Source of the DNA: Tethya wilhelma
Lineage: Eukaryota > Porifera > Demospongiae > Tethyida > Tethyidae
Assembly: GCA_964030475.1 (NCBI GenBank)
Contig: CAXIPT010000001.1
Coordinates: forward strand, 15,671,150 to 15,735,149
Direction: 5' to 3'
Length of the DNA: 64,000 bases
Position numbers and translations under genes: made by a program. Below the pieces are notes generated by a model. It made no database searches, was not told where the DNA came from, and saw only the letters and a program-made list of their open reading frames with translations. Of this stretch, positions 1-64,000 are shown in pieces (the stretch's first letter is position 1; each line of letters opens with the position of its first letter).

Positions 1-235
1 TTGAATGCCATTACTGAATGACTTGGCTTTCAATTGAGTAGGAAGCTTGTTGAATGCCATTACTGAATGACTTGGCTTTCAATTGAGTATATAGAAAGTG
101 ATGGAAAGTTTTTGTTGAATGCCATTACTGAATGACTTGACTTTCAATTGAGTAGAAAGTGATGGAAAGTATTTGTTGAATTCCATTACTGAATGACTTG
201 GCTTTCAATTGAGTAGAAAGTGATGGCTATTTGTT
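1..235. repeat. tandem minisatellite, about 4 units
   Basis: Four imperfect copies of a unit that begins TTGAATGCCATTACTGAATG and continues with a CTTTCAATTGAGTA segment, spaced about 49-65 bp. The window starts inside the array. A second array of the same unit lies at 3300-3545, and the unique flank after this array (about 226-310) also recurs after the second one. The two blocks therefore derive from one duplicated segment. Confidence 0.9.
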
Positions 236-296
236 TCAGTAAAGTCAGTTTTGAGTAGTGGAAGGAAAGCCTACAATTTATAGTCACTGAAATACA

Positions 297-474
297 TTCA
301 CTTATCTTTTAATATTATTCAAAGTTTTTCAACTGTGGTTGGTAATAATATTATACTAGCATCTAAGTACACACCTGAAAAAAGTATAAAAGGAGTTAAA
401 AAAATTACTGGACCTACATTGTATACTTTGCTAGCTTTTATCAACTAATTTCCACATCGTCACTTTAGAAAAGT
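297..474 (+). promoter_or_regulatory. promoter of secreted-family copy 1, duplicated at 6773-6922
   Basis: A TATAAAA box at 385-391 lies 84 bp before the ATG at 475. Almost the whole block from 297 to the ATG recurs, with few differences, at 6773-6922 before the copy at 6923, including the TATA box at 6833-6839. Promoter and gene were therefore duplicated together. Confidence 0.6.
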
Positions 475-978
475 ATGATTCTACTCAATTTAGTACTAGC
501 ATTACTTCTGATTACTTCTGCTCATGATGTCAATGGCCAGCCATCAAACCAGAAAACAGCTCGTCGTCAACTGACCAGGAAAGTCCAAACTCTGTGTGGA
601 TCAACTACTCAACAAGTTACCTGGACATCAGTTCCCATAACAACCATTGGAACTAACAACCTTCAGCATGCAGCTACGTATGCCTTCAACATCCCCAGTG
701 TGATACCGGACACTGCTCAAGAGGTATTCATACTTGCCTCTTTCTTCAGTGGATATGCTAACAGTGGTCCACTCCAGAACATAAAAATTTATACTCAGAT
801 TAAAAATGGTCGATTTGAACAATATCTCACTGCACACACCTACCCTCAACATGCCTTCAACACCAACTCTGATAACATGTGGTTCCCAATGCCACCTAAC
901 AGAAAGATCCACCTTGAAGTGCCTAGTCCTTTTGGAAAACACAGTGGGGCAACACTGTCTGCCATTGGCTATCGCTAA
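475..978 (+). CDS. secreted protein of a lineage-specific family, copy 1
   Basis: A single-exon gene of 167 codons. The first 21 residues are a clear signal peptide (hydrophobic LLNLVLALLLITSA core, then DVNGQ as likely cleavage region). A short variable segment with Cys follows, then a conserved body of about 125 residues starting near VTWTSVPITTI and ending in AIGYR. The body has regularly spaced hydrophobics and the motif NMWFPMPPNR, which suggests a beta-rich extracellular domain; I do not recognise the family. Five related copies lie downstream on the same strand (1907, 4850, 6923, 8901, 10482). The ATG is chosen because the signal peptide begins there and a TATA box lies 84 bp upstream. 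Confidence 0.85.
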   Translation: MILLNLVLALLLITSAHDVNGQPSNQKTARRQLTRKVQTLCGSTTQQVTWTSVPITTIGTNNLQHAATYAFNIPSVIPDTAQEVFILASFFSGYANSGPLQNIKIYTQIKNGRFEQYLTAHTYPQHAFNTNSDNMWFPMPPNRKIHLEVPSPFGKHSGATLSAIGYR

Positions 979-1716
979 CTTCAGTATTACAGCTAGAGAT
1001 ATGTATATATATACTGCTATAGTTATAGTAATGTGTGCACTAGGCATGCTTGACTCTTTAGGTTCGAACAATAACTAAATAAATAGGCCTTTTGTTATAG
1101 ACCATTACAGATGTTGACATGATGTGTATCAATAATTGATATGTTTGGATTTAGCCACTTGACAATGAAATTGAATGTGCATTCCATGATGTCTATGTGT
1201 ACACATGCTTGTAACAACTGCATATACAATCTAGTCAAGTAGGGGGTTACAGGTGTATACAATAAAATAGTATAGAAGGCAATTTTTGCTGGTGACAAAT
1301 TTGGTAACTAAATACCAGGAAAAAAAAGAAAAACAAATTTCATACACGTGCACCCACTTGATTTTTGTAGTTTAATTTTTGTACACATGAATGGCATATG
1401 AAAATATGAAACTCTGCACCATACGAAAATTTCTAGCTTGCTCCAGTCAGGTCAATGGAGAATGCACCACGCCAATAATTAAGATGCCAGGATATATATA
1501 GCTAGACAAAAACCTAGAGCTCAGCAGTTTCCAAATAATACACTTAATCGAGCTTGGGCTAACTACTACAAAGATCTACAATAATTGTAGTGATAAATAC
1601 AAGCTAAAGATGAAGAATAATTGAGGCATTTCAATACTGCATAGAAATTAAAATTTCTTGGAAAGGTGATTTACCAAACTTCTCATTTCAAGGAACAAGC
1701 AACGCTCCCAAAATAG
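979..1716. other. intergenic stretch, no gene seen
   Basis: AT-rich sequence after copy 1. Only short chance ORFs are present, without codon bias or splice logic. A short block near 1500 (GGATATATATAGC) resembles a TATA region but no gene follows it. Confidence 0.6.
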
Positions 1717-1906
1717 AAAAACTACGTGATGCATTATTATATTATTGCACAAGGCAAAATTTTCACAGATTGCTAACGATAAACGTAAACTGGAAAATTT
1801 CAGAGGAGTATAAGTTTTGCAGTTTACGTGTATCGTTAACAATTTGTGAAAAACTTGGGAAAAAGATTCTCTTGTGCAATAATATAATAATGCATCATGT
1901 AGTTTT
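1717..1906. mobile_element. foldback (hairpin) element, about 90-bp arms
   Basis: The left arm (about 1717-1800) and right arm (about 1813-1906) are reverse complements with scattered mismatches; both contain GATGCATTATTATATTATTG or its complement. The element ends exactly where homology to the secreted-family gene begins, inside what should be the signal peptide. It looks like a small non-autonomous foldback transposon that replaced the promoter and first codons of the next copy. Confidence 0.75.
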
Positions 1907-2384
1907 TAGTGCTAGCATTACTTCTGATTACTTCTGCTCGTGATGTCAATGGCCAGCCATCAAACCAGGGCCGTCAACTGACCAGTGCAGTCCAAACTCT
2001 GCGTGGATCAACTTCTCGACAAGTTACCTGGACATCAGTTCCCATAACAACCATTGGAACTAACAACCTTCAGCATGCAGCTACGTATGCCTTCGACATC
2101 CCCAGTGTGATACCGGACACTGCTTAAGAGGTAGTCTTAAGCAGTTCTTTCTTCAGTGGACATGCTAACAATGGTCCACTCCAGAACATAAAAATTTACA
2201 CTCAGACTCAAAATGGTTGATTTGAACAATATCTCACTGCACTCCCCTACCCTCAAGATGCCTTCAACACCACTCTGATAACATGTGGTTCCCAATGCCA
2301 CCTAACAGAAGGATCTACCTTGAAGTGCCTAGTCCTTTTGGAAAAAACAGTGGGGCAAATTTATATACCATTGGCTATCGCTAA
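1907..2384 (+). pseudogene. secreted-family copy 2, decapitated pseudogene
   Basis: Homologous to the copy at 6923 from the sixth codon of the signal peptide to the final TAA. The ATG and promoter are missing because a hairpin element abuts position 1906. An in-frame TAA lies at about 2125 and a TGA at about 2218 (CGA in paralogues), and one base is lost near 2272, where paralogues read ACCAACTCT. The 3' flank to about 2826 also matches 7427-7905, so this is a decayed copy of a segmental duplication. Confidence 0.9.
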
Positions 2385-2826
2385 TCATTACACAGAACCT
2401 AAAGATTGAGACTGAAACTGCAATTATATGCTTAACTTAATTGTTTCTTAATTGCATAATTATTGTATTCATATAATTATGACATATACTAGCTCAAAGT
2501 TGAAAGTATGATATTTTTTCTTGTACACATTGATATTTCAGCAGGCTGAGACTTACTAGTCATTTTCACATAAGCTCAATCAGGTAAGCTCGGCAAGAAT
2601 TTTTTCTTAGTAACTTTATGGTAGGCTGATTGCATGCTAGCTAGGTGCACAGCTATAGACACATCATTCTGGAAGATAGCTGACAAAATGTGTGCAAGCA
2701 CTACGTAATGCATGCAGAGCCAAATAATGCACACTATTAATATGGTGGTCTTCTCAGAGCTAAGCATTCGTTGAGCCTATAATATTATGCTATTCAGTAA
2801 ATCAACAATATTGCCACACATATGTT
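2385..2826. repeat. 3' flank of copy 2, duplicate of 7427-7905
   Basis: Non-coding sequence colinear with the region downstream of the copy at 6923, with small indels. Similarity stops abruptly near 2826, just before the THAP-like remnant. No gene is seen here. Confidence 0.75.
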
Positions 2827-2832
2827 GAAAAG

Positions 2833-3237
2833 ATGTCAGAGAATGTTAAGAGGGTAGTAGTAAGCAAAGTAAATCTTACAAGAAAAAACTTAGATGGATC
2901 AAACTGGAAACCATCAGCAGAATCTTGCATCTGCAATCTACACTATAAAGACAACAAAGGCCCGTCACGTTCCAATTGTCATGTACTACCAGAGTATTTT
3001 AAGCGACCCCATGACTTCATAACTAGCCAACCATCAAAGAGACGAGTCTTGGTACGTAATGAGTTGAATGATAATGATAATAACACTCCTGATCATGAGT
3101 CCAAAAACAATATGATTACAAATGTTAAGTCAGAGTCTAGTATCACATGTTCATGTATATCTAGTACGTGTGCTTCAGATCCTGACCCTCACCATTCGAC
3201 CATCAACACCACCTGTATACACCCCTACACAAATTAA
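2833..3237 (+). pseudogene. THAP-type zinc-finger remnant
   Basis: A 134-codon open frame. The first part contains the C-terminal half of a THAP domain: a WKPS segment, a C-x2-H-like metal pair (CICNLHY) and LPEYFKRP, which corresponds to the AVPTIF-like box. The N-terminal C2 part of the THAP domain is absent; the frame begins after it, so this is either a downstream exon of a larger gene or a broken transposase-derived copy. The rest is Asn/Ser-rich and unrecognised. It lies between the end of a segmental duplication and a tandem repeat, which favours a remnant. Confidence 0.45.
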
Positions 3238-3299
3238 GTTAACTTAGCTCTATGCATACATGTACCAGGTATAGCCATGGACCATGGCCCATCACAGTA

Positions 3300-3545
3300 T
3301 TTGTTGAATGCCATTACTGAATGACTTGGCTTTCAATTGAGTAGAAAGTGATGGAAAGTATTTGTTGAATGCCATTACTGAATGACTTGGCTTTCAATTG
3401 AGTAGGAAGCTTGTTGAATGCCATTACTGAATGACTTGGCTTTCAATTGAGTATATAGAAAGTGATTGAGTAGAAAGTGATGGAAAGTATTTGTTGAATG
3501 CCATTACTGAATGACTTGGCTTTGTATTGAGTAGAAAGTGATGGC
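3300..3545. repeat. tandem minisatellite, second copy
   Basis: Four to five units of the same repeat as at 1-235, including one truncated unit near 3465. The following 3546-3630 is nearly identical to 236-310, which shows the array and its flank moved or duplicated together. Confidence 0.9.
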
Positions 3546-3664
3546 TATTTGTTTCAGTAAAGTCAGTCTTGAGTAGTGGAAGGAAAGCCTATAATTTATA
3601 CTCACTGAAATACATTCACTTATTTTTTATGATTATTGATTCACTACACTTTGAAACACATTAG

Positions 3665-4297
3665 GATTCTGAATTTATTGCCCAAGCTACTAAGACTGCT
3701 TCGACACAAACCTTCTCCGAGTGGCTTCAGATCAACACACCACTGCAGCAGAACATTGACAGCGCGGTCGTTGCATTTGGAACAAAAAAAGATGTCAATT
3801 CCCAGTTCAGTGAACTCATTATTGCACACAACGATGCTCACACTTATTTGGAATTAGGCAGTGGCTACCTCAAACCATACAAGGAAAGCCATCTTCCCAT
3901 GTATGAGAAGTGGTTTGGCTCTTACTCTAAAGATAGCTACAACTATGTCCGTGACAACATGAAGGAGAGGTACAAGGAAACCAACGCACCACACGTGTAC
4001 AACTTCCTGCCTTCTTCGATGTGCAAAGACTCATGGATCGGCTTTGTAGACACTGTACTTCTTGGAAAGAAGCAGCATGTCATCAATCTTTGTTCGGGGT
4101 TCTTTCTTTCCCCGTTGAAAGAGTCGGGACGAGCACTGTCTCTTGTTCGTGAGATGATTCGAGACTCAACAGCTACTCAGGACAAGATTATTAGAGGGTT
4201 TTATTGCTATGGTGCTGCCAGGTGCAAGGAGCTGGCTAAGAGCAAGCCAAATCTGGTGATTGAAGCAGTTGGTTTGGTAATGGATGTGGTCTTGTAG
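3665..4297 (+). CDS. unrecognised open exon, 210 codons plus stop
   Basis: The frame is open from 3665, just after a TTAG that could be a splice acceptor, to the TAG ending at 4297. There is no ATG at its 5' end, so it is probably a last exon or a fragment whose upstream part was lost. It is more GC-rich and more codon-biased than its surroundings, which argues that it was once coding. The translation has a charged, aromatic-rich middle (YEKWFGSYSKDSYNYV) and two predicted helical stretches near the end. I recognise no domain. It sits between two members of the secreted array but shares nothing with them. Confidence 0.45.
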   Translation, partial: DSEFIAQATKTASTQTFSEWLQINTPLQQNIDSAVVAFGTKKDVNSQFSELIIAHNDAHTYLELGSGYLKPYKESHLPMYEKWFGSYSKDSYNYVRDNMKERYKETNAPHVYNFLPSSMCKDSWIGFVDTVLLGKKQHVINLCSGFFLSPLKESGRALSLVREMIRDSTATQDKIIRGFYCYGAARCKELAKSKPNLVIEAVGLVMDVVL

Positions 4298-4479
4298 CTA
4301 AATACTAAGTGAGTGCCTGACAAGCATTAACAACCAAAGTAACTACTATTGTAGATCAGGAAATCTTTGTCTGCCTTATCTGTTTAAATTTTTCTACGTT
4401 TGAGATTTGCCATTGTATGTTGGTGAGTTTATGTTGAAACAATTAGTCAATGGAAGAAACACACCATAATACACTGACA

Positions 4480-4700
4480 CACTCTCTTAGTTACCGTCAA
4501 GAGATACACTAGCTGAAGAGTTGAATTACAATAGTCTTGACAGACAGACAAAATGACTACCCCAACCCTCAGTTGATGGTTAAAAAATCACAATCAGTTG
4601 AGGGAAGAATTATTTACACACTCTCTTAGTTACCGTCAAGAAAAACACTATAGTTGTAGGGTTGAATTACGGTAGTCTTGACAGACAGACAAAATGACTC
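4480..4700. repeat. pair of ~80-bp upstream repeats
   Basis: Two copies (about 4480-4560 and 4617-4700) of a block containing CTCTTAGTTACCGTCAAGA and AGTCTTGACAGACAGACAAA. The same pair occurs at about 8535-8620 and 8682-8760, before the other gene of the same subfamily at 8901. The rest of 4298-4849 shows no gene; a TATAAAA box is at 4751-4757. Confidence 0.85.
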
Positions 4701-4849
4701 CTGTAACCTTTGAATAAGTAAAGATACTTGGCTGCATAACCCACAATCAGTATAAAAGAACTGTTTTATAGTGAAAAAAAAAATCATATTTAAGCAAATA
4801 TTGGATACTTAGGATCTACAAAATTGGAAGAAGAAATCACCACTCTATC

Positions 4850-5368
4850 ATGGCACTACACAAGAGTGCATCGCTCCTCAATTCAGTAATCATGCTACTT
4901 TTGATCACAACTCTTGCTAGTGATGTCAATGGCTAGTCATCAGCCATAGTCCAACCAAACCCGGACCAACCAATCAAAATGCGTCTCTCTAGTTCTGCTC
5001 AGACTGTTACCTGGACGTCGGTTCCTATAACAACCATTGCTTTCAACCACCTTCAGCACGCAGGCACCAATGTCTACGACATTCCCAATGTGATACCGGA
5101 CAGCGCTGAAGAGGTATTCATACTTGCCTCTGTCTATACTGGAAATACTAAACATAGTCTACTCCAGAACATAAAAATCTATACCCAGATAGGAACGACT
5201 CAATATGAACAGTATCTCATGGTGTATTCCTACTCTCAACATGCCATCAACACCAACTCTGGCAACATGTGGTTCCCAATGCCCCCTGACAGAAGTATCT
5301 ACCTTGAATTGGAACATCCTCTTGAACAATACAGTGGGGTACTGTTATCTGTCATTGGCTATCGCTAA
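4850..5368 (+). pseudogene. secreted-family copy 3, single nonsense codon
   Basis: The ATG at 4850 opens a signal peptide identical at its start (MALHKSASLLNS) to the copy at 8901. A TAG at 4934-4936 interrupts it at codon 29, where the paralogue has AGG. The remaining 432 bases after the stop stay open in the same frame to the TAA at 5368 and encode a normal family body (VTWTSVPITT to VIGYR). Only one substitution separates it from an intact gene. Translation from the internal ATG at 4979 would give a protein without a signal peptide. I call it a young pseudogene, or an allele of a working gene. Confidence 0.75.
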
Positions 5369-6770
5369 CTGTTTCATACATCCAGTTAAAGTTAAACTTA
5401 GTCACTAGTAACATGCACAGCATGCTGTGTCTGACTCTTAAGTTTAACACTAACTGAAATTAAATAACTAGGCCTGTTTAGCACTATAAGCCATTGAAGA
5501 TGCTGTATTATTAAAAATTTAATAATAAGATATCACCACTTAACAATGCAAGCACTGTGATCTAGTCTAGCGTACACACAATACAAAACAATAAGCACTC
5601 AATGCAACTTGAACAGGTGCATTGCAGGACAGCACTAAAATACACATCTATAGTTCAACCAAAGACATTTCATTGGTAAGCTTGATCTCCATGGAGCTTT
5701 TTCAGAGTGTAGACAGAACCTACAGTTGGTGAAACTTATGCCAGCTACACGCATAGTACACTACAAGAGTGGCTTAGCTCATGGAAGTTTGGTCAATCAG
5801 GTGTATAAATTCAGCCACTAGAGAGCTAAAGAAATAAAAGATCTTACAATTAAAGTGCAACATCTCTTCACAATAAATACAAGTTATAATTTAGTGAGTT
5901 GTAAATAACATAACAACATATTGAAATCTGCTGTGAGAATTTCATTACCTATCTAGCTGGTCAAAGTGGCAGTGCATGCCAGCTTGAATCACCACTATTA
6001 AAATACTAGGCAGTTTTATTCACACAATTACGACATAATGTCATAGGTGACTGTTACAAGAAAGTGGTAGTTCTACAACGATCACTACAAGGTTATACGT
6101 TCACTGTCAGGTTACTCACAGTAGTAACAGTTCACACTGACAGATATTGATTCAGTTACTCTTCAATTATTGAGATTCAGGGCAGTCCAAACATGCACTG
6201 CACCTACAGTCTGTCCGGTAACTAGTGAGAGACAGCATTTAAAAATGAAGAAGTCATGTGCTGACATCTATTCCTTCCTTGTGTCTTACTTTCACAGAAA
6301 CATTGGTGTAGAATTAGAAAAGTTGCTAAGTATAATGATATCTTGTGTTAACACACAATGTTTTTTGTCACGCAATATTTTTGACATAACACAACAAAAA
6401 AACATTGTGAACCTGCCTTTGGTAACCACACACCTTTAATGCTAGGCCTAGAAATACTCAACACTCAGCCAGACGCTGAGACATTGAGTCAGATCATCCT
6501 GGAAGAGAGCTTACTAATACAGGCAATACCATGCACACACGGAGCTTAGTAGATTTCAATATGTACATGGGTCAACAGATGTAGTCTCAAAGAGAGCTCT
6601 AAGCACTCAGTGAACACATATAGAGAGTTAACTACTAAGGAAATCTAAAGAAGAACGATTATAGTGTATAACCTTAGAATTATTGCAGATGTGTCACAAA
6701 CTACAGTGACATTTGCAAGCCTGAAACTAGCCTAGCTTGATGGACAATTGTAGTAATTATTGACTTTAAG
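5369..6770. other. intergenic stretch, no gene seen
   Basis: AT-rich DNA with short chance ORFs. One of 89 codons at 6170-6439 has no signal peptide, no conserved motif and no family match that I can see. It contains an AGTCCAAACATGCACTG fragment that only superficially resembles the secreted family. Confidence 0.5.
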
Positions 6771-6922
6771 TTCAAAGTTTACAACTGTGGTTGGTAATAT
6801 ACTATATAGCATCTAAGTACACCTGACAAAAATATAAAAGGAGTTAAAAAAACTACTGGAACTACATTGTATATTTTGCTAGCTTTTATCAACTAATTTC
6901 CACATCATCACTTTAGAAAAGT

Positions 6923-7426
6923 ATGATTCTACTCAATTTAGTGCTAGCATTACTTCTGATTACTTCTGCTCGTGGTGTCAATGGCCAGCCATCAAACCAG
7001 CAAACTGCTTGTCGTCAACTGACCAGTGCAGTCCAAACTCTGTGTGGATCAACTTCTCGACAAGTTACCTGGACATCAGTTCCCATAACAACCATTGGAA
7101 CTAACAACCTTCAGCATGCAGCTACGTATGCCTTCGACATCCCCAGTGTGATACCGGACACTGCTGTAGAGGTATTCATACTTGCCTCTTTCTACAGTGG
7201 ATATGCTAACCGGGGTCCACACCAGAACATAAAAATTTACACTCAGATTCAAACTGGTCGATTTGAACAATATCTCACTGCATACCCCTACCCTCAAGAT
7301 GCCTTCAACACCAACTCTGATAACATGTGGTTCCCAATGCCACCTAACAGAAGAATCTACCTTGAAGTGCCTAGTCCTTTCGGACAGCACTGCAGTGCCA
7401 ACTTATATGCCATTGGCTATCGCTAA
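6923..7426 (+). CDS. secreted protein of the lineage-specific family, copy 4
   Basis: 167 codons, the same length as copy 1 and differing from it at scattered sites. The signal peptide (MILLNLVLALLLITSA) is followed by a segment with two cysteines (TACRQL and QTLCGS) and the conserved body ending in AIGYR. The duplicated promoter upstream carries a TATA box at 6833-6839. Most differences from the other copies fall in the loop YANRGPHQNIKI and near the C-terminus (FGQHCSANL), where an extra cysteine appears. Function unknown; extracellular location is inferred from the signal peptide. Confidence 0.88.
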   Translation: MILLNLVLALLLITSARGVNGQPSNQQTACRQLTSAVQTLCGSTSRQVTWTSVPITTIGTNNLQHAATYAFDIPSVIPDTAVEVFILASFYSGYANRGPHQNIKIYTQIQTGRFEQYLTAYPYPQDAFNTNSDNMWFPMPPNRRIYLEVPSPFGQHCSANLYAIGYR

Positions 7427-8530
7427 TCATTACACAGAACCTAAAAATTGAGACTGAAACTGCAATTATATGCTTAACTTAATTGTTTCTTAATTGCATA
7501 ATCTATTAGAATTATTGTATTCATATAATTACGACATATACTAGCTCAAAGTTGAAAGTATGATATTTTTTCTAGTACACATTGATATACATGTATTTCA
7601 GCAGGCTGAGACTTACTAGTCATTTTCACATAAGCTCAATCAGGTAAGTTTGGCAAGAATTGTTTTTCTTAGTAACTTTATGGTAGGCTGATTGCATGCT
7701 AGCTAGGCCTAGGTGCACAGCCACACATCATCCTGGAAGAAAGCTGACAAAATGTGTGCAAGCACTACGTATAGCATGCAGAGCTTGGTAGATTCCAAAT
7801 AATGCACACTATTAATACGGTGGTCTCAGAGCTAAGCATTCGTTGAGCCTATAATATTAGGCTATTCTGTAAATCAACAAATTGTTGTTATTGCCACACA
7901 TTGGCATGAAGACTCTATACTGTATGTGTATAGCAGCCACAGCAGCATGCACCTAATATGTAGCCTAGTCTGGCATCCTTTGACTTTTTGTAGGGTTCAT
8001 GCAGTGTCTGTATAAAAAAGAAACATGTGTTTATAACAAAAATAGCATTAAAAAACAAGACAAAAGGACTGTCTGATCAACGTTATACAGGCTTGCTTGT
8101 TTTTGTGTTTTCTGTCGGTAAATCCTCTATATATTTAGCTTTTATCTGCATTTTTTTCAGTTTTATAGTCATCCTGAAGAGTTCTATCACATAGAACGAA
8201 AAGCTTTGATGCAAACTATAATAACTGAATTTTGAAGCTAAAGCTATTGTAACGGTTATAATAATTGGGAGCTAGCACACAGTTTATCTTCATATTATCT
8301 GTCTAAAAAGCTACCAGCTTGTAGACAAACGCTTAGGTCAGCTTCTTAAGAACGACTCAGCTAGGAACACAGAGGCTTGAATGTGTTAATTTTCACTGAA
8401 TTTTTAGGGGATATAGAGTATTAACAATAAGAGTAACTACCACTGCAGATCGGGAAATTTTTACATGCCTCATCTAGACCTGTTTTATGTTGAAAATAAT
8501 ATCAATTAATTGAAGGAATACTACTGACAC
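7427..8530. other. intergenic stretch, no gene seen
   Basis: The first part (to about 7905) duplicates 2385-2826. The remainder is AT-rich with no open frame worth calling. Confidence 0.55.
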
Positions 8531-8534
8531 ACCC

Positions 8535-8760
8535 ACTTAGTTACTATTAAGAAAAACACTATTTGAAGAGTTGAAATTATGGTAGTCAGACAGATAAACA
8601 AACTGATCATCCAAACCCTCTTGCTGAGGGTTAGAAAAAAGCACAATAAGTTGAGGGAAGAAACACACTATATTACCAACACACTCTCTTAGTTACCGTC
8701 AAGAAAAACACTAGTTGTAGGTTGAATTACGGTAGTCTTGACAGACAGACAAAATAATGA
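8535..8760. repeat. pair of ~80-bp upstream repeats, second set
   Basis: Two copies of the block described at 4480-4700, again about 140-370 bp before the start of a gene of the MALHKS subfamily. A TATAAA lies at 8815-8820. The retained pair in both genes suggests a promoter element or a duplication fixed before the two genes separated. Confidence 0.8.
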
Positions 8761-8900
8761 CTACTGTAACCTTCTTATCGTTTAGAAGTATTGCGGTGCA
8801 AAATCTATGATTGATATAAAAAGAGCTGTCTCATATAGTTAACACCAAGCAAATACTGGATACTGAAAAGCTTAAAATTGGAAGAAATCATCACTCTATC

Positions 8901-9425
8901 ATGGCGCTACACAAGAGTGCATCGCTCCTCAATTCAGTAATCATGCTACTTTTGATCACAACTCTTGCTAGTGATGTCAATGGTAGGCCAACAGCCATAC
9001 TCCGCTCAAATCTGATGCAACCAAATGCAATGATACTCCCTATCGCCACTTTCACTCAGAATGCTACTTGGACATCAGTTCCCAAAACAACCTTTGCTCA
9101 CAACGACCTTCTGCACGCAACTACATATGCCTACGATCTTCCCGATGTGATACCAGACTGTGTCAAAGAGATACTTGTACTTACTTCTGTTTATACTGGA
9201 AATGCCAACAATGGTCCATACCAGGACATAAAAATCTACACCGAGATAGGGACAAATCGATATGAACAGTATCTCACAATATTCCCCCTCTCTCAAATAG
9301 CATACAACACCAACTCTGACAACCTGTGGTTCCCCATGCCCCCCAACAGACAAATCTACATTGATTTGGAATATTCTCTCGGAAGCAACTCCAGGTTAAC
9401 ATTATCCGCCATTGGCTATCACTAA
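8901..9425 (+). CDS. secreted protein of the lineage-specific family, copy 5 (MALHKS subfamily)
   Basis: 174 codons with an intact signal peptide (MALHKSASLLNSVIMLLLIT, cleavage after DVNG). The N-terminal mature segment differs from the other subfamily and lacks the cysteines of copies 4 and 6. The body keeps TWTSVP, the YAYD.PDVIPD segment, the NLWFPMPPNR motif and the AIGYH end. It is the most diverged open member and, with copy 3, defines a second subfamily with its own upstream repeats. Single exon, TATA box at 8815. Confidence 0.88.
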   Translation: MALHKSASLLNSVIMLLLITTLASDVNGRPTAILRSNLMQPNAMILPIATFTQNATWTSVPKTTFAHNDLLHATTYAYDLPDVIPDCVKEILVLTSVYTGNANNGPYQDIKIYTEIGTNRYEQYLTIFPLSQIAYNTNSDNLWFPMPPNRQIYIDLEYSLGSNSRLTLSAIGYH

Positions 9426-10360
9426 CTGGTTCACATTATGCAGCTATAGTTGTACTGTAATTATATACTAATGTGCACAGCATGTTTTGTCTGACTCTAT
9501 ATAGGCCTAGCTATTATTGTTTGCTATCGAAGATCTTGTGTATAATATTTTGTATATCAATGGATGTCATTACTTGGCAATGCAAGTACACCAATATTGT
9601 GTCAATGTGCACATGGGGTGATAAATACACACAACCAAGTTTCATTGACGTAAAGCATCAGATAAAATCCTTTGCCACACTCTGTAGCAAGTACATAATA
9701 CAATTGGGAAGTTGAGAGTGTGGAGAAAATCTGGTTGATGTCATCATGACTTAGGCCAGCTAAAACAAGCATACAAGAATGACTCAGTGGCATAGCAAAT
9801 AGGCCTATAGAAACATATGCCAGAACATTCTGGAGGAAGGTATGTATGCATTCATGTTGCTCATAATAAATGGTAACTTTTGCCACTATTGGTTCATGAT
9901 TGAACTGCTTGTCCCATCAGAAAACATCCGCCACACAATGTGGGCAACTATGGCTCATTCTTTGTCCTCTGGGACACCGTCTGAGGGACCAACCTGTCTT
10001 ATGCTGACTACAAGAGCAAAATTCATGAAGGAAGTGTTTCAACAACATCTTGCAAAAGTAGCTAACCCAAATGACCATTTTTTTTCCATAAACATGACAT
10101 CATAATGATAGTTTAGGAGGCTTAAAGGAATCAACCAAAGTCTAACTATTCCATTAATGACCTTTATGAGGTAAGGCTATTGCTGTTGTTTACAAGTGAA
10201 GCTATAAATGCCTAGCTAATCGACATCAGTATAATGAATATCATTATGGTGTTTACAAGTTTAAAAAATTATTTATTGCTGTGATATCATGTATAAAATA
10301 CTTTCAGATGTGGGTACCTTGACACCATGAATTTTGATGCGTTTTCAGCAAACTTGACAG
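9426..10360. other. intergenic stretch, no gene seen
   Basis: AT-rich. The ORFs at 9473-9715 and 9842-10105 have no signal, domain or splice context and are not called. A TATAAAA at 10361-10367 belongs to the next gene. Confidence 0.55.
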
Positions 10361-10481
10361 TATAAAAGAGGCAAGAATAATATCTGAAAAACAAACTTCA
10401 CTTGGATATTAATTTACATTAAGAAGGCTCTACTGATCAACTAATTTTCAATTCATTCAGTCGATCACTACATAGAGAACC

Positions 10482-11000
10482 ATGCTTCTGCTCAATTCAC
10501 TACTTGTACTATTTCTGATTACTTCTGCTCATGGTGTCAATGGCCAGACATCAAACCAGCAAACAGCCTGTCGTCAACTGACCAGTGCAGTCCAAACTCT
10601 ATGTGGATCAACTCCTACAGCACAGAGCCCTAGAACAGTAACCTGGACATCAGTTCCCATAACTAACATTGGAACTAACAACCTTCAGGTTGCAGCTAAT
10701 TATGCTTTCAACATCCCCAGTGTGATACCAGACACTGCTGAAGAGGTATTCATACTTGCCTCTTTCTTCAGTGGACATGCTAACCGGGGTCCACACCAGA
10801 ACATAAAAATCTACACTCAGAAGGAAACCAATCGGTTTGAGCAATATCTCACTGCACACACCTACCCACAAAGTGCTGTCAACACCAACTCTGACAACAT
10901 GTGGTTCCCAATGCCCACCAACAGAAGGATCTATCTTGAAGTGCCAAGTGCTTTTGGAAGAAACAGTGGGGCAAACTTATATGCTATTGGCTATCGCTAA
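10482..11000 (+). CDS. secreted protein of the lineage-specific family, copy 6
   Basis: 172 codons: signal peptide (MLLLNSLLVLFLITSA), the two-cysteine segment, then a five-residue insertion (PTAQSP region) relative to copies 1 and 4, then the conserved body to AIGYR. The TATA box at 10361-10367 is 115 bp before the ATG. The last member of the array; the truncated cornichon gene begins about 180 bp beyond it on the other strand. Confidence 0.88.
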   Translation: MLLLNSLLVLFLITSAHGVNGQTSNQQTACRQLTSAVQTLCGSTPTAQSPRTVTWTSVPITNIGTNNLQVAANYAFNIPSVIPDTAEEVFILASFFSGHANRGPHQNIKIYTQKETNRFEQYLTAHTYPQSAVNTNSDNMWFPMPTNRRIYLEVPSAFGRNSGANLYAIGYR

Positions 11001-11176
11001 ATATCATACAGACCATTATAGCAGAACCTAAAGACTGCAAACTATATAATTATATGCTTATATAATTTTATTTTTCTATTAGCAAAATCAGATTTGAATT
11101 TCAAAGGATAATACTATAACTAGGTCAAAAGTTAAAGCAAAGATATTTCTTGTACACATTATATTATGTATTTTAC

Positions 11177-11917
11177 TCATCTATAAGAATTATAAAGTGT
11201 GAATTCATGTGGTTAAATCACCTACCTGTATATATGATAGGCAAGGAGTGGTATGTTGAAGAGAAAGGTAAACCAAAACCCATTCACTAACAGAATCACA
11301 GTGATGAGCAAATGAAGAGCATACTCTGGAATGACAAGCTGCACCAGTGGAGAGAGAAAATACAATATCATACACTCACATAAACCAGTGAAAAGCTTGA
11401 TTGGGTATCGTATATACATATATAGCTAGAGCACTTGGAATTGACATTATCAATACTATTTTGATAATAAAGTCAAGTTATTTTTATAGTGATGAACAGC
11501 TGCCCATCTCTCTGTATCACTCTGTACATTTTTGCCATACAGAAGTGACGTAAATTGCATATGCACTATATAATATACTCGTCATGCATGTATATAAATT
11601 GGGCATGCTTGTACCAGCACATAAGGAGAACAAGACACATAACCTTACTCGGTTAAGGTTCTGACAGAAATCTACAGGGTTTCTGTAGTCATTCTTCAAT
11701 TCATCTACCATTATGAGCTGGGTGGAGGAGAGAAAGACAGTACCACAAAAATTCTAAAAGAAGCACACCATTATCAGCTGGTCTGCATGTACGGCCTACA
11801 TCGATCATAACGTAATACCTATATATTATCTCAACTTACGTGCCAAACCATCATAAATAGCAAGACTATTGCCAGCACCATGACTAGCAGAAATATGTAA
11901 AAATCTAGTCCCAACAT
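11177..11917 (-). CDS. CNIH1-type cornichon, apparently C-terminally truncated
   Basis: Three clean exons on the minus strand: 11917-11840 (26 codons, MLGLDFYIFLLVMV start), 11717-11649 (23 codons, DELKNDYRNPVDFC) and 11338-11226 (LVIPEYALHLL to PLLAYHIYR, ends in phase 2). All junctions are GT-AG and join in frame. Cornichons are ER cargo-export receptors that carry membrane proteins into COPII vesicles; the DELK-D-NP-D and IPEY signatures point to the CNIH1-3 type. The family then needs about 55 more residues (a conserved YDPT segment and two further membrane helices). The next AG at 11181 gives only A plus TGA, so translation would stop right after YR. No YDPT-coding exon is visible to 9.4 kb. 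It is either a truncated gene or a pseudogene. A full CNIH4 gene lies 5 kb away. Confidence 0.8.
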
Positions 11918-12029
11918 AATTTTGATCCTCCTCAGCTCAGCACGCACCTCGTAACACGGTAAAGATTACGGATGAGAAATACTAGAGAATACTGATCAGT
12001 ATACTGAGTTACTTCACCTTGCACTGCAG
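11840..12029. promoter_or_regulatory. divergent promoter between cornichon and DCAKD genes
   Basis: The cornichon ATG (11917, minus) and the DCAKD ATG (12030, plus) are only 112 bp apart, with no obvious TATA box between them. This head-to-head spacing suggests a shared bidirectional promoter. No transcription start is visible from sequence alone. Confidence 0.4.
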
Positions 12030-13012
12030 ATGTACTTGTTTGGGTTAACTGGAGGCATTGCAAGTGGCAAGTCCACTGTATCTAGAGTCCTGAGTGAGCT
12101 GGGATGCTCCATCATTGATGCTGACATCATAGCAAGGCAAGGTAGCATTTACAACAATGTCAATGATATCTAGACCATCAAAAGTTTGTTTTGTGTATGT
12201 GTATAGTTGACCAAGGCACATGTTATGCAAACGTTGATATATTAAATTCCAGTTGTAGAACCGGGAAAGCCATCATGGAAGTTGATCGTCAAGCATTTTG
12301 GTAAGGAGGTCCTTCTACCTGATGGACAGATCAACCGTGGCAAACTTGGAGAGATCATCTTTGGAGACGACGACAAACGAAGACTCCTCAACAAATGCAC
12401 ACATCCTTACATCCAGAGAGCAATGCTGTGGCAGGCATTCAAGTTCTTTATCACAGGTACTTACAATGGTCACTTACTATCATAACTTTATGTTAAAAAT
12501 TGTATGTGAGTCAACACATGATTTTATACACATACGTATTTCATTAAGGTGAATCATTAGTGGTAGTTGTGTCCCCCCTGTTGTTTGAATCAAGACGGTA
12601 CCTTTCATGGCTCAAGATGATCATAGTAGTCAACTGGTAAGCATAGATAAAGAGTCAAGAGGCATTTCCTTTTGATCTACTCCAGTTTTGATGGGCCTTA
12701 ATTCCATTTCTCACTTGTTGTAGCACTCATGCCCAGCAAGTTGAGCGTTTGATGTCAAGAGACAGTTTCTCTGAGGAAGAAGCTCTGAAGAGAATCAATG
12801 CCCAGATGCCTCTTGCTGAGAAGTGTAGAAGAGCACAGTTCGTTGTCGATAATTCCACCACTAAAGATTTCACTCGTCAGCAGACGTTCACGTTGTATTC
12901 AGAGCTGAACAGAATAGCAATGAAACAGAAAATGTTTAGAGCATTTCTAATACTGTTGTTTGCAGTTGGGGTTGTTTATTACATATTAACACTTCTTAGG
13001 TTTTTGTATTGA
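12030..13012 (+). CDS. DCAKD: dephospho-CoA kinase domain-containing protein
   Basis: Four exons: 12030-12141, 12253-12456, 12549-12636, 12724-13012. They join in frame to 230 residues, against about 231 in vertebrate DCAKD. The N-terminus has the P-loop [12 protein letters not shown], then DAD (the CoA-site motif DADIIAR), a GKLGEIIF segment and the VVSPLLFES segment of the CoaE fold. CoaE-type enzymes phosphorylate the 3'-hydroxyl of dephospho-CoA with ATP to make coenzyme A. The C-terminus carries a hydrophobic helix (about residues 207-228, [18 protein letters not shown]), so it is probably membrane-anchored, as in animal DCAKD. The start is the only ATG placed directly before the P-loop. 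Transcribed divergently from the cornichon gene. Confidence 0.95.
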
Positions 13013-13611
13013 TTAGGATTCTTTCAGTTTTTCTTTAATTTTGTGGATGTTGAATTTTTGTATTACCATAATAAATTATTATTCATTGTCCCATTTTTAC
13101 AAAACTCAGTAAATCTCTTGAGTGAAAATTATTTCCATCCTGCTTATACTATGTATGACATTATGTGCTTTATGTAGTGCATGTTCATATAGGCTCTCAC
13201 TGGTGACCCTGCAATTCTATACCGTTTATACATATAATTATTAATTTAATTGATGTGAAGATTACCTATTCCAAGCTCATGGCTTTTAGAGCCATTTTGG
13301 AAACCTTATAAAAATGATTCATTGCCATTTTCGGAGTATTTGCAGCAATAGATAATGATTACACTTGTCAGCACTTTTACATTCAGAATATTAATCTTTA
13401 ATTGTTTTTCATTGTATTTCAGGTTTCAGTAGCATTCTTTCAATGTCCATGAATAGGCTATTGTAACTTCATTAATTTCAAACACTTAGTTAGCATTACA
13501 TTTGAGTAGAAACCTCATACTCAGGCTTCCCCCACTCTTTGCCCTTATTTCAGAAAGGGTGTAAAACCGTGACATGGACAATATGAATTTTTGGGGGTGT
13601 ACAAGGCTAGC
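13013..13611. other. intergenic stretch, no gene seen
   Basis: Contains AATAAA-like signals at about 13068-13073 for the upstream gene and a TATAAAA at 13612-13618 for the downstream one. No coding signal. Confidence 0.5.
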
Positions 13612-13679
13612 TATAAAAGTACTCATTTTGGTAAGATAGTTAGTTTGGCGCTAAACAGTATATCGAAAAACAAACAAAT

Positions 13680-14527
13680 ATGACGTGCCTTCAGATGCTG
13701 TGGCTGTATGTTATTGTGACTGTCAGCTTCATGCTCCTCGATTCATCTGCTCTGCCCGTGATTGATGTACTAGATTGCCAAGATCTCAATAAACGTGATC
13801 TTTCTGCTTGTGATAGTCCAGGAAATAGAAACGGTGATGAAGGACTAGGATGTTTCCCTCCAGATGCAATTGTACAGACACCAAATGGAAATATTACAAT
13901 GGAGCACTTGGAAATAGGCACCCCTGTACTGGTCCTCAATGATGAGGGAGATCTAGTATACAGCCCTGTGATTACATTAATTTTCTAGATCAGAACAGCA
14001 ATCTTGCTTTCAACTATCTCACTATTGAGACAGAGGAAGGAAACTTGGTGACACTCACACCCTCACATCTCATTCATAGCACTCACCTTGATGGTAGCAC
14101 TAAATTGCCTGAAAATGCTCTGCCTGTGTTTGCTTCAAAGCTGAATGTTAGCAGCTACATTTTTGCAATCTCAAAAAAGCACAGTATACTAATGCCTTCA
14201 AAGGTGGTGAGCATTACTCAAAAGAAAATCACAGGAGCTTATGCTCCTTTGACTCTTGAAGGGACAATTGTGGTAAATGGTGTTCTTGCTTCGTGCTATG
14301 CTGTCATTGATGACCATCGGATGGCCCACATGGCTATGGCTCCACTCAGGCTCCTCTACCATACAATACCAAGCTTGCTGAGGGAGAAGCAGGGAGATGT
14401 GCTACTGTCATGGTATCCTAGGATGCTTGAGACAGTTGGCCACATGATACTGGACGAAGAGCATTTTTACCCTTTATCAGTCAAAGACATCATGCATCCG
14501 CAAAGACGACTAAAATGGCCAAAATAG
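13680..14527 (+). pseudogene. hog (Hint) domain protein, frameshifted copy
   Basis: An ATG 62 bp after a TATAAAA box (13612) opens a signal peptide (MTCLQMLWLYVIVTVSFMLL), a unique segment of about 35 residues, and the start of a hedgehog-type Hint domain at GCFPPDA. The frame stops at TAG 13986-13988. The Hint domain resumes in another frame (AFNYLTIETEEGNLVTLTPSH and onward) and ends at 14527. Compared with the intact neighbour at 15361, one base is missing between about 13975 and 13990. Skipping the 21-nt GT...TAG stretch there would not restore the frame, so it is not an intron. Otherwise the two genes are nearly identical over the domain. Either a young pseudogene or a sequencing error. 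Confidence 0.8.
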
Positions 14528-15290
14528 ACATTAATATTGTGTAAGAACGCTTAGTATATATGACTCAATAGATCTAGAGTAGTCTGGTTAGGCCTGTAAT
14601 TATTATTAAACCTTTTCACTGATTGTACTTCATACCTCTGTTGAAGTTAGATTGTATATTATCACAATAATATTAATTATATTATAACAATAGTAATTGT
14701 CAAGTGATGATTAATAATTGCTTGAGACAGTTTCAATTTTGTTAGCCCTCACTCAATCATATCATGCAAAACAATGCATTTAAATTCCTGTACCATTCAA
14801 CAGTCAATAGAGGATTGCATCATGCAATTGCTACAGATAGAGACTATAGTGCTAGATATGCAGACTGTTGAGAATACTGTTATTCTTGGATAACAATTCT
14901 TTGTACCTTAATCCAGCTAGGCAAGCTTAGACATGAATTCTTGCTTGCCTCGATCCAAGACTGAGGCTGTGGTATTTTGGAAGAAACTACTATAAATTTA
15001 ATAATGGTATACTATCAGCATTTTTCTCTCAGAACTTGATCTTCGGTGGATTCTATTGTATTCAATTTAAGGTTTCACAAATTTAAGTAGTATTCTATCT
15101 ATGTCTATATAAAAAAATTGTGTGGCAATAAACTGTCTACACTCTACAGGCATGGAATTTGAAGCAGCTTACATAAAGTAACATCATGATCATAATTGGT
15201 TTGTACTTATCCAGGGCTTCCAAATTTAATTGTGACAGAGCAAAAACAATTAATTGAACAGCTTGTGATGGTCCACCTGGTTCAAGGCGA
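14528..15290. other. intergenic stretch, no gene seen
   Basis: AT-rich (runs such as TATTAATTATATTATAAC). The TATAAAG box of the next gene is at about 15297-15303. No coding signal. Confidence 0.5.
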
Positions 15291-15360
15291 ATAGCTATAA
15301 AGTGCTTGCAATTGGCAGACCCATAATATTATTGGCATTTCACGTACAGTTTCCAACAAG

Positions 15361-16125
15361 ATGAGTAAACAATTTTGCTTTCAGATGTTGTGGCCTATTG
15401 TTGCAGTCATCTTCATGTTTATTGGTGCAGGTGATACGCAAGAAGAGAAGCCACGTGGTTGTTTCCCTCCAGATGCTCTCGTACAAACACCCAATGGAAG
15501 TGTTGCAATGGAGCACTTGGAAATAGGCACCCCTGTACTGGTCCTCAATAATGAGGGTGATGTTGTGTACAGCCCCGTGATAGGATTTATATTGCGGGAC
15601 ATTCATAAGCAATTTGCTTTCAACTATCTCACCATTGAGACAGAAGAAGGAAACTTGGTGACACTCACACCCTCACATCTCATTCATAGCACTCACCTTG
15701 ATGGTAGCACTGTGATGGAAAAGCCTGAAAATGCTCTGCCTGTGTTTGCTTCAAAGCTGAATGTTAGTGACTACATTTTTGCAATCTCGAAGCAGCACAA
15801 TATACTAATGCCTTCAAAGGTGGTGAGCATTACTCAAAAGAAAATTACAGGAGCTTATGTCCCTTTGACTCTTGAAGGGACAATCGTGGTAAATGGTGTT
15901 CTTGCTTCGTGCTATGCTGTCATTGATGACCATCGTATGGCCCACATGGCTATGGCTCCACTCAGGCTCCTCTACCATACAATACCAAGCTTGCTGAGGG
16001 GGAAACAGGGAGACATGCTACTGTCATGGTATCCTAGGATGCTTGAGACAGTTGCTTACATGATACTGGACGAAGAGCATTTTAACCCTTCATCAGTTGA
16101 GAATATCATCCGCAAAGAAGACTAA
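15361..16125 (+). CDS. secreted hog (Hint) protein without hedge domain
   Basis: 254 residues in one exon. A signal peptide (about 1-24) is followed by only about nine residues (DTQEEKPRG) and then a complete hedgehog-type Hint/hog domain. The predicted self-processing cysteine is in GCFPPDA, the T-x-x-H pair is in LTPSH, and the hog signatures VVNGVLASCYAV and the C-terminal WYPRMLETV/LDEEHF segment are present. Hog domains cleave themselves before the cysteine and in hedgehog attach a sterol to the released N-terminal part. Here almost nothing precedes the cysteine, so the released peptide would be tiny. A TATA box lies 58-64 bp upstream. It is a tandem duplicate of the frameshifted gene at 13680. 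Confidence 0.92.
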   Translation: MSKQFCFQMLWPIVAVIFMFIGAGDTQEEKPRGCFPPDALVQTPNGSVAMEHLEIGTPVLVLNNEGDVVYSPVIGFILRDIHKQFAFNYLTIETEEGNLVTLTPSHLIHSTHLDGSTVMEKPENALPVFASKLNVSDYIFAISKQHNILMPSKVVSITQKKITGAYVPLTLEGTIVVNGVLASCYAVIDDHRMAHMAMAPLRLLYHTIPSLLRGKQGDMLLSWYPRMLETVAYMILDEEHFNPSSVENIIRKED

Positions 16126-16537
16126 ATTTGATTTAGTGACCACATACATGGGCGCATCAAGTTAAATAATAAAATTACTGAGCATATGTGTAGAAACTAT
16201 AGTAGAATAATTCATACTGAGCAGTCTAGGAATATAGAACTTTTGTTTGTCACAATATTGTTCTGATTTTTGTATAATAAATTCAATTGTGCTACTCTTC
16301 CATTTGTTCAATGCAACAATATTTTTTAAAGCAAATACTTACACAATCTATCCATATGCTAATGAAATATTACTTTGTTTGCCAGTCCCAAGATCGCAGC
16401 TGTTGTCAGTTTTCTTCTAGGTCCAAGTTCACCATGGTACCACCAAGCAATCTTTGTGCATGCGATTTTAGCGACCCTTACCCAACTGTGCATCAAATAG
16501 AGTTGTTGGCGTTAAAGAAAACAATCCTCACTGAAGT
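16126..16537. other. intergenic stretch, no gene seen
   Basis: Polyadenylation-like AATAAA at about 16276. The ORF at 16287-16541 shows no domain. The next gene's ATG is at 16538. Confidence 0.45.
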
Positions 16538-17616
16538 ATGACAGATCTGTTGGTGTTCCTCCTTTGTATTGCAGATTCACTCGGACTCTTGATACTCACC
16601 ATTTTCCTCGTATCCTTGAGAATAACCTGCTAGATTTGTTTATGATGACAGACTTCATATGATCTATATACCTCAAATTGAATAAATTTTCAGTGTTGAC
16701 TTTTTTAACTTGCCCACTTCATAGATTATCTTGTTATCTGATTTGGAATGTGACTTTCTCAATACCAAGCAAGGCTGTAAACGTCTCAACCAGGTAGATT
16801 TGTGCATGGATCGTAATTTGTCTATGCTGTGTGGTTGTAGTCTTGTAGAGCTGCCCCTTTCTGCGATCGAGACTTCGTATGGCTATTCATATGGGATGTT
16901 AAGTAATGCATAGATATAATTTGTACCATAAGCACTGTATGTCACATGGCTGGTTCAAATTTTGTATCTTTATAATTTCATGCAGTGGGTTCTTCCTGAG
17001 TTGGTAGCAACTGCCTTCTTGCCCGTCATTCTACTTCTCTCTTGGCACTGGTTCCTCTTCTTGATCACATCCCCTCTTGCTGGCTACCTCATTCACAAGT
17101 GAGATCTCTCAAAGCATACAACACTACTGTATTGTCTGTGTTTGATCACTGTTGTAGTACAGCTGTCTGTGTGTTGTGTTATTGAATCTGTTATATGACA
17201 ACACAATGGCATCTATTGAACCTGGGAGCTTTGAATGGCTAGTCATAGCCATGGACGTTTTTCATAATATAGTAACCATTGATGTTGCATGATAGCACAG
17301 ATTATAGTTTGCCACCCTGTAAATACATGTGCAGACCATATAATGCAGTGGTTATGGTGAAGTTGTTCTCTTCTTCTATAGATATGTGACTCTACCTGCT
17401 GGTAGCATAGGGATCTACGATCCAACTGAAATCAGAAATAGAGGAATGCTTACATGGTTTCAGAAAGAGGCTTTTGTCAAAGTTGGCTATCATTTGGTCA
17501 CATTTTTCATTGCTCTTTATGGGTAGGTTATGACTAAGGCAATTACAGCAATGCAAACTAATAATTGTTGTTTTTTCTGTCGCTACAGTTTCATCATGAC
17601 ACTAATAATAGGATGA
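16538..17616 (+). CDS. CNIH4: cornichon homolog 4
   Basis: Five exons: 16538-16609, 16725-16793, 16986-17098, 17382-17522, 17589-17616. They join in frame to 140 residues, against 139 in human CNIH4. The diagnostic segments are present: SDLECDFLN (CNIH4-type acidic loop), WVLPEL, the GIYDPTEIRNRG segment and QKEAFVKVGYHL. The protein is a small multi-pass ER membrane receptor for export of membrane cargo in COPII vesicles. The first intron uses GTATCC rather than GTAAGT, but the phase and homology support it. It lies 280 bp upstream of the FAM161-like gene on the same strand. Confidence 0.95.
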
Positions 17617-17815
17617 TAGGAATATCTACAGAGCTAGAGTATTTAGTAAATATTGTGTTTTCGTATATGTGTGAATTGAATATTATAATAATTTAGTTTT
17701 AATTTACCTCGATTTCTACTTGATTCCATGGAGACTAATTCAGCTTATGCGTAGGTAGGGGTCGTTAGGCTAAAAACCGTCATTTTATGCAGTTAATTGA
17801 TGGGTGTGGTTGCGT

Positions 17816-17830
17816 GTTGCTAATAACAAC
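17816..17830 (+). promoter_or_regulatory. candidate RFX X-box
   Basis: GTTGCTAATAACAAC fits the relaxed ciliary X-box RYYNYY-N(1-3)-RRNRAC with a 3-nt spacer. It lies 66 bp before the ATG of a FAM161-like gene, a family that acts at the ciliary base and axoneme. Position and neighbour make it a plausible RFX site; the match itself is short and could be chance. Confidence 0.45.
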
Positions 17831-17895
17831 GCAGAGAGATTGTCAAAGAGAAAGTCTATTTTTGAAGATCTTTCATCTATTCATAGGATCTCTTG

Positions 17896-20418
17896 ATGTC
17901 TAATAACCACGCATTGAGTGTCTTCACACACTCTTGTCTCTCTACTCCCAGAAACCCTCGAACAAATCTCCCAGCAACCCGCCTAGACGAACAACTCAAC
18001 CGATCAGCACCCCACCTGTCCTATCATGACAGACCTCACACCGCTACTGGTGTCTTCAGACACTCGAGGAGCCGGCAAAACGATGTAAGGACGTCTGGAA
18101 GCAACTCCCTTGAGGCACCACATCACAGTGTTAGTGGACACCACGCCACACTCCATTTTCCTCACTGGGACTCATCATTGCCCTCTGAACCTCACAGTAC
18201 CTCTCAAAAGTTTCTATCTCAGTCAACAGGGTCTGTTCCAAAGAGCCATCACCCCCATCCTGATGTAATGTCTGGAAACATTCGTCCATCCACTAGTGGT
18301 GGTCACCAACAGGGTGGCAATTATTCTACGTTGTTTGCCACTCTTCTTGAGAGCAACTCTCTCCTTCGTGAGGAGATCAGGAAATTAAGAGAGGAGCAGA
18401 AACAAACCATAAGCACTGTCCAACAGCTCAATCGGCGTGATTGTGCCATTCAGACGAATGGAGTGAATGGTGTTCACTCATCTCTGTCCAACCACGAAAC
18501 AAACAACCACTCGGAGCATAACAGCAGTGCAGAGAATGGGGTCTCTCAGGGTCTACCACAGCGGTTGTTGGAGAACACATGGGTGGAGTCGTCATCTGAG
18601 CACAGTGAGGCCACTCTGCACACCTCCTCCAGTTCCTCACTAGCTCATCAAGAGCACAGCGCTCACAGCTCTTTGAACAGGGAAGGTCTTGGTCATGCAT
18701 TGAATGGTGATTTACACTCCCTCTCTTCGAGTTCATTGGAGAGTATATCTGTTGAAGAAGTTGACGCTGAGCAGATTCACATGGATTCTAATGATCCCAC
18801 ACCATTGGCAGAGCACCAAGAAGATGATGATGGTCTCATGTCCTCTTCTTCTGACGAATCGTCAATGGATTCGAGTACAACGTCAGAGAGTGGATCGAGA
18901 CTGGCTGCCGAAGAAGATCCCTTTGCCTCTCCCGGGGTAGTGGCCATTGAGAGAATGTGGGATGACTTTTCTGTTGATGAGTATGCACCGTACACACCTC
19001 GAAGACATGATGGCGATGAAAACACAAACTGCAATGGAAGGAAGAAGTGGACACCTAGGATCACTATACCCGAGCCATTCTCCATGACTATCCGTGATGC
19101 CAATTCACCAAAGCCAAAGAGTAGATCCATGCAGATGGCTGAAGAAGAACAGCTTAGGAGAGAAGCTCTTGAAGAAGCTGAGCTACGAAAGAAATTTCAC
19201 TCCTCTCCAGTTCCTGCCACCACATACTTGCCACTCTATGAGCTCATCAACGCCAAGAATGAACAGAGGAGAGAGCAGATCAAGCAATCTAGTAAGGCCA
19301 TACTCAAATCCACAGAAAAACCTTTCAGCTTTATGAAACGAGAGGAAGAGAAACGAAAGAACAAACTTGAGACTTTAAGACTGAGCCAAGAGTTTGAGAG
19401 AACCCAGGAGAAGAAAGAGAGCATGTTTGTTGCCAAACCAGTCCCCAAGCATGTCTTTGATTCAAGTGTGGATGACAGGATACAAGAACAAGAAGAGTAT
19501 CGTCAGATACGGATAAAAATGAGAGCCGAAGAGCTCCTCTCGAAATCCAAACTTCCCGGTAGCATGCAATTGAAAGGCAGAGAATACACTATTGGTGCTT
19601 TAAGAAAGAACAGACAGGAAGAAAATGAAGCCAAGGCGTTCTTAACAGAAGAACACAAGTTTCATCCAGCTATCTCTAGTGATGTTCCAGATTATGACCA
19701 GGCTTACTTTGAATTTCAGAATGAGCTAGCACGAAGAAAAGAAGCAAAGCGAACAACCACCACAAAACCTTTCTACTTACGAACACAGATGATTCCATCA
19801 AGAAAAGAACAAGTTGTAAAGGACATGGAAACAGATGAAGTAGCACTACCTGAGAACAGGTGGCCATTCACAGGATCAAGATCAAAGGTTACACGTTTAT
19901 CACCAAAACCGTCATCTAGCTCAGTAGCTTATCCAGCACAAATGACCAAGACAGCTAGAGTACGTGAGAGTCTAACTAAAGAAAAACTTGCTAGTGAATC
20001 GAAGAAAGAATTACTTGAGGAAGATGAAAAGAGGAGAAAGAAAGAACGTGAAAAGTTTGTACGTCAATCTGTTACCCAGAAGAGCCTCTCTCTTGATCCT
20101 ACAGCTTGGCTGGAAGAGAAGAAACGGCAGAAGCTTCAAGAAGTCAGGTAAGATTATTGCTCTTTTGCACTTAGTATTAATGTATTCAATACTCTTGACA
20201 CTATGCTGCTTTCTTTAAATAGGCGCCTTGATAAGGAACGTCAAGACAAGTACAACCAAGAACTGCAGGAGATCAAAGAAAGAGTACAGTCTAGGCCACT
20301 TCTCTTGGAGCAGACCTCACTCAAGTCAGCAATACGTTCAGCTGAATCAAAATACAATGCTGCTTTGAAGAATGCTGGACTTTCTGAAAATGATATTCAA
20401 GCACTAACCACAACCTAA
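17896..20418 (+). CDS. FAM161-family ciliary/centrosomal protein
   Basis: Two exons (17896-20147 and 20223-20418) join in frame to 815 residues. Residues 1-380 are low-complexity, Ser/His-rich with acidic patches, and unlike the family. From about 387 to 640 the FAM161 (UPF0564) domain is clear: PEPFSMTIRD, the KKFHSSPVPA segment followed by YLPLYELI, KPFSFMKREEE, VPKHVFDSSV, the YRQIRIKMRAEELL segment and KPFYLRT. The C-terminal exon has RPLLLEQ and a short SENDIQAL end, as in vertebrate FAM161A/B. The domain is highly charged and coiled-coil-like. The family binds microtubules and localises to the basal body and connecting cilium. The sequence does not decide between A and B, and a pre-duplication ortholog is likely. 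Confidence 0.9.
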
Positions 20419-21218
20419 ATATGTTTTGCTTATTTTTGTGAAAAGGAATGCAATAAGTACTGGTTTCTGCATGACGTTATAATGTGTCAGACTTTCATCC
20501 TGGCATATTCAAAAGTTCACGAAGTTATACGGGATTTTAACACGCGGGAATGTTTGAAGAATCTCAACTTTTCACGTGCTCACCCAACCGGTTTTGAAGA
20601 GGGTCTGGCGGAATAAACTGCCCGGGACTGGTTGCGAGATGGTTTGCTCACATTTATAAGTCTCTGTACTGGACGTATACTTTGTCTACAGTGTCAATGC
20701 AGCAAGAAGTAAGAAACTGCAACTTCGTATCCGTGAAATACCCAAGTTTTACGCGCACTCGGCAACCGTGGTTGATATCTGAAGGTTAGTCAAGCTTTTG
20801 AGGTGCTTTAGGCTTAGGAGCACCAGCTGAAACGTGCAAGTAACAAATATAAGGTCTTATTTGGGTACGCACAAGGTCGCAGAACACATTTAGAGTGCTA
20901 AACAGACTTTGGTGGGTGTTTTTGTTGACCTTTATTAATGATGGGAGGGGCATAGTTGTAGGGTGAACGCCCACAATATGAATACTGTATGTGAAAGTTG
21001 TGTACATGATTATAGCACCACTTTAATTTCTGTGAGCCATCTGCACACTTCAAAATGTTAATTAGCTGAAAAGTGTATTGATATGTGCACTTGAGTGGCT
21101 GGCTGTTGTGAGTCTGCAGGCAGTGCAATACTCTGTTGCACGTATTATGTACACGCACTCTATGCTTTACAGAACTAAAAGAAAGAAAGAAAAATTTAAA
21201 GAAGAAATACGAAATTCT
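20419..21218. other. intergenic/5' region of exportin-1
   Basis: No gene seen. Contains a more GC-rich block around 20520-20780 that could hold the promoter of exportin-1. A frame upstream of 21219 is open from 21078 but has no conserved residues. Confidence 0.45.
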
Positions 21219-24200
21219 ATGTTAACCATGGCTTTTACCCAAGAACAAGCAATGCATTTGCTTGACTTCTCCAGCAAACTGGACACCGACTTATTGGATA
21301 GAGTAGTAGAATGCTTCTACAATAGTGTTGGTCCCGAGGTACATATAATTTTAATTTTCATGTAATGTAGTATTTTTGTCACTTTGATTTTATCCTCATG
21401 CAAACAGCAACAGTTAGCAGGTCAAGTACTGACACAGTTCAAAGAGAATGCAGATGCTTGGAATCACGTTGACGTCATCTTAGAGTTCTCGCAAAGTCAG
21501 AACACTAAATTTTTTGCACTTCAAATTTTAGAAACTTTGATAAAGACTCGTTGGAAGGCACTGCCAAGGGAGCAGTGTGAAGGTTGGTTGTAGCTATGCT
21601 AATTATGGCCAATTAAAAATGGTACATATCCCAGGAGCTATTTAATTATCCATATTTGTGTTATGTATACACCCTATGTGTCTACATGTGTGGATATTGT
21701 TGCTAATCAGTTTATGCATCCATCACAGCTCATTATGAATTGTGTCTGTTGACTCGTGGTCTCAGAAATAGTTTGGTTCTGTATATCACAGGCATCAAAA
21801 AGTACATTGTAGGGCTGGTTATCAAGCTTTCCTCTACTGCAGAATCGTTACAGGTAAAATAATGCTTAAAAGCCTCACTGTTGCATCAGTAGCAAGACTA
21901 GTGTATACTAAAAGCTTTATCATCATCAGATGCATGTTGATATTGTAGTTACTGGTTATGTTGTGTGTGTGTTTATGTTCCTTCAGAAAGAGAAGGTCTA
22001 TATAGCAAAGCTGAACATCATTCTTGTGCTGGTGAGTCAATTTAAGAGTAGTGGAATGTACCACTACTTGTAATTGCCTTTGTTTTTGTCCTTGCTTTGT
22101 TGTGTTCATGTGTCCACATCAGCATGTTTTCTGAAGTGCATTGTAGAGCTCTTTGTTGAGGTCTGTACAGAAGCTGTACAAAGGGAATCAACTTTAGTAT
22201 GTCTTCTTTTTGTTTTTAGAGCTAGCTCACTTAGCTGTGTAGCCAACATTTTTATATGGTAACAGGTTGGTATTTGAGTAATACTAGAACAGCCTACAAT
22301 TACTTGGCCAAATCAACCAGGTTTTTGTGTTTTTGGTTTTATTATGGTGTATATAGAGTTGGTACCATTGTGTATGTGGCCTCAATAGAAAAGGAGGACA
22401 GCAATGTGTGGTGGTTTGAATGTGTAATTTAATACTGGTTGTAGAAAAGGCATGCTGGTTTATTTATTATATGTACATAAAATTCCGCCTAGCCAGCATA
22501 ATTATTTGAAGCTGCAGTATCTTATTTATTTGTTTATTCTGAGTCTTTTGCTGCTCTTCTTTCTCTTACTAACAACAGATAGTGAAACAGGAGTGGCCTA
22601 GAAATTGGCCGACCTTTATCAGCGACATTGTAGGTGCTAGCAAGACTGGAGAGCCTCTCTGCACCAACAATATGGCAATACTCAAACTGCTCAGGTTAGC
22701 TGTTTTGAAGGATGTAAGGAAGACCTGCATGGTGTGTGGAGTGTGTGTATACATGTAGATGTTTGGATATTGTGTAAGTACACTTTTAAATAGTGCAAAT
22801 AATTATGTGTGTGTTGCAAATTATAATCACATATGTGTGTGTGTGTTTGTTTTTTTCCTTTCCAAATGTACATTTATATAGTGAGGAGGTGTTTGACTTT
22901 TCTAGTGGACAGATGACTCAAGTGAAGGCCAAACACCTGAAGGACAGCATGTGCAGTGAATTCTCTCAAGTCTTCAACTTGTGTAGCTTTGTATTGGTAA
23001 GCTACATGTATGCATGTTTATGATGCTTGCTGCCATATATCACATATGGAGGGTCAGAGTTCAGCCATTCCATGCCCAAACAGTGGCATGGACATTAGTT
23101 TCAAAATAAGCTATGAATGAATGTTTGTATTTATTTAATTATGGTGTTGACTGTTATGAATCCACCCTTCCTTTTTGATGGGGGATATTACATTCAACAA
23201 ACCTTTCCTGACAATGTTTTTATTGATTTTCCCATTTCCCACTGATCTACAGGAGAACTCTCAGAGCATTCCTCTTGTCAAGGCCACTCTGGAAACTCTG
23301 TTGAAATTTCTCAACTGGATACCTTTGGGTTACATCTTTGAGACAAAGCTCATTAGTTCTCTCATTTATAAGGTCAGAGTTTTTATGTACATACGTGTTG
23401 TTTTGATCTCCAGAGGAGAAAAGCTATTTCATTTGACCTGTTTGTTTATTTATTCTGTTCCCCTACAGTTTCTGAATGTACCATCCTTCAGAAATGTCAC
23501 ATTACAGTGTCTCACTGAAATTGGTAAGCCTATATAGACCAATTTTCATTTTCAATATTCACTGCTTTTGTTTTGTACACTCCAACAATGAAGAAAACAG
23601 TTAAATTGCCGTGTCCACATTCTGTTTTGTACCTTTACATCATTAGTACTAACCCTGCTCCCTGGGGGATAGGTATTGTCCCATTCTAGCATGGATTCTG
23701 ATCTAGATGTGTTCAGCCAGGCTAGGTACAGATACTAGGTACCAGCTTGTATCATGCTGAGCTCAGATAGTTATTTGCATTCTTGCCTTGTGGGGTTGAA
23801 TGCTGAAAAAGCGTCAGTGCCAAAATCCCAGCTCAGCATGCACAACAAATCTGCCAAAACACTTGACTTTTGGGCTGCAGTTCACTAATGATGGTACCCT
23901 CAGTGCTCACCATTGGATCATGTGATCTAATTTAAATTGTGGGAAATTGTGGACAACAAGGGTACCTCATTAGTGAACTCTATTATACAAAGATCAATGG
24001 TGTCCTACCTCCTCCCCTCCTCTGTAAAAGTTTCTGAGTGTTGGAAAGGTATGTTATCACTGCTGATAATCAGCTGGGGTAGCCTAACCACAAACCACAT
24101 TCTGGTTGAGTTGTTTAGACCACTGACCAGGCATTAATTAATTGTTGTTTTTTGCCCACCCATCATGGTATCCACACCTCTACATGTACACACACACACA

Positions 24201-24358
24201 CACACACACCAGAGGAGGTACGACACGAGTGTGCCTTTGCTGAGCTGGCAAGTCTGTTAATTGCATTCCAATCATGTGGCCACAATACTTCACAATCAGA
24301 ATTGATCATGTGCACCAGTTTGCCAACTCAGCAAAGGTGCACTCGTGTCGTACCTCCT

Positions 24359-24400
<42 letters not shown>

Positions 24401-25745
24401 TGTTCCCTGCAGCTGGTGTACAGGCCAATGACCAGTATGGAGAGCAGTTTGTGGTCATGTTCTCACTGGTCATGACTCAATTGAAGCAGGTCAGTTTGCT
24501 CTATTATTTATTCTCACTTTTGTTGCTGCTCCACTGAGGGGCCTTGAGTCTTGCTACTATTAAATTTATTTTTTCAAACAGATGCTTCCATTGAGTACAA
24601 ACATACGAGAGGCGTACAAGAATGGGAAGGAGGACGAACAAAACTTTATTCAGAATTTGGCTTTGTTTCTGTGCATCTTTCTCAAGGAGCATGGAGTCCT
24701 CATTGAACAGAAGCCTGAGCTACAGAACAGTCTTATCGAGGTAGAACATATTGCATCGCTTTGTATAACTATATTATATTGTGAATTGTGACCGCAATAC
24801 TTCACAATATTGTGATATATATAACTATACTGTAAAACCCCAGTTTTTGCTATTTAGAATTGAACATTTCATTATTCCTTTGCTAGCTGCTACATGTATC
24901 CGAAAACATTAGCTTGATGTATAATATTTACTTCATGTAGGCTCTTCATTTCTTGGTGCTTATCTCCGAGGTAGATGAAAAGGAGATTTTCAAAATTTGT
25001 CTTGAGTACTGGAACCACCTGGCTGCAGAGCTGTATCGTGAGAACCCCTTTTCAACGTCCCATACTCCATTGCTCCTTACCCAGCAGGCTGTGCCTCCAC
25101 GAAGACAGCTCTACTTACCAGTGCTGACAAAAGTGAGTGTTCCTGTGTGTGTACATGTCCTATTTTGCCCCATACTATAATTTTTACTATAATTTTATTA
25201 TAATAGTTGAGTTATTGAGCTTTAATCAATTTTGTGACTAAAATGTCCCATGTGAAAGTTTTCCATTGTTACATGAAAAGCTCCATCAATAACTTCAATC
25301 TCAAATTTCCACAGCATAGTAGGTACTCATGAATCTAGAAGTAAATAGTACCACCAACTTCACTTGACAGTTCTATATAGCCACTGTATGTTAAAATTGT
25401 GAATGTGACCTTGTTTTCCCCATGCCCCTCCAATCAAGGTTCGTCTGGTGATGATCAGTCGCATGGCCAAACCTGAAGAGGTGTTGGTTGTGGAGAATGA
25501 CCAAGGAGAGGTGGTAAGAGAGTTCATGAAGGACACTGATGCCATCAACATGTACAAGAGCATGAGAGAGACACTAGGTGAGTTCTTCTTACAAGAGTGC
25601 CAATGAAGTCATGAGTAGTCAATTGTGTAGCTGTGTAGGTGTTATAAATATGGGTATGGTTCAGTCCCATTGAGCTGATTTCTAGTATCAAATGTATAAT
25701 GTATACATAGTGCTGGAAATAATCTAATTCTTGTTAGTTTGTTTT

Positions 25746-25785
<40 letters not shown>

Positions 25786-28700
25786 CTCTTTCAGTGTACC
25801 TGACCCATTTGGACTATGCTGACACGGAGCACATCATGACTGATAAGCTCTACAAACAAGTGGATGGCACTGAGTGGTCGTGGAAGAACCTCAACACAGT
25901 AAGTATGTTTTGTTTTGAGCTCATAGTTTGTGTGTACCTCAAATGTTGATATGAACTGTTTGAGATATATACGTTACTTTTTGTGTTTTCACAGAATGCA
26001 TCAACTTTATAGTTTTCAGCTGAAATGTTGATTGTCGAGTTGTAGCATTATGTATCTGTGAATGTGCATGCATGTACAGTGCATGCAAAGGCATGATGAC
26101 TTTGTGTTGAAGTGTGTCAGTAAGTGGTTTCCCATGTGCTCACACGCACACACACATACACACGCACACACTTACAAACTCATCTTTATCTCTCACACAA
26201 ACACACCACATCTTTCTTCTTCAGCTGTGCTGGGCCATTGGCTCCATCAGTGGAGCAATGCATGAAGAAGATGAGAAGAGGTTCCTGGTGACCGTCATCA
26301 AGGAGCTGCTGGGGCTGTGTGAACAAAAGAGGGGAAAGGACAACAAGGCCATCATTGCCTCCAACATCATGTACATTGTTGGGCAATACCCAAGATTTCT
26401 TAGGTACTGAGATGCTATCTTCTATAAGTAGTGAAGTTTCTAGTCATCTATTCATTGCTGTGGTATTCTTAGAGCCCATTGGAAGTTTCTGAAGACTGTA
26501 GTGAACAAACTGTTTGAGTTCATGCATGAGACTCACGATGGTGTGCAAGACATGGCCTGTGATACCTTCATCAAGATTGCACAGAAGTGTAGGAGGCATT
26601 TCATACAGGTAGGTACATAAATGTCAGTATAAAATGGCTACTTTTATGTAGCAGCTACACAGTTTGGAAAACGACCACAGTTACTAACTATCATGACTAG
26701 CTATCCAGCTGCACTGTAGGCTATAATAATAGCTAGCTTACATTTTCCTCTTAACATGTAAAAATGGTGCCCCTACTGCTCTTGTATTTTGGCCTTTCAT
26801 ATCTTGCCTTCCTGTGTATGTCTTTCCTTACCACTCTCACTCTCATTTCTCTCCTTCCTGTGTACTGTCTTGTAGGTCCAGCCGCTGGAGGTGATGCCGT
26901 TTATTGAAGAGATTCTCAATAACATTCGAGCTATCATCTGTGACTTACAACCCCATCAAGTGCACACCTTCTACGAGGCGGTGGGCTACATGATTCAAGC
27001 ACAAGTGGTTAGCATGACATACAGTAGCAATCATGTACGTGTGCTTTAAATTTTTTTGTAGTACAGTAGCGTATGTGTATATATATTTGTTGACTTTTGG
27101 CTCTAATGTCTGAAAGTATTTGNTGTGGTGAGTGATGTCTGTTCTCTTGCAGGACACAGTGGTCCAGGAGAGACTGATAGAGAAGTACATGTCTCTGCCA
27201 AATGAGATATGGGACAGTGTTATTCAAAGAGCGACGGCTGTAGGTTTATCAAGAGCTTATGATTGCCTTTATTTTTAATTTTTGTATGCATGGATTGTTC
27301 AGGATGTACCACTGTATGTGTGTTTCTTTGTGTTCTATAGGAGATGACGGTGCTGCAAGATTTTGAATCGATCAAACAGCTTGGACACATTCTGAGGACC
27401 AATGTTAGAGCCTGCACTGCTGTTGGACATCCGTTTGTCATTCAAGTATGTGCAAGTGACCATGTGTGTGTCAGAGAATGTGTATCTTAGTCCTTTGTTT
27501 TGAGCTTCCACTCATATGTATATCATTATGACATTCACCTTATGCATCTTCTCAGTTGGGTAGAATATATCTGGACATGCTCAACGTCTACAAGGTACTC
27601 AGTGAGAATATCTCCAGTGCTGTGGCTTTGAATGGTAAGGGTGGTCTACCTCTCTTGCTCTCAGTTCTTATAGAAAACACTTTATTGTTGTTTGCTGGCA
27701 GGTGAGCTGGTGACTAGACAGCCTCTTGTTGCTTCCATGAGAATTGTAAAGAAGGAGACATTAAAGCTGATATCTTGTTGGGTATCAAAGTCACAAGATC
27801 CGGGAATGGTGAGCGGAGTGAGAGAGATCACAGAACTTCTCTCCCATCCATAAACCTCTCTGTCTGTCTGTGATTACAAAAACACAGCTGTTCCAGAGAA
27901 CACCTGTAGCTTCCATGTATGCATTGTGTTTGTATGTGTGTGTGAATTGCTTGTGTTGTGTCTACAGGTGAGGGAGCACTTCCTTCCTCCTCTGCTGGAT
28001 GCCATTCTTGGAGACTATCGTCGTAACGTCCCCCAAGCCAGGGAGCCAGAGGTGCTCAGTACAGTCACTGCAATAGTGGACAAGTTGGAGGTAAATATTT
28101 GTCCCTTGAGAGCTATAGTTTATACTTTTTTATTTTTTTAATTTTTTAAAAATTTTTTTCTTAAAACTTGTGTATTGTGTAGGGAATTCCTTAATAGGGG
28201 GATTACTATACATGCCATGTTAGCTGTGTTTGGTTGTGTTTGTTATGTATACTTGTACACGGTATGCAGTCATCAGCCACGGAGGACATTCCACCCATCC
28301 TTGATGCTCTCTTTGAATGCACACTGGAGATGATCAATAAAGATCTGGAACAATTTCCTGAGCACAGAATCAACTTCTTTCGTATGCTCCAATCCATCAG
28401 CAGCCTCTGTTTTCCAGGTGTAGACCTTACTCACTCACTAATAAACACATGTATGCACATGTTAATATCTTGGCATGATACAAATAGCCAGACTTTATGT
28501 CTTTTTATTTTCAGGGTACATGCATGGTTTGATTAATGGTGGGTGGCCTGGGAATGAGTAAACATTGAGTCTGCATAATGCTAGTTCAAACGCGATGATT
28601 GAAGCGATGATTTCAATCGTAGATCTGTTTGAATCTTTATCCGTTTTTTTTCTAGTGATTTTTTCCTGATTCAATTGTCTCCTTTCATGTCTGTATTTGT

Positions 28701-29141
28701 GCTATCATGTTCTCACTTTCCCTTTGATCTCCCCTCCATTGCAGCCTACCTTCAAATTCCTGCTTCCCAATTCAAAGTATTCATGGACTCTGTTGTGTGG
28801 GCGTTCAAGCACACAATGCGTAACGTGGCAGAAATCGGTCTCAACATTTTGCTGACATTATTGCAGAAGTTTGCAATCAACGATCAGGCTGGCAACCAGT
28901 TCTTTCAGACATACTTCCTTGACATTTTACAGCACATCTTTTCAGTTGTCACGGATACGTCGCATACTGCTAGTACGTATGTGTGTATGTGTGTGTGTTT
29001 GTGGGTGTTTTATGAATCGATATGGAACTGGGTGTTGACCTGATATAAAAACAGTAATTGAACTTCCTGTGGTGCAGTTAGTTGTAGCCTAGGTCAAGTG
29101 ACCACATTTATGTGTGACGTACAATAACATTTTCACTTCCT

Positions 29142-29173
<32 letters not shown>

Positions 29174-29174
29174 N

Positions 29175-29214
<40 letters not shown>

Positions 29215-30472
29215 GGTTTGACGATGCACGCTACCATTCTGGCCTACATGTTCACTCTGGTGGAAGAGGACAAGATATCTGCCCCTCTCTTCAACAGCAG
29301 CTCTATTCAAGCTGCTAGTAACGCTGTCTTTGTGCAGAAGTATGTAGCAGAGTTGTTGAAACAGGCCTTCCCACACTTAAAAGAGTAAGCATCATAATTC
29401 TGTACCTGCACATATCTGTTGTGTTAACCTAAGGGTTTTACTTCAAAAAAAGAATGGTGCCATTTTTTCAATGAGCTCTTTGTGGTTTGTGTAAACATGA
29501 CTGATTAGTGAAATAATAGTCACCTTTACAGGGATATGCATGAATGTAATTGTGATACAGCATCCTGTATGCCCTGTAACATGTCAAGTGGTTTTAGTGT
29601 TCTGAAGAGCTTACACAAATTCCTGGAAGTGTTTCAGATGATTGCAAAAAGCTTGTGGCCTAACCAGTTCCTGTTCGTGCCAACAATGGTCATTGTATGT
29701 TCATTTCGGTGGTTAGTTTGTTCCATAATTTCATTTTTAATACCAATCATTGTGTCTCCATTTCAGTGCCCAGCTGAAAGTTTATTTCATAATCTTATTT
29801 TAAATACCAACCATTTCATTTACTCTATTCAGTGCCCACGGAAAGTTTATTCTATAATCTCATTTTTAATACCAACCATTGTGTCTCCATTTCAGTGCCC
29901 AGCTGAAAGTGTTCATTGAGGGACTCTTTCATCTTGACACAGACATACCTCAATTCAAGGAACACCTCAGAGATTTCCTTGTCCAAATCAAGGTAGGTTC
30001 GATCTTCAAACAATTGTTAGTGGTTTTGGTAGTATGATACAATCTTGAAAGGGTAGCTTTGCAATCACAATTGCCACTCCATGACTTCATGACTATAAGT
30101 GAGTATCCTGTCTGCATACAAGATTGGCATGATCATCCACCTCAATAACAAAGCCTAAACAAACTTTTTAGGTTGACCTCTTCAAGCCACATTGCCCTTT
30201 CCATAGCCAATATGGTTTTGTTTTTGCAAACATTTACCTGCACTATACCAACTCTCCACTGCTAATAACTGTTCCTCAATGATTGTGATTTGTGTACCTT
30301 ACATGCTACTCGTTTCATCCACTAGGAGTACGCTGGGGACGACCCTGCTGATCTTTTCCTGGAGGAGAGAGAACAGCAACTGAGGCAAGCCGCTGATGAT
30401 AAGCGTCAACAACAGCTCTCGGTGCCTGGCATGGTCAACCCTCATGACAGACCAGACGAGATGCAAGAATAG
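21219..30472 (+). CDS. XPO1: exportin-1 (CRM1), nuclear export receptor
   Basis: 26 exons: 21219-21338, 21408-21582, 21792-21853, 21987-22031, 22579-22694, 22882-22996, 23253-23372, 23469-23523, 24413-24489, 24582-24740, 24941-25132, 25439-25577, 25795-25898, 26225-26403, 26473-26608, 26876-27007, 27153-27239, 27341-27445, 27556-27634, 27702-27808, 27968-28090, 28270-28417, 28745-28972, 29216-29384, 29896-29992, 30326-30472. All phases agree and the sum is 3216 nt, 1071 residues, the same length as human XPO1. Exportin-1 binds leucine-rich export signals together with RanGTP and carries proteins and RNPs through the nuclear pore. Visible hallmarks are the HEAT-repeat body, the NES-groove region with Cys525 (codon 26318-26320; human Cys528, the leptomycin B target) in LLGLCEQK, and the C-terminal [10 protein letters not shown]. 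The donor of exon 16 (GTTAGC) is weak and was set by alignment length. The start could be 21219 or the next ATG at 21228. Confidence 0.98.
24211..24360. mobile_element. 150-bp MITE-like element in an XPO1 intron
   Basis: About 41-bp terminal inverted repeats beginning AGAGGAGGTACGACACGAGT, with few mismatches. CA repeats flank both ends (24188-24210 and 24362-24400), so the element probably inserted into a CA microsatellite or carries CA target duplications. It lies in the intron before exon 9 and ends about 52 bp before that exon's acceptor. Confidence 0.85.
25751..25784. repeat. GT microsatellite before XPO1 exon 13
   Basis: About 17 GT units end 10 bp upstream of the acceptor of exon 13; a short pyrimidine stretch (TCTCTTTCAG) separates them. 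Confidence 0.9.
29144..29212. repeat. GT microsatellite abutting XPO1 exon 24 acceptor
   Basis: About 34 GT units (with one N at 29174) run directly into GTTAG and the exon start at 29216. There is no normal pyrimidine tract between repeat and acceptor. Confidence 0.9.
29722..29910. repeat. XPO1: three tandem copies of an XPO1 acceptor region
   Basis: A segment of about 63-66 bp containing the acceptor and first bases of exon 25 (TTCAG, then TGCCCAGCTGAAAGT or a variant) occurs three times, with AG at 29766, 29832 and 29895. Only the third continues into the conserved exon. Splicing to either of the first two would reach a TAA stop within about 13 codons. Confidence 0.9.
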
Positions 30473-31265
30473 GATCAATTCAACTAGGAGTCAATTATTT
30501 TTTTTTCCTTCTTTCAAAAAGAAATCCTTAGCATTAGATTTTGTAATTGTAAAAATTCTCTTTGTCCTTTCGTCAAATGTTCTATACACACCACACCTCT
30601 TGTCTCCACGTTTGTAAGTGTACAGCTCCTTTGTTATAATACAGATAGACAGCAAAATTAATCATTTCAGCCCACCATATAGTACATATACTGCACCGAT
30701 ACTATAGTGGATGCTGCCATACTTGATGTGACTTGACTGACTTTGAATCAGCTAGTAGCTAAAAGTACGGAGTGTTGTGCATCTTCTGACCTACTTTGTA
30801 TACACAAATGACTGAAAGATGTACAGCTAGCTATTTCGTTTCACTTTAAACAGTTCAATACTATTACTTTATTGTGTTGTATACATATTGAAGGCTTTGT
30901 TGTTTCTGTGCGCATATAAACCATATGTTTACATTATGTTTCACTCTATGTTAACTAATTGTTGATCTATACTGTTTTTGTTGTCATGCAATTTGTGACT
31001 TGTTTGCTCTTTCACAAGATAATATTTATCAAAAGTTTTTGAACTTGAATGTGTAATACACTGTGATCTTCTGGTAGAAAATAAAAATACTACATAGAAC
31101 ACTAAGCACATGACATTGTACAAAAAACAAAACTGAAACTATAAAACTTGCAACAAATGAACAATAATTATAATAATCATGCAGTCACAAAAACATATAC
31201 ATGCAACAATACACATAAATAACAAGACTAATACAATACATAGAGAACATAAACAGGTCAATAAG
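30473..31265. other. 3' intergenic region between two convergent genes
   Basis: Holds the XPO1 3' UTR and the 3' UTR of the minus-strand gene. AT-rich, no coding signal. Confidence 0.5.
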
Positions 31266-33232
31266 TTAGACATATTCCTGCTCAAGTTTTGTCTTTGATT
31301 CTGACAGTGTGCCCTTACTCTTAGTTGGTCTGTTTCTCTTGTACCTCATGATAAGGGCAACTACAATAGCAGCTCCAATTAGACTGAGCATCACTGCAAT
31401 GGAGGCCGAGAATGCTCCAACTAGGACTAGTGTTAGAAAGTCATTTGAGTTTTCTTTTGAGATTATGATGGTTGAGTCTGTTGTGGTGGAGACAACTGAA
31501 GGTCTCTGTGTCTCTTCTATGAATAGTGCATGCAGTTCTTCTCTGAGGAGAGCACTAAGCTGTTCGTTCGTAAGACTGCTTTCACTGTTTGTGTTCTCGA
31601 TCACCAAGTCAAGTTGTGTTCTGTAGATCAATGAGAAAGAAGGTTGGTCATGGAGGTTCAAGGAATATTGTATAATTTTGTTGTACATGCATCAATAAGC
31701 AAACATGAGATATATTAATTGCAGTGACTTACTGTAATTTTCCTATTGCTTTAACTCTTGGAATAGCTTGAAGTTGGTAGCCAACTGTTGTGAGGAGGGT
31801 TGCAGCATGTTCAAAGATGGTCTCCTCTAGTTTGAAGTACTCTGCCGTTGGAAGGTCTAAGAGAACTGTGATCTCGAGGCTTGGCTGAGGAGAGTCGGTT
31901 GTGACTTGTCTCTCTTCTTCTGTGGTTGTTTCTGGACAGACGGGGCAACAGTTTCCAGGCTCAAGGACAGGATTCTCACATTTAACAGCAGGACAACTTT
32001 GATCAATACAACGAATGACACCATTTATACATCTGCACATCTTGCAAGGCTCGTTCTGATCTCTAAAGAGATCATTTCCAGTGCATTCTGGTGTAGGGAA
32101 TGGATCAACGATTGGTCCAGTTGCCTCACGAGTGACAATTTCAGATGTTGTAGTTTCAGGTTCTAAAGGACATGCTGGACAACAGAGACCAGGCACTCTG
32201 ACTGGGTTAGCACACTTTGGAGTAGGACATCTTGGTTCCACACACGATTTTCTTCCTCGAATGCATCGGCACTCCAGACATTGATCTTCAGGATCCCTAA
32301 AAAGACGACCTTCTGGTTGAGAGCATTCTGGCTCAGGGGTAATTGGCTCAACTATTAGTCGTGGTGTGCACACAGGACAACATTGTCCTGGAATGAAAGC
32401 CTTCACCTCAAGTTCACTACATTCCAGGGTGGGACAGATTGTGGGCTCGCAGGTGAGGTCTCCAGAATTGCAGGTACAGACTGTGCACTCGTCCACATTT
32501 ATCGACTCTCCACTCTGTAGCAGTATTGGCTCATCCAAATGTAGAGCACAGGTCACTGTAGTATGGAGAAAACACATTTCAAGTCAACATTGAATGCAAT
32601 ATGCAAAAATTAGCAGCTATGCAAGGTAATCTGTACATCTTTGTTTACTCTAGAGTATATTTGTTAGTAATTTACCTGGTTTGCAAGCATATTGATTGCA
32701 GCACTGGCCTTGACTTTCATCTGCTGGTGCTGTAATGATAGAGATGCTATCTTCAGGACACTCTGGTTGAGGACAGAGTGTCTGGTCGCACACACATTCA
32801 CCCCGAGCTGGACAGCATTCTCCTGGAAGCTGAGGACCAGGTTCGTAATGTGATCCAACTGGGCACGTTTGCTCCCATGGAGGACATGCAACATCGAAGC
32901 AATTATCAAGGACTGCAAGTGGGAAAAAAGATCAAAGAAGATGAAATAATTAGCTCGTACAAGATTGAATTATGCATTGTACACATGAGAATAATTTGTG
33001 GCAGCTGCACAGCATGCACACACTCACACTCACCTTGGCAGGTGCCAGCTGGAGAGTTGGAGAAAGGTTCGTCTTGCAGACAGACAAGACCAGAGTCACA
33101 CTGGTTTACATCGTCATCAATGGTGCAGGGCTCTCCTTGGGGGATGCCGTGGACACCGCTTGGAGCTGCCACAAACAGAAGCAGGCTGACAGCTGCAGCA
33201 TAGAGCAGGTATTGCACGTTTAGCAGTTGCAT
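31266..33232 (-). CDS. VWC-repeat type I membrane protein
   Basis: Four exons on the minus strand: 33232-33034, 32912-32676, 32555-31733, 31620-31266. They join in frame to 537 residues. Order: signal peptide (about 1-29, MQLLNVQYLLYAAAVSLLLF start); a Cys-rich segment with CDSGLVC (IGFBP/WAP-like spacing); a Cys-rich module in exon 2; three chordin/von Willebrand factor type C modules in exon 3, each ending CCPVC or CCPAC; a roughly 110-residue Thr/Glu-rich juxtamembrane part; one transmembrane helix of about 30 residues (LTLVLVGAFSAS onward); and a basic-start cytoplasmic tail ending QEYV. VWC modules in chordin-like and CRIM1-like proteins bind TGF-beta/BMP ligands; the architecture here is closest to CRIM1 in concept, but ligand binding is inference. 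A TATA-like ATTATAAAA on the minus strand lies at about 33339-33347. Confidence 0.88.
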
Positions 33233-34254
33233 TTTTTCTCAGTTTGCTGAAGAGTGTTTGGATTTATTATTCCAAGGTTGAAGTAGCTATAGTAGTTCGC
33301 TGTTTGTTTGGTTGGTGAAGAGTGGCAACTCCTTCGCTTTTATAATCCAGGCAAACGCATTGCAACCTTACAAATATCCTGGCACAAGCCTGCAAACATT
33401 CCAATCCGTTTTGTAACCAATGGTTAACCACTTCCTGTAGCCACCCGGACACAAACACTGATTTCAGCTGCTAGACAGCATGGTATGCTTGTGGATACTT
33501 GGAACATGGAATGCTGATAACACAGCTGCTACACCCATTTTGCTAAATCCCCCTATATAGTCACATCAACTAGTCTGTTTTCAAGCTTCCTCTTTGAGAC
33601 TCAACCTTGCTGTCACCAGAAAGAACCAGAACTCAAATCTTAAAAGTATGCGATAATTAATGTTGTGTCCCCGTTATACACACACACATACAATTGCTAG
33701 CTATTAATCTACGGTACAGACAGTGCATGGCGACTCCATGACTTGGCAGACGTAGCATGTCATTCCACCTATGATATCTTGTGATGTAACCCATCCCTCT
33801 CAATCAGTGTACAAAGTGGCAGTGTGCTGAAAGCTTGCAAAAGCCTTCAAACCGAGCACCTGTTGTTCACCTTTGACCACAACATTCTCCACATTCCTTG
33901 TCCATTAATGGAAGTGATAAGCCAAATCCAGGAAACGAAACGCATTGAGTACTCGATTTTATAACAGTCGCAGTATGAGGAGAAATGTTCCACATCAAGC
34001 TCATTTGTGTGGCTAGCTATGCAATCAGCAATCACTTACTTGTAGTTGAAGGACATTACACAAGATTTGCTACATTCAATATACAAAAGAACGCCCACAT
34101 AAGTTGGGGCAATTAGCGTAAGTGGACCCATTATAGTGAATGATGACCGGCTTGCTTGACATTTGTAGAACACGAGTTGCATGTGTGTGAGTCACTTCCA
34201 AGGGTTCCTGCACGTGTAGCAGAATGCTCAAGTTACTGAGTGTGTGCGTGCATG

Positions 34255-34300
<46 letters not shown>

Positions 34301-35785
34301 CTGATATAAGAAAACTACGTTATTTAAAATATTTATCATACACGATACATAAAGCAACAAAAACAAACGAACAAACAAACAAAAGAAGAAAGTCACTTAG
34401 AAGAGACATGCCAGTAGTTTATAAAGGCATCAGAAAAGCCACATAAATCAACCATACAATTATGTTCACTTCAGCACTCTTGCAATACCGAGCCCAGTAG
34501 CAACTATGTGTGTGTGCAAGCATAGCATGAATTTTTATTACAACATAGTTAATTGTCAGTATGAGAATAAAATGAGGTGCACACAATCAATTACGTGTGT
34601 TTTCACGAGTGAAACTGTGTGTCTATCATACACAAGAAAGGCAGTAGTAGCATAAGCATCGGACTCTGTTTTGATAACTAATCATGAAAGTTTACCAGTC
34701 CTTAACCTGACTGAGCCAAATTCCATCGGCCCCTCCCCTCCTGTTGTGTTTGCATACACGCCCAACATACCATGCCACAGGCACTGAGCCAATCAACAAA
34801 CCCACTGTATTTATTACACTAGCTCGGAATTACGGGAAAACACTGCTACTAGTTCCAGCAAGATTGATTGTTGATGCACACACAAATTCTTACTGTGAGA
34901 GACCACTAGCACGAGTTCCAATAATTGCAACTCCGTCGAGGAATGCCTATGACTCACACTCCGGCAGAGACAAACAACAAGCACATGCGCGTGCACGCAC
35001 ACACTCACTCACACACACAACGGAGAGCATTCCATAGATGTCTTCTCTTATTAAGGAATACTGGTATACGTTTAATTGGTAACCATAGAAATCAAACATA
35101 CCAGGGAAAGGCAGTGAAAACACTGACCAACTATAGTTGTGAAGGTCAGAAGAGAGGAATCAATCAAATGCAAATTATGGGTTACAAAATGTGAGCTATT
35201 CCAGCCAGACCAAACAAAACCGTGATAAGAAGTACTAACAAGTGAACACTCAGATTATGTACGTTTAGTTTGCATAAGGCACCTCTACAAAGGCCCGTCA
35301 ACCTGTCGCTAATGAACTCCACCTGAACAGCTGCAAACAACCATAACACATTGTGTAGACCCGTGGCTCATTCCAATGCATATACAATCATACAAACACA
35401 CAAACAACCAAAATAGGTAATAGTTGGCCAGTCCCAATACAGATGCAACTCAAGTATAACAGAATTTACTTTACATAGGTCAGTTCAACTAGTTAGTGAG
35501 ACCAAACAAGAGGTCATGACCTCTCCAACCAGCTGTTGTGGTATTTGACCTAACTAGTTTCATGATGAAATGTGCATTTTTCTCAAAATTGTTGACAAGT
35601 CCACATTAATCATAAATGCCTGGTCTCAGTCTGTGTACTCGACTGAATTGTAGGCATGGTGTGTTTATAATGCAGCAATACTGATGGGTGGAGGTGGTGA
35701 ATATTTGTACAAAACTAATTTCCCAGCACTTCTTCATGTATTCTATTAGAATCACATAAATCTACAATAATACTTTGTATCCAAG

Positions 35786-35940
35786 GTCATTGCATTGTGA
35801 CAACAATGGCTGAAAGCTGCAGTGTATAGCATAGTATACCAGCCTGAGGCTAGGAGCTCACTATGATTGCATTATGGCAACAATAGCTGAAAGCTGCAGT
35901 GTATATCATAGCTTCATGCTAGGAGCTCACTGTGATGTAT
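35786..35940. repeat. two-copy tandem duplication
   Basis: Two copies of a ~78-bp block containing GCTGAAAGCTGCAGTGTATA and CTAGGAGCTCACT, diverged at several sites. Non-coding. Confidence 0.85.
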
Positions 35941-37464
35941 ACGTCAACACCCCCACACTCCATTCAGATCACTATGCTATGACTCAATGCACCAATTAGC
36001 CACGCAATTACAATGCAGGCCCCAGGGAGAAAGAAACCACATCGCCAAGGAATGCAGCAGTGAAGTCATCACAACATGCATAGCTAGTTAGCTACAAGAA
36101 GCAAGCATTCAAAAACCCACCATGCACGGGGTATACTTGCATGTACTGGTGCACATCAACAAGCAGCTGCCCCAAATCCTGTCACTTTATCACCGTTCAC
36201 ACCATTCTTTGTACATGCACGCATACCAAGCCAGAGCTGCAAGACATGCAATCTTCATTCCCAGGTACATCCATCCACCCACCTTCCCAGCTCGAAATCC
36301 CACCACAAAACACTACACAGACAGGATGTGGTGAGTGAGAGAACAGCTCAGGAATGCCAAGGAGGGCCACTGAGCTGCAGCTAGCAACATGCAGCCAGTA
36401 TCAGGTATGCACCAAGCTGGGCCACAACAATGTGGGTGACAGACGAGCCAGATATTCTCTGTATCTATAGTTGTACAGTTTGAGTGGGTTTCTCTACATG
36501 CACATTGTATGAAACATCTTGAGGTTAATAAACAGAAGCCTTGCATGTTCATGGGTAGATTTTAACCTCATGCACTATTGTTACTTGTGGCATGAGCATA
36601 TACATAGCTATGGTGTTGCCAAGGGTATGGGCCATTTAGGTGTGTTTGTTTATTTGTTAACAGACCCTGTACTTTGGTCCAGTATGCATGCACGATACAG
36701 CACATTGCAATTCCATCCGGCTCAATCTTAGCCCAGTTTGGACTAAAAATGGTAGGGAAAAGTCAAAGTTTAATAGTTTAAATTGGTGATGTTAGCGAGT
36801 AGTAATGTTTGGACTGAGAACTGAGGCAAATAGCAACAACAAATTAAGAGAGGACAACAAGCAATTAATGGACTCTCACCATTGTTTTTTTCCAGATTAT
36901 ACTCCCTTAGCATACCCAGTGTATATAGCAACAATATCACACAATTAGGGGGTGAAGAATTGGTAGGTTCCTGACCAGTGATCAATCGTGCATGATTTGA
37001 GATTATTCTGAGCAAGAAACAAAATTCGTGTTGGGAATACTAAAGTCTCTTTTTTAGTTTTTTTAAGCAAGAACTGCATGATAAAGGACTCGGCTCAGAA
37101 GCCCGCACACTTACAATGGACTCAAATGAGATCACTGCCACAATAATGTCTTAGGTTAATGGTATTCCACCACAACTTGCATCACAGCCCACATCAAGAG
37201 TGCTCGCTGTGGACCAGTGTCAGTATAGCCACAGTTTGGTTCTCATGCGTGCATGCCTTGGAGTGTATTTTACATGACAATGTCGTATTAGTCATTGTAA
37301 TACCATTTCCACTCATTTCTATGGTGATGAAATAATAGTTGTCATCACTACCAGGGCACCTGAAGTTCAAACAACAGTGATCTACGGGAACATCTTGTTC
37401 ATTGGATGCAATTGCAATGGATGGCCATAGAACCACTCTTTGTAGATGTGGAATGGAATCAGAT

Positions 37465-37700
37465 GGCACCATAATCACCCTAACAAGAAAGGATTGAATG
37501 CCAAGTGCTTCCTATATGAAGGTAGTCACTTTAGCTATAAAATGACGTAACAAGGCATCACGAAAGCTGATTTCACAACACTTAATAATTGCCAACTGGT
37601 ATGATTATAATCACCCTAACAAGAAAGGATCCAATGCTTCCAATGTACACGTCATGAAAGTTGATTTCACAACTCTTAATGTACGATTGGTATGAGCGAG
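37465..37700. repeat. imperfect direct duplication
   Basis: AATCACCCTAACAAGAAAGG and the downstream GATTTCACAAC...CTTAAT blocks occur twice, about 135 bp apart, with indels between copies. Non-coding. Confidence 0.8.
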
Positions 37701-40700
37701 TGACTCAGTGGTGAGTGAAGTGCTACATGAGTGCAACTATGCGGTTACGCACAGCAGCTGTCACACCATCAATATCATGCAGGGTATTTGGTGGGAAAGA
37801 AATCATACACAACATACATCGTCTATTGTTGTGGACCGAAGAAATCAATGATTGAAGTTTTATCCCAACACAGGATCTTCTAAATTTGAAGGACAAATAA
37901 ACAAAAACTATTATTGTATCATACAGGATACTGTTCTATTAATACAACCGGAGAGCACTTGGGGGAGCATGTCCAAACACTGCAATGTCCATTTAAGGAG
38001 AAGCAAACGAAACAACTTCCAAACAATAAACAATAACAATAAGCCTTTAGCATACAGCATGCTTAGGAAATGAGGACTCCCCAATGGAGAGGTGCAAATC
38101 CAATTTAAGACTTCCTGTTTGGACTTTGGCATGTACTTAATTTAGTGTATTCAAATGGGAAGAGGAAAGACGGCACAGCTGCTACTTTTCTTGACCAAAA
38201 GAAGCGAAAAGGTTGCCGAAGACTCAACAAAGAAGTTAATACATGCAAATATAAAAAATTGCATTTTCGCACCTTGCATGCTTTGAATCCTTGATCAGCA
38301 TACTTGCTGAAGCATTATCACTATGTTTGATCAAACACATGCATTTCTCTGTGATGACTGGTCCAGGAGAGGAAAAGGAAGTGGTGCATATCAAACGCAT
38401 TTCATCTTAAACACTCTCACACAATGGTGGCCTCACACAGGCAATTCTTTTAAAAATTATTTATGATAAAAATAATAATTCAGTTCGCAACAGCCCTGCT
38501 AACCTTTAGAACAGAATAATATGCATGCATGAGCATATGTGTGGATCAGATGACTCATTTCCTCGGTGCATGTATATGTACATGCTGCAGAACAGATGGC
38601 TACAATAACATAAACAAACAAATGCACACACACCTAGCTGCATGCATTCATGTCTACAGGGTATTGCATTGACTCATTGCTATGCACTAGCAGAGTAATT
38701 TACCAAAAGTTAAAACAAAACATGACAAGTGTGTTGGCTCTTACAGTAATAGTTGAGATTGATTGCAGGACCAAATCACTCACTGAAAAATTCCAACATG
38801 TGCTTGCAATCACAGCATGCACATAGAGTACATCAATGTGTAATAAAATTGCCAAGCAATGAAGAGTAGCGCGCAAAGTATCTGACAACACAGGATAGTG
38901 TCTTTGATATGGCAGATGGATGAAGCTTGTGATCAGTTCTTTGATAGCATATTCGTTGATCGTTCCTCAATTAAAACGAAGATATTCATTTCAAAAGAAA
39001 TTCTTTAGCAAAATAATGCCTAACAGTACACACATCCAGGACAATTCGTGAGCCTACAAGTTGCAAACAAGCTCAAATTACACACATCACTACACAGAGT
39101 GAAGCCAACAATACAAATTATTATTGTGAGAAAACACCATCCTGAGTTATTGCTTATACTGATATACATGCAGACATTACAGCCTTGTAAACCATGCCTA
39201 CCCCACTATATACTTCCCTGCATGGCAGCGACAATGGTGCTTGTGTTTCTAGCCTCGTAGATCAAGTTCTGAGCATGCAAAGCAAGGAAGACCAATTTCA
39301 CTACCACTACCATTATGTCTACAGACACTTCTATGGTAACAAGGAGGTAGAGATAAGTGTCTCCAGGCTATATCATTCCATCAAATAGCATGGTGCATCA
39401 TGTATTCATAAGTAAGGCTCTCTCTATATAGTACGATGTAATCACCTCCTTTGCAGCTTCCTCCTGCTAAGGTCTCTCTGCAAATGGTTCTCACATGACA
39501 TTGTACAATACTTCATTGTATAGTGATACAGCTGTACCGATCTTCCTCTGGTGTGTGTGTGTGATGAGTATTTACATCCCTTACAAGTTCTCAGCAAGTG
39601 TTAAATCACTCTATATGTCTCAATTAAAAGAAGACCATTGCCTCTGGTGGCCTCTCGTAAACATGTGGGCATGCAGCTATAACTGTAGATTGTGAGTGGC
39701 TTCGTAAAAGAATGCAAGAATATTAAGTTTATCTACGTCAGAGGAATCAGTTATTTAAGTTGTTAGTGTATAAACAGGTAGCCTTTTCTTTGGCTTCACA
39801 GTTCTGTTGATGTGTAAATGCACATGGCACTGCAAGTGTGTACATGTGCATGTATGCATTTCAGCAAGTGTGTCATGGTGCATGTGTGTGTACATTGGTA
39901 ATGATTACATGTAACGAGAAAATCAATGTGCCAAGGAAGTAACACCATCTTGTGTACGATCGAGTGTTACTAAGAGTGAAGTGTGTGGATGGTATACATG
40001 CACCCTTCAACGTCATTGACTTCCTTGCTTACATGGTGTTTCCAAGTGCATGAAAGCAACCTAGATGCTGTCACATGTAGACACAGACATACTACTAACT
40101 ATCTATCCTATAATATTGTAGCTGCACATGTAGATGTATAGTCATCATATGATATAATGTTAGTAGCCTACAAAATGGCCCCCTGCATCACTAACGAAGA
40201 GCAGGATGCATTCATGTTACCATGGTAAATAGACCACACACTGTGTATACAGACCATAACGTCTTCTGTTGGATGTGAGTTCACTTGCTTCTCACATAGT
40301 AGAAGCTGTATATTGCATGGGCCAGGGCAGTGTTTACGTTTATTTCTCTGATAATCACATTCCAAGGACATAGTTACAGCAACAGACAGTTTGAGTGGGT
40401 GTACATATCTTGACACACTGTAGTACTTACCCAATACATGCTGGGAGCAAAAAATACTAAACCAAAGGGTCTGCAGTAAACAACACTTGTCTATGGTTTA
40501 GTATGTGAACATATTCATACTCAAAGATATTGTGGAAGGGTTTACTCAATCACGTCACTTCTGTATGGCAAACCAAATTCTATGCTTAAAAATCTGAGCA
40601 GTTTGTTAAATTCTCTGTGCAAATAGCAAAACAGCAAGGATCTATTCAAGCTGACCAGATGAACAAAGTCAATGGTGCTATAGGTGAAACAGTACATGTT

Positions 40701-41411
40701 GGCTAAAAGAAACTGATTATGTTCTCCTTGGCCCAGCACTTCCTGGAAAAGGTTTTTCTACAGTTCCCAGTAGTTTGTTTACTTCCACTCTGATAATTGG
40801 TTATCAACCGGCTAATTTCCTCTGTACACAGGTCTCATAGACTCTAACCTTGGGAAATAATGCCATAACCAAAAATGCTGTGAAAAACCTTGTACAAACT
40901 TGAAGTTGTGTCAAACCATAAACTACCAGTAAGTGTAACTAGTAGTGTGCTCATAGGAAGGAAGTAAAATTGGAAGCACCAGGCTATGTGGGATACAAGA
41001 GGAGGAAATGAAGTTATGATTGAACTACAGCCAGTCTCCATCCATGCTTGGATGTACGCACCACATCCTTTGATGTGCATGATGAAATAGGATGACCACT
41101 ACCAGCCTCTATAACCTGTTGTCTGAAGTTAGCCAGATGCATGGTCAGTCACCACAGTAAATTTTTGTGCAGTGACACACACATTTTGGTATGCAAGCTT
41201 GAGGAGAGTCTACTACCTAGGCAATGGATTGCAGACCAAACATCCCAAGGCTTACAAAAATGCTCTTGGTATCCACCCTATTACGTGAAACATGAACGAA
41301 TGTGTATCCCAAACTTGTAGTTCGGTCTAGAAAAGTCTATGGAGAACATGCAAATAATACCCTTATATTTATTAGCACTCTATTATCTTACAATAAAAGA
41401 GAGGTGTTTAC

Positions 41412-41571
41412 CTATTGCAATGGTAGCGAGCCAGTGTCTATTGCTGTTAGGTGGTGTTATTCCTGCCCTCACGTACGTGGCGTAAATTGCTCCAGCAAAA
41501 CACCCTCCAGCTCCCACCAATTTACAAGCAGTGCAATCTTGTTTACCTAACTCAGGCCCAGCTGTTCCCAT
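41412..41571 (-). CDS. DMAC1/DUF4536-like small membrane protein, first exon
   Basis: The ATG at 41571 opens 53 codons plus one base and ends at a GTAAAC donor. The translation MGTAGPELGKQDCTACKLVG continues GAGGCFAGAIYATYVRAG. A C-x2-C followed by a Gly-rich membrane helix resembles the C-x2-C-R-GxG pattern of DMAC1/TMEM261, a small inner-membrane protein needed to assemble the distal arm of complex I. The second half of the domain should be in a downstream exon. The best candidate AG at about 41330 gives an open frame (starts DRTTSLGYT) without recognisable similarity, so the gene is incomplete as I can see it. Without splicing the frame stops after IGKHLSFIVR. Confidence 0.4.
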
Positions 41572-41825
41572 GGCAACCACACCCTGTATACAATAAAGTA
41601 GGAAATTTTTTTATGACTAAATTAAATAATATCCCTCCCTCTTGTTTCACGGGCCAACCCCTTGGAATGATTCTAGATCTAATTCTGGCAAATTTCTGTA
41701 AAGGGGTTGTTTGTATGGCGGGACTACCTTCCCTCAAGATCATGTATATATGGCGAGACTGTTTCCCTCAGGCCATGGTGCCAGCTATCATGCACATACT
41801 GTCGTGTGTATATGTGATAAGACAT

Positions 41826-41913
41826 AGTCTCGTGTGACTCTGACCAGACGTTCTTTTTCCCTTTTCTCCCCTCCCTCCACTTCTCCCATAGAGAACGTCT
41901 GGCCGCGAGACTA
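41826..41913. mobile_element. short TIR element
   Basis: Ends AGTCTCGTGTGACTC and its imperfect complement GCCGCGAGACT, each followed by CCAGACGTTCT or its complement, around a pyrimidine-rich centre. About 88 bp; looks like a MITE. Confidence 0.6.
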
Positions 41914-41939
41914 GTGACAACTGTCGATCAAGGCTGTGA

Positions 41940-42110
41940 CCATAGATGACAGTTTTCCGCGAAATTTTTCCCCCACGAAATTTGTAAGGTATGTGGTCGT
42001 CATGTAATGTTGAGACGTATTCCACGAAAATTTTCCCCCGCGAATTTCTATTCAAGATGAAACGCAAAAATTTTCCCCCACGAAAATTTCCCGCTATACG
42101 GTATATACAT
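41940..42110. repeat. GAAATTTTTCCCCC-type repeat element
   Basis: Four occurrences of a CGCGAAA/TTTTTCCCCC(A/G)CGAA motif at irregular 30-60 bp spacing, ending CCCGCTATACGGTATA. The pattern is that of a dispersed, internally repetitive element rather than a gene. Confidence 0.7.
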
Positions 42111-43498
42111 GCTTCACTGTATATGCATATATATGACCCCAACATGCCACGTGATAGACTTCAAGGAACACGTGGGAGCAAAGTAATTAGTTGCACACGT
42201 ACACTGAGCTGAAAAATGTGTAATTGTCAGTATTAATGTCGAGAATAATGTTCTCTAAAGAGTAGAATTACAGTGCTAGATATCTGGTTTACCTGTCTCT
42301 GTTCCACTTCTCACAGATAGCCTCAAAGCGTAGATCTCCACCTGTGTCAATACTTCTGTGCATGTGCTGTGGCATGCATGTGGCATGGCAGACTTTAGTC
42401 GTGTCATGATACATATTGAGCTTATATGTGCGACGATCATTACCTAACAGCTGGTACAAGTGCACTTTTCTAAGCATGATATGACGAGATGATCAAGCTA
42501 CCTTGCTGCTTGGCTTCGATAAAACAGCAGACATAGTGATACAGCCAACAAATTAATTAATATGTGACCAAGATAAAGTCCAACAAGGCAAAGTCTTTGC
42601 ATGTTTATGAATTTATTTTTCACATACTTGGTGCGGGTTTCTGTTGAAGATTCAACTTGCTTTTTTGAATCTATTTAGGAAGATAATGCTAATTCTTTAC
42701 TGCTGTTGTTTTACTACTGGTGGTGAGGTCAGCAGGTCAGTTTTACCTCCCTCTGTATGCTTTCCTTGTCACATTTGTGTGACACACTAACACACCGTGT
42801 TGATGTTCAACATATACATGTGTAATAAATATATCTTTGTGCACACATGCTACACTATGAACAGCTAAATTTGGTGTCTATATGTGTGCCAAATATACCT
42901 GTTATGCAGTAGTGCAACTATTATCAAGTTGGTGTTCTCTCTAGTCAGTTCTACCTCTGCTCTAGCTGGCAAGGACTTTGCTTCCCCTTCAAAGATAATT
43001 CTCTGAAAGATGGTTGTTGTCATCATCTCTCTTTGCATTGTAATTGTATTAAGACTAATCTTGATTGTATTTAGCATTTCAATTCTACGAGCATAATATT
43101 GTTATAAACTTATATTTTTGTTGAATAAAATTTAGTTCTAAGCTCAATTTTTGGGGTGAACAGCACACTCTATTTTCTACGAACAAACTTTGTAAGCCTT
43201 TGGTCTGGAGAAGTAGGACAAGAGAGCATCTTTTAAGGTGATATAATTATCGCCTTGCCTCCTCTGGTGTTTCATCATTCATCCATGTTGTGCTTTCCAT
43301 ACTGTTTCTGATTTGTATGCAGTGTAAGAGTGGTGGTGAGTTTTTGGCTGGCCTGGTATATGTGAGGTGGAGAAACATTATAACCCATTTGAATATTATA
43401 CAAGCTAGAGCAGAGTAATACTGTGAAATACAAGTGGGTGCCACATCTATGAAATCTAAAACTACTGCAGGTGGTCAAAATGTAAGGAGCAAGACTTT
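42111..43498. other. no gene supported
   Basis: Two minus-strand stretches bounded by AG and GT deserve mention. One is about 43016-42898 (IIFEGEAKSLPARAEVELTR then ENTNLIIVALLHNR). The other is about 42345-42292 (GDLRFEAICEKWNRDR). Both look coding-like, but their phases do not join each other or the small exon at 41571, and I recognise neither. Confidence 0.35.
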
Positions 43499-43499
43499 G

Positions 43500-46400
43500 T
43501 GTGCATGTCATTTCATCCTGTGGAATGGAGTTCAATTGAAGAGGTATCTGTAGCTGGTGCTACTAGGAGGGCCCCAACACTTCTCAGCTATCCATTCAGT
43601 AATAGTCACATCAGTGTAACCATACCCACCAGAATTACTATCTACTCAAGCGCTTACTCTACATCATTGACTGGCAATGATCCCAAGGTGGATAATCTGT
43701 ACGTAAGTCAACTCAATGGCAGGCATTATGCATGTATGGTTGTACTGTTGAGCTAGACATTAATGTATTCACATGAGGAGAAGAATAATGCATACAAGAA
43801 GCAGTGGCTATCTCATTGTTTGCTTATCTTTGTTTCTTTCTATCTTTCTACTGATCATGGATCACTCAGGATGCAAATCAATTTTGCAATCAAGTCTGTC
43901 AAACTCTTCCAAAGATTATCCTACGCAGCGTCGTACCAATGAGTGGTACCAAGGCCTGAGAGCCGTGACCAGCGATAAAGAAGAGGAGCAGTTGAGTCAC
44001 GAAACTGTCCACACAGAATTCAGTGAAGGCATTAGAGACGACGGAGTGCAGTCATTTCTCATTACATACTACAGCTATAGAACATTTGTTGAGTGAGTCA
44101 TTAAACCATAGCAACCTACTTTATGTAGCTTGCAGCATCAGATAGGTGTGTATAATATTGTGTTTCATCTGGATCCTATACAGGTGAAGATGGAGTCGAC
44201 AAACCACTGTGCATGTTTGCTTATTTTCTCTATATTTCTGTTCTGTAGGTTAGGATGGTATGGTATCATGAGCCTCATAGTTGGTTACATTTTTCAACAA
44301 GAAAACTGGAGGAAAGAAACTTCAGGTACTGTATGAACTTACATGTGTGTACTAATACACAATTGTACTTCAGAGGCTCCGGATTGGTGTTAGATTACTC
44401 ATGACATTGTTTGTTTTTTCGTCCAGCAGAGGAGACAAAGAAGAGGCCAACTGTAACTTAAAGGTATATGCAAGATGATTTTTCTATGATAGTTTACTGG
44501 ATGCTCTCTCCCTTGCTTTTAGGTTCTCTTGTGTGTACCACTAGACTCTGTTTGCTGGAAGCTGCTCTGACTGTAAGTCTGTTGTGGGCCTTTGTGTTTA
44601 CTGCTTGTGGGCTATTTTTCCTTGGTAGATTATGAGTCACTTCATGACTCATACATAGATTTGTAAATTGTAACTGTAGCCTCAAACCTAGCTCTTTAGA
44701 GTCTCTCTCTTCCCCTCTCCCTTCCCACCAATCCCTGTACATGAGTGATATTATCATTGTGTGTTTGCATGTCCTCATGTCTGCCTCCAAAATGATCTCC
44801 TGTCTTGCACCATCTAATTTTTAGCAAGTCGGTGAATTATTATTGTTGCATGGAAAGAAAACATTTCTTTCCGTATTTCATTAGACTATGTAGCACAGTA
44901 CGTGTATTTCCTATTGTGGCACTCATTTTAATGCTACTGTATGCTGACTAAACCAGCATCACTTTGCTGGTCTGTGTGTTTAGGTCCTTTCCTTGTTAGT
45001 GAAAGGTTTATAAACAAGGAAAATAAAGTATTCTATTTATGATATTTATTTGTACCAACTGTACAGTTTTGCAACACTTTCTCTCTTGTGTATTTTCCCT
45101 CCCATTGCACCTTTACATTGTTTTAAGTATGTGTTGCTGAGTAACAGCAACTGCAAGAAATGTCTAAACTTGATCATACCATATAGTGGAAATTTTCGTT
45201 GTTGCAAAATTTTGAATAAAATGTATAATTGGCAAAAACATGCCTGAAAAAAATTATCGTAGTTTTTAATCTTGTATGTACAATGTCATGTGGTGTCCAG
45301 TTGTATTGCACAATGCAGAGGTTTACCACATGCACTTCTAAGTTCTAACTTTCATGACATTATATAAAGTATGAAATTTCCCTATACAGTACCCATTAAA
45401 TTTTTCGTCTCAGTAACACTCACATATAATTAATGTCTTCCTACATAGTTTTGGTCTGTATGTGCACCATCATCAGCTACTCCAAAATAGCAGTCTTCAC
45501 TGGCAAGTATGATGACAGAGGTGCCATAGGCATTGCCAGTGCAATCAGCAAGGTTTGTTGTTGACTATACTTAGAGTCTATTTCATTGTGTAACCACTAG
45601 TCCAAGGTGTTTGACCTGCATAAAACTGGATTCATGGTTTTGTTGTGATATTAGTTGTTTTTATGTGGTTTTTCTTGTAGGGCTCAATTTTGAGTTCAGA
45701 AGGGAACATTTTAGTGTTTGTAGGTTTGAAAATTTTCTAGGTTTACGTATTAAAATTTCATGCTCTGGTTTGGATGCTATTTCAGGTTGTTGGAAGAGTT
45801 GAGGATTCTCTGAAAACCATAGGTTCCATTGCAGGGAGAGGCTAAGCTCTGCTCAGATGGAAGCCACCATTTTGTGATGTTTTTTCTGCTTTTTCCATTG
45901 AAAATGTATTATTGTAACTCCGCCCACTTTTTATTACTGTAAGTTAAGCATTAAATTACCACTACTATCGATCAATATTTAAAACAGAGACAATGCTCAT
46001 TAAGCTTGGCCACAAATGTTGGACAAGATGGTTGATTTAGGAAAATGAAACTATTGATCAATTCTTTCGGGCTCAAAACATCAAAAACTTCCCCCTATAT
46101 ACAACCACATAATCAAAGTAAATTAAAAGCCAAATTTTATTGAATAGCCCAATGATTCGTTTTTAGTGACTCCTTAATTTTTTTATATATATAATATTAT
46201 ATGTACACGCTCGTAACTGTCAAAGGGTTAATTATTGTGAATGGGTTGCATAAAAAACTTCATAAAAATCAAATGATGACATCACTCATAATTATTAATA
46301 ATTATTTATCAAAATACTTCTTCCAACAAACTCATACCATCTCTGTCCCACTGTCATACATCTTAATTATTATTGATGCTGTAAAGCTATAATGTACTAC

Positions 46401-46671
46401 CACAGATACCCACACAGGGTTACAAAAGCTTTACGACAAGCAGGACATACTGTCACAATTGTTTCCAAAAGGCAATACCACATAATATTATAACATGCTT
46501 CACTTCTGAGGGCTTAGATTTCATGGATTGATCTAGAAAAGTATTTTAATTTCATTGTTCGGAGCAAGCCAGCTGTCATAGAGTGAGTGCCTGTTGTATA
46601 GGCTTACAAGTAACAAAGGCTAATGGAAGAAAGAGTCTTGCATGTATGCTTAATGTATGTGTGTGTGTGTG

Positions 46672-46706
<35 letters not shown>

Positions 46707-47294
46707 ACATGTGTGTGTGCGTGTGTGCGTGTGTGTGTGTTGTTTCTCCTGGAGACACAACAGAAATGAAAGGAAGAATTATCATCTACTGTATACTATT
46801 GATAGATGGCACATTTTAATGTGGCTAAAATATTGATTAGACAGTTTAGACTTGTCATGACCATCAAAATTAATCGTCAAATTAAAATCCCATCAGTGTA
46901 TCTTCATCTATACAGTAGTTTACTGTTATTTCCATTTCTCTCTTCTATTAAAGTTTTGGATGAAGCCACATCTGCATTGAGTGAAGACAGTGAGCACTAC
47001 TTCTACACCACTCTTCAGCAGCTATATAGGCATTACTGTAATGTAATTAAGACACAGATCAACACTCAAGAAGGTATAGCCAAAGATAAGTCTATAGCCA
47101 GCCTTAATTCTTCCCTGTTATGTTGCACACATGTGTAGAACATAGGAGGGTCTAGGATTGCTAGTCTGGTCACTGCATGATTATAGCATTTGTGTTGACA
47201 AAAGTTATTCTATCATTTTGTGTTACAGTATCATGACCAAATTTTAGCAATCAAAGGGGCTGAAATGACTCCCATGGGAACTCTACTCTTGTGA
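43500..47294 (+). pseudogene. ABCD4-like half ABC transporter, scattered and probably degenerate
   Basis: Pieces appear in the order of an ABCD-type (peroxisomal/lysosomal) half transporter. ITQDANQFCNQVCQTLPKII at 43861-43930 matches the segment after NPDQRI. SFLITYYSYRTFVE (44052-44092) and LGWYGIMSLIVGYIF (44249-44325) join in frame as the next membrane segments. ISYSKIAVFTGKYDD lies in 45449-45552, and an RVED...SIAGR segment ending in TAA at 45788-45847. VLDEATSALSEDSE, the Walker B and D-loop, starts near 46953. YHDQILAIKG, a likely end, is at about 47231-47294. ABCD4 works in lysosomal cobalamin export. No Walker A, Q-loop or signature exon is visible between 45.85 and 46.95 kb, and several pieces end in stops. 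Degeneration or a gap in the assembly would explain this. Confidence 0.5.
46657..46740. repeat. GT microsatellite
   Basis: Interrupted GT/GC repeat of about 84 bp immediately upstream of the ABCD4-like Walker B exon region. Confidence 0.9.
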
Positions 47295-48169
47295 TGCACC
47301 CTTTCCTATATACATGTAATGCAACAAGACAGCTCAGTAGTCCAAGTTATGTGAGACCTGTGGTGAACTCCAAGAGCCATGGGTGTGTCTGGAGTGCTAC
47401 CATGTACGTAAGAGAACAGGAATTCCTATGACATGTACTTCAATAATTATATACATGTCATAAACTTTTGCTTAATTGGCAAGACCGTTCTCTGTGTCCG
47501 TTGCATGGGTCCTAATACACTCTTATCTGTAGTCTGTATGAATTATGGAGGGTTTATCAAAGTAATTATCACAGTTTAATTTTTTACTTGATACATAGCA
47601 CATGGACAACCATTGAATAACTGTTTAGATGTCACTCTCCAATTTGGCCTGAGTCACTGTAGTTTTTATTGGTGAATCAGATCTTTTTTGATTTAATTTT
47701 AGTCTATTCTTGTGCACTTGAGCTCAGAGGGTATAAACACTTCCTTTGTTGTGCTCATATTGGACAGGTAAAGGATGGTCTGCCACTAGCAATCTATGTG
47801 AAATTTACTATTGATTTGTGCTCAGTGAAATGTTAACAATTAGCTGATATAATTATTATGGTAAAGTTATAGTACTAAATGGAAAGCTCAAGTGACCATA
47901 ATTTAGCAGACTATTGTATATACTACCATGATGCTATAATGTAGTTAATATCCATAAAGTGTATATTATAATAATATTTCCTTGTATACTTTTCACAGTA
48001 ATATGTTTGTCTTGCATACTTGGGCTCAATGGGCTGGTTGGTATAAATTAAGCACAGCATAGGCTACTGATATAAACATTTTTGATTGCGTGTTGTACCT
48101 GCAGCTACCGAATTCTACAGCTATACTGTATACGTTATTCAGAAGACATATTGTGTCGCCCTGTCTGCA
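47295..48169. other. intergenic region with TATA box
   Basis: No gene seen. A TATAAAT at about 48042-48048 lies 122-128 bp before the next ATG. Confidence 0.5.
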
Positions 48170-48991
48170 ATGAAGCTTCCAATGCTACTTCTGGTTTCTC
48201 TTTCAACGTTAGTTGTAGTCTCTGCTCTTCCTAAGCCTGCCGTAGTGCAGGATGTGAGTCCATGGGAGATAGCCAAAAAGTACGTAGCTGATGAGCTGGA
48301 AAAGTTCAAAGCTGACTTAGATCCAGCCTTGCTGCTGGAATTCCTGGGTGAAATGATTCAGGAAGCAGATGTACATGTAGAGCAGTCTCACAATAATAGT
48401 AAGTATTTTACTTGACAATGTCATGTATAATTATTATAATTTAATTTTATTTTCTCAGTATGTGTTGATCAAACTACAAACTTGACTATAACTACAAGAG
48501 TAATTGAAGACATCCGTAGATCGATCAAAATTAGGAATAAAAGCCGTGCTGAATTGTACACCATCATAATAAAAGATAATGAATTCAAACCTTATCGATA
48601 CACTTATTCAAATAATCTATATTCAGAAGATCTGAGTGAAGATAAAATTTGGGTGACCTGGCCATGTGGCACCAGTCGTTGTGTGAAATATTTGATAGAA
48701 GAAAAATATATTGGGGTTAAAAAACCTACAATTTATTTTGCCCGTCTGTTTACTACAGACCTTAACAAGGAAATCAAAATAGTGAATGAAATTGAAACAG
48801 CTTTCTGTCTTGCAAAGTTGATACAGGAAGGATTTACTGTAAAAGCCTGGAATTGGAAAGCATTTCAGGGCAATTCCATTGAATGCAATGATGATATTGA
48901 TGAGAAAATTCAAGATCGAAATAATCTGATGGAGTGGATTACCGACAGTATCAATGCGACGTGGGATGCCACTTACAATAACATTTGTTAA
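48170..48991 (+). CDS. unrecognised secreted protein, two exons
   Basis: Exons 48170-48398 and 48459-48991 join in frame to 253 residues. The signal peptide (MKLPMLLLVSLSTLVVVSA) is followed by a helical, charged segment, then a C-terminal part with six cysteines and a mix of helical and strand-like stretches (WVTWPCGTSRCVKYL, then CLAKLIQEGF). I recognise no family. The upstream TATA box and a short clean intron (GTAAGT...CTCAG) support a real gene. The ATG 84 bases further upstream in another frame is not used because it has no signal peptide. Confidence 0.75.
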
Positions 48992-49040
48992 TTCCTGAAT
49001 TTATTAGAACAGACNCATGAAAAGAACTTACTTTGTGCTG

Positions 49041-49672
49041 TCAAAGTTGGCTCAACACATTCTGGTTCTCTGGAAATCCTTTTCAAGTAAGTCAGTTAGG
49101 AAGTACGTACGTAAGTAAGTAAGTAAGTAAGTTAGATGAACAAAAATGGCACTATGGTGGCTTCCCACTAGCGCTCTCTACAAGTGCTGGGGAAAGTTTT
49201 TGTGAGTTTTAAGACTTGCATGCAGTTGGTAATCTGTCAGTGAGAGCTTCTGGGCAACTTTGAAGGTCTAGTTTTGTTTGACTAGATTTTAATGGTGGCC
49301 AACATTTTGTATTGTGTCTATGGGACAGTCGGCCCATTCCTACTGTACGTACTACCGTACGTATGATAAAACCTTAATCATACGTACGGTAGTACGTAGG
49401 TAGTAGGAATGGGCCGACTGTCCCATTGACACAATACAAAATGTTCATGCTTATAAACTCTCAGAGAAAGATAACTAAGCCTTCAAACATGCATAGAGGC
49501 CTCCCTTGGACAGTTTTCTAACTGTATATACCAACAAAACTCACAGACACTTCCTAGAGCACTCTTGAGAAAGCGCTGGCGAGAAGCCAGAACAGTGCAA
49601 TTTTGTTTTCTTTCTGACTGACTTACTTGAACACGATTTCCAGAGAAACGAAAGACATTGAGCCAACTTTGA
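49041..49672. mobile_element. large foldback element with nested palindrome
   Basis: The outer arms (TCAAAGTTGGCTCAA at 49041 versus its complement ending 49672) and intermediate segments match in inverted order. In the centre, 49300-49440 forms a nearly perfect palindrome of about 65-bp arms around GATAAAACCTTAATC. A GTAA tetranucleotide run sits at about 49110-49133. No coding capacity; a non-autonomous foldback element. Confidence 0.8.
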
Positions 49673-49946
49673 GTATACAAAATAACTTGATCTCATCTGT
49701 AGTACGTTCTTTGATACTCGCTTGTGCCTAAAAGTCAGCAAACAAAACTTTTAGGCAGCTTTGAAATTCTGGTATAAAATTCTATACTGTAATGTAGACA
49801 TTTTATGTAGGTAAAGGTCGTCAATAGACCACGTGGTTTGCACTTTTTATGCGCATGCGCATTCAATGTTACTGCAAGCACACCTGCTTTTCCTGAGACT
49901 GTAAGCTTCATGCAATTGAACACCTTAGTGTTAAAAAAAGTGAATG

Positions 49947-50307
49947 AACAAGTAGTAAAAATTTTGTAAAAAATAAGCAGTGTAGGAATGGGCAGTGCTC
50001 TAAAAAGCAATAAAAACTCCGGCACATGACTACTTCATTTTTTTTGCCTAAGTCTCATAATCTCACATAGGTTTTATACATACCTGCATGCTTGCTGTTA
50101 TTTCATCCCCATTGCAAACCATGTAGCTGAAGATTGTATGACTATATATTGACCAAAATAATGAGCTGGGTCATGCATATGTCCAGCTAAGTGACTGAAA
50201 TGAAGTAGTCATGTGCCGGAGTTCCAAGTCTTGCCTTGTTTTATTGCTTTTTAGAGCACTGCCCATTCCTACACTGCTTATTTTTTACAAAATTTTTACT
50301 ACTTGTT
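49947..50307. mobile_element. inverted-repeat element, ~95-110-bp arms
   Basis: The left arm 49947-50039 and right arm 50198-50307 are reverse complements (AACAAGTAGTAAAAATTTTG at the tips, GGAATGGGCAGTGCTC inside), with a short insertion in the right arm. It lies directly downstream of the last visible exon of the kinase gene. Confidence 0.85.
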
Positions 50308-50565
50308 ATAATTTTAGGATCAAAGAGGTTGCTAGTCTTGTCCCTATACTCTTTTCCGACAAATATTTTCTTGAAAAAAATAAGAAGGGATCAAAGGGCC
50401 TGGGAAAAGGACCAACCATAGTCATGCATAACAAGACACATGTACTATAGTATGAAATTCAGGGGCCCTGAATGTGGGTTTGCTTTATGATTGTTTTAAC
50501 CAAAATTTATTTTTCAACATAAAAACATACACACCATGGTTGCATGAGGTTTTTCCAGGACTTAC

Positions 50566-53500
50566 CACATCAGATTTTTCAGAGAATAGCCCATCAATGA
50601 GACTCTCAGGTGCCATCCACTTGACAGGCAGCTTCACATGTGTGTCTGAAGTGGTCTGCTTGAAGTAATTCTTGGAATAGACATCTTCAGTTAGACCAAA
50701 GTCAGCAATCTTGATCACATAATGGATGTCAATCCTAAAAATTGAAAAAAAGAATAATAAAAAAAAAAGCTCTGCTGAAAGATGGCTCTTGTGGCTAAGG
50801 CTTTGTACAAAAATCAAGCAAACTTTTTAGTATAATTGAGATGATCTTAACCAAATCATGGGGGTTCCTTTGCCCAAAAGCATTTAGCTTTTTTAGATAG
50901 TGCCAGCCTACCAGGGCGATTTAATTTCTCAATGCTTATGGTATAATGAGTGACCCAACCGTTTTTTGACTTCCCATTGATTTCATATGGTTTTGTTTCA
51001 AGTTATTTTTTGAGGAAAGGTGTTGTGTACAAGGCCCCGCACACACTTACATGCAGTTTCTTGCAGCAAGATCCCGATGAACAAACTTCTCCTGTGCCAG
51101 GTACTCCATTCCTTTGGCTATCTGCAAGCACATTATTGTCAGCCTCTTCCTAATGTCAATCTTCTGTGGGTGCATGATTGTAGACGTCACAAACACCACG
51201 TACAATAGTATGTTACAATTTTGCTAAAACTTCTGTCACTTACCAAGTCATCATCAATATCACTGTCAAGGGGAAGGATGAGTTTGCGCCTCTCCTTCTT
51301 GAGATAATGAAGGACACTCCCATTAGCCATAAATGGCATCATAATGAAGGGGGCTGAGCCTCCATCAATGCACACACCAATCAGGTTGAGGACATTTGGA
51401 TGATCAAAGCGTTTCATTTTAAGACTCTCAGACATTATCCTGTTCAGTTGTTCATTGTCGTGATCATCAAAGAAACCTGAACAAAAATGATTGATTAATT
51501 AATGCTATTAACTGTAGGGTACATGCATGTTGGAATGCATGTACATACCTTTCATTGTTTTCACAGCTACAATAGTAGTAACCTTTTCTCCTTCATTTTC
51601 AGCATATTCAGCCTTGTACACAATACCAAACTCACCTACAATGTCAGGTTAATCAATTCAAAGTATAAAAGGAAGTATAAAAAGGAAACCATTATTATTC
51701 CCTTCCCACAGAATATTCCTCAATGAAACTACTTATTTCCTGTATGTGGGTGTGGGGAAAGTTTTACTAGCATCTAATTTTACTGCTACAATGACAAAAA
51801 GGGCTGTCTGGTCAACTTTGATCAGAAACTTCTATTATATTGACTGGATTTTGAACCTAATAGTGGTTGGGAAGCTTGCACACAGTTTACTTTCATACTA
51901 ATTATTAATCCTCCCTCCATATCCAGGAAAATAATACTGACCTTCTCCAACGGAATCTAAGAGGTTCAGTCTGGAAAATGGGATTAACATGTTGCTAGTC
52001 AGTTCTCGGTAGATGCTGGGACTAATTTTGCTGATCAGTTTTTTACTATTTTGAGGGAGAAGTAGTTTTGTAGGATGAGACAGTACTCGTGGTGGCTGTT
52101 GAACTGGAGAAAGTAAAAATCATAAATTAATAACAATTGATTTTAAAGCTTATCAAAAAAGTTATTACCACAGACACATAACAATAATAATTATGATAAT
52201 AATAATAATTTATTTACCGCTTGTTTCATACTGGTTTCCCTCAACGTTTGGATGATCTGCAAACTGTCTATCTTTTTTATTTTCGTTTTTAGTACATATT
52301 CTAAGAATAGCATCAGCTGAAGAGCTCTCAGGTGTTGGACTATAGAAAACAACAAAGGCACAATAATTTATTAATATTAATAAATTGTAGATGTCTGCCA
52401 ATTTTTTATTACATACTTAGAGAACTTTCTCATCTCAAGATCTTGTTTCTTCTGAGAGTGGCGTCTATATCGAGCAATTAGCACTAGAACCACGATCACA
52501 GCAATTATCACAATAAATCCTGCAGCAATTATGGCTCCCACTGTTATTCCAATGGTGATGCCAGGTCTAGCAACTCTGGAGGTCAACGATTCCTCTGTGG
52601 TTGCTGGTGCTGTGTACTCCTCTGTTGATGTAATATTGTCTTGTGTAGTTTGCTCAGATGTTGAGTTAGGTTCATCAGTCATTGGTACTGTGGGGAGTTC
52701 TTCAGAATTATTAGCTACATGGAATTTAATTATGAGTTGTGATCCCCTAAATTTACTTGCTAATTAAATAGCAAACATGCAGGAGTACTAGTTGTTTAGT
52801 ATGTAAAATAAATCTTTTAATAGTGCATCATGTTAATTCCTTGCTTCGGTTGCTATAATTATTTTACATGGAAACTAATAAAAAAATTGCTTACATGTAA
52901 ATTTCAGGGAGGGGGCAAGACTTCGGCAAAGTGGGGCGAATGCCCCCCCCCCCCTCCAAATGAAACCCTGAATTCCTGTGCCATATACGATATATTGGCA
53001 CACCAGCACCTTTGATGTTACAGTTTTATAGTGTGCCATATGGCATATATTAATTGGCACACCTGCACCTTTGATGTTAGGTGGCTTCATGCAACAATAT
53101 TATTTACCTGAAGAAGCATCACAACTAATGTTTATCACTGCAGAGGATTTACAGCTGAATTGCAACATTCTTGAGTATTGGCATTCGTGGATAGTAGATT
53201 CACCTCCATTGCATCCTATATCACGACGGTCAATTTTCCAATATATTGTACTACTGTTTGTTTCAGCAGTCATCGAACTAGTTACATTACCAGGTCCTAC
53301 ATGAATCAACACAGAGACAAAATTCATGATCTCACAATATTATGTTAGCTGCATAATACACCAGAGTATTAAGAGAGAATCAGATAAGCCAACTAAACCT
53401 GTTGCATGCTATCACATTACTCTTCACATAGTTGCAATCATTATATGCTCCACTAACAAACACTCAGGCTTGTCCCTTTTAAAACTCTTCTACTCTATAA

Positions 53501-54381
53501 CTTTCATAATATTAGTTACCATAATATCCTAGTTGTCTACAGACAACAGTTGTATCACTATCACTCCACATACTGTCGACATCACATATCTGATACCATC
53601 TTCCACCGAAACACACATGCACTAGACCCATTGAACCAGAGAGAGTTCCATTAGGTAGTCTCAGCTCCAGAATACCATCTTCATCACACTCTAAATACAA
53701 TTATTATATTAAAATAATTATGAACAAACTCAACTCTGATGAATTTTCTCATATTATAATAATCAAAATTTACTTTCCACAAACCTTGATCTGATTCAGC
53801 TGTAGGTAATGGGCAGATCACTGCAGCAGGATCGCTAAAACATGACTCCTCTCCCAAACTTTGAGTTGTACTTGAGCAGTTTTCAAGAGATTCCTCTCTC
53901 CCAGTGCAGCTTATAGCCTCCAACAAGTGTGTTGAATTGTTTTGAACATTCTGTCTCATTGAAGTTGATGAAATTAATATGGCTTGTTTACTCCTGGCTG
54001 TGCCTAATATAATGTATATTCATAAAAGCCAATCATGTATACAAAATTATTATTATGTCAAAAACTATAATTACCTTCAAATCCAAGGTGCCTGCACACA
54101 ACTGAGGCATCATTTGTATCCCAATCTCCGTCACCACACACATATCCCCAGGCACCTTCAAGGCACACTCGAACAATACCAGCTGTACCATTTTGGAATT
54201 CGCTGAGGTCTGGAATCATGTCTAGTTTCACAGCATAGGGTTCACATGCTTCTGTAGAGTCTGTTTTAAAAATAATTATCTACTAGCTCAACTGCAAGAA
54301 ACTTAGCTAATCAAGTTAACATTGCTGACCTTTTAGTGAAAAAAAGAACAGTAGTAAGCACAATACTCTGAGTCTCATCAT
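50566..54381 (-). CDS. SRCR-domain receptor tyrosine kinase, 3' end not found
   Basis: Twelve exons on the minus strand: 54381-54330, 54260-54075, 53997-53785, 53690-53520, 53296-53108, 52714-52417, 52339-52218, 52103-51942, 51635-51549, 51476-51244, 51163-51051, 50734-50566. All phases agree, 665 codons. Order: signal peptide ([15 protein letters not shown]); two scavenger-receptor cysteine-rich modules, each split over two phase-1 exons ([12 protein letters not shown] and [12 protein letters not shown]); a Thr-rich stalk; a membrane helix ([18 protein letters not shown]); a juxtamembrane segment; and a tyrosine-kinase domain. The kinase shows the Gly loop GEGEFG, catalytic Lys in [18 protein letters not shown] and KWMAPES. 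After SEKSDV a normal donor (GTAAGT) leads into 1.6 kb of foldback elements with no C-lobe exons (no W-x-[FY]-G segment). Ligand unknown. The kinase N-lobe and activation segment look active, but a kinase ending here would not fold. Confidence 0.9.
52860..53090. repeat. repetitive insert in a kinase-gene intron
   Basis: A C-rich run (GCCCCCCCCC) in a block resembling a dispersed element, followed by two direct copies of a ~60-bp segment containing GCACCTTTGATGTTA. It lies in the intron between the second SRCR module and the stalk/membrane exon. Confidence 0.7.
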
Positions 54382-54562
54382 TGTTTTTTCTTTCAGCTGC
54401 ACTGACACGTTATGAAACATTCCAGTCCTCTCAGCCTGATAAGTACACACTATTTAGTAAAAGCATAGATGGTAAAAACAAGGGCATGAGCGAGCCGCAG
54501 ATTAAGGGTACCCTCTATGACGTCACTGACTAGCAAACTGTACTGAAAGACTAGGCGCTAGG

Positions 54563-55203
54563 TAGCCTCGTTCCCAGGCTCCTCCTTCGCGAATATTTTC
54601 TTCGAAAATAAGGAAGGAGAGAGCCTGGTACCAGTAGTCACGTGAGTGACGTACTGTTTTACGTAATTCAAGTTAGTTAGCAAAAGAAAGTTTCCTGGGA
54701 GCGACCGCGAACAGAACAGAACAAAAAAATGCTTGAAAAAAACTACCATTTGCTTGTTCAAAGTCATTTCTTGTGTGCCAAGAGTTAAGATGTACTTCCC
54801 AAACAGCGTTTGTGATCGTCGCTTTTGTTTTGTACCTTGGTTTGGTCAGACTGAAAGATCGAGACTGGACACAGAACCAAAAATGCTGATTCAGAGAGAC
54901 TGCCATTTATCTGTTGCTTCTTGGACTATCTTTGGAGGCTACTAGCTGCCTTTTTCTTGTCTATTCCCATCGTCTTCTACGTCTAGCTCTCTCAGAGCTC
55001 GTAGATACGCAAAAATTTTTGCTAACATCAACTGACTGGAACACGTGCGTGACGCATTTTAGATAAAGCGCGTAATGCTGAGTAGACTCACGTCTACCAG
55101 ACGTCTACCCTGTACGTCACTCACGTGACTACTGGTACCAGGCTCTCTCCTTCCTTATTTTCGAAGAAAATATTCGCGAAGGAGGAGCCTGGGAACGAGG
55201 CTA
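54563..55203. mobile_element. 641-bp terminal-inverted-repeat element
   Basis: The ends 54563-54654 and 55112-55203 are near-perfect reverse complements over about 92 bp, beginning TAGCCTCGTTCCCAGGCTCC. The interior has a 70-codon open frame on the plus strand (54733-54945), but it resembles no transposase. A MITE or deletion derivative that separates the kinase gene from the Roc GTPase gene. Confidence 0.85.
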
Positions 55204-55290
55204 AACACCGCGTACTGTGTATTGTATAGTGAGTTACCCGCGCGCGGGAACTTATATTGCTATTTTTAGTATATAAAAATGACCTTATAA

Positions 55291-55348
55291 GGTCAAGGCC
55301 ACAAGGCCACAAAGCCACAAAGCCACAAGGCCAAAGGCCACAAGGCCG
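55291..55348. repeat. GGCCACAA minisatellite
   Basis: Seven or so imperfect copies of an 8-10 bp AAGGCCACA unit, about 100 bp before the start codon of the microexon gene. Confidence 0.85.
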
Positions 55349-55381
55349 CTTTTTGCAATAACCCTTACATAAGCCGAGAGG

Positions 55382-55389
55382 TATATATA
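55382..55389 (+). promoter_or_regulatory. TATA box of the microexon/Roc gene
   Basis: TATATATA lies 56-64 bp before the ATG at 55446, the usual distance for the other TATA-bearing genes in this window. Confidence 0.45.
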
Positions 55390-55445
55390 CGGCATACGGC
55401 GGCACCCGCCCAAAATTACGTAACTCTGTACAAACTTGATCACAC

Positions 55446-58400
55446 ATGCCACAAACAACCCATGACAGCCCTTCTGAGATTCTCTCGACAACTTATCTAG
55501 ATCTAACTGCACTGAATTTGAACAAGGTAAGTACCATGATGTTCAATGTTTCTCTCTGTAACACCCAGGATCACCGCAGGATAGCACACCGTGGCGTGAG
55601 GCCGGAAACTTCACTTGATACATTGAAGGCAACTGAGAAATTCCAATTGGACAGAACCCAGCACTGAGGTATATGCATAAAGCATAGGAAATGTATTCTG
55701 TCATAATTTGTCAAACAGTACATCTATCAATGTATACCTTATGTGTCATGATGGTAGAAGATAATTTGGAGCCTCTTTCTTTGCTCCGTTTGAAAGGACC
55801 AATATGGTAAGGTGATGCCATTGCTGATCTGTAAAATTTTTGTTCAGCTGTTAATTTCGTCTTATTCAGTCGGTGAGTTTTGCAGCGTGCATATTGATGT
55901 CATAGTCTGTTTAATTTCTCTTGTCCCTCACATGGTGGCACGCCCTGGACTGCTGTAATTCAACCAGTGGGTAAGTTGTTGCTGATTCTAGTTGATCCAC
56001 TATGTCTGTTGTTCCCATTCACTGTTTCTGACTCAGTCCACCTATTGTATTCATGTTGTTACAATTTTCATGTTACAATCCTTGATGATTGATGGCTTCA
56101 ATCACCACCACAGAATCCTGTAAGTTAATTGTTATATTGGACACATGCATGTGCATGTCTTTGCATGTTTTAATTCTCCTAATGATTTCCTTCCTCTTAT
56201 GTGTACCATAATACCGTGATCATCTAGTTTGTAAGTTGTCAGTATTGCTGTTTTGAGCTTGTCTGATTTATTTCTCTATTAATCTGCTGTGATTTCTATT
56301 TTGGATCGGCCAGAAAGTAAGTGTTTCGTATAAAAATACTGTTGTTTATAATCAGTCTCTTCCCAGCTGCATGATATGATATCTTTTCTTTCCCTTTAAT
56401 GTATATATATGATCACTTATGACTACTGGCCATTTTGAATCACCTATATATTTAGCGGGTAATTGTGTTTACAGTATTGTTTCAAGATTGTTTCTAAAAT
56501 GTTTAATTCTCTTCTCTCAATGTATGTTCTAAAAATGGTATCATGACTAACATTAACCCAGCAGGTAAGTTAATTGCTTTTGTATTAATTTTGAAATGTA
56601 TCTTAGCTAGCCGTTTACTAATTTCTTTCTTCTACCATGCAGTCTCATGCAAAGACCAAGAAGACTGTAAGTTGCTGTCATTCATTATTATTAATGGCTA
56701 AAGCTGTATACAAGTGATTTATATTGATCCCTTCTAGCTTGAATTGTAAATCACACGTTAGGTGAAACTAAGTTGTTTTTTTTTTTGACAATTGATGCAT
56801 GCTTATAGTTTTAATTCCAAGTGAATTAATGTGTTGGTTGCTTAATTTTTCTCTCGTATGTATCATGTTCTGTGAATGCTATTTTGAATAACCCAGGATG
56901 TAAGTTATGGTTATTGTTGAGTGCTGTGTCACAATGTTCATGTGTCTGTTGTTTGATTTCTTTCCCTCTTATATACTATTCTGTATAAATGTCATTTGAA
57001 TAACCCAGCTGGTAAGTTGTGATCATTGTTGAGCGCTGTTTTTCTTGGTGTTGATGTGTCTGTTGTTTGATTTTTCTCCCTCTTATGTTTCATGTTCTGT
57101 GAATGGCAATTTGAATAACCCAGCCGGTAAGTTGTGGTCATTGTTAAGTGCTGTTTCTCAGAGTTGATGTGTCTGTTGTTTGATTTCTCTCCCTCTTATG
57201 TTTCATGTTCTGTGAATGCCAACATGAAACATAAGACTGTAAGTTGTGGTCATTGTTGAGTGCTGTTTCTCAGTGTTTAATATGCCTTTTATTTTTTTTC
57301 TCTCCCTCTTGTGCATCATGTTCTGTGAATGCCATTATAAACAACCAAGCGGGTAAGTTGTGGTCATTGTTGAGTGCTGTTTCTCAGTGTTGATGTGTCT
57401 ATTGCTTGATTTTTGCTACTGCTTATATATCATGTTATGTGAATGCCAATTTGAATAACCCAGGATGTAAGTTGTGGTCATTGTTATGTGCTGTTTCTCA
57501 GTGTTGATGTGTCTGTTGATTGATTTCTCTCTCTCTCTTATTTGTCATGATCTGTGAATGCCAATTTGAATAACCCAGCAGGTAAGTTGTGGTCATTGAA
57601 TTGTTAAGTGCTGCATGTTTCTCAGTGTTGATGTGTCTGTTGTTTGATTTCTCTCCCTCTTACGTATCATGTTCTGTGAATGCCATTTTGAACAACCCAG
57701 AATGTAAGTTGTGGTCGTTGTTGAGTACTGTTTCTCAGTGTTGATGTGTCTGTTGATTGATTTCTCTCTCTCTCTTATTTGTCATGATCTGTGAATGCCA
57801 ATTTGAATAACCCAGCAGGTAAGTTGTGGTCATTGAATTGTTAAGTGCTGCATGTTTCTCAGTGTTGATGTGTCTGTTGTTTGATTTCTCTCCCTCTTAC
57901 GTATCATGTTCTGTGAATGCCATTTTGAACAACCCAGAATGTAAGTTGTGGTCGTTGTTGAGTACTGTTTCTCAGTGTTGATGTGTCTGTTGTTTGATTT
58001 CTCTCCCTCTTATGTTTCATGTTCTGTGAATGCCAACATGAAACATAAGACTGTAAGTTGTGGTCATTGTTGAGTGCTGTTTCTCAGTGTTTAATATGCC
58101 TTTTATTTTTTTTCTCTCCCTCTTGTGCATCATGTTCTGTAAATGCCATTTTAAACAACCAAGCGGGTAAGTTGTGGTCATTGTTGAGTGCTGTTTCTCA
58201 GTGTTGATGTGTCTATTGCTTGATTTTTGCTACTGCTTATATATCATGTTATGTGAATGCCAATTTGAATAACCCAGGATGTAAGTTGTGGTCATTGTTA
58301 TGTGCTGTTTCTCAGTGTTGATGTGTCTGTTGTTTGATTTCTCTCTCTCTCTTATTTGTCATGATCTGTGAATGCCAATTTGAATAACCCAGCAGGTAAG

Positions 58401-61400
58401 TTGTGGTCATTGAATTGTTAAGTGCTGCATGTTTCTCAGTGTTGATGTGTCTGTTGTTTGATTTTTCTCCCTCTTATGTATCATGTTCTGTGAATGCCAA
58501 TTTGAATAACCCAGCCGGTAAGTTGTGGTCATTGCTGAATGCTGTTTCTCAGTGTTGATGCGTCTGTTGTTTGATTTCTCCCCCTCTAATGTATCATGGT
58601 CTTTGAATGCCAATTTGAATAACCCAGCCGGTGAGTAGTGGTCGTTGTTGAGTACTGTTTCTCAGTGTTGATGTACATGTCTGTTGTTTGATTTTACTAC
58701 TGCATATGTATCATGTTCTATGAATGCCATTTAAATAACCCAGGTCGTAAGTTGTGGTCGTTGTTGAGTGCTGTATCTCAGTGTTGATGTGTCTGCATGT
58801 TGTTTGATTTCTCTCCCTCTTATATGTTTCATGATCTGTGAATGCCAATTTGAATAACCCAGAAGGTAAGTTGTGGTCATTGAATAATTATCGTTGAGTG
58901 CTGTTTTTCAATGTTAATGTGTCTGCATGTTGTTTGATTTTCTCCCTCTTATGTATCATGTTCTCTGAATGCCATTTTGAATAACCAAGCGGGTAAGTTT
59001 TGGTTATTGTTGAGTCTGTGTCACAGTGCTTATATGTGTCTGTTGTTTGATTTCTCTCCCTCTTATGTATAATGTTCTGTGAATGCCAATTTGAATAACC
59101 CAGATCGTAAGTTGTGGTCGTTGTTGAGTGCTGTTTCTCAGTGTTGATTGTCTGTTGTTTGATTTTTCTCCCTCTTATGTATCATGTTCTATGAATGCCA
59201 ATTTAAATAACCCAGCCCGTAAGTTGTGGTCATTGTTGAGTGCTGTTTCTCAGTGTTGATGTGTCTGTTGTTGATTTTTCTCCCTCTTATGTATCATGTT
59301 CTCTGAATGCCATTTTGAATAACCCAGCCGGTAAGTTGTGGTCATTGCTGAGTGCTGTTTCTCAGTGTTGATGTGTCTCAGTGTTGTTTGATTTCTCTCC
59401 CTATTATGTATCATGTTCTATGAATGCTATTTTGAATAACTTAGCCGGTAAGTTGTGATCATTGTTAAGTGCTGTTTCTCAGAGTTGATGCATCTGTTGT
59501 TTGATTTTGCTACTGCTTATATACCATGTTCTGTGATTGCCAATTTGAACAACCCAGGATGTAAGTTGTGGTCATTGTTGAGTACTGTTTCTCAGTGTTG
59601 ATGAGTCTATTGTTTGAGTTTTCTCCCTCTTATGTATCATGTTCTGTGAATGCCATTTTGAATAACCCAGAGGGTAAGTTGTGCATGGTCATGGTTGAGT
59701 GCTGTTTCTCAGTGTTGATGCGTCTGTTTTTTTGATTTCTCTCCCTCTCGTGCATCATGTTCGGTGAATGCCATTTTGAATAACCCAGAGGGTAAGTTGT
59801 GGTCATTGTTGAGTGCTGTTTCTAAATGTTAATGTGTCTGTTGTTTGATTTCTCTCTCTTATTTGTCATGATCTGTGAATGCCATTTTGAATAACCCAGC
59901 CGGTAAGTTACAGTCATTGTTAAGTGCTGTTTCTCAGAGTTGATGCATCTGTTGTTTGATTTTGCTACTGCTTATGTACCATGTTCTGTGAATGCCAATT
60001 TGAACAACCCAGGATGTAAGTTGTGGTCGTTGTTGAGTACTGTTTCTCAGTGTTGATGTGTGTGTTGTTTGATTTCTCTCCCTCTCAGTATGTTTCACGT
60101 TCTGTGAATGCCAACATGAAACATAAGACTGTAAGTTGTGGTCATTGTTGAGTGCTGTTTCTCAGTGTTTATGCCTTTTATTTTTTTCTCTCCCTCTTGT
60201 GCATCATGTTCTGTGAATGCCATTTTAAACAACTAAGCGGGTAAGTTGTGGTCATTGTTGAGTGCTGTTTCTCAATGTTGATGTGTCTATTGCTTGATTT
60301 TGCTCCTGCTTATATATCATGTTATGTGAATGCCAATTTGAATAACCCAGGATGTAAGTTGTGGTTATTGTTATGTGCTGTTTCTAAATGTTAATGTGCA
60401 TGTCTGTTGTTTGATTTCTCTCTCTTATTTGTCGTGATCTGTGAATGCCATTTTGAATAACCCAGCCAGTAAGTTGTGGTCATTGCTGAGTGCTGTTTCT
60501 CAGTGTTGATGCGTCTGTTGTTTGATTTCTCCCCCTCTTATGTATCATGGTCTTTGAATGCCAATTTAAATAACCCAGCCGGTAAGTAGTGGTCGTTGTT
60601 GAGTACTGTTTCTCAGTGTTGATGTGTCTGTTATTTGATTTTGCTACTGCATATGTATCATGTTCTATGGATGCCATTTGAATAACCCAGCCCGTAAGTT
60701 GTGGTCGTTGTTGAGTGCTGTATCTCAGTGTTGATGTGTCTGTTGTTTGATTTCTCTCCCTCTTACGTTTCATGATCTGTGAATGCCAATTTGAATAACC
60801 CAGCCCGTAAGTTGTGGTCATTGCTGAGTGCTGTTTCTCAGTGTTGATGCGTCTGTTGTTTGACTTCTCCCCCTCTTATGTATCATGGTCTTTGAATGCC
60901 AATTTGAATAACCCAGCCGGTAAGTAGTGGTTGTTGTTGAGTACTGTTTCTCAGTGTTGATGTGTCTGTTGTTTGATTTTGCTACTGCATATGTATCATG
61001 TTCTATGAATGCCATTTGAATAACCCAGGCCGTAAGTTGTGGTCGTTGTTGAGTGCTGTATCTCAATGTTGATGTGTCTGTTGTTCGATTTCTCTCCCTC
61101 TTATGTTTCATAATCTGTGAATGCCAATTTGAATAACCCAGAAGGTAAGTTGTGGTCATAGAATAATTATTATTGAGTGCTGTTTCTCATGCAGTATGTG
61201 TCTGTTTGATTTTTCTCCCTCTTATGTATCATGTTCTGTGAATGCCATTTTGAAAAACCCAGCCAGTAAGTTGTGGTCATTGTTGAGTGCTGTTTCTCAG
61301 TGTTGATGCGTCTGTTTTTTTGATTTCTCTCCCTCTCGTGCATCATGTTTGGTTAATGCCATTTTGAATAACCCAGAGGGTAAGTTGTGGCCATTGTTGA

Positions 61401-64000
61401 GTGCTGTTTTTTAGTGATGATGCATCTGTGGTTTGGTTTCTCTCCCTCTTATGTATCATGTTCTTTGAATGCCAATTTGAATAACTTAGCTGGTAAGTTG
61501 TGGTCTGCTGTTTCTCAGTGTTGATGTGTCTGTTATTTGATTTCTCTCCCTCTTATGTACCATTTTCTATGAATGCCAATTTAAATAACCCAGCCGGTAA
61601 GTTGTGGTAATTATTGAGTGCTGTTTCTCAGTGTTGATCAGTTCTTCGATTTCTCTCCCTCTTATATATTTCATGTTCTATGGATCCCATTTTGAATAAC
61701 CCAGTTGGTAAGTTGTGCATGGTCATTGTTGAGTGCTGTTTCTCAGTGTTGATGCGTCTGCATTTTGTTTGATTTATCTCTAACTTATGTATCAATATAA
61801 TTGGCAGACACATCAACACCATACATGATAGCCAACAATGACTTACCATCTGCATCATTTATTAAAAATGTCATTTATACAAAAACATTGATTTTTTCCT
61901 CTTCGTTAAATATATGCACACCAATTACAGCCACCTCTCAGTGATGAACTGCTAACAGGTATATCAACGGTGCAGAGTTTTTGGGATCATAAGATAGTAA
62001 AGAGAATCCAGTTTCATGAAAATAAAGCTTGATTATAGCCTTGATTGTTTTTTATATATAGTTTGACAATACATGTGTATGATAATGTTAATTGCCTATA
62101 AATATAGCCTTGCATGATTGTTAATTGTTTGTTTTTGTTTTTTTTTAGTATTCTGTATATCTTAAAAATGTGTATGATAATGTTGCATATATAATTGTCA
62201 CTATACTATTATATAGCTGACTATACTGAAGCTCTCCAATTGGGTCAAGTCCTTGTGGCCTATGCCCGTCTTGTGATGATTGGTCCTGGTGGTGTTGGAA
62301 AAACAAGTCTCTTGAATGGACTTAAGAACACACCTCTCCCTCTAGCCAACAGCACTCAACTTGCAGAGACTTCAACTGTTAGACCTCAAAAATGGAGTCG
62401 TGCAACTGGAGCCCCAGAAAGCCCATGGATAGATGTAACTGAAGATGATGAAACTGATGAAATTGTTGGATTGGTGCAACTAGTGAGGAATGTTAGCACT
62501 GGGGAAACTGAATCATCTCGTTTTGTTGCTGTGGTAGAAGCTGCAGCTGGTGCAGCTATACAGCATATTGCACATAAAAAAGAAGCTTATGGATACCCAG
62601 GTGAAGTGAAGGAGACTATTGATGAAATTTTGTCTCGTGCTGTTAGAGTTCAAAAAAGAAACCCTCGTGCTCAAGCTCCAGAGTCGGAGGTGATGTTACA
62701 TGTGTGGGATTGTGGTGGCCAGCCTGTGTTCCTGGATGTTCTTCCTCCTTTCCTGACATCCAGGACAATGTTCATGCTGATGTTTGATGCAAGCAAAAAT
62801 CTACATGAAAATTGTATTGCCTTGTCTAACCAAGATGGTATTGTTATTCGATCAGAGCAATATCACAACACCACTACCATGGAGCTTCTTCTGCAGTGGA
62901 TGGCAACTATTCATGCTACTCTAACAAAGTGCAGCAGCTCTTTGGAACAAAGTAGTACAGAAGTGACTGACAATGCCCGATTCCCTCGCATTGTTCCCAT
63001 TGGAACACATGGGGACCAACCTTCAGTTCAATCACGGAAGGAAGAAATTCTGCTGGAGATCAGTTCAGGATGCCAGAGCAAAGCCTTTGCTTATCTCGTG
63101 AGACATGGTGTTATTGTTGACAACACTAAAGCTGGTCAAGGGGAAAACGAAGATCCTGCATTCAAGCAAGTCCGCAAAGAAGCGTTCAATTTTGTGAATG
63201 AAAACTTGAAAATCCCAACACCTATCACTTGGGTACTATTTCGAAAGGTTTTCAAGAAAATGTCAACAGCGAGACCATTTTTTCTGCTAAAAGATGTGAT
63301 CGAAATTGCCCAAGCTTGTGGCGTCAGAGAAGAGGCAGTTGAAAGTGTCCTAAAATTTTATCACCAACTGGCTGTCTTCTTTCACTATGCCCATATCCCT
63401 AGCATGAAGAATTATGTCATTGCTGATATTCAGTGGCTTCTCAATCACCTCGCCAAAATTTTAGCCCTTGAAGGCTTTCAACATAACAGCAGTTCACTTT
63501 TATGGAAACCCCTTCAGGAGAGAGGAATTCTTCTTGAGTCTCTCTGTGTAGAAGTTTGGAAAGGCAGTGAGCTTTCACAAGCCCTCCTCGATCTAATGGA
63601 GAACTTTCTCCTCCTGGCTCCAATACACCCAAAGGTGTACCCTCATTATCCTGGCAGAGAATATTTCATCCCATCTGTTCTTAAGCCTTTTAATCCTGTG
63701 AAAGACACAGTGACACAAACTGTTGCCCTCAAGAAAGCTGCTCCATTGCATCTACGATTCAGCACATTCTACATTCCTCCTGGCTTCTTCTCTCGTTTGA
63801 CAACTGTACTGATTAAAGAAGAGAAGTGTTCTGTTCACTTTGACAATGAGGCAGTTTACAGAAATCGTATCTCACTCTTTTATGGTGAAGCAAGCGACCA
63901 AATTGACAGGATTACCATATCTCAGCTTTCTTCTAGCATCAAAATTGAGATCTCCAGAGTTCAACCCCGTTGCACTGGCCACCCCCTTTTCTCCTCAATA
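55446..64000 (+). CDS. Roc/COR-like GTPase with an intron-microexon array in its 5' part (partial at 3' end)
   Basis: Exon 1 (55446-55526) has 27 codons (MPQTTHDSPSEIL start) and ends AAG|GTAAGT in phase 0. A 27-nt exon may follow (55569-55595). Then come 49 three-nucleotide exons, one 6-nt exon (56114-56119) and one 24-nt exon (56643-56666), all in phase 0. Then a 28-nt exon (61931-61958, PPLSDELLT, phase 1 out) and a last exon from 62217 that is open to the window end (595 codons). That exon has a P-loop (GPGGVGKTS, 62282), the G3-type WDCGGQ (62705-62722) and a G4-like GTHGDQ (63002-63019), then a COR-like region. These fit the Roc GTPases of ROCO/MFHAS1-type signalling proteins. The phase of every piece agrees, which is the main evidence that exon 1 and the GTPase belong to one gene. 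The frame is absent from a stop-to-stop list only because it runs off the end. Downstream domains are unknown. Confidence 0.75.
55870..56899 (+). other. first part of the microexon series, non-repetitive introns
   Basis: In-frame exons bounded by AG and GT: TCG 55870, TGG 55968, AAT+CCT 56114, TTT 56228, AAA 56314, CGG 56456, CAG 56562, a 24-nt exon 56643-56666 (SHAKTKKT), GAT 56897. The introns here are 78-230 bp and show little similarity to one another apart from splice signals. Donors are GTAAGT except GTGAGT after 55872 and GTAATT after 56458. Confidence 0.65.
56897..61710 (+). repeat. tandem array of ~113-bp intron+codon units, about 43 copies
   Basis: Each unit runs GTAAGTTGTGGTCATTGTTG, then TGCTGTTTCTCAGTGTTGAT, a pyrimidine tract (TTTCTCTCCCTCTT), a TGAATGCCAATTTGAATAAC segment and CCCAG, then exactly three bases, then the next GTAAGT. 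Triplet positions: GAT 56897, CTG 57009, CCG 57124, ACT 57236, CGG 57350, GAT 57464, CAG 57579, AAT 57701, CAG 57816, AAT 57938, ACT 58050, CGG 58164, GAT 58278, CAG 58393, CCG 58515, CCG 58628, GTC 58744, AAG 58863, CGG 58990, ATC 59104, CCC 59216, CCG 59328, CCG 59445, GAT 59558, AGG 59671, AGG 59789, CCG 59900, GAT 60013, ACT 60128, CGG 60238, GAT 60351, CCA 60466, CCG 60579, CCC 60691, CCC 60804, CCG 60917, GCC 61029, AAG 61142, CCA 61263, AGG 61377, CTG 61490, CCG 61594, TTG 61705. Unit length varies from 104 to 127 bp, the triplet length does not. Confidence 0.95.
61800..61860 (-). repeat. inverted fragment of the array unit
   Basis: GACACATCAACACCATACAT and the following ACAATGACTTAC are the reverse complement of the unit's start (GTAAGTCATTGT) and of its GTTGATGTGTC segment. 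It marks the 3' edge of the array. The rest of 61711-62216 holds the 28-nt exon at 61931 and two ordinary introns. Confidence 0.75.

Follow-up and report, generated by a model that had tools for sequence, protein, structure and literature searches.

Runs of candidate single-codon exons in front of the Roc-COR exon of a small gene family in the sponge Tethya wilhelma

Introduction

Rows of very short exons have been described in the MEGs of schistosomes. A report on these genes puts the short exons at 10 to 20 in number and, in its text, at 6 to 81 bp in length (3 to 81 in the abstract), with 15 bp for most; the introns measure 0.1 to 5 kb (PMC10526429). Exons that are smaller still can be spliced in: two papers describe exons of 3 nt and 1 nt in Ncam, Drosophila TnT and Arabidopsis APC11 (PMC8042270, PMC4674806). 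In the latter, the authors suggest that the 1-nt exon of APC11 is included through intron definition and recursive splicing, the flanking introns being removed in turn. The consensus of recursive sites in the fly is given as (Y)nNCAG/GTAAGT (PMC5126111). Furthermore, the polyubiquitin gene UBC carries a tandem array of dual-specific splice sites, whose products differ in how many repeat units they contain (PMC10809524).

Our literature search, the coverage of which left most subscription journals and preprints outside, met with no description of 3-nt exons in series in the text available to it, and the nearest case there was that of three microexons in RPS24. According to one paper, annotation often passes over the smallest microexons (PMC8831610), so that runs of triplet exons may be overlooked elsewhere. 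For sponge gene models, one paper gives mean exon lengths (PMC4432959).

In this study we analyzed a stretch of DNA of 64,000 nucleotides, hereafter the window, which belongs to a genome assembly of 124.6 Mb in 204 contigs. It contains a gene that would resemble the MEGs in a predicted row of consecutive, very short and mostly symmetric exons (49 of 3 nt, one of 6 nt and one of 24 nt). It differs from them in that the predicted exons are mostly of 3 nt, that is, outside the range of 6 to 81 bp and far from the usual 15 bp, and in that the introns, of ~110 nt, are copies of a tandem repeat. The microexons of Ncam, TnT and APC11 are isolated in the accounts available, whereas dozens are predicted here in series. 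The sites are like the recursive AG/GT ratchet points (PMC5126111) in that an acceptor is followed by a donor that the first splice would regenerate. Those points, however, have zero length, AG being joined directly to GT, whereas 3 nt intervene here and every step would keep one codon. Finally, the repeat unit of UBC is coding (a ubiquitin monomer), whereas in the present gene the repeat is the intron and the predicted exon is one codon.

Results

Structure of the gene in the window

The features of the gene and of its relatives are listed in Table 1. We ran the regular expression AG-NNN-GT[A/G]A[G/T]T over the window and found 50 sites between 55446 and 62216. The remaining 57 kb held six, three of which sit within a single AAGT simple repeat, and the minus strand of the whole window held nine. 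One of the 50 sites, ACT at 56664, is the 3' end of a better exon of 24 nt with the acceptor TTCTTCTACCATGCAG, so that the total of 3-nt intervals is 49. Their donors are GTAAGT (46), GTGAGT (2) and GTAATT (1). The scan thus reproduced the count in the preliminary description of this DNA, which had listed 49 AG-bounded intervals of 3 nt, 46 of them with GTAAGT, as well as a 6-nt and a 24-nt exon.

Between the same positions, the spacing from AG to GTAAGT was 3 nt in 47 instances (ACT included), 0 in seven, 1 in three and 6 in two, and spacings of 12, 24 and 26 nt occurred once each; there was no instance of 2, 4, 5, 7 or 8 nt. As judged by eye, one of the 6-nt spacings is the end of the 24-nt exon, and the spacings of 0 and 1 nt come from AGs within triplets.

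Table 1. Positions of the candidate exons in the window, of the related loci and of the unit remnants
Feature	Position	Strand	Description
Candidate exon 1	55446..55526	+	27 codons (MPQTTHDSPSEILSTTYLDLTALNLNK), exits in phase 0, then GTAAGT
Optional candidate exon	55569..55595	+	27 nt, phase 0, DHRRIAHRG, donor GTGAGG
First six candidate 3-nt exons	55870..56564	+	outside the tandem repeat; TCG 55870, TGG 55968, TTT 56228, AAA 56314, CGG 56456, CAG 56562
Candidate 6-nt exon	56114..56119	+	AATCCT, two codons, then GTAAGT
Candidate 24-nt exon	56643..56666	+	TCTCATGCAAAGACCAAGAAGACT, 8 codons, then GTAAGT
Tandem repeat	56853..61794	+	113 bp, 43.1 copies, 80% matches
Last exon before Roc	61931..61958	+	28 nt, enters in phase 0, exits in phase 1
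Roc-COR exon	62217..64000	+	DYTEALQLGQVLVAYARLVMIGPGGVGKTS..., continues beyond the window end; Pfam match
Run-bearing loci, C8	C8:60215, C8:44580, C8:39550		the last a fragment
Run-bearing loci, C3	C3:5297182, C3:5313910, C3:5306374, C3:9566471		C3:5306374 a fragment
Other run-bearing loci	window gene, C78:67724		
Unit remnants, C8	near 38395 and 41122		
Unit remnants, C8		-	two
Unit remnants, C78	2270, 3766		2270 is the donor loss among the 174 spanning matches
Unit remnants, C3:9.57M	3821, 3992		
Unit remnant, C3			one place, with a masked base
Candidate 3-nt exons, C2	C2:11502398-11503011	-	AAA TAT CTG TTT AAT, phase 0, between coding exons

From exon 1 onward the reading phase stays at 0 without a break as far as the 28-nt exon, which exits in phase 1 for the Roc exon, as the preliminary description had it. 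Exon 1 is the least certain part of the gene model, because no relative of it was found in the C8 stretch, the sole stretch searched. The 28-nt exon joined with the next one reads PPLSDELLTA. The Roc-COR exon is open over 684 codons, and its product belongs to the Roco family, PF08477 (Roc) and PF16095 (COR-A) both scoring above the Pfam cut-offs. A Death domain was found in two stretches downstream of one paralog, C3:5313910. Beyond the window gene, where a single downstream stretch was tested, none was found. The longest complete open frame listed for the window is a different one, of 754 codons, at 17887-20151 (+).

Each unit of the 113-bp repeat consists of one intron of ~110 nt and one triplet, and 43 of the 3-nt exons fall inside the repeat, from 56897 to 61707. 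In many units a second acceptor-like sequence, TTTCTCAG, is seen by eye ~30 nt into the intron. Other tandem repeats of the window lie at 47-226 and 29715-29910 (61 and 64 bp), and these are without plus-strand AG-NNN-GTAAGT sites.

That the array is a tandem repeat agrees with another explanation, namely that it is a minisatellite within a single intron of 6.4 kb which is always removed whole, the splice-like core being a mere part of the repeat unit. Skipping of the whole array also preserves the frame, as this explanation would have it. The results below bear on this point.

Related loci in the same genome

A protein search of the genome with the Roc-COR exon gave 174 first-look candidates, of which 74 were scored. 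At least 74 Roc-COR matches were thus obtained, 11 of them at 54% identity or more and the other 63 at 29% or less. We read the upstream DNA of all 11 close matches, the distant 63 being outside the comparison, and a run of 3-nt sites was present upstream in nine of the 11. The two remaining matches, on C160, had no AG-NNN-GTAAGT within the 4.5 kb up to the contig end, and the fact that these Roc copies manage without an array speaks in favor of a dispensable minisatellite. The two copies (C160:1-5800) lie 48 nt apart; either a lost array or a join in the assembly may be the cause.

Some arrays had no Roc exon within the DNA that was fetched; these were found on C8 (16.5-20.9 kb, together with three minus-strand units) and on C3 (11.1-11.6 kb of the fetched stretch). 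In the C3 arrays the repeat unit is ~100 nt. Searching with the intron unit gave at least 138 matches, confined to C1, C8, C78 and C3 and all located at arrays, except for some at C78:59258-60298. The latter, on the plus strand, are opposite in strand to the C78 Roc array.

The gene at C8:44580 has six triplets, CTG GTG GTG TGG CCT TCT, at C8:43.7-44.4 kb, and the introns around them were not recognized by any half-profile (described below). In a model made by eye, this gene would have a possible start MGGNTASKEEK, then a 9-nt exon and then the triplets. Among the first six 3-nt exons of the window, the intron-end profiles recognized one, at 56456, and the early run on C3 (fetched stretch, 30.6-32.2 kb) had a recognizable intron end at a single place. 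Since these three runs are mostly without recognizable introns, the run of triplets outlives its intron sequence. That another Roc gene has a run whose introns are not repeats is something that a minisatellite does not predict.

The window gene and C8:60215, a sister with 91% identity, would encode linkers that look unrelated by eye. A search for spliced retrocopies found none and recovered only the known Roc exons. Spliced proteins from elsewhere gave 699 matches, and we read the N-termini of 70 among the matches listed. In 67 of the 70, at most 72 residues precede the GPGG[VA]GK motif, and no usable linker was seen. Three were longer (P0065, P0077 and P0094). P0065 resembles a spliced product, but was rejected as evidence on the linker because its identity of 43% is too distant; P0077 and P0094, distant Roc relatives, appear to have an uninterrupted N-terminus, which counts against the reading of the triplets as exons. 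No relatives were found in genome_contigs and viral_contigs.

We also compared the last exon before Roc at 10 loci, with acceptors chosen by eye. The lengths were 28, 34, 34, 28, 28, 46, 37, 31, 19 and 25 nt, that is, seven different lengths. All ten are of 3n+1 nt and open from phase 0, with about six independent cases among them, since those of the window, C8 (three) and C160 are closely related. Stops occurred in 18 of the 20 alternative readings, partly within the appended Roc bases. The chosen acceptor was in every case the 5'-most AG within 70 nt of the donor, and nine of the ten exons have other AGs downstream, many of which give a different phase. None of the ten has a GTAAGT donor.

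Search by intron sequence alone

For this search we masked AG, triplet and donor with N, so that the profiles rested on the intron bodies, and compared them with the fetched DNA; the training units themselves had been picked by motif. Core-spanning matches of the 113-bp profile numbered 43 in the window, 62 on C8, three on the C8 minus strand, 15 on C78 and five at C3:9.57M, and those of the 100-bp profile 46 on C3, which makes 174 for both profiles together. Matches that did not span the core (14 of 164 and 58 of 115) are not in this total. Also left out are those that the 113-bp profile gave on C3, those that the 100-bp profile gave elsewhere, and the C78 profile, whose results for the window and C78 were identical.

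The core, read by eye, was exactly 3 nt in 170 of the 174 spanning matches. The exceptions were one C8 unit with 6 nt (TCGGAG), one C78 unit in which the donor was lost, and two C3 matches without a readable core. In the window, all 43 spanning units retain AG-NNN-GTRAGT, 42 of them with GTAAGT. As a check, the left and right intron halves were searched separately. These half-profiles revealed nine remnants in which no core could be read (Table 1); a masked base is present in one. They also matched at the 6-nt unit, at a triplet whose donor is GTAATG and at the last exon of C3:5297182. Dead remnants of units therefore exist, but they are few.

These cores may be compared with recursive splice points. 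It could be supposed that they are such points, or decoys, which aid the removal or the timing of a long intron, and that the 3 nt are absent from the protein; indeed, a GTAAGT straight after an acceptor resembles a recursive site. However, such a function needs no 3-nt exon, and yet the 3 nt are kept in nearly all spanning units. Nor does it need triplets that are free of stops, and yet no stop was found among the 197 triplets analyzed below. We think it very improbable that the cores act in this way.

Variation within the unit

Next to the core, we examined the variation of each column. Since the units for these statistics were chosen by motif, which favors a low deviation at the splice sites, the masked-profile search serves as their check. 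Among 42 introns of the window, the eight splice-site columns (GTAAGT and AG) deviated from the consensus by 0.3% on average, the intron body by 8.5% and the triplet by 48%. None of 102 body columns reached the variability of the triplet columns, and indels were present in 32 of the 42 introns. The corresponding values were 0.6%, 6.9% and 52% in C3 (two of 89 body columns as variable as the triplet) and 0, 4.5% and 47% in the 10 introns of C78 (four of 111). In C8 they were 3.3%, 7.4% and 55%; the units being motif-chosen, we ascribe the splice-site figure to misaligned intron ends. Triplets thus vary far more than introns, and splice sites on average far less.

Body columns as invariant as the most variable splice column numbered 35 of 102 in the window, 78 of 102 in C8, 48 of 89 in C3 and 82 of 111 in C78. 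Conservation is therefore not unique to the splice sites, which counts against the reading of the triplets as coding exons; the proportion in the window, about one third, is in line with a minisatellite. What a minisatellite does not predict is that AG and GTAAGT are kept beside a triplet that varies freely.

The triplets also diverge several-fold faster than the flanking intron, a result that the preliminary description did not foresee. Among 105 units of the 113-bp family, the mean triplet distance was already 0.53 at an intron distance of 2-5% (41 pairs), and it reached a plateau at 0.66-0.74; nearest-neighbor units of this family gave 0.061 vs 0.308. In five arrays, 39 pairs of units were within four edits of each other in 99 flanking nt, and the triplets differed in 21 of these pairs (2/12, 0/2, 11/13, 2/4 and 6/8 by array). 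Where the flanks were identical, so were the triplets, in seven of seven pairs. Simple point mutation of the triplets was rejected, since several pairs with flanks 1-4 edits apart differ at two or three of the three bases. The rapid change could be due to hypermutation, to CpG effects or to selection that favors new codons, or the codon and the intron may have had separate histories.

A separate history would follow if mobile introns (introners) had been inserted between the codons of a formerly continuous exon, and the 21 of 39 pairs with often unrelated triplets between nearly identical flanks are what such insertion would leave. Yet the unit was not found dispersed, the matches obtained, at least 138, lying on four contigs, and this is not the pattern of introners in the sense of near-identical introns across many genes. 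In addition, insertions would not space themselves one codon apart. We regard this origin as the least probable of those considered, with hardly any weight.

Signs of coding

Stop codons were tested by column shuffling with 197 triplets of 13 arrays. No stop was present among the 197 triplets, against 6.87 expected (P=0.00016). Counting each triplet once per array, there were 0 of 109 against 4.24 expected (P=0.0066), and with distinct triplets 0 of 43 against 1.06 (P=0.30, not significant); the units are related by duplication, so that the stronger P values overstate the case. One of the 197 triplets (C78, donor GTTTGT) we read as a false site. Cys codons were also absent, from 198 triplets in all Roc arrays fetched. 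GTAAGT was the donor at 192 of 202 candidate microexon sites, these sites having been chosen for donors near GTAAGT.

The absence of stops is not predicted by a minisatellite. A 6.4-kb intron always removed whole, which the preliminary description had offered as the alternative, does not predict the constraints on splice sites, stops and phase, and we judge it unlikely, although it keeps more weight than recursive points or introners.

Triplet runs elsewhere in the genome

In order to look for similar runs, we searched the genome for chains of three donors, with strict GTAAGT and introns of about 90 to 120 nt. They occurred only at the Roc loci, at their arrays and in one gene on C2. The reversed controls gave 0 and 9, and 0 and 1, so that this lone match could be due to chance. 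A two-donor pattern gave 169 and 54 vs 67 and 63 in the controls. No chains of short introns were found elsewhere in the genome, and the reversed control pattern gave six.

The C2 gene has five predicted 3-nt exons (Table 1). By eye, it looks like a coiled-coil gene and its introns are non-repeat; a search with 117 residues gave two coiled-coil fragments. The flanking coding exons resemble a BTK-type zinc motif. With the five triplets, the spacing H-x10-CC-x9-C is that of ITK chain 2e6i (counted by eye), and these residues are presumably the zinc ligands. The match to the BTK motif scored 21.1 bits with the triplets and 20.1 without them, a difference that does not separate inclusion from skipping, and the PDB match 22.5 without them vs 20.9 with them. 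We therefore did not take the C2 gene as proof.

Discussion

From the comparison of sequences, we think it likely that the AG-NNN-GTAAGT runs before the Roc-COR exon are genuine single-codon exons of a small gene family. Spliced in serially, they would form a linker that joins the N-terminus to the GTPase and varies in both length and sequence. If spliced into mRNA, they would also fall under the definition of microexons, which are exons of 30 nt or less. That the triplets would be coding exons, as first proposed in the preliminary description, is well supported by the recurrence of the run at nine of the 11 close Roc matches, the splice sites kept while the introns diverged, the absence of stops, and the fixed phases.

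If the triplets are indeed single-codon exons, the arrays would have grown by local tandem duplication of one intron together with one codon. Splicing complexes cannot occupy both sides of 3 nt simultaneously, and the introns would therefore have to be removed singly. Each splice would then add one codon and leave a fresh codon/GTAAGT donor; that is, recursive splicing with a step of 3 nt, under intron definition. GTAAGT is the best match to U1, and the strong donors of the microexons fit such stepwise joining with a regenerated donor. The reasoning applied to APC11 (PMC4674806) leads to the same scheme when it is extended to the array. Because any codon could be omitted without a frameshift, the transcripts of one gene may differ in their linkers. 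The fast replacement of codons may in turn reflect selection for new linker sequences.

A fuller picture can be offered only tentatively, and we hold it somewhat less probable than even. In this picture, duplicated cassettes of intron and codon would make up a codon-per-exon family, with up to 49 single-codon exons per paralog and a codon that is exchanged several-fold faster than the intron around it, and 3-nt recursive splicing with optional skipping would place very many different linkers before the Roc-COR switch.

If transcripts confirm the single-codon exons, it would mean that an exon can shrink to a single codon and that dozens of such exons can follow one another. The family would then offer a natural test of how low the limits of exon recognition and intron definition lie, in a system whose geometry all but forces stepwise splicing. 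It would also provide a case of protein diversity through intron duplication, in a Roc-COR family with one member that has Death-domain stretches downstream.
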